64,000 bases of DNA, taken from contig SUTF01000008.1 of the NCBI GenBank assembly GCA_015063005.1, positions 67,060-131,059 on the forward strand. The letters are read 5' to 3'. The position numbers and the translations under genes are program-made. This DNA is from Methanobrevibacter millerae (GTDB taxonomy: Archaea > Methanobacteriota > Methanobacteria > Methanobacteriales > Methanobacteriaceae). A model generated the notes under the pieces. It saw only the letters and a program-made list of their open reading frames with translations. It ran no database searches and was not told the DNA's origin. Positions 1 to 64,000 of this stretch are shown here, one piece after another. Positions within the stretch are counted from its first letter, which is position 1; each line of letters opens with the position of its first letter.

Positions 1-2209
1 TGTTAATGAATTTACCACCTTTAATCTTAGCGCCATTTGTTACTAAACCTGCACCATTTGCAGATGCCTTATTGTTAATGAATGTAATGTTTTCTACAAT
101 GATTTCAGCAGGTTGACTACCACTGCTTCTATATTGAGCAACATAACTGGTAACTTCATTATTGATAAATTTATCATTAATTGAAGTAATGTTATTACCG
201 CTTGCATATGCAATATTGGATGCACTACCAGTTACAGTGTTTGAATCAAAAGTGTTATTGATACTTACTAAATCACCTTGAGCATAATAAGCTGCACCAC
301 CAGAATAACCATCAATGGTATTACCTATGAAAGTATTGTTTTCTAAATGTATTACATTGCCATTATTAGCTGCTAACCAGAGTAAACCGGTTGAAGATCC
401 ACCATTACAGTTTTCAAATAATGAGTTGGTTAAAACCAAATTATAAGCGTTGATTGCTTGACCAGTTCCGTTAATAACTCTTAAATTGTCAATAAATACA
501 CCTTCATTAGGTGACTGAGCACGAATAGAACTTGAGTTTATGACAATATTATCATTCATTGTTAATGCATATGCATCTACAGGACGACCGTCACAGTTAA
601 TTAAGGTTAAGTTAACTAATGCAATTTCAAGGTTTTGACCAAATGTGAATATATTTGATCCAGATGCCCACCATCCAGTACCGGATTTTGCATGTTCAGC
701 ATCAATGATAACATTTCCATATGATTCACCAATAATAGTGATTTTTCCAACATTAGAATAAGATAAATCCCTGTTTTCAGATCCTTGGTATAAACCGTTT
801 TTAATGTGCACTGTTAAATCCACACTAGCTATAGTTCCATAATCCAAAGCTTTTTTAAGAGTTAAAAATGGATTAGCTTCACTACCATCACCAGTTGTAT
901 CATTTCCTTCAGTGGAAACCCATACTTCTGCAGGTGAGTGGTCGAAGTTTACGGTAGCTTTACCATCGACTACAGTTACATCAAAAGGATTTACATCAGA
1001 ATAAGATTGTGTACCTGAAATAGCATATTCGCCATTTTCCAATAATTTGTTTACAGTTAGTGATGCAACACCATTTGCATTAGAAGTTGCTGAACCAACA
1101 CTTTTACCATCAATATTGAAAATGACTTTTGCATTTTGGACTGTATTGCCCATGTCATCAGTTACATTAGCTTTTAATACAAATTGAGTACCATCTATTT
1201 CTACATCTTCAAAAGCAACATTTGCATTGAAATCAGTCACTGAATAAAGTGTAGCAGTTGTAGAAGTACAATTGATAAATTTATTGTTTTTAAGGTAGGA
1301 ATTTTGGAAAAATACAATTCCACCATTAGAACCGGTATAAGTACAATCAATGAATGTATTATCAGTAATATTAGCAATATTATCCCCATTATTATATCTT
1401 ACAGCTAATGCTCCAGCACTACGGGAGCTGGTTAAGTTTTTAAAGGTATTTCCTTTAATAACTGATTTACCAGTACCCACAAAAACTGCAGGAGTATCTG
1501 CCCAGGAGCTTGTTGCAGTACCACTTTCAAATACATTGTTTATTAAAGTTACTAAACCAGCATGAGAGAAATATAAATCAACATATTGATTACCTGAATT
1601 TTTGATAAATTTAGAGTTTTTGATTGTTAAATCACCATTGTCAGAATATATTGCACCTAAATTGGTAACATAGTTTTCTTCAAAAACACAGCTGTCGATT
1701 GTTAAATCTCCGGATGATCTGATTGCTGAACCCATATCGGTTCTACCATGAGTAAAAGTAATATCTTTTAAGGTTACAAATGAATCAGCACCAATAGATT
1801 TAATGATAGCAACTTCATTTTCTCCATCAAGTATTGTTCCACCGTTTGCCGCACCAACAATGGTCAAAGTTCCATTATAATTAGCGTGAGCAAAATTAAT
1901 ATTTAACGCAGTATTATTTTCTCCCGTGTATGTACCAGCAGCTAAATGAATAGTAACATCATCAGAAGCATTGACTTCAGATAATGCCTTATTTATTGTA
2001 GCATAAGGGCTAGCACTACTACCAGAACCAGAATCGGAACCAGTAGGATCCACATAAATTGCTTTTGTATTTGCAGATAAGATATCTGCAGAATTATCAT
2101 CTGTAAGTATAGAATCAGCTTCAGCTGCACTTACAGCACCAATAGATAATATAGTTAGCAAAATTATAGATACTAACATTAATTTATTTAATTTCAATAT
2201 ATCAACCAT
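1..2209 (-). CDS. Adhesin-like surface protein, beta-helix type (3' end outside window)
   Basis: The reverse strand reads open from an ATG at 2209 to the window edge, about 736 codons with no stop, so the C-terminus is missing. Residues 1-28 form a signal peptide (basic start, hydrophobic core, AVSAAEA-like cleavage region), so the product is exported. What follows is Asn/Gly/Thr-rich repeats of the pectin-lyase/parallel beta-helix kind (repeated N-N-x-F-I-N-x type turns). Two DUF1565-like module starts are visible: YVDPTGSDSGSG near residue 45 and VWVSTEGNDTTGDG near residue 425. An Ig-like stretch sits between them. Such giant adhesin-like proteins are typical of Methanobrevibacter and are thought to mediate attachment; the ligand is unknown. 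It is the first of three tandem genes on this strand. Confidence 0.9.
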   Translation of the reverse strand, partial: MVDILKLNKLMLVSIILLTILSIGAVSAAEADSILTDDNSADILSANTKAIYVDPTGSDSGSGSSASPYATINKALSEVNASDDVTIHLAAGTYTGENNTALNINFAHANYNGTLTIVGAANGGTILDGENEVAIIKSIGADSFVTLKDITFTHGRTDMGSAIRSSGDLTIDSCVFEENYVTNLGAIYSDNGDLTIKNSKFIKNSGNQYVDLYFSHAGLVTLINNVFESGTATSSWADTPAVFVGTGKSVIKGNTFKNLTSSRSAGALAVRYNNGDNIANITDNTFIDCTYTGSNGGIVFFQNSYLKNNKFINCTSTTATLYSVTDFNANVAFEDVEIDGTQFVLKANVTDDMGNTVQNAKVIFNIDGKSVGSATSNANGVASLTVNKLLENGEYAISGTQSYSDVNPFDVTVVDGKATVNFDHSPAEVWVSTEGNDTTGDGSEANPFLTLKKALDYGTIASVDLTVHIKNGLYQGSENRDLSYSNVGKITIIGESYGNVIIDAEHAKSGTGWWASGSNIFTFGQNLEIALVNLTLINCDGRPVDAYALTMNDNIVINSSSIRAQSPNEGVFIDNLRVINGTGQAINAYNLVLTNSLFENCNGGSSTGLLWLAANNGNVIHLENNTFIGNTIDGYSGGAAYYAQGDLVSINNTFDSNTVTGSASNIAYASGNNITSINDKFINNEVTSYVAQYRSSGSQPAEIIVENITFINNKASANGAGLVTNGAKIKGGKFIN

Positions 2210-2361
2210 TAATTTTTATATCAATTTAAAATTATAAAAATACAAATTAAATTGAATTTTTAAAATTTTATATAATATTTCATTACTCAATAAAAAAAAC
2301 TATAAAATAAAATGAAATATTATTATATTAATATTTATAATATGATATTTAAAGTTTTTCA

Positions 2362-2375
2362 AGCGTATTTAAAAT
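2362..2375 (-). promoter_or_regulatory. TATA-like promoter element of the first adhesin gene
   Basis: The reverse strand reads ATTTTAAATACGCT here. The same core, TTTAAATAC followed by T/G and CT, stands upstream of the two following adhesin genes. Initiation about 25 bases downstream would give a long leader of roughly 130 bases before the ATG at 2209. Role inferred from position and resemblance to archaeal TATA boxes. The T-rich run at 2385-2391 (reverse strand) probably ends the preceding adhesin transcript. Confidence 0.45.
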
Positions 2376-2399
2376 AAGTAAAAAAAGTTAAGAAAATGG

Positions 2400-5300
2400 T
2401 TAATTATTGATAATAATAGTATTGGAAATAACATAACCATTATACTCTGAAGATATGATATATTTTCCTGACATAAGATGAATGTTTAGCGAAGCTATAC
2501 CATTTTCATTAGTGATTCTATTATAAAATACCCCATTTATGTTAAACGTGACATTTTGATTTGCAAATAATCTGCCATTACCATCCAAAAGAGTGGCCTT
2601 AAATACACTGCCGTCATTGTAATTCATTACCAGATTGCTTGCAGACAATATTGGAAGTACAGTAATCTTATTACTGAATTGAAGACCTGAAGGATGGTAA
2701 GCAGTTAAAATATAATCTCCAGGATTTAAATTAATATTCAAACGAACAATACCCAAATCATTAGTTTCACGAGTGTAAAATACACCATTAATATTCATTG
2801 TAACATCAACATGCGCCAATGGTGCGCCCACATCATCCAACAACCTCACATAATACTGAGAATCGTTTTTATAATACTTGACCAAGTCATTACCAATTAT
2901 TGTTGAAAGAACCGTGACAGTGAATGACTCCATCAACCCATTATTTGGATCGCTAACCGTTAAAATATAATTTCCCGGATTTAAATTAATATTCAAACGA
3001 GCAATACCCAAATCATTAGTTTTTCTTGTGTACAATATGCCGTTAATGTTCATGGTAACATCCTTATTTACAACATCCTTGCCTTGACCATCTATTATTT
3101 TTACATAGAATTGAGAGCCGTTTCTATAATATTTAACCAAATCCTTAGCAACAATAGTGGATAAAACAGTTATTTTTGCTGTAGCAAAAGCATTTTCTTT
3201 TGAAGTTTCGCCGTAATATGAACATACAACTCTATATTCTCCAGGATTCAAATTGACGTTGAATTTGATATATCCAGATTCATCAGTTGTACGAGTATAA
3301 TTCCTTCCATTGATTTCAATAGTAATTATCTTACCAACCAAAGGATTTCCTTCAATATCCATTAGCTGAGCTTTGAACTGGGAATCATTGCGATAATATT
3401 TAACCAAATCATATGCAAACAAATAATTCAAGTCACCAGATACCACAACATAATCTGAAAATTCGGCAGGTTCATGAGCACCGTCTCCATTGAATTTAGC
3501 ATTGATTGAATAAACGCCAAATTCAGAAGACAAATTGACAAATACTTTACCATCAACATTTGTAACAACAGAATATGTCGCATTGTTAATAACAACGGAG
3601 ATTTTTGCATCAGAAATAGGGTTTTTATCCCCATCGACCAATAATATCTCATAAATGCCATCAGCCAATTTGCCTGAAATATTGCTTTGTTTTAATGACG
3701 AATATGGGATTACTTTAATCATATAGTTTTGAATTAATCCATCATTAGGATTTTGAACAGCAATATCATAATTTCCAACTTCCGAATTGATTTCCAAGGT
3801 AGCTACACCTTCACCATTAGTCATACGAACATATAAAATGCCATTAAATAACATGGATACATTGGCATTCCTTATTGGATTTCCTGAAAAATCCAAAACC
3901 TTAACGTTGAACTGAGAGGCATTTCTGTAGTATTTAACTAGATTATTAGCGACAATTGTTGATAAAACAGATACCTCAGATATGGCAAATGCATTTTCGG
4001 CAGGATTTTCAGCCAAATAGGAAGAGGTCACTGTATAGTTTCCAGGTAGGAAATCTATAACAAATAAAGCCCATCCTTCAGCATTTGTCCTATTGGTATA
4101 GTTAACTCCATCGACTGTGAAAATGATTTCCTTATCGGCCAATGGTGAACCGATTGAATCCAATAGCTGTACATTAAGCTGAGTTGAATTATGATAATAT
4201 TTGACAACATCAAAAGCAAATAAGTAAGTCAGATTACCTAACAAAACTATTTTATCTGAAAATGAAGTCTTTTCATAGTTTTCATCACCAGCATAATAAG
4301 CTCTAATATCATAAATCCCCGCAACCAAACCCAAATCAATGAAAGATTTGCCGTCATTATTTGTAGTGGTGTAATAGGTTTTATTATTAACGGTAACAAC
4401 TATTTCAGCATATTTGAGATAAACACCATATTCATCGACCAAATTGATTGCATATTCATTATTTTCGCCCAGAGAACCGCTGATGAAAGTTTTGGTTAAA
4501 TTTGCACTAGGCATTACATTGACATAATTCAGAGCACTTGATTCAAAATACCTGCTTGAACCTGAATAATATGAATTTAACATGTAATTTCCATAAGTCA
4601 GATTTAGGTTGAATACAGCAATACCTTCAGAATTTGTATTTGATGAATAGTTGGCCAAAACATTGTTTTCCATATCCATAACATTAAGGACAACAGATGA
4701 ACCAGAAATAGGATTATTCAATTCATCCTTAAGTGAAACATTATATTTCAACACTTCTGAATCATAAATACTTGAATCCTGACCGATGATAGAAGTTATA
4801 ACCTTATCCAAATCACTGACAAGTATTTTAGATGAACCACTTGAAGATAGGTAATTCGGATTTTCAAATGAATACTTTGCAACATAAGATCCTGAATTAA
4901 AATCAAGCAATACCCTTGCAATACCTTCAGTGTTTGTTGTTACGTTATACTGCTTTCCTGAAATGTCAATATTAACTTGCATATTTCTAATCGGAACATT
5001 GTTTACATTACGCAATGTTACTTCAAGATATTTGGTTTCACCTGTTCTCATTATTACATCGGATCCCATAATAAATGAAGGCATTTTATAAACAAAAATT
5101 GAACTGGCATTTTGAGCAAAAATTCCATAATAATCATTTTTATAGGAATATGTTATATTATAAATACCTGGATTAAGGTTTATCTGTAATCTAGCTTGAC
5201 CAAAGACATCAGTGATTAAATTGAATGTTTGATAAAATCCTGTTGATGAAATCGTTGCAACAATTGTTTTTCCATACTGAGAATATGCATTATAATCTTT

Positions 5301-8300
5301 AAATGAAATGACAAAATATTTATTTTCTCCATAATACTGAATCAAATCACTTGCATTTAAATCCACATTAGACAATGCAGTATTATTGTTAATTACAATA
5401 GTGGCAGCACCTGTTGATTCACTATAAAAAATACTTCCACCATAGTCATAAGTGACCAAGTAAGTTGCTTCCTCCAAATCAAAAGCAAATGTCGCTTCAC
5501 CATTACCGTCAGTGACAGCAGATAAAGATTTTAGCAATTTACCTTTATAGACATTCATGGAAACTGTTTCATTAACCAATCTTCTGCCATACATATCTGA
5601 TAGAACTACACTGTAAATTCCATTTAAAGGAATTGTAGCATGTGAAAAGCCAGATATTTTTGTTAAAACTTTTTCAATTACTATTATTCCTTCAGCTTCA
5701 GCTGAACCATATATGAAATCCCCGGCATAACTTGCTTTTATGTTATAATTTCCAGGCAAATAATTTATAGTTAATTGAGCAATTCCATTATCGTCTGTCG
5801 TTAACGTGAAAGTATCGGATAATGAATCTTTTGAAATAACGACCTTAACAGATTCTCCTTTAATCAATGTTCCTTCCGAATCTTTTAATGTGATATTATA
5901 GACATTACCTAAACCATAAAATGTAACATTAGGAACTGTTATTGTAGAATTGATAGGAAGAATAGTGATTTCAGATTCGGATGAAGATGGAGCATACCAC
6001 CCGTCACCATTAAAGTTAGCAACGATACCATAAACTCCAGTATCCAAACTTAAAATAACATCAGCTCGACCAGAAGTATCGGTTATGGAAGTGAATAACC
6101 TGGATTCCCCTTTTGAATTTGTTACATTAAAATAGATTGTCTGATTGGAAATTCCCAAATTAGACCCGTCGACCAAAATTGCATAGAAATTATTGTTTTT
6201 ACCATAAAACGTGTAGTTTAATACCTTTAAAGTTGTTGTAGCAGGCAAAACATTTACAACAGCAGAATTATCTGATTTTTCATAAAATCCGTTTCCCTCA
6301 TAATAAATGCTTATGACATACTTTCCAATAGGATATTCAAATAAGAATTCGACAAATCCATTTTCATCAGATTCACGGACAAATGATATGGTTTCATTCA
6401 TTTCATTTGTAATTTCTATAATCAAGGTTTGATTTGAAATTGAATGGCCATTGACATTGATTAATGTAGCATTATACTTATTATTCTTGCCGTAAAATGA
6501 AGTGTTTTCCATCAATATCCTTGTAGAATTATTTTTAATGGACAAATCCAAGAGTTGATTATCTATTCTTGCATAAACATTAAAGTCATTTTCAGTCTGA
6601 TTATAAGTTAGCCAAGCATCTGCAATATTGTTTTCTAAAGATATATTTGATGGACTAATATATCCATATTCAGTAGAGAAATAAACAGTCCTTTGATTTA
6701 TTGAGTAATTTAAAGGAGTTATTTTTCCATTATTATCTATTAAATTATCCAAAGATACACTAACTGAATATTTAGAAGTGTTTTCAAAAGTCATCATTAT
6801 CCAATCATTTAATGTTAGCTCACCTAAAAACTTGTAAACTTTTCTTGAATCAGGCTTTTGATTATCTCCCCACCAGTTACTTGAGTAATCAACATTTCCT
6901 GAGTATGAAAAAATATCATTACCCTCATATTGGGCAGTATTGTTTACAAAAACTGAATAATGAACCACACTAGGATTATATAATGCCCCACCATATGCGG
7001 CCTTATTGAACATGAATGTTGAATTGATTACTCTGTTTGAATTTAAAATACCGTTTCCAACATATGATGAACCATCACGAACGAAATTGGAATTCTTTTC
7101 AAACATTGAATTTAAAACCTCAACAGATGTGACTAAAAAGTTCTGATTGTTGATGAATGTTGAGGAGTTGACTCTGTTTAGATTCATTTTAAGTCCTATA
7201 TTATCGATGAAGGAACAATTATCAACGAATCCATAAAATGATGAATAGCTATCATACATTTTAAATACATTATATGGATATGCAAGATTTTTAAAATTGT
7301 TATTAATAAATGAAGAGTTTCGGAAATATGCATATCTTGAATATTCAGCATATTGCGTGCCTTTTGATGAAGTAAGAATCATAGGATGCAAATTTACAAT
7401 GGCCATATCATTATTTATGAATAGAGAATCATGAACTTCAACCAAACCAGATGATGTGAACATGTAATTATACTCCCGATAAATAGGATTGTCATAATAT
7501 CTGGTGATACCTTCAAAGGTTGAATTATACACAAAAAGCTTAGAAGAACCTTCAGAAATAGATCCGTGAATATCCGTAAAATTACATGAATCAACAATTA
7601 TTTTTGAATTTGCTGCTGAATAAATAATGGCTGTTGAATATATATCATAGAAATTAGAGTTCAAAATCGTTAAGTTTCCACCATTTAGTAAAAATAGAGG
7701 ATTGGAATAAGCAGAAGACAATAAGGTGAAATTAATATTTTTAACAATGAGATTGCCTATTGAATTAATTTGGAAAATATTCTTATTGTCATCCCTTTTT
7801 ATTACAACATCCCCCAATCCTTCTATTGTGATGTTTTTGTTAATAATTAAGTTGGAATTAGGGGAATATGAAAATGGTCCATCTATCAAATAAATAGTAT
7901 TTCCATTAAATGCTTTATTTAAAGCCTGCTGAATTGTATTATATGGATTTTCAAAACTTCCATCACCTAAAATGTCATTTCCTCTTGATTGGGAAACATA
8001 TAATGAATAGTTACTAGAGCCATTCCCAATAACCAAGCGTATCCTTTGGGAGTCAATTATTGCATAAACTAAGCTGTTTTCCGTATTATTAATTAAATAA
8101 TTTTCAAATATTCCATTGTTAAGATATCCACCAGTTTTTTCAAAATTACCGCTTTCAGATTCAAAATAGACATACCTTTGAGGCAATAATTCCGAATTAT
8201 TGAAATCATCCATTGCACCATTAGAAATTATCTTATTTAATGATGCTGTGAATTTTGCATTGGTACCTACAGAAATTGGAGATTCGTCCGCATCAAATAA

Positions 8301-9464
8301 CATTACAACCCAGTTAGTTGCATTTACCTTAGCATAGGATATTTGCGGACCATTATTTGAACCCCACCAATTTAAAGGAGCATATACTTCACTGATACCT
8401 CCATTACCTTGTATGCCTCCCAAAATAATGGAATAAGTAATGTTGAGCTTAGATTCGGGAGCATTAATTCCGTGATTAATAGTAGAGGAGATAACGGACA
8501 AATTACTGTCAAATGAAGAAACAGCTCTTTCATATGGAGATCCTGACGAAATTTGAACTTTATTTAAAAAGGCTTGTGAATCATATAATCTTAATCTGTT
8601 ATTTATTTGGGAATTATAAATCTTGGCAATACCGTCATTGAATTCAACTGTCTGCAATACAGAATTATCGGCGACCATTGATAAAGTGTGCTTACTATTT
8701 TCATCATAATCCTTGCTGGATGTGACAGAATAAATATTTGAATTATTTATTAAGAGATTTTTATAGTTATAAACAGTTAAATCAATATTATTGCTGTTTA
8801 ATCTAGCCATAGTCGTATTAACGATTGTAGTGTTTTCAAGATTGACAATAGCTTGAGCCAATGTTGTAGCAGAGCATTTTTCAAAATTAGAATTGTAAAT
8901 CTTCAAATTACCCCTATTATAAATTGCACCCATAAATCCATTCATGTTATTGATATTTACATTATTGAAAGTCAAATCTCCACGATTGGTGAAAATACCT
9001 AACTGATTTGAATTTAAATCAGCATATCCATTAATAAAATTAATATTTTCAATAATCAATGATGCACCAGGCAAAATATTGAAGAAATGATACTTATTTT
9101 CCCCATTAATTATTGCAGTAGAATTTAAAGACTTTATAGTCAAATTCTTATTAATGGTTATTTCACTGTTTAATGAACCCTTAAACTCACCACCAATCAA
9201 AACAATAGTAGAATTATCACTAGCCAGTGAAACAGCATCTTTTAAATTTGAATACGGAAAAGAGATACTGCCATCATGAGCATCTTCACTATAGTTACTG
9301 GAAACATAAATTTCTGAATTTACCTCCGATAAAGCAAAATCATTATGACTGCCCATTATATTTAAATCTGTCCCATTATCCTCTAATGCAGAAACAGCAT
9401 TTAAAGAGGATGCAATCAAAACCAATGCGATTAAAATTAAAATTATTTTTTTATATGAAATCAT
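2400..9464 (-). CDS. Giant adhesin-like protein: beta-helix plus 15 Ig-like repeats (2354 aa)
   Basis: The ATG at 9464 is preceded by GAGGAG five bases upstream. Residues 1-26 are a signal peptide. Residues about 45-950 are beta-helix modules with two DUF1565-like starts (YVSSNYSEDAHDGS near 52, YVSQSRGNDILGDG near 486). From about residue 975 to the end I count about 15 Ig-like repeats of roughly 80-95 residues; the later ones carry the signature VKYYRN-x-SQF, then NINGVFYTR, then LNINLNPG. The last repeat (NLVMNYNDGS) is of a different subtype and ends the protein. There is no transmembrane anchor or sortase motif. The domain order suggests a distal beta-helix binding head on a stalk of Ig-like repeats. 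Surface adhesion is inferred from the family. Confidence 0.92.
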   Translation of the reverse strand: MISYKKIILILIALVLIASSLNAVSALEDNGTDLNIMGSHNDFALSEVNSEIYVSSNYSEDAHDGSISFPYSNLKDAVSLASDNSTIVLIGGEFKGSLNSEITINKNLTIKSLNSTAIINGENKYHFFNILPGASLIIENINFINGYADLNSNQLGIFTNRGDLTFNNVNINNMNGFMGAIYNRGNLKIYNSNFEKCSATTLAQAIVNLENTTIVNTTMARLNSNNIDLTVYNYKNLLINNSNIYSVTSSKDYDENSKHTLSMVADNSVLQTVEFNDGIAKIYNSQINNRLRLYDSQAFLNKVQISSGSPYERAVSSFDSNLSVISSTINHGINAPESKLNITYSIILGGIQGNGGISEVYAPLNWWGSNNGPQISYAKVNATNWVVMLFDADESPISVGTNAKFTASLNKIISNGAMDDFNNSELLPQRYVYFESESGNFEKTGGYLNNGIFENYLINNTENSLVYAIIDSQRIRLVIGNGSSNYSLYVSQSRGNDILGDGSFENPYNTIQQALNKAFNGNTIYLIDGPFSYSPNSNLIINKNITIEGLGDVVIKRDDNKNIFQINSIGNLIVKNINFTLLSSAYSNPLFLLNGGNLTILNSNFYDIYSTAIIYSAANSKIIVDSCNFTDIHGSISEGSSKLFVYNSTFEGITRYYDNPIYREYNYMFTSSGLVEVHDSLFINNDMAIVNLHPMILTSSKGTQYAEYSRYAYFRNSSFINNNFKNLAYPYNVFKMYDSYSSFYGFVDNCSFIDNIGLKMNLNRVNSSTFINNQNFLVTSVEVLNSMFEKNSNFVRDGSSYVGNGILNSNRVINSTFMFNKAAYGGALYNPSVVHYSVFVNNTAQYEGNDIFSYSGNVDYSSNWWGDNQKPDSRKVYKFLGELTLNDWIMMTFENTSKYSVSVSLDNLIDNNGKITPLNYSINQRTVYFSTEYGYISPSNISLENNIADAWLTYNQTENDFNVYARIDNQLLDLSIKNNSTRILMENTSFYGKNNKYNATLINVNGHSISNQTLIIEITNEMNETISFVRESDENGFVEFLFEYPIGKYVISIYYEGNGFYEKSDNSAVVNVLPATTTLKVLNYTFYGKNNNFYAILVDGSNLGISNQTIYFNVTNSKGESRLFTSITDTSGRADVILSLDTGVYGIVANFNGDGWYAPSSSESEITILPINSTITVPNVTFYGLGNVYNITLKDSEGTLIKGESVKVVISKDSLSDTFTLTTDDNGIAQLTINYLPGNYNIKASYAGDFIYGSAEAEGIIVIEKVLTKISGFSHATIPLNGIYSVVLSDMYGRRLVNETVSMNVYKGKLLKSLSAVTDGNGEATFAFDLEEATYLVTYDYGGSIFYSESTGAATIVINNNTALSNVDLNASDLIQYYGENKYFVISFKDYNAYSQYGKTIVATISSTGFYQTFNLITDVFGQARLQINLNPGIYNITYSYKNDYYGIFAQNASSIFVYKMPSFIMGSDVIMRTGETKYLEVTLRNVNNVPIRNMQVNIDISGKQYNVTTNTEGIARVLLDFNSGSYVAKYSFENPNYLSSSGSSKILVSDLDKVITSIIGQDSSIYDSEVLKYNVSLKDELNNPISGSSVVLNVMDMENNVLANYSSNTNSEGIAVFNLNLTYGNYMLNSYYSGSSRYFESSALNYVNVMPSANLTKTFISGSLGENNEYAINLVDEYGVYLKYAEIVVTVNNKTYYTTTNNDGKSFIDLGLVAGIYDIRAYYAGDENYEKTSFSDKIVLLGNLTYLFAFDVVKYYHNSTQLNVQLLDSIGSPLADKEIIFTVDGVNYTNRTNAEGWALFVIDFLPGNYTVTSSYLAENPAENAFAISEVSVLSTIVANNLVKYYRNASQFNVKVLDFSGNPIRNANVSMLFNGILYVRMTNGEGVATLEINSEVGNYDIAVQNPNDGLIQNYMIKVIPYSSLKQSNISGKLADGIYEILLVDGDKNPISDAKISVVINNATYSVVTNVDGKVFVNLSSEFGVYSINAKFNGDGAHEPAEFSDYVVVSGDLNYLFAYDLVKYYRNDSQFKAQLMDIEGNPLVGKIITIEINGRNYTRTTDESGYIKFNVNLNPGEYRVVCSYYGETSKENAFATAKITVLSTIVAKDLVKYYRNGSQFYVKIIDGQGKDVVNKDVTMNINGILYTRKTNDLGIARLNINLNPGNYILTVSDPNNGLMESFTVTVLSTIIGNDLVKYYKNDSQYYVRLLDDVGAPLAHVDVTMNINGVFYTRETNDLGIVRLNINLNPGDYILTAYHPSGLQFSNKITVLPILSASNLVMNYNDGSVFKATLLDGNGRLFANQNVTFNINGVFYNRITNENGIASLNIHLMSGKYIISSEYNGYVISNTIIINN

Positions 9465-9530
9465 TTAACTCCTCTAAATAATATTGATTTGTTCTAAAAT
9501 GAACCTTAATGAAATAATTTTTATAATTAG

Positions 9531-9545
9531 AGAGTATTTAAAATT
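9531..9545 (-). promoter_or_regulatory. TATA-like promoter element of the second adhesin gene
   Basis: The reverse strand reads AATTTTAAATACTCT, matching the elements at 2362-2375 and 15428-15441. Expected initiation near 9510 leaves a leader of about 45 bases containing the GAGGAG ribosome binding site. The oligo-T stretches at 9552-9577 (reverse strand) probably terminate the upstream adhesin gene. Confidence 0.5.
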
Positions 9546-9580
9546 TATTGAAAAAAAAGAAAAAATTGTAGAAAAAATGA

Positions 9581-12500
9581 TTAATATTCCTCTTCATCAT
9601 TTTCCCTACGTTTATAACCAACTATTAACAATAACAAAATAATAACAGCAATTGCAACAAATGCAACTGTTGAAATTCCATCATCTATCTGTTTTTTAGT
9701 GTTTTCATCTAATTCATATGCTTTAGATGAATCAGAAGAACTGGAATCAGCACTTGCAGAACTTGAAGAGCCTGCTGATGAATCTGAAGTAGCCATTGCA
9801 TTTGCAGTTAAACCAACAGTAGTTAATGCTTCATCATAAGTTGTACTGTTTTGTGAACTCATACTGTTTTCATTAGATGTTCTATTAGCCATATTGTCGC
9901 TAGAACCTCTTGATGAATTAGTATTTGAACGAATATAATCCATTAAATCTTGCATAGCAGCATTGTTGTTAACATTTTCTGCTGAAGTATCTGATGTAGG
10001 TATGCTAATAACTCCAGGCACAACATTTGAAATTGTATTTGAAGAATCGCTGCTTTCAGAATTGCCATTCAATGGATTGAATGAACCACCATTGCCAGAA
10101 CCGCCAGATGTTCCAGGAATTCCTGAAGGACCATTTACAGTACCCCCTCCAGAACCGCCACTGAATCTTCCTATTTGACCGCCAGTATGAGTAGATGATC
10201 CAGTATTTACCGGATTAACACTAGGAATAGGATTATTGCTGCCTGGCGTGTCAGGATTGACTGGAATTACTGGGTTGACATCCTTTGCATCATCATTGTC
10301 GTCAGTTATCCATGAAAATTTTGTATTGGATTTTCTACCCGTTTGGACATTAGGGAAATTATAAACAGAATCATCTGCTGTTTTTGCTTTACCCATTGAA
10401 TCAACTCCCCACCAATTATTGCGCACATCTGCAGAAACCCTTTTAGGATCTGAAGTAATGTATGCTGAAGACATTGTGCTTCCTGTTGGTGCAAAATTAT
10501 CATAAATGTTGGAATTACGGATTGTAATATTGGATTGGCCTACGCGCATAGCACCGCCTGATTCCAAAGCAAAATTATTTGATATGGTGGAATTATAGAT
10601 GTTTAAATTATCCTGAACATGGTCATAATAAGAATATGACTGATAGGTAATCGCTCCACCATACATTGCAGAATTATTGCTGATTATAGACCTGGTTATA
10701 AGGAAATTATTTGAAATAAATAATGCTCCCGCACTTAATCCTGCACGGTTATCCAAGAAATTACATAAATCAATCACTCCATTACTGGATTGTACATATA
10801 ATGCTCCACCATCATTTTGAGCTTGATTATCTGTGAAATTACTATTATATGCACTGAATTGATTGAATGCACCATAGATAGCGCCGCCATCATAACCAGA
10901 ATTATATTGATATGAATCCATTAAGCTAGAGCTTATTTTTTTGGTCTGATTGTTGACTCGGTTGTTAATGAATGAAGAGTTGTTCACTATCAAATCAACA
11001 TCCAATTTTGTTGATGAGCTTGATGAAACATATTTAGTAGCAATAGCTCCACCTTTCCAAGCCATATTATGATTAAATACTGAATTATCAATATTCAGGT
11101 CTGTAGTTAATGTGTAAATTGCTCCACCAGTTCCTGTTTGAAGATTACAAATAGGATTATATGAATATCTATAGCCATCTTCAATTGACCAGGATGAAGC
11201 AGATTTGCGAATCGTACAGTAATCCATGGATATGATTGCCATATTATCTAAAAATAATGAATTATTTATTGATAAAGGATATTTTGAATCTGTAAAAATT
11301 GCTCCACCATGAACAGCCTGATTGGAATAAATAACTGAAGAATTAATGACAGTTTTTCCAAAATCAGCAATAGCACCGCCGATATGTGCAAAATTATCAT
11401 GGATTAATGAGTTATTAATCACAAGAGTACCATAATTTAAAATAGCACCACCCATTCCGGAATCACTACAATCATGACTCTCCCAATGACTTTCATCTAC
11501 AGCCACAAATTCAGGATTGGAATTGTCATAATATGATGAAGAATTAAATAAATTGGAATTGTTAATGATAAGAGTTCCCTTATTTATGAATAATGAACCT
11601 CCATTTTCATTAAATCCATTTTTAATTGATATCCCATCTATTGACAAAATTCCACGTTTCGTAATGTTGAATAACTGATTGTTATTTGCATTGAGGATTA
11701 CATTAGGAGATAATGCAATAATAGTAATATTTTTATCAATATTAAGATTGGATTCTATGAATGTTCCCTTCATCAATTTAATAACAGCATGATTTAAAGA
11801 ATTTTTTAAGGCATAAGACAATGTTGCAAATGGATTAGACTCACTTCCATCACCAGAAATATCGCTTCCATCGTCACTTACATAAATTTCACAAGGAGTG
11901 TTGTCTTCAATTAAGTAATTACTTAAAACAGCATCATTAGCACGTTTTGAACCATTTGAACTAATCAAATAATTGAAACGTACATTATTAGACAATATTT
12001 CATCTGAAAGAATAATAACAGCAAAATCATCAGCATTTTTAGAATATGTAACAATGAAATTTTGAGCAATATCATTATAAGCAGAGTTATCTGCAATATA
12101 AACCGCAGCCTGATTAGTGATAGCTGAATTACCTTTCAATCGAATATTATTTAATTCAATGTTGTTATGAGACGAATTGGATAAATAAATTCCAAATATG
12201 TCTGAAGCATTACCTATCATTGCATTATCAACAATATTATTATCAAATGAATTGAAAGCACCTATAAAGACCAAATCATTAGCGACACCAGTGAAATTAT
12301 TATTTTCAACACTAATATCGTGAGAATTATTGATTGTGATAACCTTAACATTATTAGACTCGTTAACATTGAAACGATTATATTCAATGAAATTTGAATG
12401 AGAGTTATCAATTTCAACAACATTTAATCCGTTGTTAAAAGTATTGTTAATCAAATAATTGCCAAAGCTTTCAACGATTGAAATAACATCATTTCCTGAA

Positions 12501-15334
12501 TCAAAGGTATTGTTAACAATATGAATATTGGAAACATTATTCAATGCAATAGATGAATTGACAAATGACATGGAAAAGATTGATGAATTATCAGATCCCT
12601 GTGACAATACAATTGAAACTGAGGAATTGAATCCTTTATAATTGGTAATATAGACTGGAACATCAATATTCAATATTGAATATTTAGTCAAATTAGCCAA
12701 CAGTAATGTATCTCCACATTTTACAATTGAAGAGTCAATTAAATCATCATGGAAGTAAACCAAATAATTTTCATCATCAATTACATGATAATTGGATGAA
12801 ATATTTATTAAACCGGAATCATCTGATTTAATTGGAACAACATCAATATGGAATGTATTGCCAGTAATATTAATTAAGTCATTTTTTGAAGCAAAATAAA
12901 TTGCAGCATTACCTGGCTTAATTACATCGAGATCATATTCTACATTTGATAAATTTCCAGAAATAATATCAAATGCATTGTTATTGATTGAAATGTTTTC
13001 GGACATATATGTGGCAATACCATAAACACCATTACTTTCACTGTAAAAATAATTATTTTCAATAACCATGCCATTAGACATATGGTTTTCAATCAGATAT
13101 GCCATTTTCTTAGAATGAATTACAATTTCATTAGCAGAAACATTCCATCCATACAACCTACCAATTACATTCACTGCAGCTATTCCATATGCGTCACTGT
13201 CTGAAATAATATTTATAGTATTTCCAACAACATCGCTTTCAACTATTGAATCTGAAAATATTGCCTCAGCCATACCTGAAGTAATCAATATGATGTTATT
13301 ATTGGAAATCGTGAATCCATAAGAAAATTCCTTATTATACAGATACGTATATGGATTATATGAGGAAATACTAATTCCATAGGCATAATTACTCTTTGAA
13401 TTAATATAAATATTATTTCCAGAGATAATATTGTCGTTTCCAACGCCTACAACATAAACTGCAATAGCACTATTAATTTTTTTATCAGATATAGTAGTGA
13501 TATTGTTGAATCCCACATTAACATCACTGACATCATTTAAGATAATGGCTTCTTTATTAAAATTCATGAAATTAAAATCTCTAATTAAAGAGCCACTAGC
13601 ATCTCCTTTAAACGTGATTGTAACATTATAAAGTAAATTATCCATCTTATTACTGATTACGTTTATCCTATCCTCAAAAATCAAGTTTTTATTGGATATG
13701 AATGTTAGAAATACTGTATGGCTTTTTCCTTTTTCAAAAGTATAATTGAAGCATCCATTTTCATCGAAATACTCATAAAAATTACCATCATCAATGATTA
13801 AAGCTGTAGAATCATAAACAACACCATTAATAATATTATCTGATCCACTGTCTGACTCTTCATCAGAAATATCTTTAAAGACACCCACAGTAGCATTAGT
13901 TTCAATAATATTGGATGAAATTGTAGTATTATAGACCAAACCACTTAGATATATACCATAACTATCACTAGTAATCTTATTATTTGATATAGTGTTGTTA
14001 TAATAACGATTCACACCACTGGTGGATATTGAAACACCCTTGGAGTTAGTAATGATTATATTGTTATCAAGAAGCATATTACTTGCCAAAAATGCGACAG
14101 CATCATCACCACTAGTTCTAATCTTATTATTATGAATATAGGATTTGTTGGAACTTACCCTAACACCAACGCCATAATTGGCAACATTAACAATATTGTT
14201 ATAAACTTCAGCATTATTTCCAACATACAATGCTTCTGAAACATCAGTGAATGTTATGTTATTGCCTTTTGCAACAGCATCAAGACTTTCACCGCCAGAA
14301 ATCATTATTCCTGTTTTTTGACTTGCACCAAATACATCATTATTGACAACAGATGCATTATTACCATGAAGGTTTATTCCTATAGCACTGTTGTTTACAG
14401 TATTATTATAAACAAGAGAATTATCCCCTACAATATTTATACCATAAGATCCTTTGTAGACAGTATTATGTGCAACAATAGTATTTTTATTATTGGCATG
14501 AATACCCTGAATAATAATGGACATCGGCAAATTACAAAAGCCTATCAACTCATTATATGTAATGTTGTTGCCTTCACATAATGCAGAGCCAGTACGTCCA
14601 GCAAAACCAAAAGGTGAGAAATATATTAAATTAGTTACAGAAACGTCTGAATAACTTAATACTTCAATCTTATTATGTGAAATCAAATTATAACTTGAAT
14701 CAGACATTATAATATTTGAAGATATCCAGGTACTCATATCATTATAAATGATCCTATTGTTATTTGAATTATGAATAGGTATTGAATAAACTCCCCCTGA
14801 ATTAGCTATTCTAATAAAATTATATGCAATAGTGATATTATTTGTATCAGATAACCATATTCCATGTAATGAACCAATATCCTGAGTATTTATAGATAAA
14901 ATACCTTTAGTATTGATTATACTAAGATTTGAAACAGTTGAACCATCACTTCCCTTAACAAAATGTATAAAACCATTTGAAATCTGGTCATTAGTTGAAA
15001 TTGGGATTAATGTAAGTTGACGGTCTATAACAAAGGCCCTATTAGAAATATTACCTATTTTTAAAGTATCTCCATCATTAATTCCAGCAGTATTTTTAAT
15101 ATAACCAGTGTACTGATTAAAATAATTATCATAATTATTTTGTGTAATTTCAATAGTTTTTGGAGTTACAGATTCAATAAACGAATTATTGTTATCAATA
15201 GCCAGGGAATCATCTAAACTTGCAGAATAAATATCATTTATTTCCGTTTCATTGCTTGCACAAACAACACTCATTGATAAAATTAATATGTTAATTAAAA
15301 TCAATGAAATTACAATATTCCTTTTTTTAATCAT
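9581..15334 (-). CDS. Giant adhesin-like protein, NosD-like beta-helix with C-terminal membrane anchor (1917 aa)
   Basis: I choose the ATG at 15334 because a perfect GGAGGTGA lies just upstream; the GTG two codons earlier is inside that ribosome binding site. A signal peptide covers about residues 1-28. Most of the protein is right-handed beta-helix with NosD/CASH-type repeats rich in Asn, and a DUF1565-like module start (YVSDDGSDISGDGS) near residue 1150. A Pro/Asn segment, a Gly/Ser-rich low-complexity segment and a Ser/Asp-rich linker follow. The C-terminus has one hydrophobic helix (VAFVAIAVIILLLLIVGY) followed by a charged KRRENDEEEY tail, so it is anchored in the cytoplasmic membrane with the head outside. 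It has no copy of the VKYYRN-type Ig repeat found in its neighbours. Confidence 0.92.
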   Translation of the reverse strand: MIKKRNIVISLILINILILSMSVVCASNETEINDIYSASLDDSLAIDNNNSFIESVTPKTIEITQNNYDNYFNQYTGYIKNTAGINDGDTLKIGNISNRAFVIDRQLTLIPISTNDQISNGFIHFVKGSDGSTVSNLSIINTKGILSINTQDIGSLHGIWLSDTNNITIAYNFIRIANSGGVYSIPIHNSNNNRIIYNDMSTWISSNIIMSDSSYNLISHNKIEVLSYSDVSVTNLIYFSPFGFAGRTGSALCEGNNITYNELIGFCNLPMSIIIQGIHANNKNTIVAHNTVYKGSYGINIVGDNSLVYNNTVNNSAIGINLHGNNASVVNNDVFGASQKTGIMISGGESLDAVAKGNNITFTDVSEALYVGNNAEVYNNIVNVANYGVGVRVSSNKSYIHNNKIRTSGDDAVAFLASNMLLDNNIIITNSKGVSISTSGVNRYYNNTISNNKITSDSYGIYLSGLVYNTTISSNIIETNATVGVFKDISDEESDSGSDNIINGVVYDSTALIIDDGNFYEYFDENGCFNYTFEKGKSHTVFLTFISNKNLIFEDRINVISNKMDNLLYNVTITFKGDASGSLIRDFNFMNFNKEAIILNDVSDVNVGFNNITTISDKKINSAIAVYVVGVGNDNIISGNNIYINSKSNYAYGISISSYNPYTYLYNKEFSYGFTISNNNIILITSGMAEAIFSDSIVESDVVGNTINIISDSDAYGIAAVNVIGRLYGWNVSANEIVIHSKKMAYLIENHMSNGMVIENNYFYSESNGVYGIATYMSENISINNNAFDIISGNLSNVEYDLDVIKPGNAAIYFASKNDLINITGNTFHIDVVPIKSDDSGLINISSNYHVIDDENYLVYFHDDLIDSSIVKCGDTLLLANLTKYSILNIDVPVYITNYKGFNSSVSIVLSQGSDNSSIFSMSFVNSSIALNNVSNIHIVNNTFDSGNDVISIVESFGNYLINNTFNNGLNVVEIDNSHSNFIEYNRFNVNESNNVKVITINNSHDISVENNNFTGVANDLVFIGAFNSFDNNIVDNAMIGNASDIFGIYLSNSSHNNIELNNIRLKGNSAITNQAAVYIADNSAYNDIAQNFIVTYSKNADDFAVIILSDEILSNNVRFNYLISSNGSKRANDAVLSNYLIEDNTPCEIYVSDDGSDISGDGSESNPFATLSYALKNSLNHAVIKLMKGTFIESNLNIDKNITIIALSPNVILNANNNQLFNITKRGILSIDGISIKNGFNENGGSLFINKGTLIINNSNLFNSSSYYDNSNPEFVAVDESHWESHDCSDSGMGGAILNYGTLVINNSLIHDNFAHIGGAIADFGKTVINSSVIYSNQAVHGGAIFTDSKYPLSINNSLFLDNMAIISMDYCTIRKSASSWSIEDGYRYSYNPICNLQTGTGGAIYTLTTDLNIDNSVFNHNMAWKGGAIATKYVSSSSSTKLDVDLIVNNSSFINNRVNNQTKKISSSLMDSYQYNSGYDGGAIYGAFNQFSAYNSNFTDNQAQNDGGALYVQSSNGVIDLCNFLDNRAGLSAGALFISNNFLITRSIISNNSAMYGGAITYQSYSYYDHVQDNLNIYNSTISNNFALESGGAMRVGQSNITIRNSNIYDNFAPTGSTMSSAYITSDPKRVSADVRNNWWGVDSMGKAKTADDSVYNFPNVQTGRKSNTKFSWITDDNDDAKDVNPVIPVNPDTPGSNNPIPSVNPVNTGSSTHTGGQIGRFSGGSGGGTVNGPSGIPGTSGGSGNGGSFNPLNGNSESSDSSNTISNVVPGVISIPTSDTSAENVNNNAAMQDLMDYIRSNTNSSRGSSDNMANRTSNENSMSSQNSTTYDEALTTVGLTANAMATSDSSAGSSSSASADSSSSDSSKAYELDENTKKQIDDGISTVAFVAIAVIILLLLIVGYKRRENDEEEY

Positions 15335-15427
15335 TTTCACCTCCTTTTAAATCAATTAACAAAATATAGTCCAAGTTTTTTGATAAAAAATACTTTAAAA
15401 TTGACTATGGTATAAATATTTGATTGC

Positions 15428-15441
15428 AGAGTATTTAAATT
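15428..15441 (-). promoter_or_regulatory. TATA-like promoter element of the third adhesin gene
   Basis: The reverse strand reads AATTTAAATACTCT, the same core as upstream of the other two tandem adhesin genes. Expected start of transcription is near 15405, giving a leader of about 70 bases that ends in GGAGGTGA before the ATG at 15334. Confidence 0.5.
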
Positions 15442-15599
15442 TTTAGAAAAAACGAAAAAAATAAAGTAAACTTTACTTATTCATTATATAAACAAAATTA
15501 GCTTTTTACATAACCCCATTGTACAAAATACCAATATACCCCAAAATAATAACAATAAAGTAAAATTAATTTAACATAATTAAAACAATATTGATAATA

Positions 15600-15740
15600 T
15601 TTATATAGCATTAAAAGAAAAATGAATAATGTACATTGAAACTGGTGGAGAATCACCACCACAAACCCAATTCTCTGCTGGTAATTGTGCAAAATTGTAT
15701 GTGAAGGCTGATATATTCACCACCAAACACGTATAAATAT
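15600..15740 (+). ncRNA. Candidate small RNA with its own TATA box (uncertain)
   Basis: A TATA box (TTTATATA, 15600-15607) is followed, at the distance expected for an archaeal start site (about 15630), by a GC-richer patch that can form three short hairpins: GGTGG/CCACC near 15644-15660, CAATT/AATTG near 15668-15687, and GTGAA/TTCAC near 15701-15720. The same bases also hold a 35-codon frame on the plus strand (15629-15736) and a short frame on the minus strand, neither with a ribosome binding site. It could be a small RNA, a leaderless microprotein gene, or a gene relic. Covariation or RNA data would be needed to decide. Confidence 0.3.
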
Positions 15741-15767
15741 TGGTCTATTACATACAAATTTTAAATA

Positions 15768-16205
15768 TCACCAAAGATATAATGTATATGAATAACCATC
15801 ATAATTCCGTGTTGCAACAGAAATCCTGTCTGCTTTTGAAAAATCACCAGATTCAGATAAAATTTTTGAATCAAGTTTATTTGATTCAACAAAACGATAA
15901 TTAGACAATTTTAATTCACCAAATTTATCATCACAGATTTGAGAAACTTCCCGAATTGACTTTTTTGAATTTTTATTGTCTTTTAAAATACCTGTAATTT
16001 CGGATAAAAAAGTATGGTCTTTAAAATCAACCTTACCACTTAAAATTTCCATTATATCCTGAGCATTTTTGGAATTATGAGAAATATCGGAATATGTTGG
16101 ATTTGGAAGTGAAACTAAAGAATTTAACATGATCATTGCAATAAATAGAATACTTAATGCAATGATTGCATCCGCAATATACAAATTTCCAATTTCATCT
16201 TTCAT
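15768..16205 (-). CDS. Pilin-like membrane protein with one N-terminal helix (145 aa)
   Basis: The N-terminus is short and charged (MKDEIGN), followed by one hydrophobic segment from about residue 9 to 32 and then a polar, mostly extracellular domain. This is the layout of archaeal type IV pilins and pseudopilins with a class III signal, where cleavage occurs just before the hydrophobic helix. The tail ends in an aromatic-rich strand (NYDGYSYTLYLW). I cannot assign it to a named pilin family. It lies 51 bases downstream of the PurM-like gene, separated by a strong inverted repeat, so it may be transcribed separately. Pilin-like architecture is seen; a role in pili or surface structures is inferred. 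Confidence 0.6.
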   Translation of the reverse strand: MKDEIGNLYIADAIIALSILFIAMIMLNSLVSLPNPTYSDISHNSKNAQDIMEILSGKVDFKDHTFLSEITGILKDNKNSKKSIREVSQICDDKFGELKLSNYRFVESNKLDSKILSESGDFSKADRISVATRNYDGYSYTLYLW

Positions 16206-16218
16206 GAAAAGAAGTTGA

Positions 16219-16246
16219 CTTCCATACCATTTAAAAAATATGGAAG
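16219..16246. terminator. Inverted repeat between PurM-like and pilin-like genes
   Basis: CTTCCATA (16219-16226) and TATGGAAG (16239-16246) are perfect 8-base arms around a 12-base A/T-rich loop. It sits between the stop of the cfbD-hisH-PurM operon and the start of the pilin-like gene, so it could be a transcript-end hairpin or a protein binding site controlling the pilin-like gene. Confidence 0.4.
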
Positions 16247-16256
16247 TGCGAAAAAA

Positions 16257-17621
16257 TTAATTTTTATTTATATAGTTTATAACCTTATCCTTTTTAGCAA
16301 TTGCATCTTCGCATGCCTTTTGCACTTTTTCCTGCATTATTTCAAAGTCTTCTGGTGTTGTATCACCAACTAACTTTTTAATTTTTGTGTATGCAGCTTC
16401 CCTGAATAAAGGAACTAGTTTTTCGGTTGAAGAGTCTTCCTTAATCAAGATCGGTTCGCCACTATCAGTGACCTGACCAATTTCAGATATGTCAACACCT
16501 GCTGCAGAAACTGTCTTTTTAACATCGCCGGCAACATCTTCAGGCACTACAAGCATTAATGAATCCGTTGAAACACCTAAAGGATCAATATTCAATGTTT
16601 CAAGCATGTTCAATACATTTGGCGCTACCATTTTTCTAATGTCCTTTTCATAGAACTCCAACCCAACACCGGTCGTGTTAGAAATTTCATGGGCATCTCC
16701 CCTTAGTCCACCATTAGTTACATCAGTCATTGCATGGATATCCTTTACCAAATCTGCCTCAAATAGGGATTGTGATGCTTGAACAAAGTTTACATTCATT
16801 GTATCCCATACAACATCGAAAAATCCATTGTATAATGCTGTTGTGGTAATGGTTCCTCCACCTGAACCTTCAGTTAAAAGGATTACATCTCCTTTTGTAG
16901 CTCCCTTACGTGCGGTTGGAGGATAGTCTGAAACCCCAACACTTCCTACAGCAGAAACGAATCTGTCACCTAAAACCATGTCTCCGCCGACCCTTAATGT
17001 ACTGCCTGCAACAATAGGAACGTTTACAAGTTCAGAAACTGCAGCCACACCTGCCGTAAAATCAAATATTTTACCGACATCACCATCATCTGCCAAATGA
17101 ACATCACTTAAAATAGCTACAGGGTCTGCTCCCATTACACAAACATCCCTTAAGGTTGCTCTTGTAACGTGAAAACCACCTAAAAACGGATATTCACTTA
17201 ATCTTGAATGTATTCCATCTACGGCAGTAGTTATATAAACATCATCATTTTTTGCCTTTGAACGCACAACTCCGCCGTCATCCTGCTCGGTCGGATTTAC
17301 AAGAGATGCAGTGTTAGTTGATGCTACAATATCAGCAATTCTTCTGTGAACAAAGAAATCACCTGCTCCACGAGATCCAACACCCATTTCACCCATTCCA
17401 ACACCGGACTTAGTGATTTCTGCAATCTCTTTTAAGAATTCATCATCACTTTCCTTTAATTTTAAAGTTGTTGAAACTTCATCGATGACAGCCTCAGCCA
17501 TTTTTACAGAATTTTCATCTGAAATGTCTTTGTATTCCCTTATTCTTTCAGCTAAAAGAATTGACAAATCCTTATATGAATAATCATCAATTCTTGCACG
17601 AACAAATCCTTCAATATCCAT
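16257..17621 (-). CDS. AIR synthase-related (PurM/HypE-like) ATP-binding protein (454 aa)
   Basis: The start at 17621 has AAGGAG, overlapping the hisH stop, 8 bases upstream. Residues about 80-420 match the PurM/HypE/SelD fold: a Gly-rich segment (GVGMGEMGVGSRG), a DAVDGI-like metal/ATP segment (TAVDGIHSR), a mid-domain RDVCVMGADPVAILSDVHLA and a second half with DVTNGGLRGD. An N-terminal helical extension of about 75 residues and a C-terminal helical tail make it longer than HypE (about 340). Methanogen genomes annotate this type as HypE-related, but its substrate is unknown. It is translationally coupled to hisH and cfbD. Enzymatic phosphorylation of a small molecule or carboxylate is a family-based inference only. 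Confidence 0.75.
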   Translation of the reverse strand: MDIEGFVRARIDDYSYKDLSILLAERIREYKDISDENSVKMAEAVIDEVSTTLKLKESDDEFLKEIAEITKSGVGMGEMGVGSRGAGDFFVHRRIADIVASTNTASLVNPTEQDDGGVVRSKAKNDDVYITTAVDGIHSRLSEYPFLGGFHVTRATLRDVCVMGADPVAILSDVHLADDGDVGKIFDFTAGVAAVSELVNVPIVAGSTLRVGGDMVLGDRFVSAVGSVGVSDYPPTARKGATKGDVILLTEGSGGGTITTTALYNGFFDVVWDTMNVNFVQASQSLFEADLVKDIHAMTDVTNGGLRGDAHEISNTTGVGLEFYEKDIRKMVAPNVLNMLETLNIDPLGVSTDSLMLVVPEDVAGDVKKTVSAAGVDISEIGQVTDSGEPILIKEDSSTEKLVPLFREAAYTKIKKLVGDTTPEDFEIMQEKVQKACEDAIAKKDKVINYINKN

Positions 17622-17626
17622 ATTAA

Positions 17627-18223
17627 CTACTCCTTAATATTAACAAAATTCTTTAAAATTTTAAGTCCAGCTTTTCCACTTTTTTCAGGGTGGAATTGTG
17701 TTGAAAATAGGTTATTTTGACTTAATGATGCTATCACATCTATACCATAATCACATGTTCCTGCAATAATATCATCATCGTCTGGAATTACATGATATGA
17801 ATGGACAAAATAAAAATACTCTTTATCTACTCCTTCCAAAATAGGAGATTTTTTAACTACATCTAATCTGTTCCAGCCCATATGGGGAATCTTTACTCCC
17901 TCAGGCAGGAATTCACAATGGCCTTTAAACAAATTTAGACCTTCCACATTAGGACTTTCTTCGCTTTGACCCATCAGTACTTGTTGGCCCAAACAAATTC
18001 CCAAAAATGGCTTGTCGTCATTGACATGCTCATTTATAACATCCCTAAAAGGTTCTAAATTTTCCATTGCTGAACCAAAGGCACCAACACCAGGTAAAAC
18101 CAAATGATCAGCATTAGAGATAATTTCTACATCATCTGTTATTTGAAATTCCTCACCAATCTTTTTAAAACCGTTTGAAATGCTTTTTAAATTACCGCTT
18201 TTATAATCAATAATCGTTATCAT
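17627..18223 (-). CDS. hisH: Imidazole glycerol phosphate synthase, glutaminase subunit HisH
   Basis: HisH releases ammonia from glutamine and passes it to HisF for histidine and purine-intermediate synthesis. The class I glutamine amidotransferase signature is complete: GVGAFG, the nucleophile in GICLGQQVL, and FHPEKSG with the His/Glu of the triad. I choose the ATG at 18223 (198 aa), which starts MITIIDYKSGN and begins one base after the cfbD stop with GGTGGATGG upstream; a start six codons earlier would overlap cfbD without need. hisF is not in the window, while hisI and hisS lie about 40 kb away, so the his genes are dispersed. Confidence 0.93.
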   Translation of the reverse strand: MITIIDYKSGNLKSISNGFKKIGEEFQITDDVEIISNADHLVLPGVGAFGSAMENLEPFRDVINEHVNDDKPFLGICLGQQVLMGQSEESPNVEGLNLFKGHCEFLPEGVKIPHMGWNRLDVVKKSPILEGVDKEYFYFVHSYHVIPDDDDIIAGTCDYGIDVIASLSQNNLFSTQFHPEKSGKAGLKILKNFVNIKE

Positions 18224-18224
18224 A

Positions 18225-19307
18225 CTATTCCATCCACCCAATAGCTGCTCTAATCATTCCGCCAAAGTCTGAAAATACTATTTCATCGGTTCCTAATGTT
18301 TTTGAATGTGCATCAAGCTCTGCAACAACATGAGTATAACCCAAGTCTTTCAATGGCTCCACAAGACGTGGCCCATCAGTTACTGCAACTGATTCAACAT
18401 TAAATTCTTCAATTGGAAATGCGTGAGGAACACCAAACACTACAATCAAATCCAAATCTTTATCTTTCAAGAAATCTGCTGCCACACCCGCAGTTATCGG
18501 GTATTCGTCAAGACCGCCTGTAATGAAATCAGGCTCAATGCCCAATTGATTTTTAATATTTACTGCATGCTGTCTGATTCTAGGCAATCCGATATTTTCA
18601 TCCAAATTGGCCACAAAAATAGGTTTATTATCCGGATTGATTTGTGTATAGTCAAAATTAATGATATCTGCAAATAAATATGATGTTTCTTTTTTAACAT
18701 TCAAAACAAAAGCAACATTTTTTCCATCCTTTAATGCATCCACAACAGTTTTTGCTACTTTTTCTTTTGAATCTCCGAAGTTTGGTTTAATATATTTTCC
18801 CTGAGCCATTCCACGAGTTTTTTCAACTTCAGTTGCCTTTTCAAGCATTTCAATTTGCCTATCAGCTTCTTCCTGCGGAATTACGCCACATTCAACAGCT
18901 GCATCTAAAACCATTATAGCTCCAACAGTATTATCACCTTCACCGGAGCCTCCATGAGATTCAACTGGAATTACTGTACAGGGCAAATCTGCAGTTGCAA
19001 TGGCCTCTTTTAAATCTTCACCGATAATCATACTGGCGCAAGTACCTGCAATTCCCATTAACTTTGGCTCGAATGCATCATAAGCTTCAGTCAATGTTTC
19101 AACTAACTTTTCGCCGGCACCTAATATAAAGTCATTTTCAGACATTCCAGTAGTAACAACACGAACCCCGTCACTTTCCAAAAGTCTTGCTGTTCTAAAG
19201 CAGCACCCGGTAGGTCCATGCATTACAATAACATCAACATTCATATCTCTCAATGTATAAAGAGTAGCAGCAATTGGACTTGGTCTTGGATGTATAATTT
19301 TTATCAC
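18225..19307 (-). CDS. cfbD: Ni-sirohydrochlorin a,c-diamide reductive cyclase, catalytic subunit CfbD
   Basis: CfbD is the NifD-like subunit that, with the NifH-like reductase CfbC, reduces Ni-sirohydrochlorin a,c-diamide during synthesis of coenzyme F430, the cofactor of methyl-coenzyme M reductase. Recognisable features are the start region [16 protein letters not shown], the cysteine segments [11 protein letters not shown] (near 30-40) and [14 protein letters not shown] (near 103-116), and [12 protein letters not shown]. Length (360) fits the family (methanogenesis marker 13). The only conventional in-frame start, GTG at 19307, lies within an AGGTGAT ribosome-binding-like sequence, so the true start may be a few codons later. 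The gene heads a tightly packed cfbD-hisH-PurM-like operon. cfbC is not in the window. Confidence 0.92.
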
Positions 19308-19371
19308 CTAATTTTTTATGAATAATTATTTAAAATTATTAGTTAATATAATTAATTAAGGAGATTGGATT

Positions 19372-19770
19372 ATGAAACTTGACAAAGAAATTTTAGAGGA
19401 AAAAATTAGGGAATACAGAACTTTTAAAAGTTGTTCCGAATCAACTTTAATGGGACTTTGTGAAAGTGCTGAAGCAGACATTACCCAAAAAGAAATGGTA
19501 AAATTAGCTTGCGGATTTGCAGGAGGAATGGGTGGAACTTTTGATGAAGGAACCTGCGGTGCAGTTACAGGCGCATTAATGGCGAATGGAATACTCAATG
19601 ATGATCCAGGCAAAATAAAGTCCAATGCAAAAGAAATTTTTAATGCATTTAAGGAAGAATATGGAACAGTCAGATGCGACATAATAAGTAAGAATGGTGA
19701 AGATAAATCCCCTTGTGTTGACTGCTGTGTATTCATTGCAAACAAAGTAGCCGATTTACTTGACGAATGA
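19372..19770 (+). CDS. C_GCAxxG_C_C family redox-type protein (132 aa)
   Basis: This small cytosolic protein has the cysteine pattern of the C_GCAxxG_C_C family (TIGR01909): a Cys near residue 21, another at about 29, LACGFAGGMGG near 45-55, GTCGAVTGAL near 62-71, and a C-terminal cluster CVDCC. The family is believed to bind a metal or act in redox chemistry; its substrate is not established. A clear AAGGAG ribosome binding site precedes the ATG. It stands alone on the plus strand between divergent cfbD and the convergent MATE gene, 10 bases from the latter's 3' end. Confidence 0.8.
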   Translation: MKLDKEILEEKIREYRTFKSCSESTLMGLCESAEADITQKEMVKLACGFAGGMGGTFDEGTCGAVTGALMANGILNDDPGKIKSNAKEIFNAFKEEYGTVRCDIISKNGEDKSPCVDCCVFIANKVADLLDE

Positions 19771-19780
19771 AAAAGTTAAT

Positions 19781-21136
19781 TCATGAATTTTTCAACTCTT
19801 TAAGAGTGTATTTAGCATAAATAAAGTTTAAGATAGATGCTAATATTCTACCTACAGCAAGACCAACCCATATTCCGGTTAAACCCCAATTTAACATGAT
19901 TCCAAATAAGTAAGTAAAGCTTACCGTAAAGATTAGCTCACGAATAATGGTCCAGGCCAAACTGGTGGTTCCACGACCAATTCCCTGATACATAAAGCTT
20001 GAGGGCATACCTATACCAACCAATAGCAAACCGAATGAGGCAATTCTTAAAAAGTTAGTTATTTCCGGAATTAGCGGAGCAGTTTCAGGAGTATATGCAA
20101 AAATCATTGATAATTGAGGAGCAAATACCACTAGAATAAGCATGATTGCAATTGCAATTATCGTTGCAAATTTTGTTCCATAAGTGTGGGTTCTTGAGAG
20201 GTATTCCCAGTTATTGGCACCATAAGAACTTCCACTAACAGCAGCAACAGCACTTCCAACAGCAGTCAAAGGCATTATACCGAATAAATATAATCGCTGA
20301 CCTGAAGTGAATGCTGCTATACCATATTCACCGCCAACAGATGATATGAAAATTAAATAAAAGCTCATTGCAATTGACATCATCAGCATGTCCAGGGAAG
20401 ATGGAATACCAACTTTTAATATATCTCGAGCAATATGCGGTTCAAATTCAAATCCTTTGAAGGTAACATCAACATAAGTGTCCTTTTTTATTAAAATCCA
20501 ATACATTATAACTATTGCTGAACCGATAGAGCTCATTATTGTTGCAAGGGAAGCTCCTGCAGATCCCAAATTTAAAACGTAAATGAAAAGAGGGTCTAAA
20601 ATGAAATTCAATATAACAGAGACAATGATTGCATACATCGCTCTTTTCATGTCACCTTCACCACGAAGGATTCCACTTCCACCATTAGCAAACATGAAAG
20701 CGAATAAACCTATAAATAAGGGCGTACCATATTTAATCCCTTCAACCAATGATTGACCTGATGCACCATAAGCAATAAGCAAAGGTTCCTGAATTATAAG
20801 AAAAATCAGTGTCAATAATATGGATGCTGCTAAAAATATTAAAAGAGAGTGTGTTGCAGATTTACTGGCACCTTCATGATTTCTTGCTCCGACAGCACGA
20901 CTGATACTGCTTGTTGCACCATTTCCAAGACCAACACTAAACCCATTCAAAATCATGAATATCGGAGTTACAAAACCAATTCCAGCAATAGCTGCCTGAC
21001 CTAATCCCGCAACCCAAATTCCGTCAACAATATTATATGATGCGGTCAAAAGCATAGAAATCATTATAGGAATAGCTAACTTCCTAATTGCAATTTCTGG
21101 TTCACCCCGCATCAGTTCAACATTTTCATTAGCCAT
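19781..21136 (-). CDS. MATE family efflux transporter (451 aa)
   Basis: Twelve hydrophobic segments and the MATE signatures (an early PIMISMLLTASYNIVDGIWVAG segment, read here as motif pieces, and the mid-protein GIPSSLDMLMMS repeat) identify a sodium- or proton-coupled multidrug exporter of the cytoplasmic membrane. I start at the ATG at 21136 (MANENVELM) because GAGGG lies just upstream; an earlier start would add a hydrophobic stretch atypical for the family. It lies 72 bases downstream of the anion permease gene and may share its transcript. Substrate unknown. Confidence 0.88.
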   Translation of the reverse strand: MANENVELMRGEPEIAIRKLAIPIMISMLLTASYNIVDGIWVAGLGQAAIAGIGFVTPIFMILNGFSVGLGNGATSSISRAVGARNHEGASKSATHSLLIFLAASILLTLIFLIIQEPLLIAYGASGQSLVEGIKYGTPLFIGLFAFMFANGGSGILRGEGDMKRAMYAIIVSVILNFILDPLFIYVLNLGSAGASLATIMSSIGSAIVIMYWILIKKDTYVDVTFKGFEFEPHIARDILKVGIPSSLDMLMMSIAMSFYLIFISSVGGEYGIAAFTSGQRLYLFGIMPLTAVGSAVAAVSGSSYGANNWEYLSRTHTYGTKFATIIAIAIMLILVVFAPQLSMIFAYTPETAPLIPEITNFLRIASFGLLLVGIGMPSSFMYQGIGRGTTSLAWTIIRELIFTVSFTYLFGIMLNWGLTGIWVGLAVGRILASILNFIYAKYTLKELKNS

Positions 21137-21208
21137 AATAACCCTCAAAAACAACAAAATTAATAATATTTTGATTTTTATCATATTTAATAGAATATAT
21201 TTTTACAT

Positions 21209-22228
21209 TCAAATTGTTAAAAAATAATATCCCAACAAGATAACTAACAAAACAAAATTTAAAACTGAGAAAATAATAAGATATCTTATTTTATAATCAT
21301 CATGCTCACGAGCAAGTATCTTAAAGGAAATTAGATTAGCCATTGATGCAATCAATGTTCCAAAACCACCAATATTAATTCCAACAATAATTGCTTCATA
21401 ATTATTGCTGAAGCCGCTTAAAAGAATAGCTGCGGGAACATTAGAAATAATCTGGGATGAAACTACTCCATAAATAACTTCATTGCCAACAATCCAATGC
21501 CTGAACAAATAATTTAAAGCAGAAATATTTTCCAGATTTCCAATCAGAATAAATAGGGCAATGAATGTTAATAGTAAATAATAATCGACTCCAAGGAAAA
21601 CTCTCTTGAAAAAATCATTATAATTTACATCAACATTAGCAAAATCAGTTAAATTTATATTGTCTTTAGGAACAATAAACATCAAAACTGATAAAAATAT
21701 TACTGATATGACAATATAAGGCAACAATATTGAAAAAAATGATGTGAATGGAATATTGGATACTGTATACATCACAATATTATGAGGAGCACCAATTGGA
21801 AGAATCATGCACCCCACATTAGCAGCGATTGTCTGTAAACTAACAGCAAATATTATCAAATCAAATCTGTCAATCTTTTTTAAAGCCAAAATGGAAAACG
21901 GCACAAATATTATCAGACTGACATCATTGGTAATAAATATTGAACTGAAAAAACATGTAAAAACCAGGACAAAAACAATCCCTCTGGTGTTTTTAGTTCT
22001 ATTTAACAATTTTCGAACCAATATCTCAAAAATAGCTAAGTTCTTTAAAACTTCAACAATAATCATTATGATTAAAAGCAATAAGATTGTATCCCAATTA
22101 ATGTAATTGAAATAATTAACGTTTGGCTTTACGAAAAAACAGGATAAAATAGCCAAGATTAAAGATATTGAAAATACAGTCTCTCTTTTAAAAAAATTAA
22201 AACTTCTATTTAATAAATTAGCCATCAT
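21209..22228 (-). CDS. ArsB/NhaD-type (ion transporter superfamily) permease (339 aa)
   Basis: About ten hydrophobic segments, with the conserved mid-protein segments FITNDVSLIIFVPF and GCMILPIGAPHNIV, place it in the ArsB/NhaD/SLC13 ion transporter superfamily. It is shorter than typical members (about 400-450), so it may be a compact variant lacking one or two helices. Whether it moves arsenite, sodium, sulfate or a dicarboxylate cannot be told. The stop of the TIGR04076 gene is 9 bases upstream, suggesting cotranscription. The first two codons are both ATG; the ribosome binding site is weak. Confidence 0.75.
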   Translation of the reverse strand: MMANLLNRSFNFFKRETVFSISLILAILSCFFVKPNVNYFNYINWDTILLLLIIMIIVEVLKNLAIFEILVRKLLNRTKNTRGIVFVLVFTCFFSSIFITNDVSLIIFVPFSILALKKIDRFDLIIFAVSLQTIAANVGCMILPIGAPHNIVMYTVSNIPFTSFFSILLPYIVISVIFLSVLMFIVPKDNINLTDFANVDVNYNDFFKRVFLGVDYYLLLTFIALFILIGNLENISALNYLFRHWIVGNEVIYGVVSSQIISNVPAAILLSGFSNNYEAIIVGINIGGFGTLIASMANLISFKILAREHDDYKIRYLIIFSVLNFVLLVILLGYYFLTI

Positions 22229-22237
22229 ATCAAAAGA

Positions 22238-22552
22238 TTAGTCTGCATCCTCATCCATCGTTTCTAAAAGAAAACTGACAGGCCTGAATCCATCATTGCA
22301 GGAAATCATTGCAGACTTTTTATTTTTCATCCATCCATCATAAAAATCACTGGCACCATTGGCTAAAGCCATTACAAAAGGTGAAAGGCTTTCCCATGCA
22401 CTATCACAAAAATTATCAGGTTTTAACCAACCATTTGCTATGAAAACATCCCCTTCTTCAACATCACACTCATGCTCCAAAGGGTTTTCATATTTGTCAA
22501 TCAAATCATCATGCCTGACCTTTCTCATAACCGTAATTTTAACCTTTTTCAT
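22238..22552 (-). CDS. TIGR04076 family protein (104 aa)
   Basis: The protein starts KKVKITVMRK and contains the family's conserved blocks: EEGDVFI, a Cys-Trp region (FCDSAWESLSPFVMALANG) and ISCNDGFRPVSF near the end. This is a small, widely distributed family of unknown function, often near redox genes. Its start overlaps the stop of the SAP-domain gene by four bases, so the two are translationally coupled. Function not assigned. Confidence 0.75.
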   Translation of the reverse strand: MKKVKITVMRKVRHDDLIDKYENPLEHECDVEEGDVFIANGWLKPDNFCDSAWESLSPFVMALANGASDFYDGWMKNKKSAMISCNDGFRPVSFLLETMDEDAD

Positions 22553-23118
22553 AACAATACCTCCAAATCAGTTTTTTCATATTTGTTATGGCCCTTAAGG
22601 GACTTTTTATGATTCCAACATTTAATCGCATCATCCAATGATTTATCATCATTATCTTCAAAAAAATCTCTTATATATTGATTATATTGAAACTGTTTAT
22701 CTATTTTTGTTTTTTCCTTCGAATTGATAATCTCAAAGTATGCATTGATTGCATCCATATATGTTTTTTCAGGATTTGCCTTTAACCATTTTTGAAATTT
22801 GACCTTGAATTTAAAACCTTTTCCAATATGTTTTTCAAAAAATTCTCTTTTGTCTTCGCTGCATTTGAAATTATCACCTAATTTAGAATCCAATTTAATT
22901 TCGTAAATAATGTTATCAGATTTTTGTTTAACAACCAATTCTTCCAAAGGTTTTCCAGTTGACAAATAGTGAATGATTCTTTTTTCCAAATCCTGTTTAT
23001 TTCCACTTACTTTCAATCCTTCACTGCGGCAAAATTCCTTTAATTCTTCCTTTAAAAAATAGTATTGCCCAAATTCTTCAGGAGTTAAATCCTTAGTTAA
23101 AAGGTCTTTATTTGACAT
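22549..23118 (-). CDS. SAP-domain / DUF6434 protein (189 aa)
   Basis: Residues about 10-55 form a SAP helix-extension-helix (LKEELKEFCRSEGLKVSG, then KQDLEKRIIHYL), a small nucleic-acid-binding fold. Residues about 65-130 resemble DUF6434 (F-x-x-HIGKGFKFKVKFQKWLK with an adjacent aromatic-basic stretch). The family is found sporadically in bacteria and archaea and its role is unknown. The start has no obvious ribosome binding site but follows a T-rich stretch that may end the GTPase transcript 17 bases upstream, so it could be leaderless. Confidence 0.7.
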   Translation of the reverse strand: MSNKDLLTKDLTPEEFGQYYFLKEELKEFCRSEGLKVSGNKQDLEKRIIHYLSTGKPLEELVVKQKSDNIIYEIKLDSKLGDNFKCSEDKREFFEKHIGKGFKFKVKFQKWLKANPEKTYMDAINAYFEIINSKEKTKIDKQFQYNQYIRDFFEDNDDKSLDDAIKCWNHKKSLKGHNKYEKTDLEVLL

Positions 23119-23135
23119 GTAAAAAAAGAAAAGTA

Positions 23136-24326
<1,191 letters not shown>

Positions 24327-24401
24327 AATAATCACATTTATAATTTAAATTTTAAAATATAAATAGTTTCACGAACTTATTTAAAAAATAAGGTGAAAAT
24401 A

Positions 24402-25268
24402 TTGGTAAATGAAAAACCCTCAGCAATGATGATAAGACAAGGATTTCAAACATTAATGACACAAACAAGAGGATCTACAAAGTTTAAACCAGAATTATTT
24501 GATTTGGTTAATGTAGATGTTAAAATTAAAAATTTACCATTTACATTTCATAATTACAGAATAATCAACCTGACAGACATACATTTAGGCCAGTGGATTA
24601 GTCCAGAATATTTAAGCGGAGTGGTTGATTATGTCAATAGCCTAAATCCGGACATGATTACCTTAACGGGAGACTATGTTTCATATATCTTAGAAGGATA
24701 TGAGGATGATTTATTAGATTCTTTTAAAAGATTAAAAGCAAAAGACGGAAAATTTGCTGTTTTAGGAAATCATGACCATTGGGCAGATGCAGATGAGATT
24801 AGAAAAATACTCAAAAAATCCAATATTGTTGATTTAAGCAATGATGTTTATACCCTTGAAAAGGATGGAGAAAAACTTAATATTTCAGGTGTTGACAGCC
24901 TTACAGTTGGAGCTGATGATTTTGACAAGGTTCTTGAAAAACTTCCATCCGATGGTGCAAGCATATTGCTTGTTCATGAACCAGATTTTGCAAAAATTTC
25001 ATCAAAAACCGGCAGGTTTGATTTGCAGATGTCAGGCCATTCACATGGAGGACAGTTAGTTATTCCAGGAGTAAAAACAACACCATTCCGGTGTTCCTAT
25101 TCATTCAAATATCCAGTAGGCGCATATAACGTAGACAACATGATCCAATATACAAGTAAAGGACTTGGAACAAACTCTTTTTGGCTTAGAATTAATTGTA
25201 AACCTGAAATTACACAGTTTTATCTCAAAACAACAAAAAGAAAAAATATTGAAATAAATGAGGGCTAA
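24402..25268 (+). CDS. Calcineurin-like metallophosphoesterase, YkuE type (288 aa)
   Basis: The binuclear metal ligands are all present in order: DIHLG, TGDYVS, GNHDHW, LVHEPD and SGHSHGGQ. This fits YkuE-like phosphoesterases acting on lipid or nucleotide phosphates. I choose the TTG at 24402, six bases after a clean AGGTGA (24391-24396); the GTG at 24393 lies inside that site. There is no signal peptide, so the enzyme is probably cytosolic or membrane-peripheral. Its stop codon abuts the start of the next gene, a membrane phosphodiesterase, indicating a two-gene operon possibly working on envelope lipid intermediates (inference). Confidence 0.85.
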   Translation: MVNEKPSAMMIRQGFQTLMTQTRGSTKFKPELFDLVNVDVKIKNLPFTFHNYRIINLTDIHLGQWISPEYLSGVVDYVNSLNPDMITLTGDYVSYILEGYEDDLLDSFKRLKAKDGKFAVLGNHDHWADADEIRKILKKSNIVDLSNDVYTLEKDGEKLNISGVDSLTVGADDFDKVLEKLPSDGASILLVHEPDFAKISSKTGRFDLQMSGHSHGGQLVIPGVKTTPFRCSYSFKYPVGAYNVDNMIQYTSKGLGTNSFWLRINCKPEITQFYLKTTKRKNIEINEG

Positions 25269-27359
25269 ATGAATATAAATAATTTAATCAAATCCAGTAT
25301 AATAGTTATTTTAACGATAATAGCAAATATAGTTACAATTATCGTATTTTCCATAATATTTGATACATTTCAATTAGGAAACTGGTATAATGCCGTCATC
25401 ATAACCATTGGAGTCATCATAGCCAATACAATATTATGGCCAGTGCTGAGAAGATTATTGATGAAATTTATTGTTTTGACCTTTGGAATAGGTGCGTTAA
25501 TAATTAATTCATTGATTTTTTATGGAGTCTGCTGTCTGATTCCCGGTGTTTCACTTCAAGCAACAGATGCCTTTTTAATTCCATTGCTAATGGCTGTTGC
25601 AAGCACCCTCATCTCCAACATAGCTGATATCGACTATTATGATTTATATACTAATCGCGTAGCAGATTATGTTTCAAGAGAAAAGAAAGCATATGGATTT
25701 CCAGGCCTAATAATGCTTGAAATTGACGGACTTTCAATTGATATCCTAAAAGAGGCTATTGATAGAAACATGATGCCTACACTTAAAAAATGGATAGATG
25801 AAAATTCCCATACATTGAAAGAATGGGAAACAGATTTATCATCCCAAACAGGAGCAAGCCAAGCGGGAATATTGCATGGAAACAATGAAGATATTGTTGC
25901 CTACAGATGGGTTGAAAAAGAAAACAACAACCAGATTATGATATCTGGAAAATTGGCTCATGCCCCGATAATTGAAGAGAGAATATCTAATGGGAACGGA
26001 CTGTTATGTGATAAAGGGACCAGCATAACAAATATGTTTACTGGTGACAGTGCCAATCCGATATTAACATCATCAAGATTTAAATTATTGGTAAATAGCT
26101 ACAACAAGTCATTGAATGTGGTATTTCTGGAGTCATACTCATTCCAAAGAATAATCATTTTATTCCTTTGGGAAATATTTGTTGAGGTAAAATCCCAGAT
26201 AATGCACAAAATAAAAGATATAAGGCCTAGACTAAGGAGAAATATTATTTATGCAACAATCCGAGCAGGCGCAAATGTACTTTTGCGTGAAGTTGCAACA
26301 GAAACGTTAATTGCAGACATGCTAAAGGGAGAGATTAACAGTGCCTATGCAAGTTATGTGGGCTATGATGAAGTTGCACACCATTCAGGAATTAATGATG
26401 ATGATGTTTGGAATGTCTTAAAACAGATCGATTTGCAATTTAAAAGACTTGAAAAAGCTGAAAAAAGTTGTGACAGAAATTATGAATTCGTGGTGTTATC
26501 TGATCACGGTCAGGGAAATGGTGAAACATTCAAACAAAGATACGGCATAACTCTGGCCAATTATGTTAGAAGGCTGCTTCCGGAAGATATGAAAATTTAT
26601 GATAAGAATCCTTTTATTTCAGACCACTTTAGAGATGCATTCATTCCGGAAAATAAGCAAATTGGAACAATAATGGATAAGGTTGATGATATTAAAGATA
26701 AGGATTTCTTTTCAGACACTATTGAAAATATAAAGGAAAAAACTCCTGATTTCATAAATATTGAAGAGATTAAATCAAAATACCAAAATAATCTTGACTA
26801 TATTAAAACCCATGAAAGTAAAGAACAATCAACGAAAAAAGCAAAAAATTCAGAGTTGATAGTGTTGGGTTCCGGAAATTTAGGGTTGATTTACTTAACG
26901 CAATGGTCCAAACGGTTGAATTATGAAGAGATTGTAATGCTGTTTCCAAATTTGATTCCTGGCCTTGTTAAGCATAGTGGAATAGGATTCATACTGGTTG
27001 ATTCATTCACCAACGGCCCAATGGTTATTGGTGCTGAAGGGATTTATTATTTGAATACGGACAGGATTGAAGGAAAAAATCCATTGGAAGACTTTGGGAA
27101 AAATGCTGCAATGCATTTGAAAAGACACAATAAATTCAAACACATGCCCGATATTTTAGTCAACAGTTTTTATGACCCGGAAACAGAAGAAATCTGTGCA
27201 TTTGAGGAATTGATCGGCAGCCATGGAGGCTTAGGCGGAAGTCAAACAAGACCATTTATATTATATCCTTCAGATTGGAATGATCCTGGTGAATTAATTG
27301 GTGCGAAATCAATTTATGATTTCTTAAAAAAAGAAATTGAAGAATTAAAAGACTCTTGA
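25269..27359 (+). CDS. Membrane protein: phage-holin-like N-terminus fused to type I phosphodiesterase (696 aa)
   Basis: Four hydrophobic segments (about residues 8-30, 38-55, 65-85, 95-115) resemble the phage holin 4 superfamily membrane module. The rest is an alkaline-phosphatase-fold phosphodiesterase/nucleotide pyrophosphatase domain: LEIDGLSIDIL (metal Asp), SSQTGASQAGILHGN (nucleophile region), DEVAHHSG and VLSDHGQGNGETF (metal His/Asp). A GSHGGLGGSQ segment lies near the C-terminus. Start ATG directly follows the previous stop. The 3' end overlaps the convergent sirtuin gene by 15 bases. Anchored hydrolysis of a phosphodiester or polyprenyl-linked substrate is inferred from the domains. 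Confidence 0.8.
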   Translation: MNINNLIKSSIIVILTIIANIVTIIVFSIIFDTFQLGNWYNAVIITIGVIIANTILWPVLRRLLMKFIVLTFGIGALIINSLIFYGVCCLIPGVSLQATDAFLIPLLMAVASTLISNIADIDYYDLYTNRVADYVSREKKAYGFPGLIMLEIDGLSIDILKEAIDRNMMPTLKKWIDENSHTLKEWETDLSSQTGASQAGILHGNNEDIVAYRWVEKENNNQIMISGKLAHAPIIEERISNGNGLLCDKGTSITNMFTGDSANPILTSSRFKLLVNSYNKSLNVVFLESYSFQRIIILFLWEIFVEVKSQIMHKIKDIRPRLRRNIIYATIRAGANVLLREVATETLIADMLKGEINSAYASYVGYDEVAHHSGINDDDVWNVLKQIDLQFKRLEKAEKSCDRNYEFVVLSDHGQGNGETFKQRYGITLANYVRRLLPEDMKIYDKNPFISDHFRDAFIPENKQIGTIMDKVDDIKDKDFFSDTIENIKEKTPDFINIEEIKSKYQNNLDYIKTHESKEQSTKKAKNSELIVLGSGNLGLIYLTQWSKRLNYEEIVMLFPNLIPGLVKHSGIGFILVDSFTNGPMVIGAEGIYYLNTDRIEGKNPLEDFGKNAAMHLKRHNKFKHMPDILVNSFYDPETEEICAFEELIGSHGGLGGSQTRPFILYPSDWNDPGELIGAKSIYDFLKKEIEELKDS

Positions 27360-28196
27360 AAGCCAATAATCCAATATTTCTTCAACATTTTCATCAAAAC
27401 TTATGGTTTTAGACTTATTTTCCTTAATTGCATCAGCATAATCCTTATTCAATCTGATTAAAGTGGCATTAGGATTATCATAAGTCATCTGTTCAAAAGG
27501 ATATCGTATAATGACCGGAGTGTTGAATCCAACACCTATTTCTAAAAACACGACATTTTTACCTTTAATCTTATCCAAATAATCCATATAACGTTTATTT
27601 GCCTCATGCCATTTTTCATCTTCAACGAATAAGTTGTCTTTTCTAAGATTTGTTTCCATTTCTGCACCACAAACAGGACATTTAGGAACCAAATCGGATG
27701 GAATTTTACAGTCTACAGTTTTTTCAACCATTTCCTTGACCTGACCTTCATTGTAATATAACTTATCATGACAAGCTTCGCTGCATTGGAATAAAGAATA
27801 ATCCCCTTGTGTTGCAAAGATTCTTTCATCTGCAAAGCCATTAATCCAAAACTGATGCTCCACATTTGTTGTCAACACAAAGTAATCCTTGTCCTCAACC
27901 AGTTTCAATAATTTTTTATATACATCAGTTTCTCCAACCTGATATCTATTGACGTCGATGTGTCTTGCCCAGTAAGCCCATTTTTCTTCAGGTGTTTTAA
28001 ATGGATAAAAACCTGAAGAATACATATCTTTCATGGAATACTTCTCAATGAAATCACCGAAATTATCAGTGAAACGTTTTCCAGTATATTCAACACCTGC
28101 AGCAGTCGAAAGTCCTGCACCAGCACCAATCAATATAAAATCAGCTTCATTAATCTTATCAATAGCCTTATCTAATCTTAACACGAAACGATCCAT
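27345..28196 (-). CDS. SirTM-class sirtuin, probable protein ADP-ribosyltransferase (283 aa)
   Basis: The Rossmann NAD-binding motif GAGAGLSTAAGV is at 24-35, the zinc cysteines include C173 and C176 (CPVC) with C138 and C142. In ordinary sirtuins a catalytic His follows; here the segment reads IFATQGDYSLFQC, with Gln130 in place of that His, and Asn111 is kept in TTNVEHQF. This pattern defines the microbial SirTM class, which transfers ADP-ribose to a protein rather than deacetylating it. The gene starts one base after the macrodomain gene's stop, with GGTGAT as ribosome binding site, so it is cotranscribed with the hydrolase that removes the mark. The usual lipoylated GcvH-L target gene is not adjacent. 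Confidence 0.85.
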   Translation of the reverse strand: MDRFVLRLDKAIDKINEADFILIGAGAGLSTAAGVEYTGKRFTDNFGDFIEKYSMKDMYSSGFYPFKTPEEKWAYWARHIDVNRYQVGETDVYKKLLKLVEDKDYFVLTTNVEHQFWINGFADERIFATQGDYSLFQCSEACHDKLYYNEGQVKEMVEKTVDCKIPSDLVPKCPVCGAEMETNLRKDNLFVEDEKWHEANKRYMDYLDKIKGKNVVFLEIGVGFNTPVIIRYPFEQMTYDNPNATLIRLNKDYADAIKENKSKTISFDENVEEILDYWLSRVF

Positions 28197-28197
28197 T

Positions 28198-28980
28198 TTA
28201 ATCACCAAACAATAAATTTTTATAAATCAGATAATCTTCATCAACGAATACATTAAAAATAACATGTTCTAAAGAGGACTCATTAGAATCCAAATAATCA
28301 TTGACTGTTTTAACAGCAATTTCTGCAGCCATCTTTTGAGGAAAGTTAAATACTCCCGTTGAAATGCAACAAAAAGCAATGGATTTTAAATTATATTGAC
28401 TTGCAATATCCAAACATGACCTATAGCAACTTGCAAGTCTTTTGCAATCAAGTTCACTTGGTTTGGAATTTTGAGGAATAGCCGGACCAACAGTATGAAT
28501 TACATGTTTGGAAGCTAGATTATACCCATTTGTAATTTTAGCCTTGCCTATACCCTCATCCTTATTCTGCACCTTCATTATCTTATCGCATTCCAACCTT
28601 AACTGAATTCCACTGGCTGAATGGATAACATTATCAATGCAATTATGCATCGGAATAAAACAGCCCAACAACTTAGAATTTGCCGCATTAACTATAGCAT
28701 CTACTTTCAAATCAGTTATATCCCCTTGCCAAAGCATTAACTTACCTTTAACCTCATCAATATCATCAACGCCAACAAGATTTTTTGACAATATTTCATT
28801 TGTTAAATATTCATCCTGCACCTTCAAAAATTCCTCATCAATCGGAATAGCAGGCCTTACGTTCATCAATGAGCGAAGCAGGTTCCTTTTTTGAATAACA
28901 TTTTCAGGGATTTCAATATTTTCCTGCCTTTCATCAATCAAATAATTTAAAAGATAGTTTAATTGCTGATTTGTATCCAT
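28198..28980 (-). CDS. Zinc-dependent macrodomain, protein ADP-ribose hydrolase (260 aa)
   Basis: A macrodomain occupies about residues 75-260: [34 protein letters not shown] and [10 protein letters not shown]. The cysteine-histidine cluster C107-x4-H112-x-C114 marks the zinc-containing macro class that removes ADP-ribose from proteins modified by SirTM enzymes. The first 70 residues are a helical extension typical of this class. AAGGAGG precedes the ATG, and a TATA-like ATTTAAATAT lies about 40 bases further upstream. It heads the two-gene operon with the sirtuin and is divergent from an HxlR regulator gene. Confidence 0.87.
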
Positions 28981-29051
28981 TTTTATTCCTCCTTACCCAA
29001 TTATATTATTAAATCATATTTAAATGATTTTTGTAACTTAAAAGGAACCAG

Positions 29052-29067
29052 GTTACTCTAAAGTAAC
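29052..29067. promoter_or_regulatory. Palindromic operator candidate in divergent HxlR/macrodomain promoter
   Basis: GTTACT and AGTAAC are perfect 6-base arms around CTAA. A further half-site-like GTAAC lies 15 bases to the left (29033-29037). The palindrome sits between the TATA-like elements of the divergent macrodomain and HxlR genes, the usual place for an autoregulatory HxlR operator. Binding is inferred from position and symmetry only. Confidence 0.5.
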
Positions 29068-29130
29068 GAACATGACAACAACATATTTAATATTTATTAA
29101 AATTAAAATTAAAATCATAGGTGATTTTCC

Positions 29131-29508
29131 ATGTCCAACGAAATAGTATGTCCAGTAGATAGAACAATGAATTTAATTAATAAAAAATGGAGTATTCAAA
29201 TAATTAGAGACTTATTTTTTGGAAAAAAACATTTTAAAGAATTTAAAGAAGGAAAAGACATTAGCAACAAAGTTTTATCCAGTTGTTTAACAGATTTAGA
29301 AGAAAATGGAATAATAGAAAAGAAAGTTTTGAATACGAAACCTGTAAGTACCGAATATTCATTAACAGAATATGGAAAATCCATGAATAGAATCATTTAT
29401 GAATTAGCAATGTTTACATTGAATGATGAAAAAGACAGAGTTTACAGTGACAAAACAAAGGAACAGATGAAAAAAGATTTTAAACAAACATTGGAAATTG
29501 ATGATTAA
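29131..29508 (+). CDS. HxlR-family winged-helix transcriptional regulator (125 aa)
   Basis: The family signature is plain: CPVDRTMNLINKKWSIQII at the start, LFFGKKHFKEF, the recognition region SNKVLSSCLTDLEENG, and YSLTEYG near 88-94. Cys7 matches the redox/electrophile-sensing N-terminal cysteine found in YodB/HypR-type members; a second cysteine is at 52. AGGTGA precedes the ATG. The gene is divergent from the macrodomain-sirtuin operon with a palindrome between, so it probably controls that operon, itself and possibly the cbiE gene that follows one base after its stop. Confidence 0.87.
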   Translation: MSNEIVCPVDRTMNLINKKWSIQIIRDLFFGKKHFKEFKEGKDISNKVLSSCLTDLEENGIIEKKVLNTKPVSTEYSLTEYGKSMNRIIYELAMFTLNDEKDRVYSDKTKEQMKKDFKQTLEIDD

Positions 29509-29509
29509 T

Positions 29510-30157
29510 ATGTCTGGAAAAATATTTATTATAGGAATAGGACCTGGTGCTGAGGAATATTTAACTTTAAAAGCAGTGAACTGTGTAAAAAATTGCGATT
29601 ATACCGTAGGAAGTACAAGAGCCATAGACTTATTCAGTGATGTGAAAAATACAATTGCATTCAATGTTAAGGATTTACTGGATAAATTGGAAGAAGGTGT
29701 TGATTTGGCCATCAAAGGCAATAGCGTTGCTATCCTATCAACAGGAGATCCAGGATTTTCCGGAGTTTTAAATACAGTATTAAGGATTTCTGATGAAAAA
29801 GGATTATCAAAAGACAATATCAAAGTAATTCCCGGAATAAGTTCTCTTCAGCTTGCAGCTGCCAGAAATCATATCCAATGGGATAGCGCTAATGTAATGA
29901 CATTCCATGGAAGGGAAAATGTAGAAGACATCCTGGAGGTCATTGATAATGGAAAGACAACGATAGCACTTCCTTCAAGAAAAGTCAAGGACATGGCACA
30001 ATTTTTGCTTGACAATGGAGTTAGCGAATCAAGGAAAGTTACGGTTTGTGAGAGACTTTCATATCCTGATGAAAAAATTGTCTCAACATCACTGAAAGAT
30101 ATTGCGACAAGCGAATTTACTTATATGTGCATAATGATAATAGAAGGTAAAAATTGA
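29510..30157 (+). CDS. cbiE: Cobalt-precorrin-7 (C5)-methyltransferase CbiE
   Basis: CbiE transfers a methyl group from S-adenosylmethionine to C5 of cobalt-precorrin-7 in anaerobic corrinoid synthesis, needed for methyltransferases of methanogenesis. Tetrapyrrole methylase signatures are GIGPGAEEYLT, STGDPGFSG, PGISSLQLAAA and the late GKTTIALPSRK. Length 215 fits the single-domain CbiE. I start at ATG 29510 (MSGKIFIIGIG), one base after the HxlR stop. No CbiT or other cobalamin gene is adjacent, so it is dispersed. Confidence 0.88.
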   Translation: MSGKIFIIGIGPGAEEYLTLKAVNCVKNCDYTVGSTRAIDLFSDVKNTIAFNVKDLLDKLEEGVDLAIKGNSVAILSTGDPGFSGVLNTVLRISDEKGLSKDNIKVIPGISSLQLAAARNHIQWDSANVMTFHGRENVEDILEVIDNGKTTIALPSRKVKDMAQFLLDNGVSESRKVTVCERLSYPDEKIVSTSLKDIATSEFTYMCIMIIEGKN

Positions 30158-30276
30158 TGTTAAAAATTCATTTTAATAAATATTTTCTTTTTAAATTTTA
30201 AATTAAAACCTTTATAATGGAAAAATCATAGTTTCAGTGTTAATTTGTCAAAAAAATTAACGGTTTGGTTGATACT

Positions 30277-33200
30277 ATGATTAAAAAAATAAGCACAATA
30301 GTCTTTATTTTCCTAACTATTTTTTTAATTAGCTCTGTTTCAGCAACAGAATTGGAAAATAAAACAATAACAACGGAAAGTAACACACAAGACATTCAAA
30401 TTGAAAGTCATGATGTGGAAATGTATTATAAAGACGGAACACGATTCAATACGCAGATACACGACGAAAACAAAAATCCATTATACAATGCTACGGTGAC
30501 ATATTCATTAAATGGAATGAATTATACTCGCCAAACAAATGAAAACGGCGAATCATCATTAGCAATCAATTTGGAAAGTGGAAACTATAGCATAACGACA
30601 ATGTCAAATGAAGTATCAGTTACTAACAACATTGATGTTAAAAGTACCATCTATTCATCAGATATTGTCAAAATATACAGAAACTCAACGCAATATTATG
30701 CCAAATTTCTAGACAATAATGGTGAATTGCTAAAAAATACTCCAGTGACATTCAACATCAATGGAGTTTTCTACACAAGAACAACTAATGAAAGCGGAAT
30801 AGCTAAATTGAATATAAATCTGAATCAAGGCGAATACATTTTAACAGCAATGAACAGCAAAACAACGGAAATGAAAAGCAACAAGATTACAGTTCTTCCA
30901 TTAATCACAAGCAACAGGGACGTGGTGAAGTATTATAAAAACGCTACAAAATACTCTGTTACAATACTTGAAAAAAATGGAGAAAAGGTCGGATCAGGCC
31001 ATGACGTTGAATTTAATATAAACGGTGTGTTTTATTATCGTCAAACTGATTTGTATGGAGTAGCTAGTCTGAATTTAAATTTAGAACCTGGAGAATATAT
31101 TATAACGGCACAGTATGAAAGCTGCAGAGTGTCAAACAATATTAAAATACTGCCTACACTAACTGCAAAAGATGTCAGGATGGAGTATAAAGACGGGACA
31201 AAATTTAAAGTCCATTTGGTTGATGGCATTGGAAAGAATTCCGAATATGAACAAATAACATTCAATATCAATGGAGTATTCTACACAAGAACAACAAATG
31301 AGAATGGAATAGCTAGCTTAAATATAAACCTTGATGTTGGAACATACATCATTACTTCAGAGCATAATGGCCTTAAAGTATCAAACACCATCACAATAGA
31401 ACCTAAATCCGAAAAAGAAGTTATTAAAAATAATAACTTTACCTATGAAATTGCAGTGCCGAATTATGTGAATATTACATGTCCTTACGCTTATGAAAAT
31501 AGCGCATATACTATTCAAAGCGGTTATAACGGAATTATAAGGCTTGAGAAAAATCAACTCATTAATATTGAGGTAGGATATAAAAATTATATCTTTTCAA
31601 CAGGTTATATGCCCGAATATAGTGCCACATATTTAGGTAGCGAATATTATCTATTGCCATTTGACAATACTCCAACTCAGCATAGCTACAAGTATGAAAA
31701 ATTGACTGGAAATGGATTAATATTATATAGAAGCTCAAATTATACCCATTTTATTTACAGGAACAACTGCAGCAGCAATGTTGAACAGTTCGGAGCATAT
31801 ATCGATAAAGGTATGGACAATAGCGAAATAATCAAGTATATTCAAAATGGAGAAACTGTTGCAAAAGTCCAATTCCAAACAATGAGCTTTGATGAAATGG
31901 GTTTAAAGTACAGTTTATCCAAGCTTTATGGATGTACAATATATGATTTTGATACAAAAAGCTATGGAGAAATAACAAAAGGAAATATCGACAGCATTAG
32001 ATTTGTAAATACCAATACTGAAGTCATATTTGATTATTTTGGAAAGAAAATTGTGGGAGACATTATTGAAGAAAACATAATAACAAAATTTAATGCCTCA
32101 AACTGCATAGAATTTGAAAAGGAAGAATTGATAACCTATGGATTAAGTGACAAATATAAACGGGATTTTGATGTATTGCAATCATTTGCCCTTATAAACA
32201 AGAAAATTGACGATAAAATAATGAATGAATGGCTTTTAAAAGAAAATGATTATAGGACTGATTCAGGAATGCAAAGCATACATGCCATGTTTATAACTTC
32301 CCTCAATACAGCTTATCTAAGTGATAAGCTAGCGGATGAATTGACTACCACTTATGCTGTTAGATGGTCAAGAACAAACAATACAGTCATTCTTGGAGCA
32401 ATGAACTGGAAAGATACCTATCAGCACATCCTAACTCCAAATATGGGTAGATTTGTTGAAGGAGATAATGAAAGTGAAATTATAAATTATCGCTTTGCCA
32501 ATTCCATACTTCTCTCAAAAATAGAACAGGCCAGTTTAAAACCGATAGCTGAGGATGCCGACGTTAACATTACCTCAGTATTTGACGATGTTTTCAAATC
32601 ATTGGCTTCATTTAAAACCAGCATTGTATACTATAACAATAGTGCAATTATAACCAATGAAAATGGAAATTCAAGCTTCATAATTGATTTAAATACTGGA
32701 TTAGTAACTCCATTATTAATAAAGGACAACTTTGCATACAAGGGAGTTACAATAACAAGAGACTGCGGATTGTGTAGCATAAATAGCATGGTAAAAAATG
32801 TTATGATGAACGTCAATAATGGAATTTTTAATCCGAACGGCGTACTAGACTACATCAGCGACAATATTCAACCATTAACCTCCTTTGCCATTAAAGGAAC
32901 TATGATATTGAAAGGAATAGTTGGAGCTTTGATTGGAGGAAGCTTAACAGTTGGATTATCCGTATTTGGAACCGCAATCAGTATTCAAGGTATTGGAGTA
33001 TACTGTGTAGACAAATTCGTTGAAGAGAAAGACATCCATACAGCATACGACTACATTACATTTACAAGGCCAGGTTACCTACAAAATACCAAAATCTACA
33101 ATATTCCTCATGAAGACGGAAGTATGGATTATATTGAAATTCCAATAAACAAAGATAATTCCTATGACCGTGAAAACGTGAAATATATAAGTGAAGGCAA

Positions 33201-33291
33201 TGTTAAAATATTAACTAAACAAGAAACTTATAAATATTTCACAGAAGAAAATTGGAGTCCTTATAATGTCCCGCAAAAATACTGGAGATGA
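30277..33291 (+). CDS. Secreted Ig-repeat protein with large uncharacterised C-terminal domain (1004 aa)
   Basis: The ATG at 30277 starts a signal peptide (IKKISTIVFIFLTIFLISSVSA). Residues about 38-385 hold four Ig-like repeats of the family seen in neighbouring adhesins; the first begins DVEMYYKDGTRF, the middle two DIVKIYRNSTQY and DVVKYYKNATKY, and the fourth DVRMEYKDGTKFK. The remaining about 600 residues match no family I recognise. They contain scattered cysteines (CGLC near 830), a Gly-rich hydrophobic hairpin-like stretch (residues about 870-915) and a polar tail ending in WSPYNVPQKYWR. Here the repeats are at the N-terminus with the unusual domain outermost in sequence, the reverse of the other surface proteins. 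A small membrane protein gene follows 4 bases after the stop. Confidence 0.85.
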   Translation: MIKKISTIVFIFLTIFLISSVSATELENKTITTESNTQDIQIESHDVEMYYKDGTRFNTQIHDENKNPLYNATVTYSLNGMNYTRQTNENGESSLAINLESGNYSITTMSNEVSVTNNIDVKSTIYSSDIVKIYRNSTQYYAKFLDNNGELLKNTPVTFNINGVFYTRTTNESGIAKLNINLNQGEYILTAMNSKTTEMKSNKITVLPLITSNRDVVKYYKNATKYSVTILEKNGEKVGSGHDVEFNINGVFYYRQTDLYGVASLNLNLEPGEYIITAQYESCRVSNNIKILPTLTAKDVRMEYKDGTKFKVHLVDGIGKNSEYEQITFNINGVFYTRTTNENGIASLNINLDVGTYIITSEHNGLKVSNTITIEPKSEKEVIKNNNFTYEIAVPNYVNITCPYAYENSAYTIQSGYNGIIRLEKNQLINIEVGYKNYIFSTGYMPEYSATYLGSEYYLLPFDNTPTQHSYKYEKLTGNGLILYRSSNYTHFIYRNNCSSNVEQFGAYIDKGMDNSEIIKYIQNGETVAKVQFQTMSFDEMGLKYSLSKLYGCTIYDFDTKSYGEITKGNIDSIRFVNTNTEVIFDYFGKKIVGDIIEENIITKFNASNCIEFEKEELITYGLSDKYKRDFDVLQSFALINKKIDDKIMNEWLLKENDYRTDSGMQSIHAMFITSLNTAYLSDKLADELTTTYAVRWSRTNNTVILGAMNWKDTYQHILTPNMGRFVEGDNESEIINYRFANSILLSKIEQASLKPIAEDADVNITSVFDDVFKSLASFKTSIVYYNNSAIITNENGNSSFIIDLNTGLVTPLLIKDNFAYKGVTITRDCGLCSINSMVKNVMMNVNNGIFNPNGVLDYISDNIQPLTSFAIKGTMILKGIVGALIGGSLTVGLSVFGTAISIQGIGVYCVDKFVEEKDIHTAYDYITFTRPGYLQNTKIYNIPHEDGSMDYIEIPINKDNSYDRENVKYISEGNVKILTKQETYKYFTEENWSPYNVPQKYWR

Positions 33292-33295
33292 AAAA

Positions 33296-33490
33296 ATGTC
33301 ATTGCTTGACCAGATAAAAGAAAATTGGAATAAAAACCCATTAATAATCAGAGTTACGTTCATTCTTCTAGTAATATCATTCATCTATGACATGGTGACA
33401 GGACAAACGTTCAGCATATTCTTTTCCGTTTGTTTACTGTTATTCATAATAGCGGAACTGGTTAATTGGTTTTACTACAAAAAAGAATAA
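33296..33490 (+). CDS. Small two-helix membrane protein coupled to the preceding secreted protein (64 aa)
   Basis: The ATG at 33296 lies 4 bases after the stop of the preceding gene with GGAGAT overlapping that stop, so translation is coupled. An upstream in-frame ATG at 33266 would begin inside the previous gene and is less likely. Residues about 17-32 and 36-58 are two hydrophobic helices separated by a short loop; the tail is YYKKE. It resembles no family I can name. Its position suggests a partner of the large secreted protein (immunity-like, export or anchoring factor), which is inference. Confidence 0.7.
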   Translation: MSLLDQIKENWNKNPLIIRVTFILLVISFIYDMVTGQTFSIFFSVCLLLFIIAELVNWFYYKKE

Positions 33491-33507
33491 TAAAAAAAGT
33501 TTTTTAA

Positions 33508-33543
33508 AGTTAAAATTGAATAAATTTTAACTTATTTTATTTT

Positions 33544-33546
<3 letters not shown>
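33508..33546. terminator. Bidirectional terminator between convergent genes
   Basis: AGTTAAAATT and AATTTTAACT form perfect 10-base arms (33508-33517 and 33523-33532) with a 5-base loop. A T-rich run follows on the plus strand, and a T-run follows on the minus strand (33491-33506). It lies between the convergent two-helix protein gene and the Get3-type ATPase gene. Confidence 0.7.
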
Positions 33547-34916
<1,370 letters not shown>

Positions 34917-36306
34917 TATAGTCACTTAACAAATTGATGTCAGGTATTTTTCTTTAAAATTTTTTTGTAGTGACTCTCCCTTACATTTCTTATTAAAGAT
35001 TATATGTGATTCTTCTATTAACATTTCTTTTGATTCAATAGTTATGCCTTTAATATGTTTTTTATGTATGTCCCATACGCTTTCAACTGGATCAAACCAT
35101 GGAGAATATTCTGGTATATATAGAAGATAGATATTTAATGCTTCTGCAATATCTTTTGCAAAATCAGAGATGTGGGCACGTGCATTGTCTAAAAATATAA
35201 CTATGCGTTGCCTATTTTGGAATATTTGATAAATTTTTAAGTCTTTAATCATTTGATATATGTAATACTTTTTAGTTTGTTTTATTTTTTCTGGATTTTC
35301 TGTTGATTCTCTTTTACAGTGTTTTCCCAATTTTCTAGCAAGAATTGAAAATTTATCTTTTTTATTTCTTTTCATTGATCTTAAAATTTTTTCAGAAAAT
35401 TCATCATTATTTTCATCATTATCCTCTATAATTTTCCTAATTTGTCTTTTTTGATAAATCATAATTGTTTATTATGTAATTTAATAATTCTATGTCTTGT
35501 TCTTTATCTGAATAAAAATTTCTTATTTTAAATAGTGATTTGCCAAATTCAAATTCATTTAAATTTTTTATATCTAATAATAAAGATTCACAATTAAATC
35601 CTAAAACACCTAAAAAATTCACTGAATATGATTTAGCAGTTATTTCTACAGTATTTTCTTCACCTTTCAGATAAATACTTTTTTTAGTCCCTATTCCTGT
35701 TTTTATCGTTGATTCATCAAGTGCAATAACAATGTCATGTATTGTTATTCTTGCAAAATCAATGTTTTTTTTAAGATTTCTTCCCCATTTTCTGGCGCTT
35801 CTCTGAATTTTGGTCTTGGTTTACCGTAATTAAACCCTAATTGCCTTACAATATTGCAAACATACGGTAAACTAAATTCTATTCCAAAATCCTCTTTTAA
35901 AATTCGTTGAGCATCAGTCATAGTTACATTTTCGCTTTCGATCAGGATTTGTTTGAATTGTACTTTATTTTCTTCAGATAATTTTGATGGTTTTCCACCA
36001 CTAAAATTTGGAATCAAACCATTTAAACCTTCATTTTCGCAAGCTTTAGCCCACCTGTTTATTGTTCTATAACTAACTCCAAGTATTTCTCCTGTTTCTT
36101 TATGATTATGACCAACTGATATTAATTTCATTGCAATCAATCGTTGATAATACCTAATTGGATAATCAAGAGATTTTAAAGCTTCATCTAATTCTTTTTC
36201 ATCCATTACATTAAATATTTCAATTTTACTTTTTTTAGGCATAATATACTATATGTCTAAACTAGTATATATAAAAGACATGACAAAAGTTAGTTAAGTT
36301 ACTATA
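34917..36306. mobile_element. IS630-family insertion sequence with decayed or frameshifted transposase
   Basis: The ends match as imperfect inverted repeats: TATAGTCACTTAAC at 34917-34930 and, read inward from the right, TATAGTAACTTAAC at 36293-36306. Terminal TA dinucleotides at both ends fit the TA target duplication of IS630/Tc1-type elements. Inside is one transposase gene on the minus strand, broken into three frames. The element lies between the Get3-type ATPase and the glycosyltransferase operon. Confidence 0.75.
34926..36242 (-). pseudogene. IS630-family transposase in three reading frames
   Basis: The first part (36242 to about 35745) is a helix-turn-helix domain (GHNHKETGEILGVSYRT, NRWAKACENEG). 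After a run of eight A's the frame shifts and continues as ALDESTIKTGIGTKKS, ending near 35437. A second shift occurs at CAAAAAAG and leads into the third part (35462-34926) with the catalytic segments IVIFLDNARAH and SPWFDPVESVWDIHKKHI. The pieces join without loss of conserved blocks, so both sites may be point indels or, since both are A-runs, ribosomal slippage sites. Two shifts make a functional product unlikely, though one programmed shift is known in this family. Confidence 0.75.
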
Positions 36307-36334
36307 TTCAACAAAAATATACAATTATAAGCTG

Positions 36335-37090
36335 TTAGACCCTGTCCCCTGCAAATGCGGCTTTCAGGCGCAAACAAGTAAAGCGAACAAAACTTGTCAG
36401 ATACGCAATTGACAAATCAAATGAATTGCGCTTGGACTTGCCGAAGATCCTCTCATCAAAAACAATTGGAGTTTCAACCACTTTAATTTTTTTGCCCATG
36501 GAGGATTTCTTAATTTTCAATCTCAAAAGCACCTCCTCCACAACATCAAAATGAAGACCAGTCAGCTCAGGCTCCACTTCCTTGAGCCCAGATGTATGAT
36601 ACAGACGAAAATCAGTTGACATGTCTTTGGCATGAATCCCTATTATGACACCGTATATCTTATTGAGACTGCGAGATATAATCTTTGAAGTAATAACGTC
36701 ATTGGTCATGCCGCCTTCTATATAACGTGACCCAATAGCCACATCCGCATGCTCCCTCATGAAGATATGATAGATGTCCGGAATATATTTCGGATCGTGT
36801 GACCCGTCAGTGTCCATGATAAAAAATTTCTGATGCTGTGCAAAACGTATGCCTGTGCGAAATGCGTTGCCGAACCCCTCCCCTTCCTGATTCACATAAC
36901 GGGCACCGTTTTCTTCGCAAACTTCACGGGTGTTGTCCAACGCTTCTGCAGAATCCACAACAATAATCTCATAGTATTCCCCACATTCCTCAAGTTTTTC
37001 CTTAATCTGCGGAAGAAGCACTCGCAGATTTTCCTCTTCCTCATAGGAAAGCAGCACCATGCTGATTCCGTTTTTCAAATCATCCGACAT
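36335..37090 (-). CDS. Family 2 glycosyltransferase, dolichol-phosphate mannosyltransferase-like (251 aa)
   Basis: I start at ATG 37090 (MSDDLKNGISMVLLSYEEEENL), just after the upstream gene's stop; a longer reading would overlap that gene. The GT-A fold is clear: VLLSYEEEENLRVLLP, EIIVVDSA, the metal-binding FIMDTDGSHDP, and the later IGSRYIEGG. This is the layout of polyprenyl-phosphate sugar synthases such as Dpm1, which charge a lipid carrier for surface glycosylation. No clear C-terminal transmembrane helices are present. It is in an operon with the NDP-sugar pyrophosphorylase-cupin gene 7 bases upstream. Confidence 0.85.
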   Translation of the reverse strand: MSDDLKNGISMVLLSYEEEENLRVLLPQIKEKLEECGEYYEIIVVDSAEALDNTREVCEENGARYVNQEGEGFGNAFRTGIRFAQHQKFFIMDTDGSHDPKYIPDIYHIFMREHADVAIGSRYIEGGMTNDVITSKIISRSLNKIYGVIIGIHAKDMSTDFRLYHTSGLKEVEPELTGLHFDVVEEVLLRLKIKKSSMGKKIKVVETPIVFDERIFGKSKRNSFDLSIAYLTSFVRFTCLRLKAAFAGDRV

Positions 37091-37097
37091 GTTGACA

Positions 37098-38105
37098 CTA
37101 TTCCCTAACATAATACTCTTTAATGCTAACCGTATCATCCAAATAAGGTGTTGAAACTTCGTGCAACAAAGTATTTTCAGTTGCAACAATTGAATGTGCA
37201 ATGCCCGGTTGAATGCGGATAGTATCATTTTTTGAGAAATATTCCTTGCGGTCTTCAAATTCTATATAACCTGATCCTGATAGGATGTACATCGTTTCGT
37301 CCTTTTTATTATGGTAATGGAAAGATGTTCGGAAACCTTCCTTTATGTACAGCTCTTTTGTCAGATACTTTTCAGTTAGGATTAAAACTTTTTCATATCC
37401 CCAAGGTTTATCCGTTTTGTTTTTATATTCCTTTTTAACAGCCTCTAATTCCTTATAAGTATCTACTGCAATCCAAAAGATTCCATTTTCTTTATAGTAA
37501 CCCAAGTTATTTTCTTTTGCAATTAATGGGAAATATGTTTTTTCTATGTCTCCTGTCCTGAACTCCCTAAAGTCAATTTTGGATTTTGTGAAATAAATTC
37601 CCCCATTAATGTAATAGTCTTCAAGAATAGGTTTTTCCTTAAATGAAACCAAACGGTCACCATTCATTTCAACAATTCCATATGGGGACTGCATTTGTGT
37701 GACAAACATTATTACAGGCAGTGATGATTTAACCCCCTGGTCAATCATTGCTTTTATATTGACGTCGGAGACTATGTCCCCATTGCATATGATGCATTGT
37801 TTATCTTCGCCAATAGCCTCCATTCCCAAACGGATTGCGTTTAATGTGCCCAGCGGTTCATCTTCAATAACATAATGGATTTTTACTCCATTGTATTCAT
37901 CGCCGTATCTTTCTTCAATTTTTTCATGTAAAAATCCCACAAGAAGATATGCTTCATCAACACCCGCACTTTTAAAATCGAATAGCTGCTTGTCCAGAAT
38001 TGTATAATCCTCATCAATTTCAATTAACGGTTTTGGCAATGTTTCTGTAAACGGCCTTAAACGTTTTCCAAAACCTCCGCATAAAATCATTCCAACGGTT
38101 TCCAT
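37098..38105 (-). CDS. NDP-sugar pyrophosphorylase fused to a cupin domain (335 aa)
   Basis: Residues about 1-225 are a nucleotidyltransferase: [16 protein letters not shown] with the sugar-nucleotide loop, [25 protein letters not shown] and EKP. Residues about 235-335 are a cupin ([15 protein letters not shown], then PGIAHSI), as in mannose-6-phosphate isomerase-like epimerase partners. The fusion suggests activation and isomerisation or binding of the same sugar. AAGGAGATATC precedes the ATG. It is followed by a glycosyltransferase, so together they likely make and transfer one activated sugar for surface glycans. Confidence 0.85.
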
Positions 38106-38280
38106 GATATCTCCTTATTATTAAATATTAATCACATGCTATTTTAAATTTTCTTCCAAAGATTGTTTTATTGCTCAATATTTGAGAATAATATCCCTTA
38201 ATTTTTAAACCAATCAATAGCATGTATCCAATTCAAGAATTTAATTTTTTGGTTCAAAATAGCCAAAATTTATCTAATGA

Positions 38281-38322
38281 TGCAAGAATACCATGACCTC
38301 TTCAAGGTCGTGGATGAATTGC
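38281..38322. repeat. Imperfect palindrome resembling an IS200/IS605 end
   Basis: The core stem CCATGACCT (38291-38299) pairs with AGGTCGTGG (38305-38313) around CTTCA, and weaker pairing extends outward to TGCAA...TTGCA (38281 and 38318-38322). Hairpins of this form followed by GATGAATTGC are characteristic of IS200/IS605-type right ends in archaea. No transposase gene is nearby, so this is probably a relic. Confidence 0.5.
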
Positions 38323-38417
38323 ATAAAATGGATTGAAAATATTTTTCAAATGCTCCCACTTTAAATTTAAATATTATTGTAATTAAATTACTATATAACA
38401 ATCGCATAATGATTGTT

Positions 38418-38520
38418 GAACCGATGGTTCAGCGAGGATTGCCTAGAAAAGACTCAATTAACCCATTGAGCAAAAAAACAAAATCTAGGAATCCTCACCT
38501 TCTACAAGGTGAGGTTGTTC
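38418..38520 (+). ncRNA. Structured RNA candidate, possibly a TnpB-associated omega-RNA relic
   Basis: A TATA box (TATATAA, 38392-38398) is followed about 22 bases later by a sequence folding into nested stems: GAACC/GGTTC (38418-38430), GAGGATT plus CCTAGA (38434-38447) with TCTAGG plus AATCCTC (38484-38496), an inner CTCAAT/ATTGAG hairpin (38453-38470), and CCTCACCTT/AAGGTGAGG (38493-38514) followed by TTGTTCAAAAAAA. The CCTC at 38493-38496 is shared by two alternative stems. It resembles the 3' end of IS605-type tnpB genes, where omega-RNA and TnpB C-terminus overlap; the plus frame here reads NPLSKKTKSRNPHLLQGE. Origin and expression are inferred. Confidence 0.45.
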
Positions 38521-38585
38521 AAAAAAATAAAGTCAAATGTATAATTAAATATTTGATAAATTCACAGAGTTAGAATGGTGAAATA

Positions 38586-40856
38586 ATGCTTTTTAAAAAG
38601 ATGCTAAGAGACCTTTCCGATTACAAATTCCAATTCATTTCAATATTTTTATTGGCATTTTTAGGCGCATTTCTATTTTCAGGCATCAATGCGGAAGAAA
38701 TCGGTCTGGAATCAAGCATAGATAATTATTATGCCGAAACCAATATGGCAGATGGCTGGATTTATTCACCATATCTCAATGAACTTTTTCTAAAGCAGAC
38801 ATATCTGCTGGGTGCGACCACCCAAATGGAAAGACAGCTTGTTGTGGATTCGCTGGCAGACCTTGATGGCAATCCAGAAATAACGATGCATTTTGTTGAA
38901 AACAATACCCTGTCCAAGTTTTATTCCATTGAAGGGGAAAAGTTAAACATTAGCGATTCAAACGGAGTCTGGCTGGATAAGGATTTTGCCGATGCCAGAA
39001 ATCTGAAAGTGGGAGACAACATCACATTAAACTGTGAGGGCATAGAAATCGAAAAGGAAATTAGGGGCTTGGGCTATTCTCCGGAATATGTTTTCAACCT
39101 GCCGCACCATCTGATAAAACAGAATTTTTCCACACATGGTTTTGCCTATATGTCCCAGAAGGCATTTCCATCAGATACAGTACCTTATAATGTTTTGAAT
39201 GTAAAATTTGATGGAAAAGCGGACAATTTTAATAAACTGCTTGATTATCGTTTGGATGACTACTACAATTCATTTGTGCAGAAATCCGAACATCCCAGCG
39301 TAAGCGAATTTGACAATGAAATCAGCCAGCATAAAATGGCGGCCAATATTTTCCCATATGTGTTCATTTTCGTTTCTCTACTGATTCTTTTATCAACAAT
39401 CAAAAGGATGATTTCACATCAAAGGACCCAAATAGGCATCCTTAAGGCCAACGGATTTAGCGACCGCAGCCTCATTAAACACTATCTTTTACATGGAATA
39501 TTGACCGTGTCTGTGGCATCCGTATTGGGTTTGATTTTAGGACCTCTCATAATACCTAAAATAACCTACCCTACCGTATATAATACATACAGACTGCCAT
39601 ACCTCGATCCTGCAGGATTTATGAATTTCGCATACATTGTTGTTGTAATCATACTGCTGTCGGCAATAGTTTCATATTTTGCAATTAAAAATATAATTTA
39701 TGAATCCCCATCAAGCATGATAAGGCCTGAAGTGCCAAAAACAGCCAATTCAACTTTCATTGAAAGATTCAAAATTTGGAATAGGCTCCCATTCAATATC
39801 CGTTGGAATTATAGGGATTCAAAAAGACATAAGTTTAGAGCATTGATGACATTTTTGGGAATAGTTGGATGTACTGCACTTCTAATTTGTGCATTTGGAT
39901 TGAATGATGGAATGAACGATTCTGAGGATTGGTACTTCAATGACATCACCCATTTTGATTCAAAATTGGTTATCGACAAGAATGTGGAACCCTCCCAAGT
40001 CAATGACATTGCACAAAAGGTCAATGGCGACAAGCTGATGGAATCATACATTGACATGGAATCGGACAATGCCAAAACTACGGGCAATCTTCTGGTTTTA
40101 AATGGCACCGATTTGATTACTCCAACCGACGACAATCATGAAAAAATAAAAATCGATGCTGAAGACGTATTGATTTCAAGAAAAATTGCTGAAACGCTTG
40201 ACGTACATGTCGGAGACACACTCAAATGGCACATCAAGGGTTCGGACAAATGGGTTGATGTAAAGATTGACAAGATATATGCCGACCCGGTTTCCCAAGG
40301 ATTGATCATATCATCCGACAAATTGGATGAATTGGGATTGAATTACACCCCAACAAGCATAATAACATCTGAGCATGTGGATGGAGAATATGACGGAATC
40401 AAAGCAGTAAACACTATTGATGACTTAAAGGACAATTGGAACGAACTTTATCAAAGCTTGCTGCTGCTGGTTTCCATATTGATGTTTTTCGCCATTGTCT
40501 TGGCTGTTGTTGTTACATATAACCTGCTTTCATTGTCCTTTTTGGAAATGGAATATGATATCCTCATACTTAAGATTTTAGGATTTAGCAATCTATTTCT
40601 GACAAAATTGCTTGCACTCCAGAGCCTGTTCTTTATAGTTCTGGGAATATTGGCAGGCATCCCATTGGGTTACTATATTCAGGCGCTGATGTGGACATCA
40701 TCAAGCAAAAGATTTTATCAGGTAGCTACACTGTCACCTTCAAACCTGCTTTCAACATGCATAATCATTTTAGCGGTTTCAATAGTCGTGAACATCATAT
40801 TCTTCTATAAAATCAAGAAAATGGATGTAGTTGAAGAATCTAAAATTCTTGAGTGA
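38586..40856 (+). CDS. FtsX/MacB-type ABC transporter permease (756 aa)
   Basis: An N-terminal hydrophobic helix (about 14-36) is followed by an extracellular domain, then three FtsX-type helices (about 257-275, 300-330, 350-375); the second half repeats this arrangement (helix near 412-440, final helices about 625-645, 680-700, 725-750). This 4+4 layout is that of duplicated MacB/FtsX-like permeases of lipoprotein or peptide export systems. GGTGAAATA precedes the ATG. The partner ATPase is not adjacent in the window, so it is either elsewhere or lost. Substrate unknown. Confidence 0.87.
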   Translation: MLFKKMLRDLSDYKFQFISIFLLAFLGAFLFSGINAEEIGLESSIDNYYAETNMADGWIYSPYLNELFLKQTYLLGATTQMERQLVVDSLADLDGNPEITMHFVENNTLSKFYSIEGEKLNISDSNGVWLDKDFADARNLKVGDNITLNCEGIEIEKEIRGLGYSPEYVFNLPHHLIKQNFSTHGFAYMSQKAFPSDTVPYNVLNVKFDGKADNFNKLLDYRLDDYYNSFVQKSEHPSVSEFDNEISQHKMAANIFPYVFIFVSLLILLSTIKRMISHQRTQIGILKANGFSDRSLIKHYLLHGILTVSVASVLGLILGPLIIPKITYPTVYNTYRLPYLDPAGFMNFAYIVVVIILLSAIVSYFAIKNIIYESPSSMIRPEVPKTANSTFIERFKIWNRLPFNIRWNYRDSKRHKFRALMTFLGIVGCTALLICAFGLNDGMNDSEDWYFNDITHFDSKLVIDKNVEPSQVNDIAQKVNGDKLMESYIDMESDNAKTTGNLLVLNGTDLITPTDDNHEKIKIDAEDVLISRKIAETLDVHVGDTLKWHIKGSDKWVDVKIDKIYADPVSQGLIISSDKLDELGLNYTPTSIITSEHVDGEYDGIKAVNTIDDLKDNWNELYQSLLLLVSILMFFAIVLAVVVTYNLLSLSFLEMEYDILILKILGFSNLFLTKLLALQSLFFIVLGILAGIPLGYYIQALMWTSSSKRFYQVATLSPSNLLSTCIIILAVSIVVNIIFFYKIKKMDVVEESKILE

Positions 40857-41120
40857 TTAATTGATTTGAAAAATTAATAGAAAAACTGTTTAATTCTATA
40901 CATCCGAATACAACTAATCCCTGAAAAATTCAAAATCTTTAGGGGTCTGAAATTTTACTCCCATAAAACTCAATAATTTGAGCTTGTTTTTTTCATATTT
41001 CATATTAATTTTAATTGCCTTTCGATAGTACAAAAGGATTTTTATTATTTTTAAAAAATAGAGTCAATTTCATAGTAATATATAAATATTAGTTCATATA
41101 TACATTATATTATGATTTAA
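40857..41120. other. Intergenic region between ABC permease and transposase relic
   Basis: A/T-rich, no gene or convincing terminator hairpin seen. The right end (41080-41110) has an ATATAAATAT-like TATA element just before the transposase relic and may be the remains of its promoter. Confidence 0.4.
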
Positions 41121-41525
41121 ATGATGCATGGACTAAATTTTGATGAAACTGACTCTAATTATATGTTGTTGAATGAAATATTTAAAATTATAGGTTCTAG
41201 AGAATCTAAACAAATAATGAGTAGAAATGGTATTAAACCATTAAATAAAGTTATTTCTTTGGTTAAAACTATTATTCTGGCAGCTTATTTTGAATGTAGT
41301 ATTTCTTTTGTTGTTGATGAGTTAAAAAGTAAAATCTGAACTTAGAAAAGGTTTGAATTTTGATATTGTTTTTGAAGCACAGGAAATTTATGATAGATTA
41401 TCTAAAGTAAATCCGGAACAATTGGAAAATACTGTTAATATTATTTTGAATAAGCTTAGAAATGATTATAATCATGGCAAGAGGACTTTTATCATTGATG
41501 CCACTCCAGGAGATTTGAATATTAA
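41121..41525 (+). pseudogene. DDE transposase relic, frameshifted and truncated
   Basis: The first frame (41121-41339) reads GLNFDETDSNYMLLNEI... and ends in a helical segment ISLVKTIILAAYFECSISFVVDELKSK. A one-base frameshift near 41330 continues as ELRKGLNFDIVFEAQEIYDRLS and reaches FIIDATPGDLNIN near 41490-41525, the first catalytic Asp region of IS4-like/ISH-type transposases. Nothing resembling the rest of a transposase follows; downstream sequence reads as adhesin. Family placement is tentative. Confidence 0.55.
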
Positions 41526-43204
41526 TTTTATTCTTATTATAAGAAAGGTTCCTATAACCGTTATAGTTCCAATCCTGTTGATGCAATAGTTTTGATGTGT
41601 TCCTATGAAAGTTCAGGTTACCATAGAAAAAATTTAATGACCTACGATTATAATGTTAAGGAAACTTCTCAGGGCGTTTTTTATGGAATCGATGTTTATG
41701 CAACAAATGATAATGTCGCAACGTTGGTTTGGATACCTCAAAATATGTAACTCACTTTTTTTATAAAGGACAATATTATCCACCATCCGTTATACCACAA
41801 AATCCCTCTAAAATGTATGTGGCGACACATATATTTGAAAGTCAATACTTCGAAAATTCAATTGAATTGATAGAATGTACTCGTTCAGTTTTGATTGGAG
41901 AGGGGATGTCTGCACACTTTAAAATTAAACATTTATTCAATGAAAAAACTGTTGTTTTTAATTTAGGTAACGAAGCGGATTTTGTCACGGCCAGTGTCTC
42001 CCATGGAAGTTTCACATATGACTCCCAAAATCATCTTTTATACTGGACAATCCCCGCAATTAATCAAGAAAAAGACATCATGCTTACTATTAAACCAAAA
42101 TCCAAGGGTTACTTTAATTTGAACACCCATATAACTGGAATGACTGAAAATCATAATGTTGTGTACTATGTTACAGAACAGAGTGTGAATATTGATTCAG
42201 CAAATTTTGAAAAATATAAAGGTGGACCTCAAAACCTAAATATTTATCTAAAAGATAAAAATAGGATATCATTAATGGGTGAAAAGGTAGCTATTTTAAT
42301 TAATGGAATAACATATTATCACCAGGTCCCAGCTCAAGGATTCATATCATTTCCTGTAAATTTAAATCCGGGAGAATATGATGTTAAAATTTGGTATGAT
42401 GGAAAATTTGGTAAAAATCAAACTACCGCACATATTACAATCAAATCAACCCTATTTGGAAATGATATTGTAAAATACTATAAAAATGACACCCAATTTT
42501 ATGCATCTTTTTTGGATGGTAATGGCAATCCTTTAAAGAATGCAAATATTAATTTTAATATAAATGGTGTGATTTATACTCGAATGACAGATGGAAATGG
42601 TGTTGCTAAATTAAATATCAATTTAAGTCCTAACAAATATATTATCACATCCATTAATTTAGCCACTGGTGAACAAAAAAGTAATTATATAACCGTAAAA
42701 CATGTGCTTACTGAAAATAAAGATTTGATAAAATATTATAAAAATGATTCCCAATACACATTGAAGATATTGGATGGTCAAGGAAAACCTCAGAGTGGTG
42801 AAAAAGTAACATTTAATATTAATGGAGTTTTTTATGATAGAATTTCAAACAACGGTTATGTAAAGTTAAATATTAATTTAACTCCCGGAAATTACATTAT
42901 CACTGCATCATATAATGGATATTCAGTTTCTAATAATATTAGAGTATTATCAAGATTGCTTAGTGATGATATGAATATGAATTATAAAGATGGCAGTACA
43001 TTTAAAGTTTCCGTTTTAGATGAAACAGGCAATATTATCACTGGTGAAAATGTTACTTTCAACATCAATGGCGTCTTTTATAATCGTACTGTTGGTGAAA
43101 ATGGTTTTGCCAAGTTAAATATTAATTTAATGCCGGGTAAATATATTATAACTAGTTATTGGAGAGATTGTATTAAATCAAATATCATAACAATAAAATC
43201 ATAA
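41526..43204 (+). pseudogene. N-terminally truncated adhesin-like gene with Ig repeats
   Basis: From about 41526 one frame reads FYSYYKKGSYNRYSSNPVD and continues to a stop at 41749; a shift near 41740 leads into the frame open from TTG 41729 to 43204 (491 codons). There is no signal peptide and no good ribosome binding site. Residues about 30-150 of the long frame resemble a DUF11-like surface domain. Three Ig-like repeats follow (DIVKYYKNDTQF, DLIKYYKNDSQY, DMNMNYKDGSTFK), the last being the terminal subtype seen in other surface proteins. The 5' part was apparently lost to the transposon relic fused upstream. Confidence 0.65.
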
Positions 43205-43377
43205 TATTATTATGAAACTAAAAAATTTCACAATAGATAATCCACAATATTAACACAAAATATAAATAAACTAAATTATAAAATTTTAAATTAAAGAATT
43301 AAATATTCAATATTTTTCAATGATTAATAAAACGGATTTAAACCAAAATACCTATAACCAACAAAGGAGGGCATAAA

Positions 43378-43527
43378 ATGAGTAATGGAGATTATTGTAA
43401 TATCAATTGCAGATATTTCCGCGAAACCTATGAAATGATGGATGATGAAGAAAGAGAAGTTTCCTATTGTGCTTTAGGAAATTCTGAAATATACAACAGA
43501 AATTTTTGTGAAGATTACGAAGTTTAA
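43378..43527 (+). CDS. Four-cysteine microprotein (49 aa)
   Basis: A very strong ribosome binding site, AAAGGAGGG, stands 7 bases before the ATG. The product begins MSNGDYCNINCRYFRE and is acidic. Four cysteines at positions 7, 11, 31 and 44 (CxxxC, then C, then C) suggest a small metal-binding or Fe-S site, which is inference. It has no hydrophobic segment, so it is likely cytosolic. It matches no family I can name. Its neighbours are the adhesin relic and a convergent NTF2-like gene. Confidence 0.7.
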   Translation: MSNGDYCNINCRYFRETYEMMDDEEREVSYCALGNSEIYNRNFCEDYEV

Positions 43528-43567
43528 AACACTGTAATTTGTGGAAATCATGGCATTTAGACAAAAA

Positions 43568-43963
43568 TTATGTGTCCCATTTGCCAATAATCCAATTACC
43601 ATTTATTTTTTTAAAATCCATTATAGTATCAATAGTCCATGCACCGCTTGCACCATAGACACGGGCAGTTAACGTAACATCAGATATTAATGTGGCATTT
43701 TCATTATCATCGAATAAAATATTTGGATCATGGATTTCTGATTTAAAATAATTTAGAGTACCATCCATTACTTCAGCAATAAATTGAGCTTTAGTTTGCT
43801 TTTTACCTGACATATGAGTTAAAATATAATCATCAGCCATTAATTCATTTAATTTATCCTCATCCTTGTCAATTAATGCCTGTTGGTATTGAACAAAACA
43901 ATCCAAAACTTCCTTATCCGCACCGTCAAAAGTTCTTTTTGATATAATTTCCACGTCATTCAT
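43568..43963 (-). CDS. NTF2-like / SnoaL-type small protein (131 aa)
   Basis: The sequence has the cone-shaped NTF2 fold pattern: a helical start with VLDCFVQYQQALIDKDEDKLNELMADDYILTHMSGKKQTK, then strands ending FKKINGNWIIGKWDT. DUF4440/SnoaL-like members of this kind are enzymes or ligand binders of varied function; no catalytic set can be assigned. There is no ribosome binding site and a TATA-like TTAATATAA lies about 25-34 bases upstream (43988-43997), so the mRNA may be almost leaderless. It is divergent from nadE. Confidence 0.75.
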   Translation of the reverse strand: MNDVEIISKRTFDGADKEVLDCFVQYQQALIDKDEDKLNELMADDYILTHMSGKKQTKAQFIAEVMDGTLNYFKSEIHDPNILFDDNENATLISDVTLTARVYGASGAWTIDTIMDFKKINGNWIIGKWDT

Positions 43964-44028
43964 AATAATATATTATATAATAAAACAGTTATATTAATTA
44001 CTAATGAAAGATTAAGTGAGTGTTTGAT

Positions 44029-44822
44029 ATGAACGAAATTCCAAAAATTGATGTTGAAAAAACAAAAGATGATATTGTAAAATTCGTTCAAAATAAAGTA
44101 TCTGAAGCCAATGCAGACGGACTTGTAGTTGGATTAAGTGGAGGAATTGACTCCACATTAGCTGCATTTTTAGCTTGTAAAGCTGTTGGTAAGGAAAATG
44201 TATTTGGAATAGTAATGCCCTCTACAACAACACCAACAGAAGATAAACTTCACGGTACTACAATAGCTCAACTATTAGGAATTAAATATAAGGAAATTGC
44301 TATTGATAGTATTTTAAACGAATTCTTATCAGTTACACAGTTAGAAGAAAATAAATTAGCTATTGGAAATCTTAAAGCTAGAATAAGAATGTCAATCATT
44401 TATTTTTATGCTAATTCTAAAAACTATTTGGTTAGTGGAACAGGTAACAAAAGTGAAATTTTAATTGGTTACTTTACAAAATACGGAGACGGAGCTTGTG
44501 ATATTGAACCGATTGGAGATTTATATAAAACAGACGTGTATCAATTGGCCAAATATTTAGAAATTCCACAAGAAATCATCGACAAACCACCTAGAGCAGG
44601 TTTATGGAATAACCAGACAGATGAAGATGAAATTGGAATGACTTATGAATTGCTTGATAAAATCTTATACAGATTTATAGAAAAAGACATCGATGCGAAT
44701 TCAATAGCTGATGAATTAGATATTGAAGTTGATGACGTTAATGATATTATAAATAGAGTTAATAGGAACAAACATAAAAGTAAAGTTCCTGAAAGCCCTA
44801 AAAAGACTTTAATGGTGATTTA

Positions 44823-44823
<1 letters not shown>
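44029..44823 (+). CDS. nadE: NH3-dependent NAD+ synthetase
   Basis: NadE adenylates nicotinic acid adenine dinucleotide and amidates it with ammonia to give NAD. The PP-loop SGGIDST is near residue 40; [19 protein letters not shown] and the DKPPRAGLW segments complete the signature. There is no glutaminase domain, so it uses free ammonia, as usual in archaea. I start at ATG 44029 (264 aa) with AGTGAG upstream rather than the GTG at 44020. Its stop TAG overlaps the leuS GTG start by one base, so the two genes are coupled. Confidence 0.93.
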
Positions 44824-47669
<2,846 letters not shown>

Positions 47670-47789
47670 CTTCTTTTTTTCTTTTTTTAAGCATTGAAAT
47701 TTTATAATTAACAAAATAAAAAAAATAATGAATTAATTAATCCGCCATTATTATTGGCCTATCTGATAAGCGCCATAAACGAATTATTT

Positions 47790-47828
47790 TAAAAAAAAAA
47801 AAAATAAAAACAATCCAAAGATTGTTTT
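47790..47828 (-). terminator. Hairpin plus T-run terminator of the DUF308 gene
   Basis: Overlapping the end of the stop codon on the minus strand is a perfect hairpin of 9-base arms, AAAACAATC and GATTGTTTT (47807-47828), with a 4-base loop. It is followed on the minus strand by a run of 14 T's (47791-47804). This is the clearest intrinsic-type terminator in the window. Confidence 0.8.
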
Positions 47829-48282
47829 ATTCAGAAATAAATAATCTTATTCCTTGGATAATTAAAGATACACCCAATAAAACTGCAGCATAGAATGGAT
47901 TAACAATTGAATTGAATGCAAGGATGAATGCTACAATACCCATAATCAGAATCAATAATGAAGATATTTTTGATATTTTTGAGTCTGAAATAAGACCTGC
48001 AATACCAAATAAAATCATTACAATACCGACAAGGTAAAATTGTAATCCTACAAGGAACGGTAATGCATTCATAGCAAACATGAACAATAGACCAAATATG
48101 ATGGATATAACACCAATCACTACATTCAATGATGTAAGTCCATTAAGTAAGGATGCAAAACCAAAGAATAATAAACTTAGTCCAATAACAATAGATGTGA
48201 AACTTGAACTAAAAATAGGGAAAATTATAAAAATTAATCCTAAAATTATAGATATTATTCCAGCTATTTTATTTGTCTCCAT
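47827..48282 (-). CDS. DUF308 (HdeD-like) membrane protein (151 aa)
   Basis: Six hydrophobic helices arranged in pairs fill the protein (GIISIILGLIFIIFP, SIVIGLSLLFFGFASL, and similar). This is the HdeD/DUF308 pattern; HdeD has been tied to acid stress in bacteria, but the archaeal role is unknown. I start at ATG 48282 (METNKIAGI) with GGAGG 7 bases upstream; an earlier start would add 16 polar residues. The gene is divergent from the protease-adhesin gene. Confidence 0.8.
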   Translation of the reverse strand: METNKIAGIISIILGLIFIIFPIFSSSFTSIVIGLSLLFFGFASLLNGLTSLNVVIGVISIIFGLLFMFAMNALPFLVGLQFYLVGIVMILFGIAGLISDSKISKISSLLILIMGIVAFILAFNSIVNPFYAAVLLGVSLIIQGIRLFISE

Positions 48283-48460
48283 ATTTTTTCCTCCATATTT
48301 TTTTAAGTTCACCATATTCAGTGAAAACAAATCAATGAAAGCAATTAAGCTTTAATATTATCTATTTTCATTGAAATATTTAATTTTATTGATTTATGGA
48401 AAAAATATATTATATATGAATTATAAAAATATACACATGAATAAAATGGAGGAAAAATAA

Positions 48461-51400
48461 TTGAATAAACTTAAAATATTTCTAGTATTATTTGTGTTAT
48501 TGATATCCATAAGTGCAGTGTCTGCCGAAGGAAATTTCACATCAATTCAGAATGAAATTGCAGACAGTGCAGAACGTATTGACATAACACAAGATTATAC
48601 TTATGATGAAAAAGCAGATACCATTATAGATTCAGGTATTATAGTAAATAAAACTAATTTTTTAATCGATGGACATGGACATACATTGAATGGAAATAAC
48701 CAAACAAGGATTTTTCATGTTGTTGGTAACAATGTTGTAATAGCTAACCTCAATTTCGTTAACGGAAATGGTAACATCGGTGGTGCAATAATATGTGAAG
48801 GAAGTACAACAATTTACAATTGTACATTTTCAAACAACTATGCTTCATCTGATGGAGGAGCAGTCGTATTTAAAACAAACGGACAAGTAATTGCTTCAAC
48901 ATTTACAGATAATTACTCACCAGATTCAGCTGCAATAGCAGTGTATGAATCAGAAGTGAGCATTAATTCATCTCTATTTACAAGCAGTATAGAACTTGAA
49001 AAAGGATATATTTCCGGTTCTAAAGCATCAATAATTGTGAACAACAGTATTTTTGCGAATACTATTTCAAAATATGCTGCAATAATAAGTGATAGAACAA
49101 CATTAATTCAAAATTCAAGATTTATAAACTTGCATGCCAAAGAAAGTGGTGGAGCAATCATTTTAAAAGAAATTGATGATGCTATCATCATAAACAGTAC
49201 TTTCATTAATGTTACTTCACAAAAAAATGCTGGAGCAGTATTGCTAGATGCACCTGGTTTCAAATACAAAAATAATGGAACACTAATGATTCATGAATGT
49301 GAATTCATCAACTGTTCTTCAAACTTTGGTGGAGCGGTTGTTTTGCTTGGTGGAAATGCAAGCATAACAAAAACAGATTTCATAAATAATAAAGCAGTTT
49401 TCGATGGTGGAGCAGTATATACTTCATTCAATAATCTCAGGATAGCAAATACCATATTTGAAGGCAATAGCTTAATTTATGATGATAAAGACATGGCTCA
49501 TGGAGGAGCTATTTATTCAGACGTTTGTGATTTAGAGATTTACAATACCAAATTTTCAAATAATGACAACAATGCAATTTACGCTTACGACTCAAATATA
49601 ATCGTGAACGCAACCTTTTTAAACAATACCGAAGCAATTCATGGAGTATTTTTAAACAAATATAATGTTTATTATAATACTGATACAAGTGACATATTTA
49701 TCTTTAATGACACATTCTTCCCATTCGTTATTTCTGAAAAAGGTGCGAAACTAAACTTTACCAATAACGATATCGTAATAAAGAAACTTCCATCCAAATA
49801 CAATTCAGCTGACTGGGGATGGGTAAGTTCCATTAAAGACCAAGGTGCTGATAACTCATGTTGGGCATTCGGAACAGCAGCAGCAATAGAATCATCCATA
49901 TTGGCAGATACAGACGTTGAATATGATTTTTCAGAAAACAATATTCAAAATTCAATGATTAGATATTCAAAATATGGTGCATTGACTAGTGAAGGTGGAG
50001 ACATATTAATGTCAGCACTTTATGCCCTCAATTGGTTTGGAATGCTTCCAACCTATGATGATACATATGACGAATACGGAAAAATACCATTATTAATTTC
50101 CGGCGAAGACAACATTCATATACAGGATGCAGTGTTAATCAAAGCACGTAAAAATGTTACAGACAATTTCAATATCAAACGTGCCATATTAGAATACGGA
50201 GCAATAACTACTGGAATTAAATCAGTGGGTGCACCATACTATAATTCAACCAACGCTGCACAATACTACAATAATGCAAGTGACATTGATTGTAATCACA
50301 TTATAGCTGTTGTTGGATGGGATGATACCTACTCCAAAAACAATTTCATAATCACACCGCCAGGAGATGGCGCATGGATTGTTAAAAACAGTTATGGAAC
50401 CAAACATGGAGATGAAGGATTCGACTACGTATCATATTATGACCTTACATTATTCTCCGAAGAATCCATGGCATACCTCTTTGATAATAATGAATCATAT
50501 GACACCAATTACCAACGTGATTTCGGAGGAGAACTTGAATTAAACAAAACTGATGGTGTAACTTACAGGACTACATACACCTGTGTCCAAGACGGATATT
50601 TAAGTGCAATAGGATCATGGTTTGAACAAGATTCCCCATTCACATACAATATTTACATCAATGACAAATTAATATTAAACCATACTGAAAAATCCCCATT
50701 CACAGGATATCACACAGTTCCATTATATGAATACATATCCGTAGACGAAGGTGATGAAATTGCTGTTGAATTAACTAATACAATGTTTCCAACAATTAAA
50801 AAATCAAGAGTACATTACGAAACAAACAAATCCTTCGTTTTAAATAATGGTAAATGGTTTGATTTAGCTAACATGGACAGAACCTTATCATTAAAAGTAT
50901 ATACCCAAAGTTCCGTTGAAGGCCTAGCTACAGGAGACATAAAGAAAGTTTATAAAAACGGCACCCAATTTGAAGCAAACGTTAAAGTTGCCGGTGCTGA
51001 TGTAGTCTTTGAAATCAATGGTAATAAATATACAAGAACAAGTAATGAAAAAGGTGTAGCTTCATTAAATATTAACTTAGAACCTAATAACTATACCATT
51101 AAAACAACATATAATGGTAAAACAGTTCAAAACGATATTGAAGTATTGCCAACATTAATTGGACAAGACTTAGTAAAATACTACAGAAACGATTCACAAT
51201 TCTATGTTGAATTAATCGATGGTCAATGTAATCCTGTACCTAATACAAATATTACCATGAACATTAATGGAGTATTTTACGAAAGAACAACCAATGATAA
51301 AGGAATTGCTCGTTTAAATATTAATTTAAACCCTGGAAAATATATATTAACTGCTATCGATCCATTAACCGGTTATGAAGAAGCATTTAACATAACAGTA

Positions 51401-51658
51401 CTTCCAGTATTGACAGCAAATGACATCAACATGACATATCGCGATGGAACACAATTCAAAGCTACAATAGTTGATGGTCAAGGAAAACCAATATCCGGAG
51501 TTAATATAACATTTAATGTAAATGGAGTCTTCTATCAAAGAACAACCGATGGAAATGGAACAGCTAAATTAAACATTAACTTAATGGCTGGAGAATACAT
51601 CATCACTTCACAGTACGAAAGTGCTGTAACCTCAAATACAATTACCATTAAAGAATAA
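48461..51658 (+). CDS. Secreted beta-helix/papain-like protease/Ig-repeat surface protein (1065 aa)
   Basis: The start is TTG at 48461 with GGAGG upstream; residues 1-22 are a signal peptide ending SAVSA. Residues about 30-440 are beta-helix. Residues about 445-690 are a C1A papain-like peptidase: Gln460 (oxyanion), Cys467 in NSCWAFGT, His613 in CNHIIAVVGWDD and Asn643 in WIVKNSYGTKHGDEGF, a complete catalytic set. A lectin-like beta domain (about 690-800) follows. Then come three Ig repeats (DIKKVYKNGTQF, DLVKYYRNDSQF, DINMTYRDGTQFK). It is thus a surface-bound cysteine protease, perhaps against peptide cross-links of pseudomurein or host/competitor proteins (inference). A terminator hairpin overlaps the stop. 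Confidence 0.92.
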   Translation: MNKLKIFLVLFVLLISISAVSAEGNFTSIQNEIADSAERIDITQDYTYDEKADTIIDSGIIVNKTNFLIDGHGHTLNGNNQTRIFHVVGNNVVIANLNFVNGNGNIGGAIICEGSTTIYNCTFSNNYASSDGGAVVFKTNGQVIASTFTDNYSPDSAAIAVYESEVSINSSLFTSSIELEKGYISGSKASIIVNNSIFANTISKYAAIISDRTTLIQNSRFINLHAKESGGAIILKEIDDAIIINSTFINVTSQKNAGAVLLDAPGFKYKNNGTLMIHECEFINCSSNFGGAVVLLGGNASITKTDFINNKAVFDGGAVYTSFNNLRIANTIFEGNSLIYDDKDMAHGGAIYSDVCDLEIYNTKFSNNDNNAIYAYDSNIIVNATFLNNTEAIHGVFLNKYNVYYNTDTSDIFIFNDTFFPFVISEKGAKLNFTNNDIVIKKLPSKYNSADWGWVSSIKDQGADNSCWAFGTAAAIESSILADTDVEYDFSENNIQNSMIRYSKYGALTSEGGDILMSALYALNWFGMLPTYDDTYDEYGKIPLLISGEDNIHIQDAVLIKARKNVTDNFNIKRAILEYGAITTGIKSVGAPYYNSTNAAQYYNNASDIDCNHIIAVVGWDDTYSKNNFIITPPGDGAWIVKNSYGTKHGDEGFDYVSYYDLTLFSEESMAYLFDNNESYDTNYQRDFGGELELNKTDGVTYRTTYTCVQDGYLSAIGSWFEQDSPFTYNIYINDKLILNHTEKSPFTGYHTVPLYEYISVDEGDEIAVELTNTMFPTIKKSRVHYETNKSFVLNNGKWFDLANMDRTLSLKVYTQSSVEGLATGDIKKVYKNGTQFEANVKVAGADVVFEINGNKYTRTSNEKGVASLNINLEPNNYTIKTTYNGKTVQNDIEVLPTLIGQDLVKYYRNDSQFYVELIDGQCNPVPNTNITMNINGVFYERTTNDKGIARLNINLNPGKYILTAIDPLTGYEEAFNITVLPVLTANDINMTYRDGTQFKATIVDGQGKPISGVNITFNVNGVFYQRTTDGNGTAKLNINLMAGEYIITSQYESAVTSNTITIKE

Positions 51659-51690
51659 GGGGAAAATCCTCTTATTTTTTCTTTTTTTAA
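51654..51690 (+). terminator. Terminator of the protease-adhesin gene
   Basis: AATAAGGGGA and TCCTCTTATT form 10-base arms with one G-U pair around a 3-base loop (51654-51676), overlapping the stop codon, followed by T-rich TTTTTTCTTTTTTT. Confidence 0.65.
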
Positions 51691-51792
51691 AACTATTTTT
51701 TCTACTATATATGCTAAAATTCAAATTATACAAAAAAAGACGATTAAACGATTAAATCACTATTTAAAAAAAAATAAAAAAAAATAAAAAAT

Positions 51793-52047
51793 TTATTTTA
51801 TAGGTGCAGCAGCATTAGACGCTGCGCTCATACCTAGAAGAGTTAAAATCATTCCTCCAAAGAATACAAGAATAAGAACAGTTATAACTACTGAAATAAT
51901 AAGCATATATTTTCCATGATATTTGTAATATTCATTATCAGTCAAGAAATACAATACAAGAGCAAAGATTATTCCAAGAGGGAATGCTTCCAATACTGCA
52001 AGCAAGTAACCGATAATAATTACAATAGTACTTCCTTCTTCAGCCAT
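51793..52047 (-). CDS. Small membrane protein with two or three helices (84 aa)
   Basis: GGAGGTGG lies 5 bases before the ATG, strong evidence of a real gene. Hydrophobic segments are at about 8-35 and 46-75, separated by a charged loop LTDNEYYKYHGKY. The last 15 residues are small and polar (AASNAAAPIK). It resembles the DUF4870-like small membrane proteins only loosely. Neighbours are the protease-adhesin gene and trmI, and no function is implied. Confidence 0.7.
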   Translation of the reverse strand: MAEEGSTIVIIIGYLLAVLEAFPLGIIFALVLYFLTDNEYYKYHGKYMLIISVVITVLILVFFGGMILTLLGMSAASNAAAPIK

Positions 52048-52371
52048 TTTTCCACCTCCATTAAATGAAATTTAAATTATATTAAATTATGAAATTTAAC
52101 ATGCTAATCTTTATATCAATAGTCATATAAACATTTGTAATTATTATTGTTATTTTAACACGAAGTTATGATTAAACAAAAAATAATCCAACATTTCAAT
52201 AAATAAATCAATTGGATAACAAATACAAAATTCTTAAAAAGAAATGTATAAGCAATACTTTAAACAAGTGATTTTTTATAGAAAATTAATTAAAATAAAT
52301 ATTCGATATTTTAAATTAAATAAAAAATTAAAAACTATCAAAATAATGATAGATAAAAAAGAGTAATTGAA
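52048..52371. other. Intergenic region of 324 bases
   Basis: Very A/T-rich, with no gene that I can support. A TATA-like TTGATATAAAGA on the minus strand near 52113-52124 may drive the small membrane protein gene. A short inverted repeat, TATCA/TGATA near 52337-52353, precedes the 3' end of trmI and may be part of its terminator. Confidence 0.4.
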
Positions 52372-53103
52372 TTATAGCTTACGTGCGAAAAGCAGATAAC
52401 CACTATGTCCAACCATTCTTGTTTTAGGCCTTGTTCCCTGTTGTCTTACTTCAAGACCACGCTCCAAAGTTTCCAAGATTTCAATATCATAGAAATTAAG
52501 TTTTTTAGCAACCCTGTATGAAACTTCTGCCTGATCGATATAAGGAGCATATACAACCAGCCATCCTCCTAAATTCAAGGAACCATAAACATCCTCAAAT
52601 ATTTCATAAGGCTTTGGAAGATCCAAAAATACCACATCAATGTTATCCTCATCAATGCCATCCTTAATGTTCTTGTTTTTGACTTCAATATTTCTGATTC
52701 CAAATGTTTCAATATTCTTTTTTGCAACTTCAGAGAAGTCTTCACGAATCTCATAAGTATATACCTGACCAGTTTCGCCAACGACATTGCCGAAATGAAG
52801 GGCTATGGCTCCAGCACCAGTTCCTGCATCAACAACTCTTGAACCCGCACCAAGGCCAGTGTAAGCTAAAACTGTACCAATATCCTTTTTAATCAATATT
52901 GAACATCGCCTATCCATCAAATCTATAAAATCATTAACATTAGGTTTTACAATTTTAAACGAGTGGTCAAGATGACTTTTAACCTCATCACCAATTTCCG
53001 CATCAGACAATACTTCTACAGATACAATTCCCAAATCGCTTTGAAATTCCTGGCCTTCCTTTAAAATATACTTCTTACCACGTTCATCTAAAATCATTTT
53101 CAT
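52372..53103 (-). CDS. trmI: tRNA (adenine-N1)-methyltransferase TrmI, archaeal type
   Basis: Archaeal TrmI methylates N1 of adenosines 57 and 58 in the tRNA T-loop. A beta-rich N-terminal part (ILKEGQEFQSDLGIV) precedes a Rossmann methyltransferase domain with SAM motif VVDAGTGAGAIALHFG, the acidic YEIREDF and motif IV VVFLDLPKP, ending in RMVGHSGYLLFARK. I start at ATG 53103 because the GTGs upstream belong to the GGTGA ribosome binding site overlapping the htpX stop. It is coupled to htpX. Confidence 0.9.
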   Translation of the reverse strand: MKMILDERGKKYILKEGQEFQSDLGIVSVEVLSDAEIGDEVKSHLDHSFKIVKPNVNDFIDLMDRRCSILIKKDIGTVLAYTGLGAGSRVVDAGTGAGAIALHFGNVVGETGQVYTYEIREDFSEVAKKNIETFGIRNIEVKNKNIKDGIDEDNIDVVFLDLPKPYEIFEDVYGSLNLGGWLVVYAPYIDQAEVSYRVAKKLNFYDIEILETLERGLEVRQQGTRPKTRMVGHSGYLLFARKL

Positions 53104-53114
53104 TATTTTCACCA

Positions 53115-54071
53115 CTACATTAATTCTGATAATCTTTTAACTCTTTTCAATGAATCGGGATGTGTTGACAATAATTCCATGATTGAATCTGCTTTTGATA
53201 TCTTAACATTGGAATTAGCCAGTCTTCTTAACTCATCATCACTGATTGACCCATCTCCGTCAAAGTCAATTTGCCTGAAATCGTGGACATCTTTCGTCCC
53301 ATTATTGATATCATTGAAAAAGAATGCTCTGTTTGTATTCAAATCTTTGATTGATTCTTCATTAGTTCTTGCAGCCCCATATGACAATTTATATAAAGCT
53401 GAAACTAAAGCGGCAGGCCTGTTTCCAAATTCAACTGAAGCTTCATCCGCATAATATTCACGGGTTCTTGAAATAAACAATACTAAAATCTGACCGACCA
53501 GATACATTACATATCCAAGAATACCAATGATGATTCCACCACCATTGTCATCATTTCTTGAAAACATAAATGCTATGGCAACATAATAACAAATCATTGG
53601 CACTACACTGACAGCAGCAGTAACTGCCATGTCATTATGCTTGATATGACCCATTTCATGACCTATAACTGCCCTTAGTTCATCACGGTCAAGCAATCCC
53701 AAAATAGGCCTTGTAATTGCAATGTGACCACTTCTGGATGTTCTTCCAAAGGCAAAGGCATTTGGAATGTTAATTTCTGAAATGCAAACCTCAGGTTTTG
53801 GTATATTTGCTATTTGAGCCAATTCTTCCACCATTTGATGAATATGTGGAGCTTCAGCCTCACTCAATGGCCTTACATTCATTGAACGTTTTACAAGTGA
53901 AGGTCCAAACCAATATTGCAGGAAGACAATACCCAAACTAATAATCATATAAATTTGCCATCGACCAATTCCGAGATACCATCCGACAAACCCTAAAAGA
54001 GCATAAACAATTGTAAACATTAAAAACATTGTTAGCCACATTCTAAATTTAAGTCTCCATGTGCCTCTCAT
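53115..54071 (-). CDS. htpX: HtpX-family membrane zinc metalloprotease with an EF-hand insert (318 aa)
   Basis: HtpX is a membrane M48 protease for protein quality control. Two N-terminal helices (about 13-57) precede the HEMGH zinc site (H138, E139, H142); the third ligand is Glu210 in YYADEAS; two more helices are near 150-200. Unusually, residues 269-280 read DFDGDGSISDDE, a perfect EF-hand calcium loop (acidic or Ser at 1, 3, 5, 7, 9, Ile at 8, Glu at 12), placed before the conserved STHPDS tail. Calcium regulation is therefore possible. The gene overlaps the trmI leader and is divergent from rfcS. Confidence 0.9.
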   Translation of the reverse strand: MRGTWRLKFRMWLTMFLMFTIVYALLGFVGWYLGIGRWQIYMIISLGIVFLQYWFGPSLVKRSMNVRPLSEAEAPHIHQMVEELAQIANIPKPEVCISEINIPNAFAFGRTSRSGHIAITRPILGLLDRDELRAVIGHEMGHIKHNDMAVTAAVSVVPMICYYVAIAFMFSRNDDNGGGIIIGILGYVMYLVGQILVLFISRTREYYADEASVEFGNRPAALVSALYKLSYGAARTNEESIKDLNTNRAFFFNDINNGTKDVHDFRQIDFDGDGSISDDELRRLANSNVKISKADSIMELLSTHPDSLKRVKRLSELM

Positions 54072-54236
54072 ATTTTATCTCCATAATTTAATTAATTTAA
54101 TATATTTTATATTAATCTTTAAAAAGTTAATGGAAAATTTTTAAAATGTAAAAAAATATTACTTTTCAAACCCTACCACAAACTAATTATTAACTAACTA
54201 ACATATATTTTAATATTACAAAATCATGGTGATTTA

Positions 54237-55184
54237 ATGAGTGGACCTTGGGTAGAAAAATATAGACCACAAAGCCTAGATGAAATCGTAGGCCAAGAAC
54301 ATATCATAAATAGACTTAAAAAGTATGTTGGCGAAGAAAGCATGCCAAATTTAATGTTTACAGGACCTGCCGGTGTTGGAAAAACCACAACTGCACTAGC
54401 ATTAGTTAAATCAATTCTCGGAGAATACTGGAGACAAAACTTTTTAGAACTAAACGCTTCAGATGCAAGAGGAATTGACACAGTAAGAAACGACATCAAA
54501 AATTTCTGTAGATTAAAACCTGTCGGTGCCCCATTCAGAATAATATTCCTGGATGAAGTAGACAACATGACAAAAGACGCTCAACATGCTTTGAGACGTG
54601 AAATGGAAATGTATACAAAAACCGCATCATTCATACTATCATGTAACTATTCATCAAAAATTATTGATCCAATCCAATCAAGATGTGCAATATTTAGATT
54701 TGCACCAATTAAAGGAGAAGAAGTTGTTGAAAGGTTAAAATACATTTGCAGTGAAGAAAACTTCGAATATGATGAAAAAGGTATTGAAACCATCGTTTAT
54801 TATGCTGAAGGAGATATGCGTAAAGCAGTCAATATCCTGCAGGCAACTGCCTCTGAAGGCGAACACATTACAGAAGACAGTGTATATGATGTTGTTTCAA
54901 AATCAAAACCTCAAGATGTATCAGACATGATTACAAAAGCATTGACTGGAGACTTTATGGGTTCCAGAAAACTCTTGCACGAAACCATGGTTTTACAAGG
55001 AACAAGCGGAGAAGATATGGTTTCACAGATATACCAAGAAGTGTCCAGAAGAGTAATCGACGGAAAAATGGATCCTGACTTTTATATTGATGTAATTGAA
55101 GCAATAGCTAATTGTGACTTTAGAATAAGAGAAGGCTCCAATCCAAGAATACAACTTGAAGCTCTTTTAACAAAATTTTTATAG
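54237..55184 (+). CDS. rfcS: Replication factor C small subunit
   Basis: Clamp loader small subunit for PCNA. Walker [10 protein letters not shown] is near 41-49, Walker B IIFLDEVD near 103, the SRC arginine-finger motif (QSRCAIF) near 148, and the lid helices follow. It starts [16 protein letters not shown] as in the family (315 aa). GGTGATTTA precedes the ATG. It forms an operon with rfcL, whose start is 12 bases after its stop. Confidence 0.96.
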
Positions 55185-55196
55185 AAAGGTATTCCA

Positions 55197-56741
55197 ATGT
55201 TATGGACAGACAAATACCGACCAAAAACCCTAAAAGAGATATTAGGTAACAATAAAGAAAAAAAGATAATTGAAAGTTGGGTAAACAACTGGAAAGAAGG
55301 GAATCCCCAACAACCAATACTTTTAGTTGGACCTCCAGGAATTGGAAAGACTACATTTGCTCAGGCAATAGCAAGAGAATTTTCCGAATACATTGAGCTT
55401 AATGCAAGTGATAAACGTTCCCAGGACGTCATTAAAAGTACAATTGGAGAGTCATCATCATCAAGATCACTTTTTGGAGATGATTATAAGCTAATCATAA
55501 TGGACGAAGTGGATGGTATTCATGGAACTAACGACCGTGGCGGAGTTAGAGCTATTGGTGAGATAATAAAAACCTCAAAACATCCTTTAATTTTAATAGC
55601 CAATGATTTCTACTCAAAAAGATTACAGTCCATTAAACCAAAATGTCAGGTAATCAAAATGGCCAAAATCAGAGGGCCAACCATTAACAAAATGCTTAAA
55701 ACCATTGCTCAAAAAGAAGGTATTGAGTATGATAAGGAAGCTTTAAAGCTATTGTCAAAAAAAGCAAATGGAGATATTCGTTCAGCAATCAATACATTCC
55801 AGGCAATTGCCGATACATCCCATGAACTGACAATGGAAGATGTTGAGACTGTCACAACCAAAGACGACAGGTCAACCATCATTGATGGAGTAATGGCAAC
55901 ACTGAAAAGTAAAAATCCAAAGCATGTGAAAGATGCCCTAAGAGTCGATGAAGACCCTACACTTGTAATGGCATATATTGCTGAAAATGTTCCTCGCGAA
56001 TATACCAATAAGAATGAACTTAAAAAGGCATATGAAAACTTATCCAATGCAGATTTATACTTTGGAAGAGCACAAAGGACAAGAAACTACGGATACTGGA
56101 AATACGCGACTGATTTCATGGGAATTGGTGTAAGCGCTTCAAAAAAAGAAACATATAAGAAGTTCACCCCAATTAAATCCCCAACAGTGTTTACTTTAAT
56201 GGGACGTAACCGTGGAAAAAGAAACTTGCGTGACGGCATAGCTGAAAAAATGTCTGAAAAAATGCACATTTCAAATTCTGTAGCCATTTCAATGTTTCCA
56301 TATTTGGAAATCATGTTTCAAAATGATGAACTTGCATGGGAAATTTCAGATTTTCTGGATTTAGATAAAGACGAAATAAAACGATTTAGAAAAAAAGTCA
56401 TTCCTAAAAAAGTCATCAAGAAAATGGAAAAGCAGAAAGAGGAATTACGTATAGAAGAACGTGACAGACGTGCTGCAGAGCTTCAAAATCAGATGTTTGC
56501 AGGAATTCCACAAGAAGAGGTCATTGAAGAAGAACCTGTTAGGGATGAAATCGAATTAATCACCCCAGAACCAGAGATTGAAGAAATTTCAGAAAATGAA
56601 GAATCAACATCTGAAGAAGAACCTACCGTAGAAGAAGTTTCAGATGAAGAAGAGTTAATGGCTGAAGAAATGATTGAAGAAGAAGTGAAAGAGGAGCCAA
56701 AAGAGAAAAAAAATAAACAGGCATCTTTATTTGACTTCTAA
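55197..56741 (+). CDS. rfcL: Replication factor C large subunit
   Basis: Clamp loader large subunit. It starts [15 protein letters not shown], has Walker [10 protein letters not shown] near 44 and Walker B IMDEVDG near 101. The C-terminal third is acidic with Glu-rich low complexity, then a PIP box-like QASLFDF at the very end that should bind PCNA. Length 514 fits. Its 3' end overlaps the convergent hypothetical gene by 15 bases. Confidence 0.96.
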
Positions 56742-57410
56742 TTTCTCTTCAATATACTCGGAAGCTTTAAGGACATTTTCTCTGTATTGTGGTGCAACGC
56801 CCTCTAAAAATTCCATAAATGATGATGCCAACTCATCATTATTTTCATTTATTATTTTTGATTTGCCATCCATTTCCAAAAATGAATTAATCCAATCCAA
56901 AGGAACGTTAATTAATGGATAAATTTCATTGTCTTTTTTGTCAAATTCTATCCCATTACCTTTAAAAATAGTGGAAAATATCTGATTAACCTTATCATCC
57001 AGAATAATTGGATTTACAACCAAATCATATTTACCATCATTAACTAATTTAACACCATATTTACGTGTATATGGCTCCAAAAGAACATTAACCATGAAAT
57101 TATCCTTAGGAAGTAGAATTGTTGAGTTCGGTTCAATGTCAGCTAATGATTTTGCAGCTTTAGCGCAAATTTTTTGAAAAAGTGTGTTTCTAACGACTTC
57201 AATATCACCATATTGCCTGTTGAATGTTTCCTGACGTTTTCTTGAAAATTTTGAAAAACGCAAATTGTTAATATAAAGTTTTTCAGGAGTATAAGACACA
57301 TATCTAGTATCCACACCAATTATCTTTAAATATTTCAATACATCCTTTTTAGAAGTTGAAAATTCCTCATCATCTGAAGATAAGGCAGATACATCAAAAA
57401 TAAAATCCAT
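56727..57410 (-). CDS. Conserved hypothetical protein next to aroE (227 aa)
   Basis: I do not recognise this family. The sequence is soluble, starts [17 protein letters not shown], has a basic segment [18 protein letters not shown] near 50-67 and a hydrophobic-alternating middle ([20 protein letters not shown]), and a helical acidic C-terminus. Two short strand patterns (DLVVNPIIL and STILLP) could belong to a Rossmann-like fold. Its start is one base after the aroE stop, so they are cotranscribed. The position beside aroE and rfcL suggests a core archaeal gene. Confidence 0.7.
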
Positions 57411-57411
57411 T

Positions 57412-58254
57412 TTATAACCCCAAATATTTTATCAACGCTTCCTGCATAACATCAATTGGCGCTTTTTTGCCTGTCCAAATTTCAAAGCTTTCAGCACCCT
57501 GATACAATAACATTTTAATTCCATAAACAGGTTTTGCACCAGCTTCAATAGCTTGCTTTAAAAGACCCGTCTCATTAGGATTGTAAACTGCATCAAACAC
57601 AACCAGATTATCATGCATATCGCCAGCCTGTGCAATTGGCACATCATCAACATTAGGATGCATTCCTACAGGTGTCGTATTGATTAAAATGTCTGCATCA
57701 CTCAAATTCATATTATTGATTGAGTCTGATTCAACATTATCAATCAATTCTGAATCTAACACATCATTTGCCAATTTTTGAGCCTTTTCAACATTCCTAT
57801 TTAGTATTGTTAATTGATCAACACCATATTTCGCCAGATAAAATGATATTGCTCTTGAAGCTCCACCAGCACCAGCAATTACAACATTTTTATTTTTTAC
57901 ATTAGTCACTTCCCCAATAGCTTTTATTGCACCGATTCCATCAGTATTGTATCCTTTTAGATTTTTAAAATCAATTGTATTTACGGCCCCTATCAATTTA
58001 GCGACCTCATCAATCTCATTTAAATATTTCATTACTTCAATTTTATGTGGAATTGTTACATTGAATCCTTTAATGTTTAATGCATCAGCACCCACTATTG
58101 CAGTTTTCAAATCATTAGGATTTACATCAAAAGCAGTGTAGACATAATCCATGTTTAATTTATTGAAAGCGGCATTGTGCATAGGTGGTGAAAAACTATG
58201 TTCCACAGGATGACCTATCAAACCAACTACGTTTGTACTTCCTTTTATTTCCAT
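57412..58254 (-). CDS. aroE: Shikimate dehydrogenase
   Basis: AroE reduces 3-dehydroshikimate with NADPH in aromatic amino acid synthesis. The shikimate site is HSFSPPMHN near 19-27 with catalytic Lys in NVTIPHK near 68, then NTDGIGA; the NADP motif is GAGGASRA near 128, and NTTPVGMHP near 194. Length 280 fits. The ATG has no ribosome binding site; a TTTAAATAA box centred 26 bases upstream suggests a leaderless mRNA. Confidence 0.95.
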   Translation of the reverse strand: MEIKGSTNVVGLIGHPVEHSFSPPMHNAAFNKLNMDYVYTAFDVNPNDLKTAIVGADALNIKGFNVTIPHKIEVMKYLNEIDEVAKLIGAVNTIDFKNLKGYNTDGIGAIKAIGEVTNVKNKNVVIAGAGGASRAISFYLAKYGVDQLTILNRNVEKAQKLANDVLDSELIDNVESDSINNMNLSDADILINTTPVGMHPNVDDVPIAQAGDMHDNLVVFDAVYNPNETGLLKQAIEAGAKPVYGIKMLLYQGAESFEIWTGKKAPIDVMQEALIKYLGL

Positions 58255-58275
58255 ATATTAAAATTAGCTACAAAA

Positions 58276-58284
58276 TTATTTAAA
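58276..58284. promoter_or_regulatory. Near-palindromic TATA box between divergent aroE and hisS
   Basis: TTATTTAAA contains the palindrome TTTAAA. On the minus strand it is centred 26 bases before the aroE ATG, which would give a leaderless transcript. On the plus strand initiation near 58305 would give hisS a short leader containing AAAGGTGA (58315-58322). It may therefore serve both genes. Confidence 0.4.
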
Positions 58285-58328
58285 CTTTAATTATCAAAAT
58301 TTAATATATTATAAAAAGGTGAATTAAC

Positions 58329-59624
58329 ATGGAATTTGCAAGACCAAGAGGTACTAGAGATTTTTTATTTGAAGAGATGGAAGAGAGAAAAAAAGCGGAA
58401 AGTACCTTAAGATACATATTTGAAAATTATGGTTATAGGGAAATTAAAACCCCTTTATTTGAAGAATTAAAACTATTTACAACCAAATCCGGAGAGGAAA
58501 TTGTAGACCAGTTATATAATTTCAAAGACAAATCCGATAGGGAATTGACATTAAGACCGGAAATTACTGCCCCAGTAGCCAGATTATACTTGAATGAACT
58601 TGAAAAGACTGCAACCAAACCAATTAAACTTTATTATTATGGAAGCTGCTTTAGATATGAAAGACCTCAAAAAGGAAGATTCAGACAGTTTTGGCAATTT
58701 GGATGTGAATTGATTGGGGCCAAATCTCCTCAAGGCGAAGCTGAAGTAATTGCAATGTGCAGCGACTCAATCCAAGCATTGGGAATTAATGGCGCTGACG
58801 TTAATATCAACCATTTAGGGATTATCCGTGGCTTATTCAAACACTTTGAAGTTGACACCAAAACCCAAAGGGAACTGATGGTTGTAATTGACAAGGGAGA
58901 TAAGGATTTACTGAAAGAATCCTTAAGCGGGGACAGTCCAATCATTTCAAATGATGAATTGAACCAAATTCTACTTAAGCTAATTGATTTGGTTGGAGAC
59001 AAAAGCATTCTTGACGATGTTGAAGAATTGATTAAGGATTATGAAGAACCGCAAGAAGCATTCAATCAGCTTAAGGAATTGGTTGAACTTCTGGATTCAT
59101 TTGATATGGACAACTACACATTAAACTTAGGTGTTGCAAGAGGTCTTGACTATTATACAGGAATCGTGTTTGAAATATATGTGGAAGGTCTTGGAGCTCA
59201 AAAACAGGTTTGTGGAGGAGGAACTTACAGCTTGATTAAGGTATTCGGTGGCCAGGAAGTTGAATCCACAGGTTTTGCATTAGGTTTCGATAGATTGATG
59301 AATGCAATTGAAGAATTGGTTGAAAAAGAAGAACCTGAATCACATTTAGATGTATATGTAGCGCCGATTTCCAATGATGTAAGATTAAAAGCTTATGAAA
59401 TAACACAGACATTAAGAAGATCAGGAATTCGCTGTGACGTTGACTTGAACAACAAGAAATTTAAAAAACTTATGAATTATGCCGATAAAATCAAAGTTCC
59501 AAAAATAATCATCATCGGTAAAAATGACCTGGAAGAGGGTAAAGTAACTGTCAAGGATATGGAAAGCGGAAATCAGGATTTAGTTGAAATTGACAATATA
59601 GTAAGTTACTTGAAAGGGGAATAA
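58329..59624 (+). CDS. hisS: Histidyl-tRNA synthetase
   Basis: Class II synthetase. Motif 1 and 2 regions are [23 protein letters not shown] and [18 protein letters not shown]; the His-specific segment is [15 protein letters not shown]; motif 3 is [12 protein letters not shown]-terminal anticodon domain completes 431 residues. AAAGGTGA precedes the ATG. The stop is two bases before hisI, the first of three tightly packed downstream genes. Confidence 0.96.
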
Positions 59625-59626
59625 TC

Positions 59627-60034
59627 ATGAAAATTAATTTTAGACATGAGATTAATGGCGTGAAAGTAATAACAGCAGTGGCACAGGATGCGGCCAGCGG
59701 AGAAATATTGATGGTAGCCAACATGAATGAGGAAGCCTTGAAAAAAACAATTGAAACCGGAAAAGCTCATTATTGGAGCACTTCAAGAAATAAGCAATGG
59801 TTAAAAGGAGAAAGCTCAGGTCATACTCAGGAAGTAGAGGAAATTCTTGTTGATTGTGATATGGATGCAATTATCTTAAAAATCAGACAAAACGGTGCTG
59901 CATGCCATGAAGGTTATTATTCATGTTTCTTTAGAAATCTCAAATTAGAAAATTCACCAGACATTGATGACTTGAAAGATGAAGATTTAAAAACAAATCA
60001 GAAAAGACTTGTCAACCCAGAAGACGTGTATTAA
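59627..60034 (+). CDS. hisI: Phosphoribosyl-AMP cyclohydrolase
   Basis: HisI hydrolyses the adenine ring of phosphoribosyl-AMP in histidine synthesis. The zinc/magnesium segments are [10 protein letters not shown] and the cysteine cluster [10 protein letters not shown]. The start follows the hisS stop by two bases with GGGGA overlapping hisS. Length 135 fits the monofunctional archaeal enzyme; the HisE activity is not fused. Confidence 0.94.
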
Positions 60035-60035
60035 A

Positions 60036-61871
60036 ATGAAAACAATAATTCCAGATACAAGCGCAGTGATTATTGGAGCAATCACTAAACTTTTAGAGGA
60101 AGAAGATTTAGATTACCCTGAAATAATCGTTCCGGAAGCGGTAGTTTGTGAACTTGAGCATCAGGCTAATGCGAATAGACGCGAAGGCATTAACGGATTA
60201 AATGAACTTCAGCACTTGCAAGAATTGCAATATGAAGGAGAGCTTGCAGTATCATTTAAAGGAAAACGTCCTACAAATTATGACATCAAGTATGCAAAAA
60301 GTGGAGAAATCGATGCATTAATCAGAGATTTGGCAAGGTCAGAATTCGGAACATTACTTACAAATGACAAAGTACAGGCTGAAACCGCAAAGGCTCAGGG
60401 AATTCCAGTTTACTATTATAAACAGGAATATGTTGAAAAGGAATTATCCATTGCAAAATTCTTTGATAAAAATACAATGTCTGTTCATTTAAAGGAAAAT
60501 GTTGTTCCGATGGCCAAAAAAGGAAAGCCAGGACATATTGACTTTGTTGAACTTAGTGATGAAGTCTACAACCACACAAAACTTCAAGAAATAATTGATG
60601 AGATTATTGAAAAATCCAGAAGTGATGCTAAGACATATTTGGAATCAGTGAAAGAAGGATCCATTGTTGTTCAGTCAAGAGAATACAGAATTTCAATAGC
60701 CAGACCACCTTTTTCTGAAGCAATTGAAATTACTGCAGTAAGACCTGTTGCAAATATTGATCTGGAAGAATACCACTTAAGTTCCAAATTGATGGAAAGA
60801 ATAGACAACAATGCAGAGGGAATTCTCATTTCAGGTTCTCCTGGTGCCGGAAAATCCACTTTTGTCCAAGCGATTGCCAAATACTATTCCGGCGAAATGA
60901 ATAAAATCGTTAAGACAATGGAATCACCTAGGGATTTGCAACTTCCCGATGAAATAACCCAATATGCTCCATTAGAAGGAAGCATGGAAAATACTGCAGA
61001 CGTATTGCTTTTAGTCAGACCAGACTACACCATTTATGATGAACTCAGAAAGAACCATGACTTCAATATCTTTGCAGACATGCGTTTAGCGGGAGTTGGA
61101 ATGATTGGTGTCGTTCATGCAACAAGACCAATAGACGCCATACAAAGGATAGCTTCAAGAGTGGAACTCGGTGTTATCCCGTCAATCGTTGATACCAGCA
61201 TTTATATTGAAGACGGCGAAGTTAAAAGTGTATATGAGACAAAAATGACTGTCAAGGTTCCAAGTGGAATGAAAGAAGCAGATCTTGCAAGACCCGTGAT
61301 TGAAGTTCGTGATTTTGAAACTGGTGAGTTGAAAAACGAAATTTATACTTATGGAGAGCAGACTATCGTGATGGATTTGGACTTGGTTAATAATCCATCA
61401 AACAGTTCTGCAAAATCTTCTGTCGATATTATCGCTGAAAAAGAGATTTTAAGGCAAATAAAAAGAATACTGCCTAAAAAGGCAAAGGTCGATGTTGAGG
61501 TAATATCCCCAGAAAGGGCAAACATTTACATTCCTGATGATTTGGTTCCTAAGGTTATCGGCAAAAATGGTAAAAGAATAGCTGAAATTGAAGAAAAGAT
61601 TGGAATTTCATTGGGTGTTGAAGTGATTGAAGATAAATATGGTCAGGATCCTTTTGAAATTGACATAATTCATACCAAAAAGCAGCTGATTTTAGAGTTA
61701 GGTCGTGAAAATGGAAGGGCCAACTTTGACATATTAATTGGTGGAGAATATTTGCTTACAGCAACAACATCTAAAAAAGGAGAAATAAAAATAAAAAACG
61801 GCATTGAATTATCTGATTTCATTATTGAAGCTATCGAAATGGGATTGGAAATCAGCGCAGTCAGAAAGTGA
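60036..61871 (+). CDS. PIN-domain/VirB11-like ATPase/KH protein, PINA type (611 aa)
   Basis: I start at ATG 60036 (MKTIIPDTSAVIIGAI), one base after the hisI stop. Residues about 1-130 are a PIN nuclease domain (PDTSAV, EAVVCELEH, GEIDALIRDLAR, LLTNDK). Residues about 230-440 are a PilT/VirB11-like ATPase with Walker A ISGSPGAGKST at about 265. A KH domain with GKNG (VIGKNGKRI) is near 500, and a short conserved tail follows. This architecture matches archaeal PINA, a hexameric DNA/RNA motor linked to Holliday junction processing in Sulfolobus. It is cotranscribed with hisS-hisI. Confidence 0.87.
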   Translation: MKTIIPDTSAVIIGAITKLLEEEDLDYPEIIVPEAVVCELEHQANANRREGINGLNELQHLQELQYEGELAVSFKGKRPTNYDIKYAKSGEIDALIRDLARSEFGTLLTNDKVQAETAKAQGIPVYYYKQEYVEKELSIAKFFDKNTMSVHLKENVVPMAKKGKPGHIDFVELSDEVYNHTKLQEIIDEIIEKSRSDAKTYLESVKEGSIVVQSREYRISIARPPFSEAIEITAVRPVANIDLEEYHLSSKLMERIDNNAEGILISGSPGAGKSTFVQAIAKYYSGEMNKIVKTMESPRDLQLPDEITQYAPLEGSMENTADVLLLVRPDYTIYDELRKNHDFNIFADMRLAGVGMIGVVHATRPIDAIQRIASRVELGVIPSIVDTSIYIEDGEVKSVYETKMTVKVPSGMKEADLARPVIEVRDFETGELKNEIYTYGEQTIVMDLDLVNNPSNSSAKSSVDIIAEKEILRQIKRILPKKAKVDVEVISPERANIYIPDDLVPKVIGKNGKRIAEIEEKIGISLGVEVIEDKYGQDPFEIDIIHTKKQLILELGRENGRANFDILIGGEYLLTATTSKKGEIKIKNGIELSDFIIEAIEMGLEISAVRK

Positions 61872-61875
61872 TAAA

Positions 61876-62622
61876 ATGAAAATTGGTGCATCAACATTAG
61901 CAACATTTAATAATAGTTTAGACAGTAGTTTAGAGTTTATTGAAGGATTAGGCATTAAATACGCCGAATTATTACATCAGTACCCTACTGAAACTTTTGA
62001 TTTGGATTTATTGAACAGTTATAATTTAGAATACACAATTCATGCCCCATTTATGGATGTGAATATAGCGGCTTTAGGTTCTAAAAGCAGAGCCAACTCA
62101 ATGGAGCAGATTAGAGATTCGATTGATTTGGCAAATGAAATTGATGCGAAGGTTGTCGTTGTCCATCCAGGATTAATTCCATTTCTTGCAAGGGAAATGC
62201 CTGAAGAAATTTATAAAGTTGCAAACAATTCAATTAAGGAACTTGGAGAGTACAGTAAAGATTTGGGAGTTAACACCACCATTGAAAATATGCCTGCCTT
62301 TGAAAGCATGATTTATCAAGACATGACCAGATTAAATGAAACTCTCGTGGAACTTGAAATGGGAATGACTTTTGACATAGGCCATGCTCACCATGCAGGA
62401 ATATCTCCAGATGAGATGTATTTTGATTCAATTAAACACATACATGCACATGATAATATGGGTGATGATGACTCACACCTACCACTTGGTGAAGGCAATA
62501 TTCAATTAAACGATATCATCAATACTTTTGAAAAGAAAAATTATGATGGCATCTACATGATTGAAGTAAATGATAAAAATTCCATTAAAAAAAGTTTAAA
62601 ATATCTTAAAAATAATTTCTAA
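61876..62622 (+). CDS. TIM-barrel sugar phosphate isomerase/endonuclease IV-like protein (248 aa)
   Basis: I start at ATG 61876 with AAAGTGAT upstream, 4 bases after the PINA stop. Metal-ligand segments of the AP endonuclease 2/xylose isomerase-like TIM barrel are in order: HAPFMD, VVHPG, IENMP, FDIGHAHHAG, HAHDN and a late Glu in YMIEV. It may be a sugar isomerase/epimerase or a DNA repair endonuclease; the size (248) and sequence favour the isomerase-like branch. Position in the hisS operon gives no specific substrate. Confidence 0.83.
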   Translation: MKIGASTLATFNNSLDSSLEFIEGLGIKYAELLHQYPTETFDLDLLNSYNLEYTIHAPFMDVNIAALGSKSRANSMEQIRDSIDLANEIDAKVVVVHPGLIPFLAREMPEEIYKVANNSIKELGEYSKDLGVNTTIENMPAFESMIYQDMTRLNETLVELEMGMTFDIGHAHHAGISPDEMYFDSIKHIHAHDNMGDDDSHLPLGEGNIQLNDIINTFEKKNYDGIYMIEVNDKNSIKKSLKYLKNNF

Positions 62623-62631
62623 TTTTAAAAT

Positions 62632-62664
62632 AAAAAAAAGGTTAAGAGGTTATTTACCCCTTAA
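62632..62664 (-). terminator. Terminator at the end of the last adhesin gene
   Basis: TTAAGAGG (62642-62649) and CCCCTTAA (62657-62664) pair with one mismatch; on the minus strand the hairpin follows directly on the stop codon and is followed by eight T's (62632-62639). Convergent plus-strand transcripts end just beside it. Confidence 0.6.
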
Positions 62665-64000
62665 TCTGTAATATATATTTTGTTTGATATGCTGGTACCA
62701 TTATAACTTGAAGTAATAACATAGATATCTTTAGCAGCACCTAACCTGATATTCAATGCAGCATAACCATCAGCATTAGTAGTTCTTTGATAGAATACAC
62801 CATTAATATTGAATGTTATGTTTTCACCTGATAAAGGATTACCTTGACCATCAAGTAATAATGCTCTGAATTGATCGGAAGTGCCGTATTTTTTATACAA
62901 GTCTTCAGCATATAAAATAGGCAATACTTCAATGTCGTTTGATACCATACATCCATTGTACATTGCAGTAATTGTGTAGTTTCCAGGCTGTAAATTAATG
63001 TTTAATTTAGCTTGACCGGATGCATTGGTTTGGCGAGTGTACATTACACCATTAATGTTGAATGTAACATTTTCACCAGCACCAACAGCTTTACCATCAG
63101 CACCTAAAATAGTAACAACATACTGAGAATCATTTTTATAGTATTTTACTAAATCATCATTATCTGCTATAGTGGACAATACAGTAATGTTGTTTGAATA
63201 TTCCTGTTTGTTAAGTGGATGATAAGCAGTGATGACATATTCTCCAGGTTCTAAGTTAATGTTTAATTTAGCTTTTCCTTCACTACCATTTACTTGACGA
63301 GTGTAGAATACTCCATTGATGTTGAATGTAACGTTAGTTCCTTCAGCTAAAGGATTGCCTTGACCATCAAGGAAAGTAGCATAGTATTGGGATTCATTTC
63401 TGAACATTTTTACTAAGTCATCCCCATAAATAGTAGATAAAACAGTAATAGTGTTTTCAATAGTTGAATTAGTACAATTTCCAGTACCAACATATGATAC
63501 AAAAGCTGTGTAATTACCAGGATTTAAATTAATAGCAATTGAAGCAGTACCATTCTCATCAGTTACTCTATTGTAAGTAGCACCATTAATAGTAAGAGTT
63601 ACTGTTTCATTAGCTAATGGTTTACCGTTCATATCAGTTACTTTTAAAACATATCTGGTACCGTTTTTATAATACATTACAACATCTTCAGCCTGGATAA
63701 TAACTCTTTGCATTTCAGGAGTGTTGTTTAATACAAGGGTGTCTCCCACATTAACATCAACAGCAGCATCACCAGTGTAGTTTAATGAAATTAAATAGTT
63801 ATCTGTTACAGAACCAGTTCCTTTAGCATCAACAGCATATTCACCAGTTGCTGTAATATTGTTATCCCTAACTATTGCATTACCTCTTACAATATGAACA
63901 CCAGTAGTTTCAATACCCATTGTGTCATAACCTAATGGAATACCTTCATTTGAAGCGTTAGCTACAATATTGTTATTACAAATAGTTATATTATCAACAG
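62661..64000 (-). CDS. Adhesin-like protein, C-terminal part (5' end outside window)
   Basis: The frame is open from the right edge of the window to a stop at 62661, about 446 codons. The N-terminal visible part (about 120 residues) is NosD-like beta-helix (NNNIVANASNEGI, IVRGNAIVRDNNITATG). Four Ig-like repeats follow: DVVMYYKNGTRY, DLVKMFRNESQY, DLVKYYKNDSQY and DLYKKYGTSDQF. The last carries the NINGVFYQR core but lacks the MxYKDGTxFK start typical of terminal repeats elsewhere. It ends without membrane anchor. Signal peptide and most of the head lie beyond the window. Confidence 0.9.
   Translation of the reverse strand, partial: VDNITICNNNIVANASNEGIPLGYDTMGIETTGVHIVRGNAIVRDNNITATGEYAVDAKGTGSVTDNYLISLNYTGDAAVDVNVGDTLVLNNTPEMQRVIIQAEDVVMYYKNGTRYVLKVTDMNGKPLANETVTLTINGATYNRVTDENGTASIAINLNPGNYTAFVSYVGTGNCTNSTIENTITVLSTIYGDDLVKMFRNESQYYATFLDGQGNPLAEGTNVTFNINGVFYTRQVNGSEGKAKLNINLEPGEYVITAYHPLNKQEYSNNITVLSTIADNDDLVKYYKNDSQYVVTILGADGKAVGAGENVTFNINGVMYTRQTNASGQAKLNINLQPGNYTITAMYNGCMVSNDIEVLPILYAEDLYKKYGTSDQFRALLLDGQGNPLSGENITFNINGVFYQRTTNADGYAALNIRLGAAKDIYVITSSYNGTSISNKIYITD

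Follow-up and report, generated by a model that had tools for sequence, protein, structure and literature searches.

The window, our term for the whole 64,000-nt stretch analysed here, comes from the gut methanogen Methanobrevibacter millerae (GCA_015063005.1, contig SUTF01000008.1, positions 67,060-131,059 of the forward strand). It contains three neighbouring genes, sited as the initial annotation had placed them:

27345..28196, minus strand: SirTM, class M sirtuin (predicted protein ADP-ribosyltransferase), 283 aa, assigned by phmmer, fold and motifs
28198..28980, minus strand: Zn-Macro, zinc-dependent macrodomain (predicted protein ADP-ribose hydrolase), 260 aa, assigned by NF003163, 8RSI and the zinc motif
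29131..29508, plus strand: HxlR/DUF24 winged-helix regulator, 125 aa, with Cys7 before Pro8, assigned by PF01638

Zn-Macro is the upstream gene of the pair, and one base separates its stop codon (28198-28200) from the SirTM ATG (28196), the gap that had been described; an alternative TTG start four codons upstream would make the two genes overlap. The divergent layout with a promoter region common to HxlR and Zn-Macro/SirTM was found as well. HxlR is the divergent neighbour of Zn-Macro at 17 loci, the window counted, Zn-Macro is linked to SirTM in nearly all loci of the relatives, and the synteny of the SirTM/Zn-Macro locus is fixed within the genus.

Identity of the three gene products

Judged by sequence and predicted fold, the product of 27345-28196 is a class M sirtuin. 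It matches the Streptococcus pyogenes SirTM structure 5A3A with E=1.2e-57 in phmmer, and its AlphaFold model (pLDDT 93.7) superimposes on the same structure with a TM-score of 0.93, while its Pfam SIR2 score stays under the cut-off (17.3 vs 24 bits). Class M has been defined by the equivalents of Asn118 and Arg192 together with the motif GVGx[NT]TP (PMC4518038); the corresponding residues here are Asn111, Arg185 and GVGFNTP at 221-227, accompanied by Gln130 and by Cys138, Cys142, Cys173 and Cys176. In an alignment of 16 SirTMs, N111, R185, the four cysteines and the Q130-G131 motif, in which Gln replaces the catalytic His, are invariant, and GVGFNTP is conserved. The numbering of Gln130 and Asn111 in the initial annotation was thus right, and a deacetylase sirtuin is ruled out by motifs and fold. 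Weak second matches of ~250 aa, present in the genome itself and in most genomes of the family, resemble a separate canonical sirtuin.

The macrodomain likewise turned out to be what had been proposed. It scores 356 bits against a cut-off of 272 for the NCBIfam protein-ADP-ribose hydrolase model NF003163, contains the zinc loop Cys107-x4-His112-x-Cys114 and the NAAN motif at 98-101, and aligns without gaps and with 65% identity to the crystallised MorMacro of M. oralis (8RSI, E=2e-114), which identifies the product of 28198-28980 at the sequence level as Zn-Macro. According to the available excerpts of Ariza et al. 2024 (PMC11490716), MorMacro belongs to a minimal operon and was solved as PDB 8RSI/8RSJ/8RSK. 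The same excerpts report that it hydrolyses Asp/Glu-linked ADP-ribose on PARP1 E988Q in a zinc-dependent manner, that such linkages are removed by Zn-Macros including an archaeal one, and that MorMacro is unable to demodify SpyGcvH-L. The archaeal pair is therefore not new, as the same pair type was published there.

The regulator scores 72.8 bits with PF01638 (cut-off 20.8). A sensor role for its Cys7 is plausible, as had been suggested; the residue is not a special feature of this protein but a trait of the family, since a Cys before Pro is kept in nearly all HxlR relatives among those listed. A sensor of the formaldehyde cross-linking type, which uses a Cys-x-Lys pair (Cys11/Lys13; PMC7835342), is ruled out because Val9 occupies the Lys position two residues past the Cys.

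A predicted common operator and the unlinked ACGX operon

Three elements were located between the divergent genes:

29052..29067, no strand assigned: predicted HxlR operator with perfect half-sites, GTTACTCTAAAGTAAC, a conserved palindrome in the HxlR-macrodomain promoter
29033..29048, no strand assigned: a further operator copy, imperfect, GTAACTTAAAAGGAAC; its start lies 19 bp ahead of that of the perfect one, and it is conserved as a block among the aligned promoters of relatives
29018..29025, minus strand: ATTTAAAT, probable TATA box serving the Zn-Macro/SirTM transcript, conserved as a block across the aligned loci of the genus

The copy at 29052-29067 is the sole relaxed match in the window, and the exact form GTTAC-N6-GTAAC occurs three times in the 2.16 Mb genome. 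One of the remaining two lies within an adhesin-like gene (L074) and was taken as a chance match, which leaves one other plausible regulatory site, located beside a second HxlR gene and upstream of an operon unlinked to the SirTM locus:

L252, 7490-11045: ACGX operon, encoding an ACGX-repeat peptide, a radical-SAM maturase and two redox enzymes

Its genes encode the peptide, a radical-SAM/SPASM maturase, a quinone-reductase-like zinc dehydrogenase and a PNPOx-ferredoxin flavoprotein, and the HxlR paralogue next to it has almost the same recognition region as the HxlR of the window. The maturase is far above the cut-off of TIGR04340 (570.6 vs 400 bits). The peptide scores 18 bits with TIGR04341 against a cut-off of 28; inspection by eye finds about ten ACGSD repeats in it, and it belongs to a peptide family also found in the relatives. 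This operator and cassette elsewhere in the genome were beyond the view of the initial annotation and constitute the informative part of the analysis.

The operator is present in 15 of the 17 divergent SirTM promoters and in 18 of 20 ACGX promoters, with 0.01 expected in either set. It also lies upstream of Zn-Macro in genera g9 and g12 at loci that have no adjacent HxlR (27 of 39 loci in all), and 53 of the 63 matches in 814 kb fall in Zn-Macro, HxlR or ACGX promoters. In bacterial SirTM/ACGX loci the archaeal operator was not found. The GTTAC/GTAAC palindrome is the candidate site at which HxlR would bind. Elsewhere too the pair is found in redox company: in genus g12, GPx, flavodoxin and CMD family genes accompany it.

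In several bacteria the ACGX cassette, Zn-Macro and SirTM are found in one operon. The gene order ACGX, radical SAM, dehydrogenase, PNPOx/Fer4 is common to the methanogen and the bacterium G421 (L244), in which Zn-Macro and SirTM follow; in the bacterium G516, Zn-Macro adjoins the cassette at a contig end. The maturase is present at 7 of 80 SirTM loci among those listed, and its linkage is scattered over the SirTM tree, with 9 changes for the 10 linked rows, at least 6 of them forced by supported branches. The association extends to whole genomes. In the Methanobacteriaceae, SirTM occurs in 30 of 33 maturase-bearing genomes vs 75 of 139 overall (p=3.6e-7, a value that ignores shared ancestry), and within the genus in 18 of 18 (p=3e-4); no significant association is seen when genera g9 and g12 are considered alone. 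A bacterial sample independent of the archaeal set (398 genomes of one phylum, the centre excluded) gave SirTM in 5 of 8 maturase-bearing genomes vs 20 of 397 (p=9.8e-6); in three of the five, the two genes lie within ~3 kb.

The target of the pair

The initial annotation had noted that neither GcvH-L nor a lipoate ligase is encoded in the vicinity, and the wider search agreed. GcvH and lipoate ligase were not found in the genome itself, which is 89.5% complete, so that their absence there is not absolute. Its sole BPL/LplA-family gene adjoins pyruvate carboxylase A and is a biotin ligase, not a lipoate ligase, and pyruvate carboxylase B, through its AMKMEN tail, supplies the sole biotinyl/lipoyl domain. 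Among the matches listed for 139 Methanobacteriaceae genomes there is no true GcvH; the listed matches to the GcvH model are weak and almost all lie in pyruvate-carboxylase-like frames of ~570 aa. The known substrate is hence missing, and judging from gene content the target of the methanogen pair is not lipoylated GcvH-L. That bacteria encode the target, a GcvH-like protein, next to the pair is true only of the extended operon found in some Bacilli; the bacterial relatives closest to the SirTM of the window are, among the matches listed, minimal pairs too.

We regard it as likely that the pair forms a module for reversible ADP-ribosylation in a thiol/electrophile-stress regulon under HxlR control, with a target other than lipoylated GcvH-L. 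SirTM would use NAD+ to place ADP-ribose on a carboxylate of the target protein, and the co-transcribed Zn-Macro would take it off. HxlR may sit divergently on the conserved palindrome between the two promoters, and reaction of its N-terminal Cys with electrophiles or disulfides would alter how it holds them. The ACGX operon would be controlled through the same operator by the HxlR paralogue, and because this operator is common to both and the modules are joined in single operons in several bacteria, the pair appears to be one arm of the regulon, probably acquired from gut bacteria.

That the two arms are merely co-regulated stress modules which never meet biochemically, SirTM acting on an unrelated housekeeping protein conserved in every carrier, has a chance only slightly below even, and agrees with the preferred explanation as far as the regulon goes. 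Many sorts of stress genes are found together at HxlR promoters, and the two modules are separable, since many SirTM genomes have no maturase (45 of 75 in the archaea, ~80% in the bacteria) and some maturase genomes have no SirTM (G115, G120, G125, G230, G470). However, the recurrent formation of joint operons in distant bacteria exceeds what co-regulation needs, and the PNPOx-Fer4 gene is found joined to either module.

A direct contact was considered in which ACGX and the radical-SAM enzyme take the place of GcvH-L and LplA2. The modified peptide would then be the substrate or effector of SirTM/Zn-Macro in carriers of the minimal operon: a thiol carrier completed post-translationally, masked by ADP-ribose on an acidic residue and freed by Zn-Macro, that is, a redox carrier rich in cysteine and made on the ribosome, which reversible ADP-ribosylation would switch and which would replace lipoylated GcvH-L. 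The common operator, the operon linkage and the co-occurrence fit this proposal, as do the flavin oxidoreductases found in both the ACGX and the GcvH-L setting. In the archaeal repeats (ACGSD, ACGSE, ACGEE) an acid follows ACG directly or stands next to the residue that does, and the bacterial repeats have Asp/Glu nearby, in line with the Asp/Glu specificity in the excerpts of Ariza et al. (PMC11490716). We nevertheless consider it unlikely: most SirTM genomes are devoid of ACGX, so its product is not the universal target and at best the target in a subset, and an obligate target is ruled out by the archaeal count given above.

Two further readings are very improbable. The first takes the target to be the biotinylated carrier domain in pyruvate carboxylase B. 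This is the only lipoyl-fold domain and the sole Biotin_lipoyl match found in the genome, and the weak GcvH-model matches of the family resemble such domains; yet they also hit the carrier domain in genomes without SirTM, and no linkage or regulation is common to it and the pair. A DarTG-like pair of SirTM toxin and Zn-Macro antitoxin would suit the tight coupling with the antitoxin-like eraser first, the patchy distribution and the broken SirTM gene beside an intact Zn-Macro in G007, but L043 and L050 carry SirTM with no Zn-Macro within reach, the SirTM studied is substrate-specific (PMC4518038), and the fixed synteny in the genus and the HxlR stress promoter are unlike a toxin-antitoxin operon.

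The common operator and the recurrent linkage narrow the candidate partners to a few that can be tested; they also point to a likely inducing signal and give a first lead to the target of the pair where the sole known one is absent. Reversible ADP-ribosylation would be brought together with a redox-sensing repressor and a RiPP-like peptide in a single response of organisms that lack lipoylated GcvH, and the little-studied ACGX family would gain a physiological context.

Comparison with known systems

The extended operon of S. pyogenes and S. aureus comprises GcvH-L, LplA2, Zn-Macro, SirTM, OYE and LLM (Rack et al. 2015, PMC4518038). The methanogen pair resembles it in that writer and eraser both show the full set of signature residues and have redox oxidoreductases in company. 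In contrast, its locus has no GcvH-L, LplA2, OYE or LLM, the pair is under predicted HxlR regulation, and the regulon includes the ACGX/radical-SAM cassette instead. The M. oralis minimal operon is closer, with the same gene pair, the same genus and no GcvH-L alongside. Ariza et al. 2024 (PMC11490716), in the excerpts available, describe targets and physiological role as unknown for pairs outside the extended operon and do not mention regulator, operator, ACGX cassette or family distribution. In the open-licence literature we found nothing relevant on SirTM with radical SAM, ACGX or TIGR04340/TIGR04341; an earlier description elsewhere is possible.

With the YodB/QsrR/HxlR (MarR/DUF24) sensors the regulator shares an N-terminal Cys that is conserved at helix 1, and the operator has the TACT/AGTA half-sites of YodB, with a spacing of 4 here and not 7 (PMC8063818, PMC7835342). 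The cassette corresponds to the NCBIfam ACGX system (TIGR04340/TIGR04341) in its maturase and in having an adjoining peptide with ACGSD repeats. It differs in that this peptide scores below the model cut-off (18 vs 28) and in its ties to SirTM/Zn-Macro and to genes for HxlR, a quinone-reductase-like enzyme and PNPOx-Fer4. What is new, on the genomic evidence, is that the predicted control switch of the pair is common to this separate gene set, and that in several bacteria both form one operon.

Enzyme pair and its known substrate

The two enzyme genes are:

27345-28196, minus strand: SirTM (class M sirtuin), from the match to S. pyogenes SirTM and the signature residues
28198-28980, minus strand: Zn-Macro (zinc macrodomain), from the NCBIfam cut-off passed and the Cys-x4-His-x-Cys loop

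Both genes and the divergent HxlR gene, which encodes an ordinary DUF24 member, were found where the initial annotation had placed them, and its observation on the locus is confirmed. The sirtuin carries Asn111, Gln130, Arg185, GVGFNTP and four zinc cysteines, all conserved or invariant among 16 relatives; it is matched by S. pyogenes SirTM (E=1.2e-57) and does not reach the general SIR2 Pfam cut-off. Its predicted model (pLDDT 93.7) was superposed on 5A3A with a TM-score of 0.93, and the deacetylases listed reached ~0.66 at most. The macrodomain, annotated as the matching hydrolase, scored above the NCBIfam protein-ADP-ribose hydrolase cut-off and shares 65% gap-free identity with MorMacro of Methanobrevibacter oralis.

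The known substrate was missing: no GcvH was found in the genome (89.5% complete), whose only BPL/LplA family member is a biotin ligase and whose only biotinyl domain belongs to pyruvate carboxylase B. Across 139 Methanobacteriaceae genomes the GcvH search returned weak matches only, nearly all in carboxylase-type open frames of ~570 aa. SirTM is present in 75 of these genomes, restricted to four genera. According to Ariza et al. 2024 (PMC11490716), the structure of MorMacro has been solved, its source is a minimal operon of Zn-Macro and SirTM only, and it cleaves Asp/Glu-linked ADP-ribose off PARP1 E988Q and does not remove that of SpyGcvH-L; the targets of such minimal systems are called elusive. 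The pair is thus already described in the genus, and an archaeal pair with an elusive target is no novelty.

Several related loci differ in layout. In genus g9 a second sirtuin directly follows SirTM (L036:9009-9911, L044:8603-9466, L051:1984-2844, G030:C199); in this copy Asn replaces Gln130, Thr replaces Arg185, the GVGxNTP motif is gone and the zinc cysteines are retained, with changes concentrated at third codon positions. It is either a pseudo-SirTM that has been maintained or an enzyme whose chemistry has altered. L050 (G046:C16:23672-24481), from a genome of the same genus, holds a complete, divergent second SirTM (38% identity), which has no adjacent Zn-Macro, several HxlR genes around it and that genome's ACGX cassette ~17 kb away. 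In genus g12, which includes Methanosphaera, Zn-Macro/SirTM lie in an operon-like run without adjacent HxlR (L035, L037, L041, L042, L045), together with glutathione peroxidase, flavodoxin, carboxymuconolactone decarboxylase-family, cupin and hydrolase genes. In some archaeal genomes SirTM frames are split, frameshifted or spread over contigs, namely in G007:C97, G029, G031:C17 and G034:C5, the Zn-Macro beside the broken frame of G007 being intact. The methylase gene at 29498-30157 in the window, of the tetrapyrrole (cobalamin) type, is listed with a frame that runs into the end of the HxlR gene; downstream of this methylase, 30265-33291 encodes a secreted protein of large size with Ig-like repeats (Big_1/Big_3_5).

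A shared predicted operator and the ACGX operon

The divergent HxlR/Zn-Macro promoter (150 bp) is conserved genus-wide in the promoter alignment: a TATA-like ATTTAAAT comes first, and a 16-bp site of the GTnAC-N6-GnAAC type then occurs twice. The 2.16 Mb of the genome contain three exact matches to the predicted operator, GTTAC-N6-GTAAC:

Match 1: HxlR/Zn-Macro promoter of the window
Match 2: within an adhesin-like gene
Match 3, GTTACTTTAAAGTAAC: contig C7, adjoining a second HxlR gene (HxlR2)
ACGX operon, contig C7, L252 7490-11045: HxlR2, ACGX-repeat peptide, radical-SAM/SPASM protein, zinc dehydrogenase, PNPOx protein

The peptide comprises about ten ACGSD units and stays below the cut-off of the ACGX peptide model (18 vs 28), and the radical-SAM/SPASM protein is the maturase of the 'ACGX system', TIGR04340 (570 bits vs a cut-off of 400). 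The dehydrogenase is of the quinone-reductase type, and the PNPOx protein carries two 4Fe-4S motifs.

Of the 17 divergent SirTM promoters, 15 contain relaxed operator forms, as do 18 of the 20 ACGX promoters; dinucleotide shuffles lead one to expect 0.01 for either set. In g9 and g12 the operator is kept ~35-120 bp upstream of Zn-Macro at loci with no adjoining HxlR. Among 814 kb of archaeal loci, selected around Zn-Macro, HxlR and ACGX genes so that the contrast is against their own flanks, 53 of 63 matches fell in promoters of these genes. The recognition region is near-identical between the window HxlR, HxlR2 and a third paralogue near the ACGX cassette. The operator's TACT/AGTA half-sites resemble those of YodB but are spaced by 4 rather than 7. 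In the literature searched, no earlier description of this regulon and ACGX linkage was found.

Linkage of SirTM with the maturase

Among archaea, SirTM is present in 30 of 33 maturase-bearing genomes vs 75 of 139 overall (p=3.6e-7), and in 18 of 18 in the window's genus (p=3e-4). In 398 bacterial genomes of one phylum, picked regardless of either gene, it occurs in 5 of 8 maturase genomes vs 20 of 397 (centre genome excluded, p=9.8e-6). The two genes lie at most ~3 kb apart in three of the five genomes with both, and in a sixth case (G516) Zn-Macro adjoins the ACGX cassette at a contig end. Nine of 50 SirTM-bearing bacteria have the maturase vs 8 of 397 in the sample (p=1.7e-5), the sets being unlike in taxonomy. 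All of these p-values ignore shared ancestry.

Among 80 bacterial loci gathered by SirTM alone, seven contain a TIGR04340-type maturase. The order in G421 (L244), namely ACGX, rSAM, dehydrogenase, PNPOx-Fer4, Zn-Macro and SirTM, equals the two methanogen operons placed one directly after the other. Genes of the PNPOx-Fer4 type are likewise found ahead of Zn-Macro/SirTM in bacterial loci that lack the maturase. Maturase-linked loci are scattered over the SirTM tree, with at least six changes forced by supported branches, which argues that the linkage arose or was retained repeatedly.

That the archaeal SirTMs fall in several groups amid Bacillota in this tree (a quick search, no bootstrap; four changes, at least two forced by supported branches) suggests that the gene was transferred from gut bacteria more than once. 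The maturase tree, by comparison, sets the archaeal sequences almost cleanly apart from the bacterial ones. Two genomes assigned to different genera carry near-identical SirTM loci, L037 and L038 (G018:C61, G126:C3); either the transfer was recent or the G018 assembly, in which a g9-type locus of its own is also present, is contaminated.

Proposed mechanism and candidate target

Electrophile or disulfide stress would act at Cys7 of HxlR, and the stressed regulator would alter the expression of writer and eraser jointly with the ACGX operon; a carboxylate of a target would be marked by SirTM and cleared by Zn-Macro. The ACGX product is a candidate target because of its parallel with GcvH-L/LplA2, but we regard it as an improbable one. 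Since the maturase is missing from 45 of 75 archaeal and ~80% of the bacterial SirTM genomes tested, its product is ruled out as the general target. In the extended operon of S. pyogenes and S. aureus, GcvH-L serves as a thiol carrier that needs LplA2 for its completion and has flavin oxidoreductases alongside; here a cysteine-repeat peptide is completed by a radical-SAM enzyme, with a dehydrogenase and a flavoprotein alongside.

Follow-up and report, generated by a model that had tools for sequence, protein, structure and literature searches.

We report that a gene pair of Methanobrevibacter millerae, encoding a large surface protein with N-terminal Ig-like repeats and a small membrane protein, with moderate probability represents a wall-anchored, membrane-active effector and its membrane immunity protein, a toxic function that we infer. 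At the sequence level, comparison of related loci reveals tails linked to partners, modularity, tail exchange, orphan cassettes and joint travel of the variable middle of the tail with the partner. By analogy, polymorphic effector/immunity systems are known by just these traits of modularity, linked tails and partners, exchanged tails and arrayed cassettes, and since the variable part is hydrophobic and the partners are membrane proteins, the data point to a membrane-active effector. It is possible, if somewhat doubtful, that the Methanobacteriota, including M. smithii (human gut) and M. thermautotrophicus, have a lineage-specific polymorphic weapon system of wall-bound proteins with exchangeable hydrophobic killing tails and matched membrane immunity proteins, in which arrayed stand-alone tail-immunity cassettes would serve as donors for specificity switching. 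To our knowledge, interference weapons of methanogens have hardly been described, and rivalry genes of such kind have been little studied in archaea. If true, the system would provide a mechanism by which strains exclude one another among the major methanogens of gut and rumen, would be a source of inhibitors specific to methanogens, of interest for controlling methane, and would account for some of the many "adhesin-like" genes; it can be tested in Methanothermobacter, where an array occurs.

Layout of the locus

The window, i.e. the whole stretch of 64,000 nucleotides that was analysed, derives from an assembly of 20 contigs (2.16 Mb). The large gene (30277-33291, plus strand) encodes 1004 amino acids from an ATG start, or 1008 from an upstream TTG. 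The original prediction of an Ig-repeat protein followed by a 64-residue two-helix membrane protein agrees with the open reading frames (ORFs), the small gene beginning 4 bases past the stop. The features are as follows (strand in brackets).

29498-30157 (+): tetrapyrrole methylase, fixed upstream neighbour outside the system (Pfam, 1.1e-32)
30277-30345 (+): signal-peptide-like N-terminus, residues 1-23 (hydropathy, translation)
30394-31404 (+): four Ig-like (archaeal Big) repeats, residues 40-376 (Pfam; repeat number by eye)
31405-32724 (+): conserved core, residues 377-816, a beta region and then an alpha/beta domain (~617-827; profile matches, model)
32725-32844 (+): linker, residues 817-856, beginning at the 'YKG' boundary where the tails of relatives diverge
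32845-33006 (+): variable Gly-rich hydrophobic segment, residues 857-910, proposed to be membrane-active (conservation)
33007-33288 (+): conserved terminal domain, residues 911-1004, 'DYIEV...ETYxYF' (conservation; stand-alone ORFs elsewhere)
33296-33490 (+): 64-residue two-helix membrane partner, proposed immunity protein (ORF, hydropathy)
33544-34551 (-): ArsA-family ATPase, convergent fixed neighbour outside the system (Pfam, 1.7e-110)

The N-terminus is hydrophobic, with its top 19-residue Kyte-Doolittle (KD) window at residue 5 (2.32), and the Ig-like Pfam matches (Big_3_5, 3.1e-10; Big_1, 2.7e-9) fall within the first ~375 residues. With the large protein as query, 96 other matches were obtained in its own genome, every one in the N-terminal half. 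The claim that the Ig repeats come first, unlike in other surface proteins, is borne out for the two other Ig proteins of the window that were scanned, in which Pfam places Ig at residues 995-1062 (total 1065) and 255-467 (total 491), but the order is not unique: Ig repeats precede the core in two of six relatives scanned (L124 and L125), and adhesin-like proteins with Ig first and a different C-terminal domain are already described in the available part of the source (Group III, PMC11532034). At 48461-51658 the window also encodes a cysteine protease of the papain family that carries its Ig repeat at the C-terminus and may act on pseudomurein.

Within the C-terminal part, residues 857-896 are the least conserved stretch (mean pairwise identity 0.31) and residues 937-1004 the most conserved (0.64-0.66). 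A Gly-rich hydrophobic stretch had been noted here and was located at residues 876-911, with 19-residue windows at 876 (KD 1.76) and 893 (1.49); judged from sequence, its hydropathy would be marginal for a stable membrane span. Across 39 rows the top 19-residue KD of the segment is 1.2-2.1, which appears low for an anchor and would agree with a segment that inserts. This bears on an unlikely but serious alternative, that the two proteins form an anchoring or assembly pair in which the segment sits in the cell's own membrane, the small protein is an insertion or anchoring subunit and the Ig repeats reach outward: the marginal hydrophobicity speaks against it, as does the fact that a Methanothermobacter relative already has pseudomurein-binding repeats, while the near-constant linkage of the partner described below speaks in its favour.

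In the effector reading that we prefer, the large protein would be exported and held in the wall by its N-terminal repeats (Ig, or pseudomurein-binding in the Methanothermobacter relative), and the core would display the C-terminal tail, consisting of the Gly-rich, marginally hydrophobic segment and then the conserved terminal domain. The segment would probably insert into the membrane of a neighbouring archaeal cell and kill it; the small membrane protein, whose translation is probably coupled to that of the large one, would block the segment in the producer's own membrane and so protect it, and tail and partner would be swapped as a single cassette. Toxin domains usually vary, and that the terminal domain is the most conserved stretch counts against the effector reading.

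Homology and fold of the C-terminal part

The description of about 600 unrecognised C-terminal residues was upheld, in that Pfam and NCBIfam gave nothing above noise for the last 628 residues. The remote-homology and structure check that had been proposed likewise matched this part to no hydrolase or binding family or fold. The structural model has a pLDDT of 81 (below 50 in the hydrophobic segment) and the alpha/beta domain modelled alone one of 87.7. Foldseek returned no match at E <= 0.001 for the 628-residue part or for the alpha/beta domain alone, and the top VIA Z scores were 4.4 and 4.5, respectively; as modelled, neither seems convincingly like any solved structure, and such weak matches are no proof of a new fold. 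No pore fold was among the matches listed for the 628-residue model, in which the segment concerned is the low-confidence one, a point against the effector reading. A search of a viral collection gave no match. No known hydrolase or binding domain was found by sequence searches, by the fold of the 628-residue part or by that of the alpha/beta domain alone. In the proteins scanned with Pfam, NCBIfam and PADLOC, no known toxin or trafficking domain was present. Searched alone, the 628-residue part has one match in its own genome; a profile search of that genome shows a remnant of a core-family member with two stops (G000:C14:42501-42974).

The membrane partner

A partner was defined as a downstream ORF of 50-330 amino acids that lies no more than 450 bases away and has two or more hydropathy segments; transmembrane counts are given by hydropathy thresholds and not by a trained predictor. 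As the membrane nature is part of this definition, the argument is carried by the comparison with background, i.e. ORFs of at least 300 amino acids from the same loci. A partner follows 60 of the 62 terminal-domain tails and 19 of the 190 background ORFs (Fisher p 2e-38). The survey of partner presence that had been called for gave a membrane partner in 39 of 40 orthologous loci and in 21 of the 22 other terminal-domain rows (p 5e-17 for the latter; 19 of 20, p 1e-15, without one duplicate row and L136, which is orthologous). Most of the orthologous-locus partners (30/39) overlap the stop of the large gene or begin at most 10 bases from it; that of G006, of 72 residues, lies 11 bases downstream. 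In the lone exception, L119, a frameshifted partner precedes a decayed tail copy, which is followed by an intact partner (L119:8274-9600). Outside the orthologous set, no partner was found for the 70-residue terminal-domain piece of L146.

The 62 tails exclude seven weak rows with a tail score of at most 25 (two L122 pieces, L149, L154, L155, L183 and L185), six of which have a partner; L153 and L155 were judged spurious by eye, and the two L123 rows both come from a single broken tail. Under tighter limits, partners were found for 63 of 68 terminal-domain rows (weak tail hits included), 18 of 36 rows with other tails and 12 of 190 background ORFs. The expectation that homologues regularly keep the small gene holds for terminal-domain tails, which nearly always do so; other tails do so in 23 of 36 rows with the wider limits, and the 13 rows for which no partner was found, like the L146 piece, weigh against the effector reading. 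An impression that tails without the terminal domain have no partner was refuted by the same two counts. The other-tail class is mixed, with L151 and L152 having sub-threshold terminal-domain scores (19.9 and 18.0) and two L130 rows ending alike as judged by eye.

Partners in the genus are either two-segment proteins of ~57-79 amino acids or three- to four-segment proteins of ~104-126 amino acids, depending on the start, and species differ in having two-segment partners, four-segment partners or both, sometimes in tandem. With a profile of the two-segment partner, which misses divergent partner types, 43 matches were obtained from 41 of the 67 genus genomes; by position all but one of these, a weak match in G045, lie at a tail or tail remnant. 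Partner clusters sort by tail type. The partners of other-tail rows come in part from another family, a ten-member family of 215-286 amino acids is confined to other tails, and the single mixed cluster includes the broken L154 locus, counted twice.

Tail exchange and stand-alone cassettes

In the phylum, 99 of 151 genomes give a match to a profile built from the 628 residues; beyond the genus it is mostly the alpha/beta domain that matches (profile positions ~240-435), and as far as sequence profiles indicate, this domain is widespread in surface proteins of the Methanobacteriota. The tails of relatives are of one type with the same terminal domain, and of others with different hydrophobic tails. 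Within one genome (G102), the cores of L122 and L133 are identical at 136 of 274 positions, while their tails give a local score of 63 (the terminal-domain tails of L121, L122 and L124 score 211-368 with one another), and their partner families differ. Such interchangeable tails on a common core, found in L122/L133 and in other pairs, are a feature by which polymorphic toxin systems are recognised. Among the other-type tails, those of L133, L134, L129 and L132 have by eye pre-toxin-like helical regions; L133 has a five-segment partner, and none was found for L132.

Searching 138 genomes of the family with the terminal domain yielded short ORFs without a full core. The check for orphan partners turned up open partner genes beside decayed tails: L122 has a stop-interrupted main gene and three open partner genes with two broken tail pieces between them, and L141, L142, L148 and L149 have tail pieces of 29-134 amino acids together with open partner genes. 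Stand-alone tail/partner cassettes near full-length genes, likewise characteristic of polymorphic toxin systems, were found in L122, L119 and the arrays of G148. An anchoring pair offers no obvious role for such stand-alone cassettes, tandem partners and open partner genes beside decayed tails.

Cassette arrays in Methanothermobacter

In G148, two full-length genes and five further tails lie at 40.6-54.5 kb, each followed by a membrane ORF within 112 bases. At the DNA level five tails share 96-100% identity in the left arm and 48-61% in the middle, one duplicated cassette excepted; L187, the second full-length gene, stands further off with 73-76% in the left arm. The full-length L186 protein has three pseudomurein-binding repeats and a PKD domain in front. 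Interspersed in the array (L186 and L187, minus strand) are genes that by eye resemble TPR-repeat genes, as well as tails of another type.

Among 15 tail units from four genomes the mean similarity is high in the left (0.74) and right (0.82) flanks and low in the hydrophobic middle (0.24) and the partners (0.18), so that two variable parts, the middle and the partner, have a conserved stretch between them. Ten non-redundant units form 45 pairs, of which three have similar middles (>0.7), two of these with identical partners; for 41 of the 42 pairs with dissimilar middles the partner similarity is below 0.5. The third similar-middle pair involves an exceptional unit, the ORF from 5742 on the minus strand of L197, in which one middle is paired with the partner type of another, perhaps as a recombinant. 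Across the ten units, the more alike two middles are, the more alike their partners tend to be (r 0.55, p 0.003; 0.43, p 0.01, partial on the right flank, which alone gives 0.38, p 0.004). The correlation falls to -0.02 (n 8) once the two G140 cassettes that have the same partners as G148 cassettes are taken out, and with the duplicated cassette omitted it is 0.38 (p 0.14) in G148. Middle and partner thus move jointly as cassettes, and no gradual covariation shows once the shared cassettes are removed, which counts against the effector reading.

Joint variation of middle and partner, cassette by cassette, on a surface stalk would also suit recognition in place of killing, with tail and partner acting as variable ligand and receptor in kin recognition or aggregation, and non-toxin hypotheses are put forward in the available part of the source on VARTIG, another variable Ig module (PMC8416519). 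We nevertheless consider recognition very unlikely, as a hydrophobic variable part is more what one would expect for a target in the membrane than for contact between surfaces, with the caveat that the partners were sought as membrane ORFs and their membrane nature is partly built in.

Distribution and covariation in the genus

The C-terminal part was matched in 59 of 67 Methanobrevibacter genomes, including 35 of 37 good genomes; 58 of the matches are near full length and one is cut by a contig end, and eight genus genomes have extra, distant matches. All 40 named loci of relatives are from this genus. The ArsA-family gene is present beside 42 of 43 loci; the sole miss, L107, ends inside the large gene and was left out because its contig ends. 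The tetrapyrrole methylase is present beside 36 of 43, six of the seven misses being cut upstream and L115 not. The locus thus occupies one slot wherever flanks are present in the 43 loci, which indicates vertical inheritance, and a recent mobile island is ruled out by the fixed position between the tetrapyrrole methylase and the ArsA-type ATPase.

The idea of an effector/immunity pair passed the tests set with it (remote homology and structure, partner survey and orphan partners), but a syntenic, genus-wide distribution was unforeseen and is unusual for an effector. A near-universal, vertically inherited genus locus is the chief misfit of the effector reading, and also fits an anchoring pair. 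The fixed locus may be that of a core weapon whose specificity changes slowly, or it may have been domesticated. In the latter case, a former effector locus would have become a housekeeping surface protein in the genus, with cassette behaviour still active only outside it. We regard this as quite unlikely: a single orthologue per genome in a fixed slot, and a middle that within the clade of the window is nearly as conserved as the core (ratio 0.95), agree with domestication, but genus-wide the segment and the partner are still the fastest-changing parts, the partner sets differ between species and tail and partner are duplicated in L119.

Over 38 loci the mean distances are 0.47 for the core, 0.72 for the hydrophobic segment, 0.36 for the terminal domain and 0.76 for the partner. 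Segment and partner distances are correlated (partial r 0.42, p 0.0005, with the core removed; 0.41 with the terminal domain removed), and given the segment the terminal domain adds nothing (0.05, p 0.22); these genus p-values are generous, since a core stretch also reached p 0.002. In a sliding-window control the segment ranks first of 32 windows. Such covariation, seen when all 38 loci are used, would be expected of an anchoring pair as well. Without the clade of the M. millerae locus the segment covariation is 0.17-0.18, with other windows reaching 0.31, which suggests that the genus covariation rests largely on one clade split; we take this covariation as suggestive.

Relation to known systems

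Pore-forming colicins are secreted, carry a hydrophobic C-terminal hairpin and have a small multi-span membrane immunity protein encoded adjacent to them; in contrast, there is here no sequence or fold match to them and no pore fold in the model. Polymorphic toxin systems also have orphan cassettes, and a known toxin or trafficking domain is customary in them without being essential. The present system differs in that no such domain was found in the proteins scanned, in the conserved terminal domain behind the variable segment and in its archaeal wall-binding stalk. It resembles them, according to the part of the source that was available (Zhang et al. 2012, PMC3482391), in having a common N-terminal part, alternative C-terminal tails, a partner just downstream, tandem cassettes and a small hydrophobic domain of the kind predicted there to be pore-forming, among which Tox-WTIP is a hydrophobic two-helix toxin domain. 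The words methanogen, Methanobrevibacter and Methanosphaera are absent from the 300,000 of 357,715 characters of that source that were searched. No comparable system appears in the available parts of PMC8416519, PMC6393860, PMC12352652 and PMC13289728, and our claim of novelty is limited to the same degree as this coverage of the literature.

The VARTIG modules of the Thermococcales, for which the available part of the source reports no counterpart outside that group (PMC8416519), are similar in combining a large archaeal Ig-domain protein, a variable C-terminal part and variable downstream genes. Their variable part is, according to the same portion, an Ig domain, whereas here it is a hydrophobic segment with a membrane partner; the hypervariable C-terminal Ig domain by which VARTIG is recognised is absent, the Ig repeats being N-terminal. 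The adhesin-like proteins of Methanobrevibacter and Methanosphaera, as treated in the accessible parts of PMC11532034 and PMC2812497, are also secreted and carry archaeal Big (Ig) repeats, and some have other C-terminal domains; neither a downstream membrane partner nor tail exchange is described in those parts. They are defined by archaeal Big repeats or a beta-helix together with a membrane-anchoring or signal-like N-terminus (PMC11532034, in part), and with its Ig repeats and hydrophobic N-terminus the large protein of the window belongs among them.
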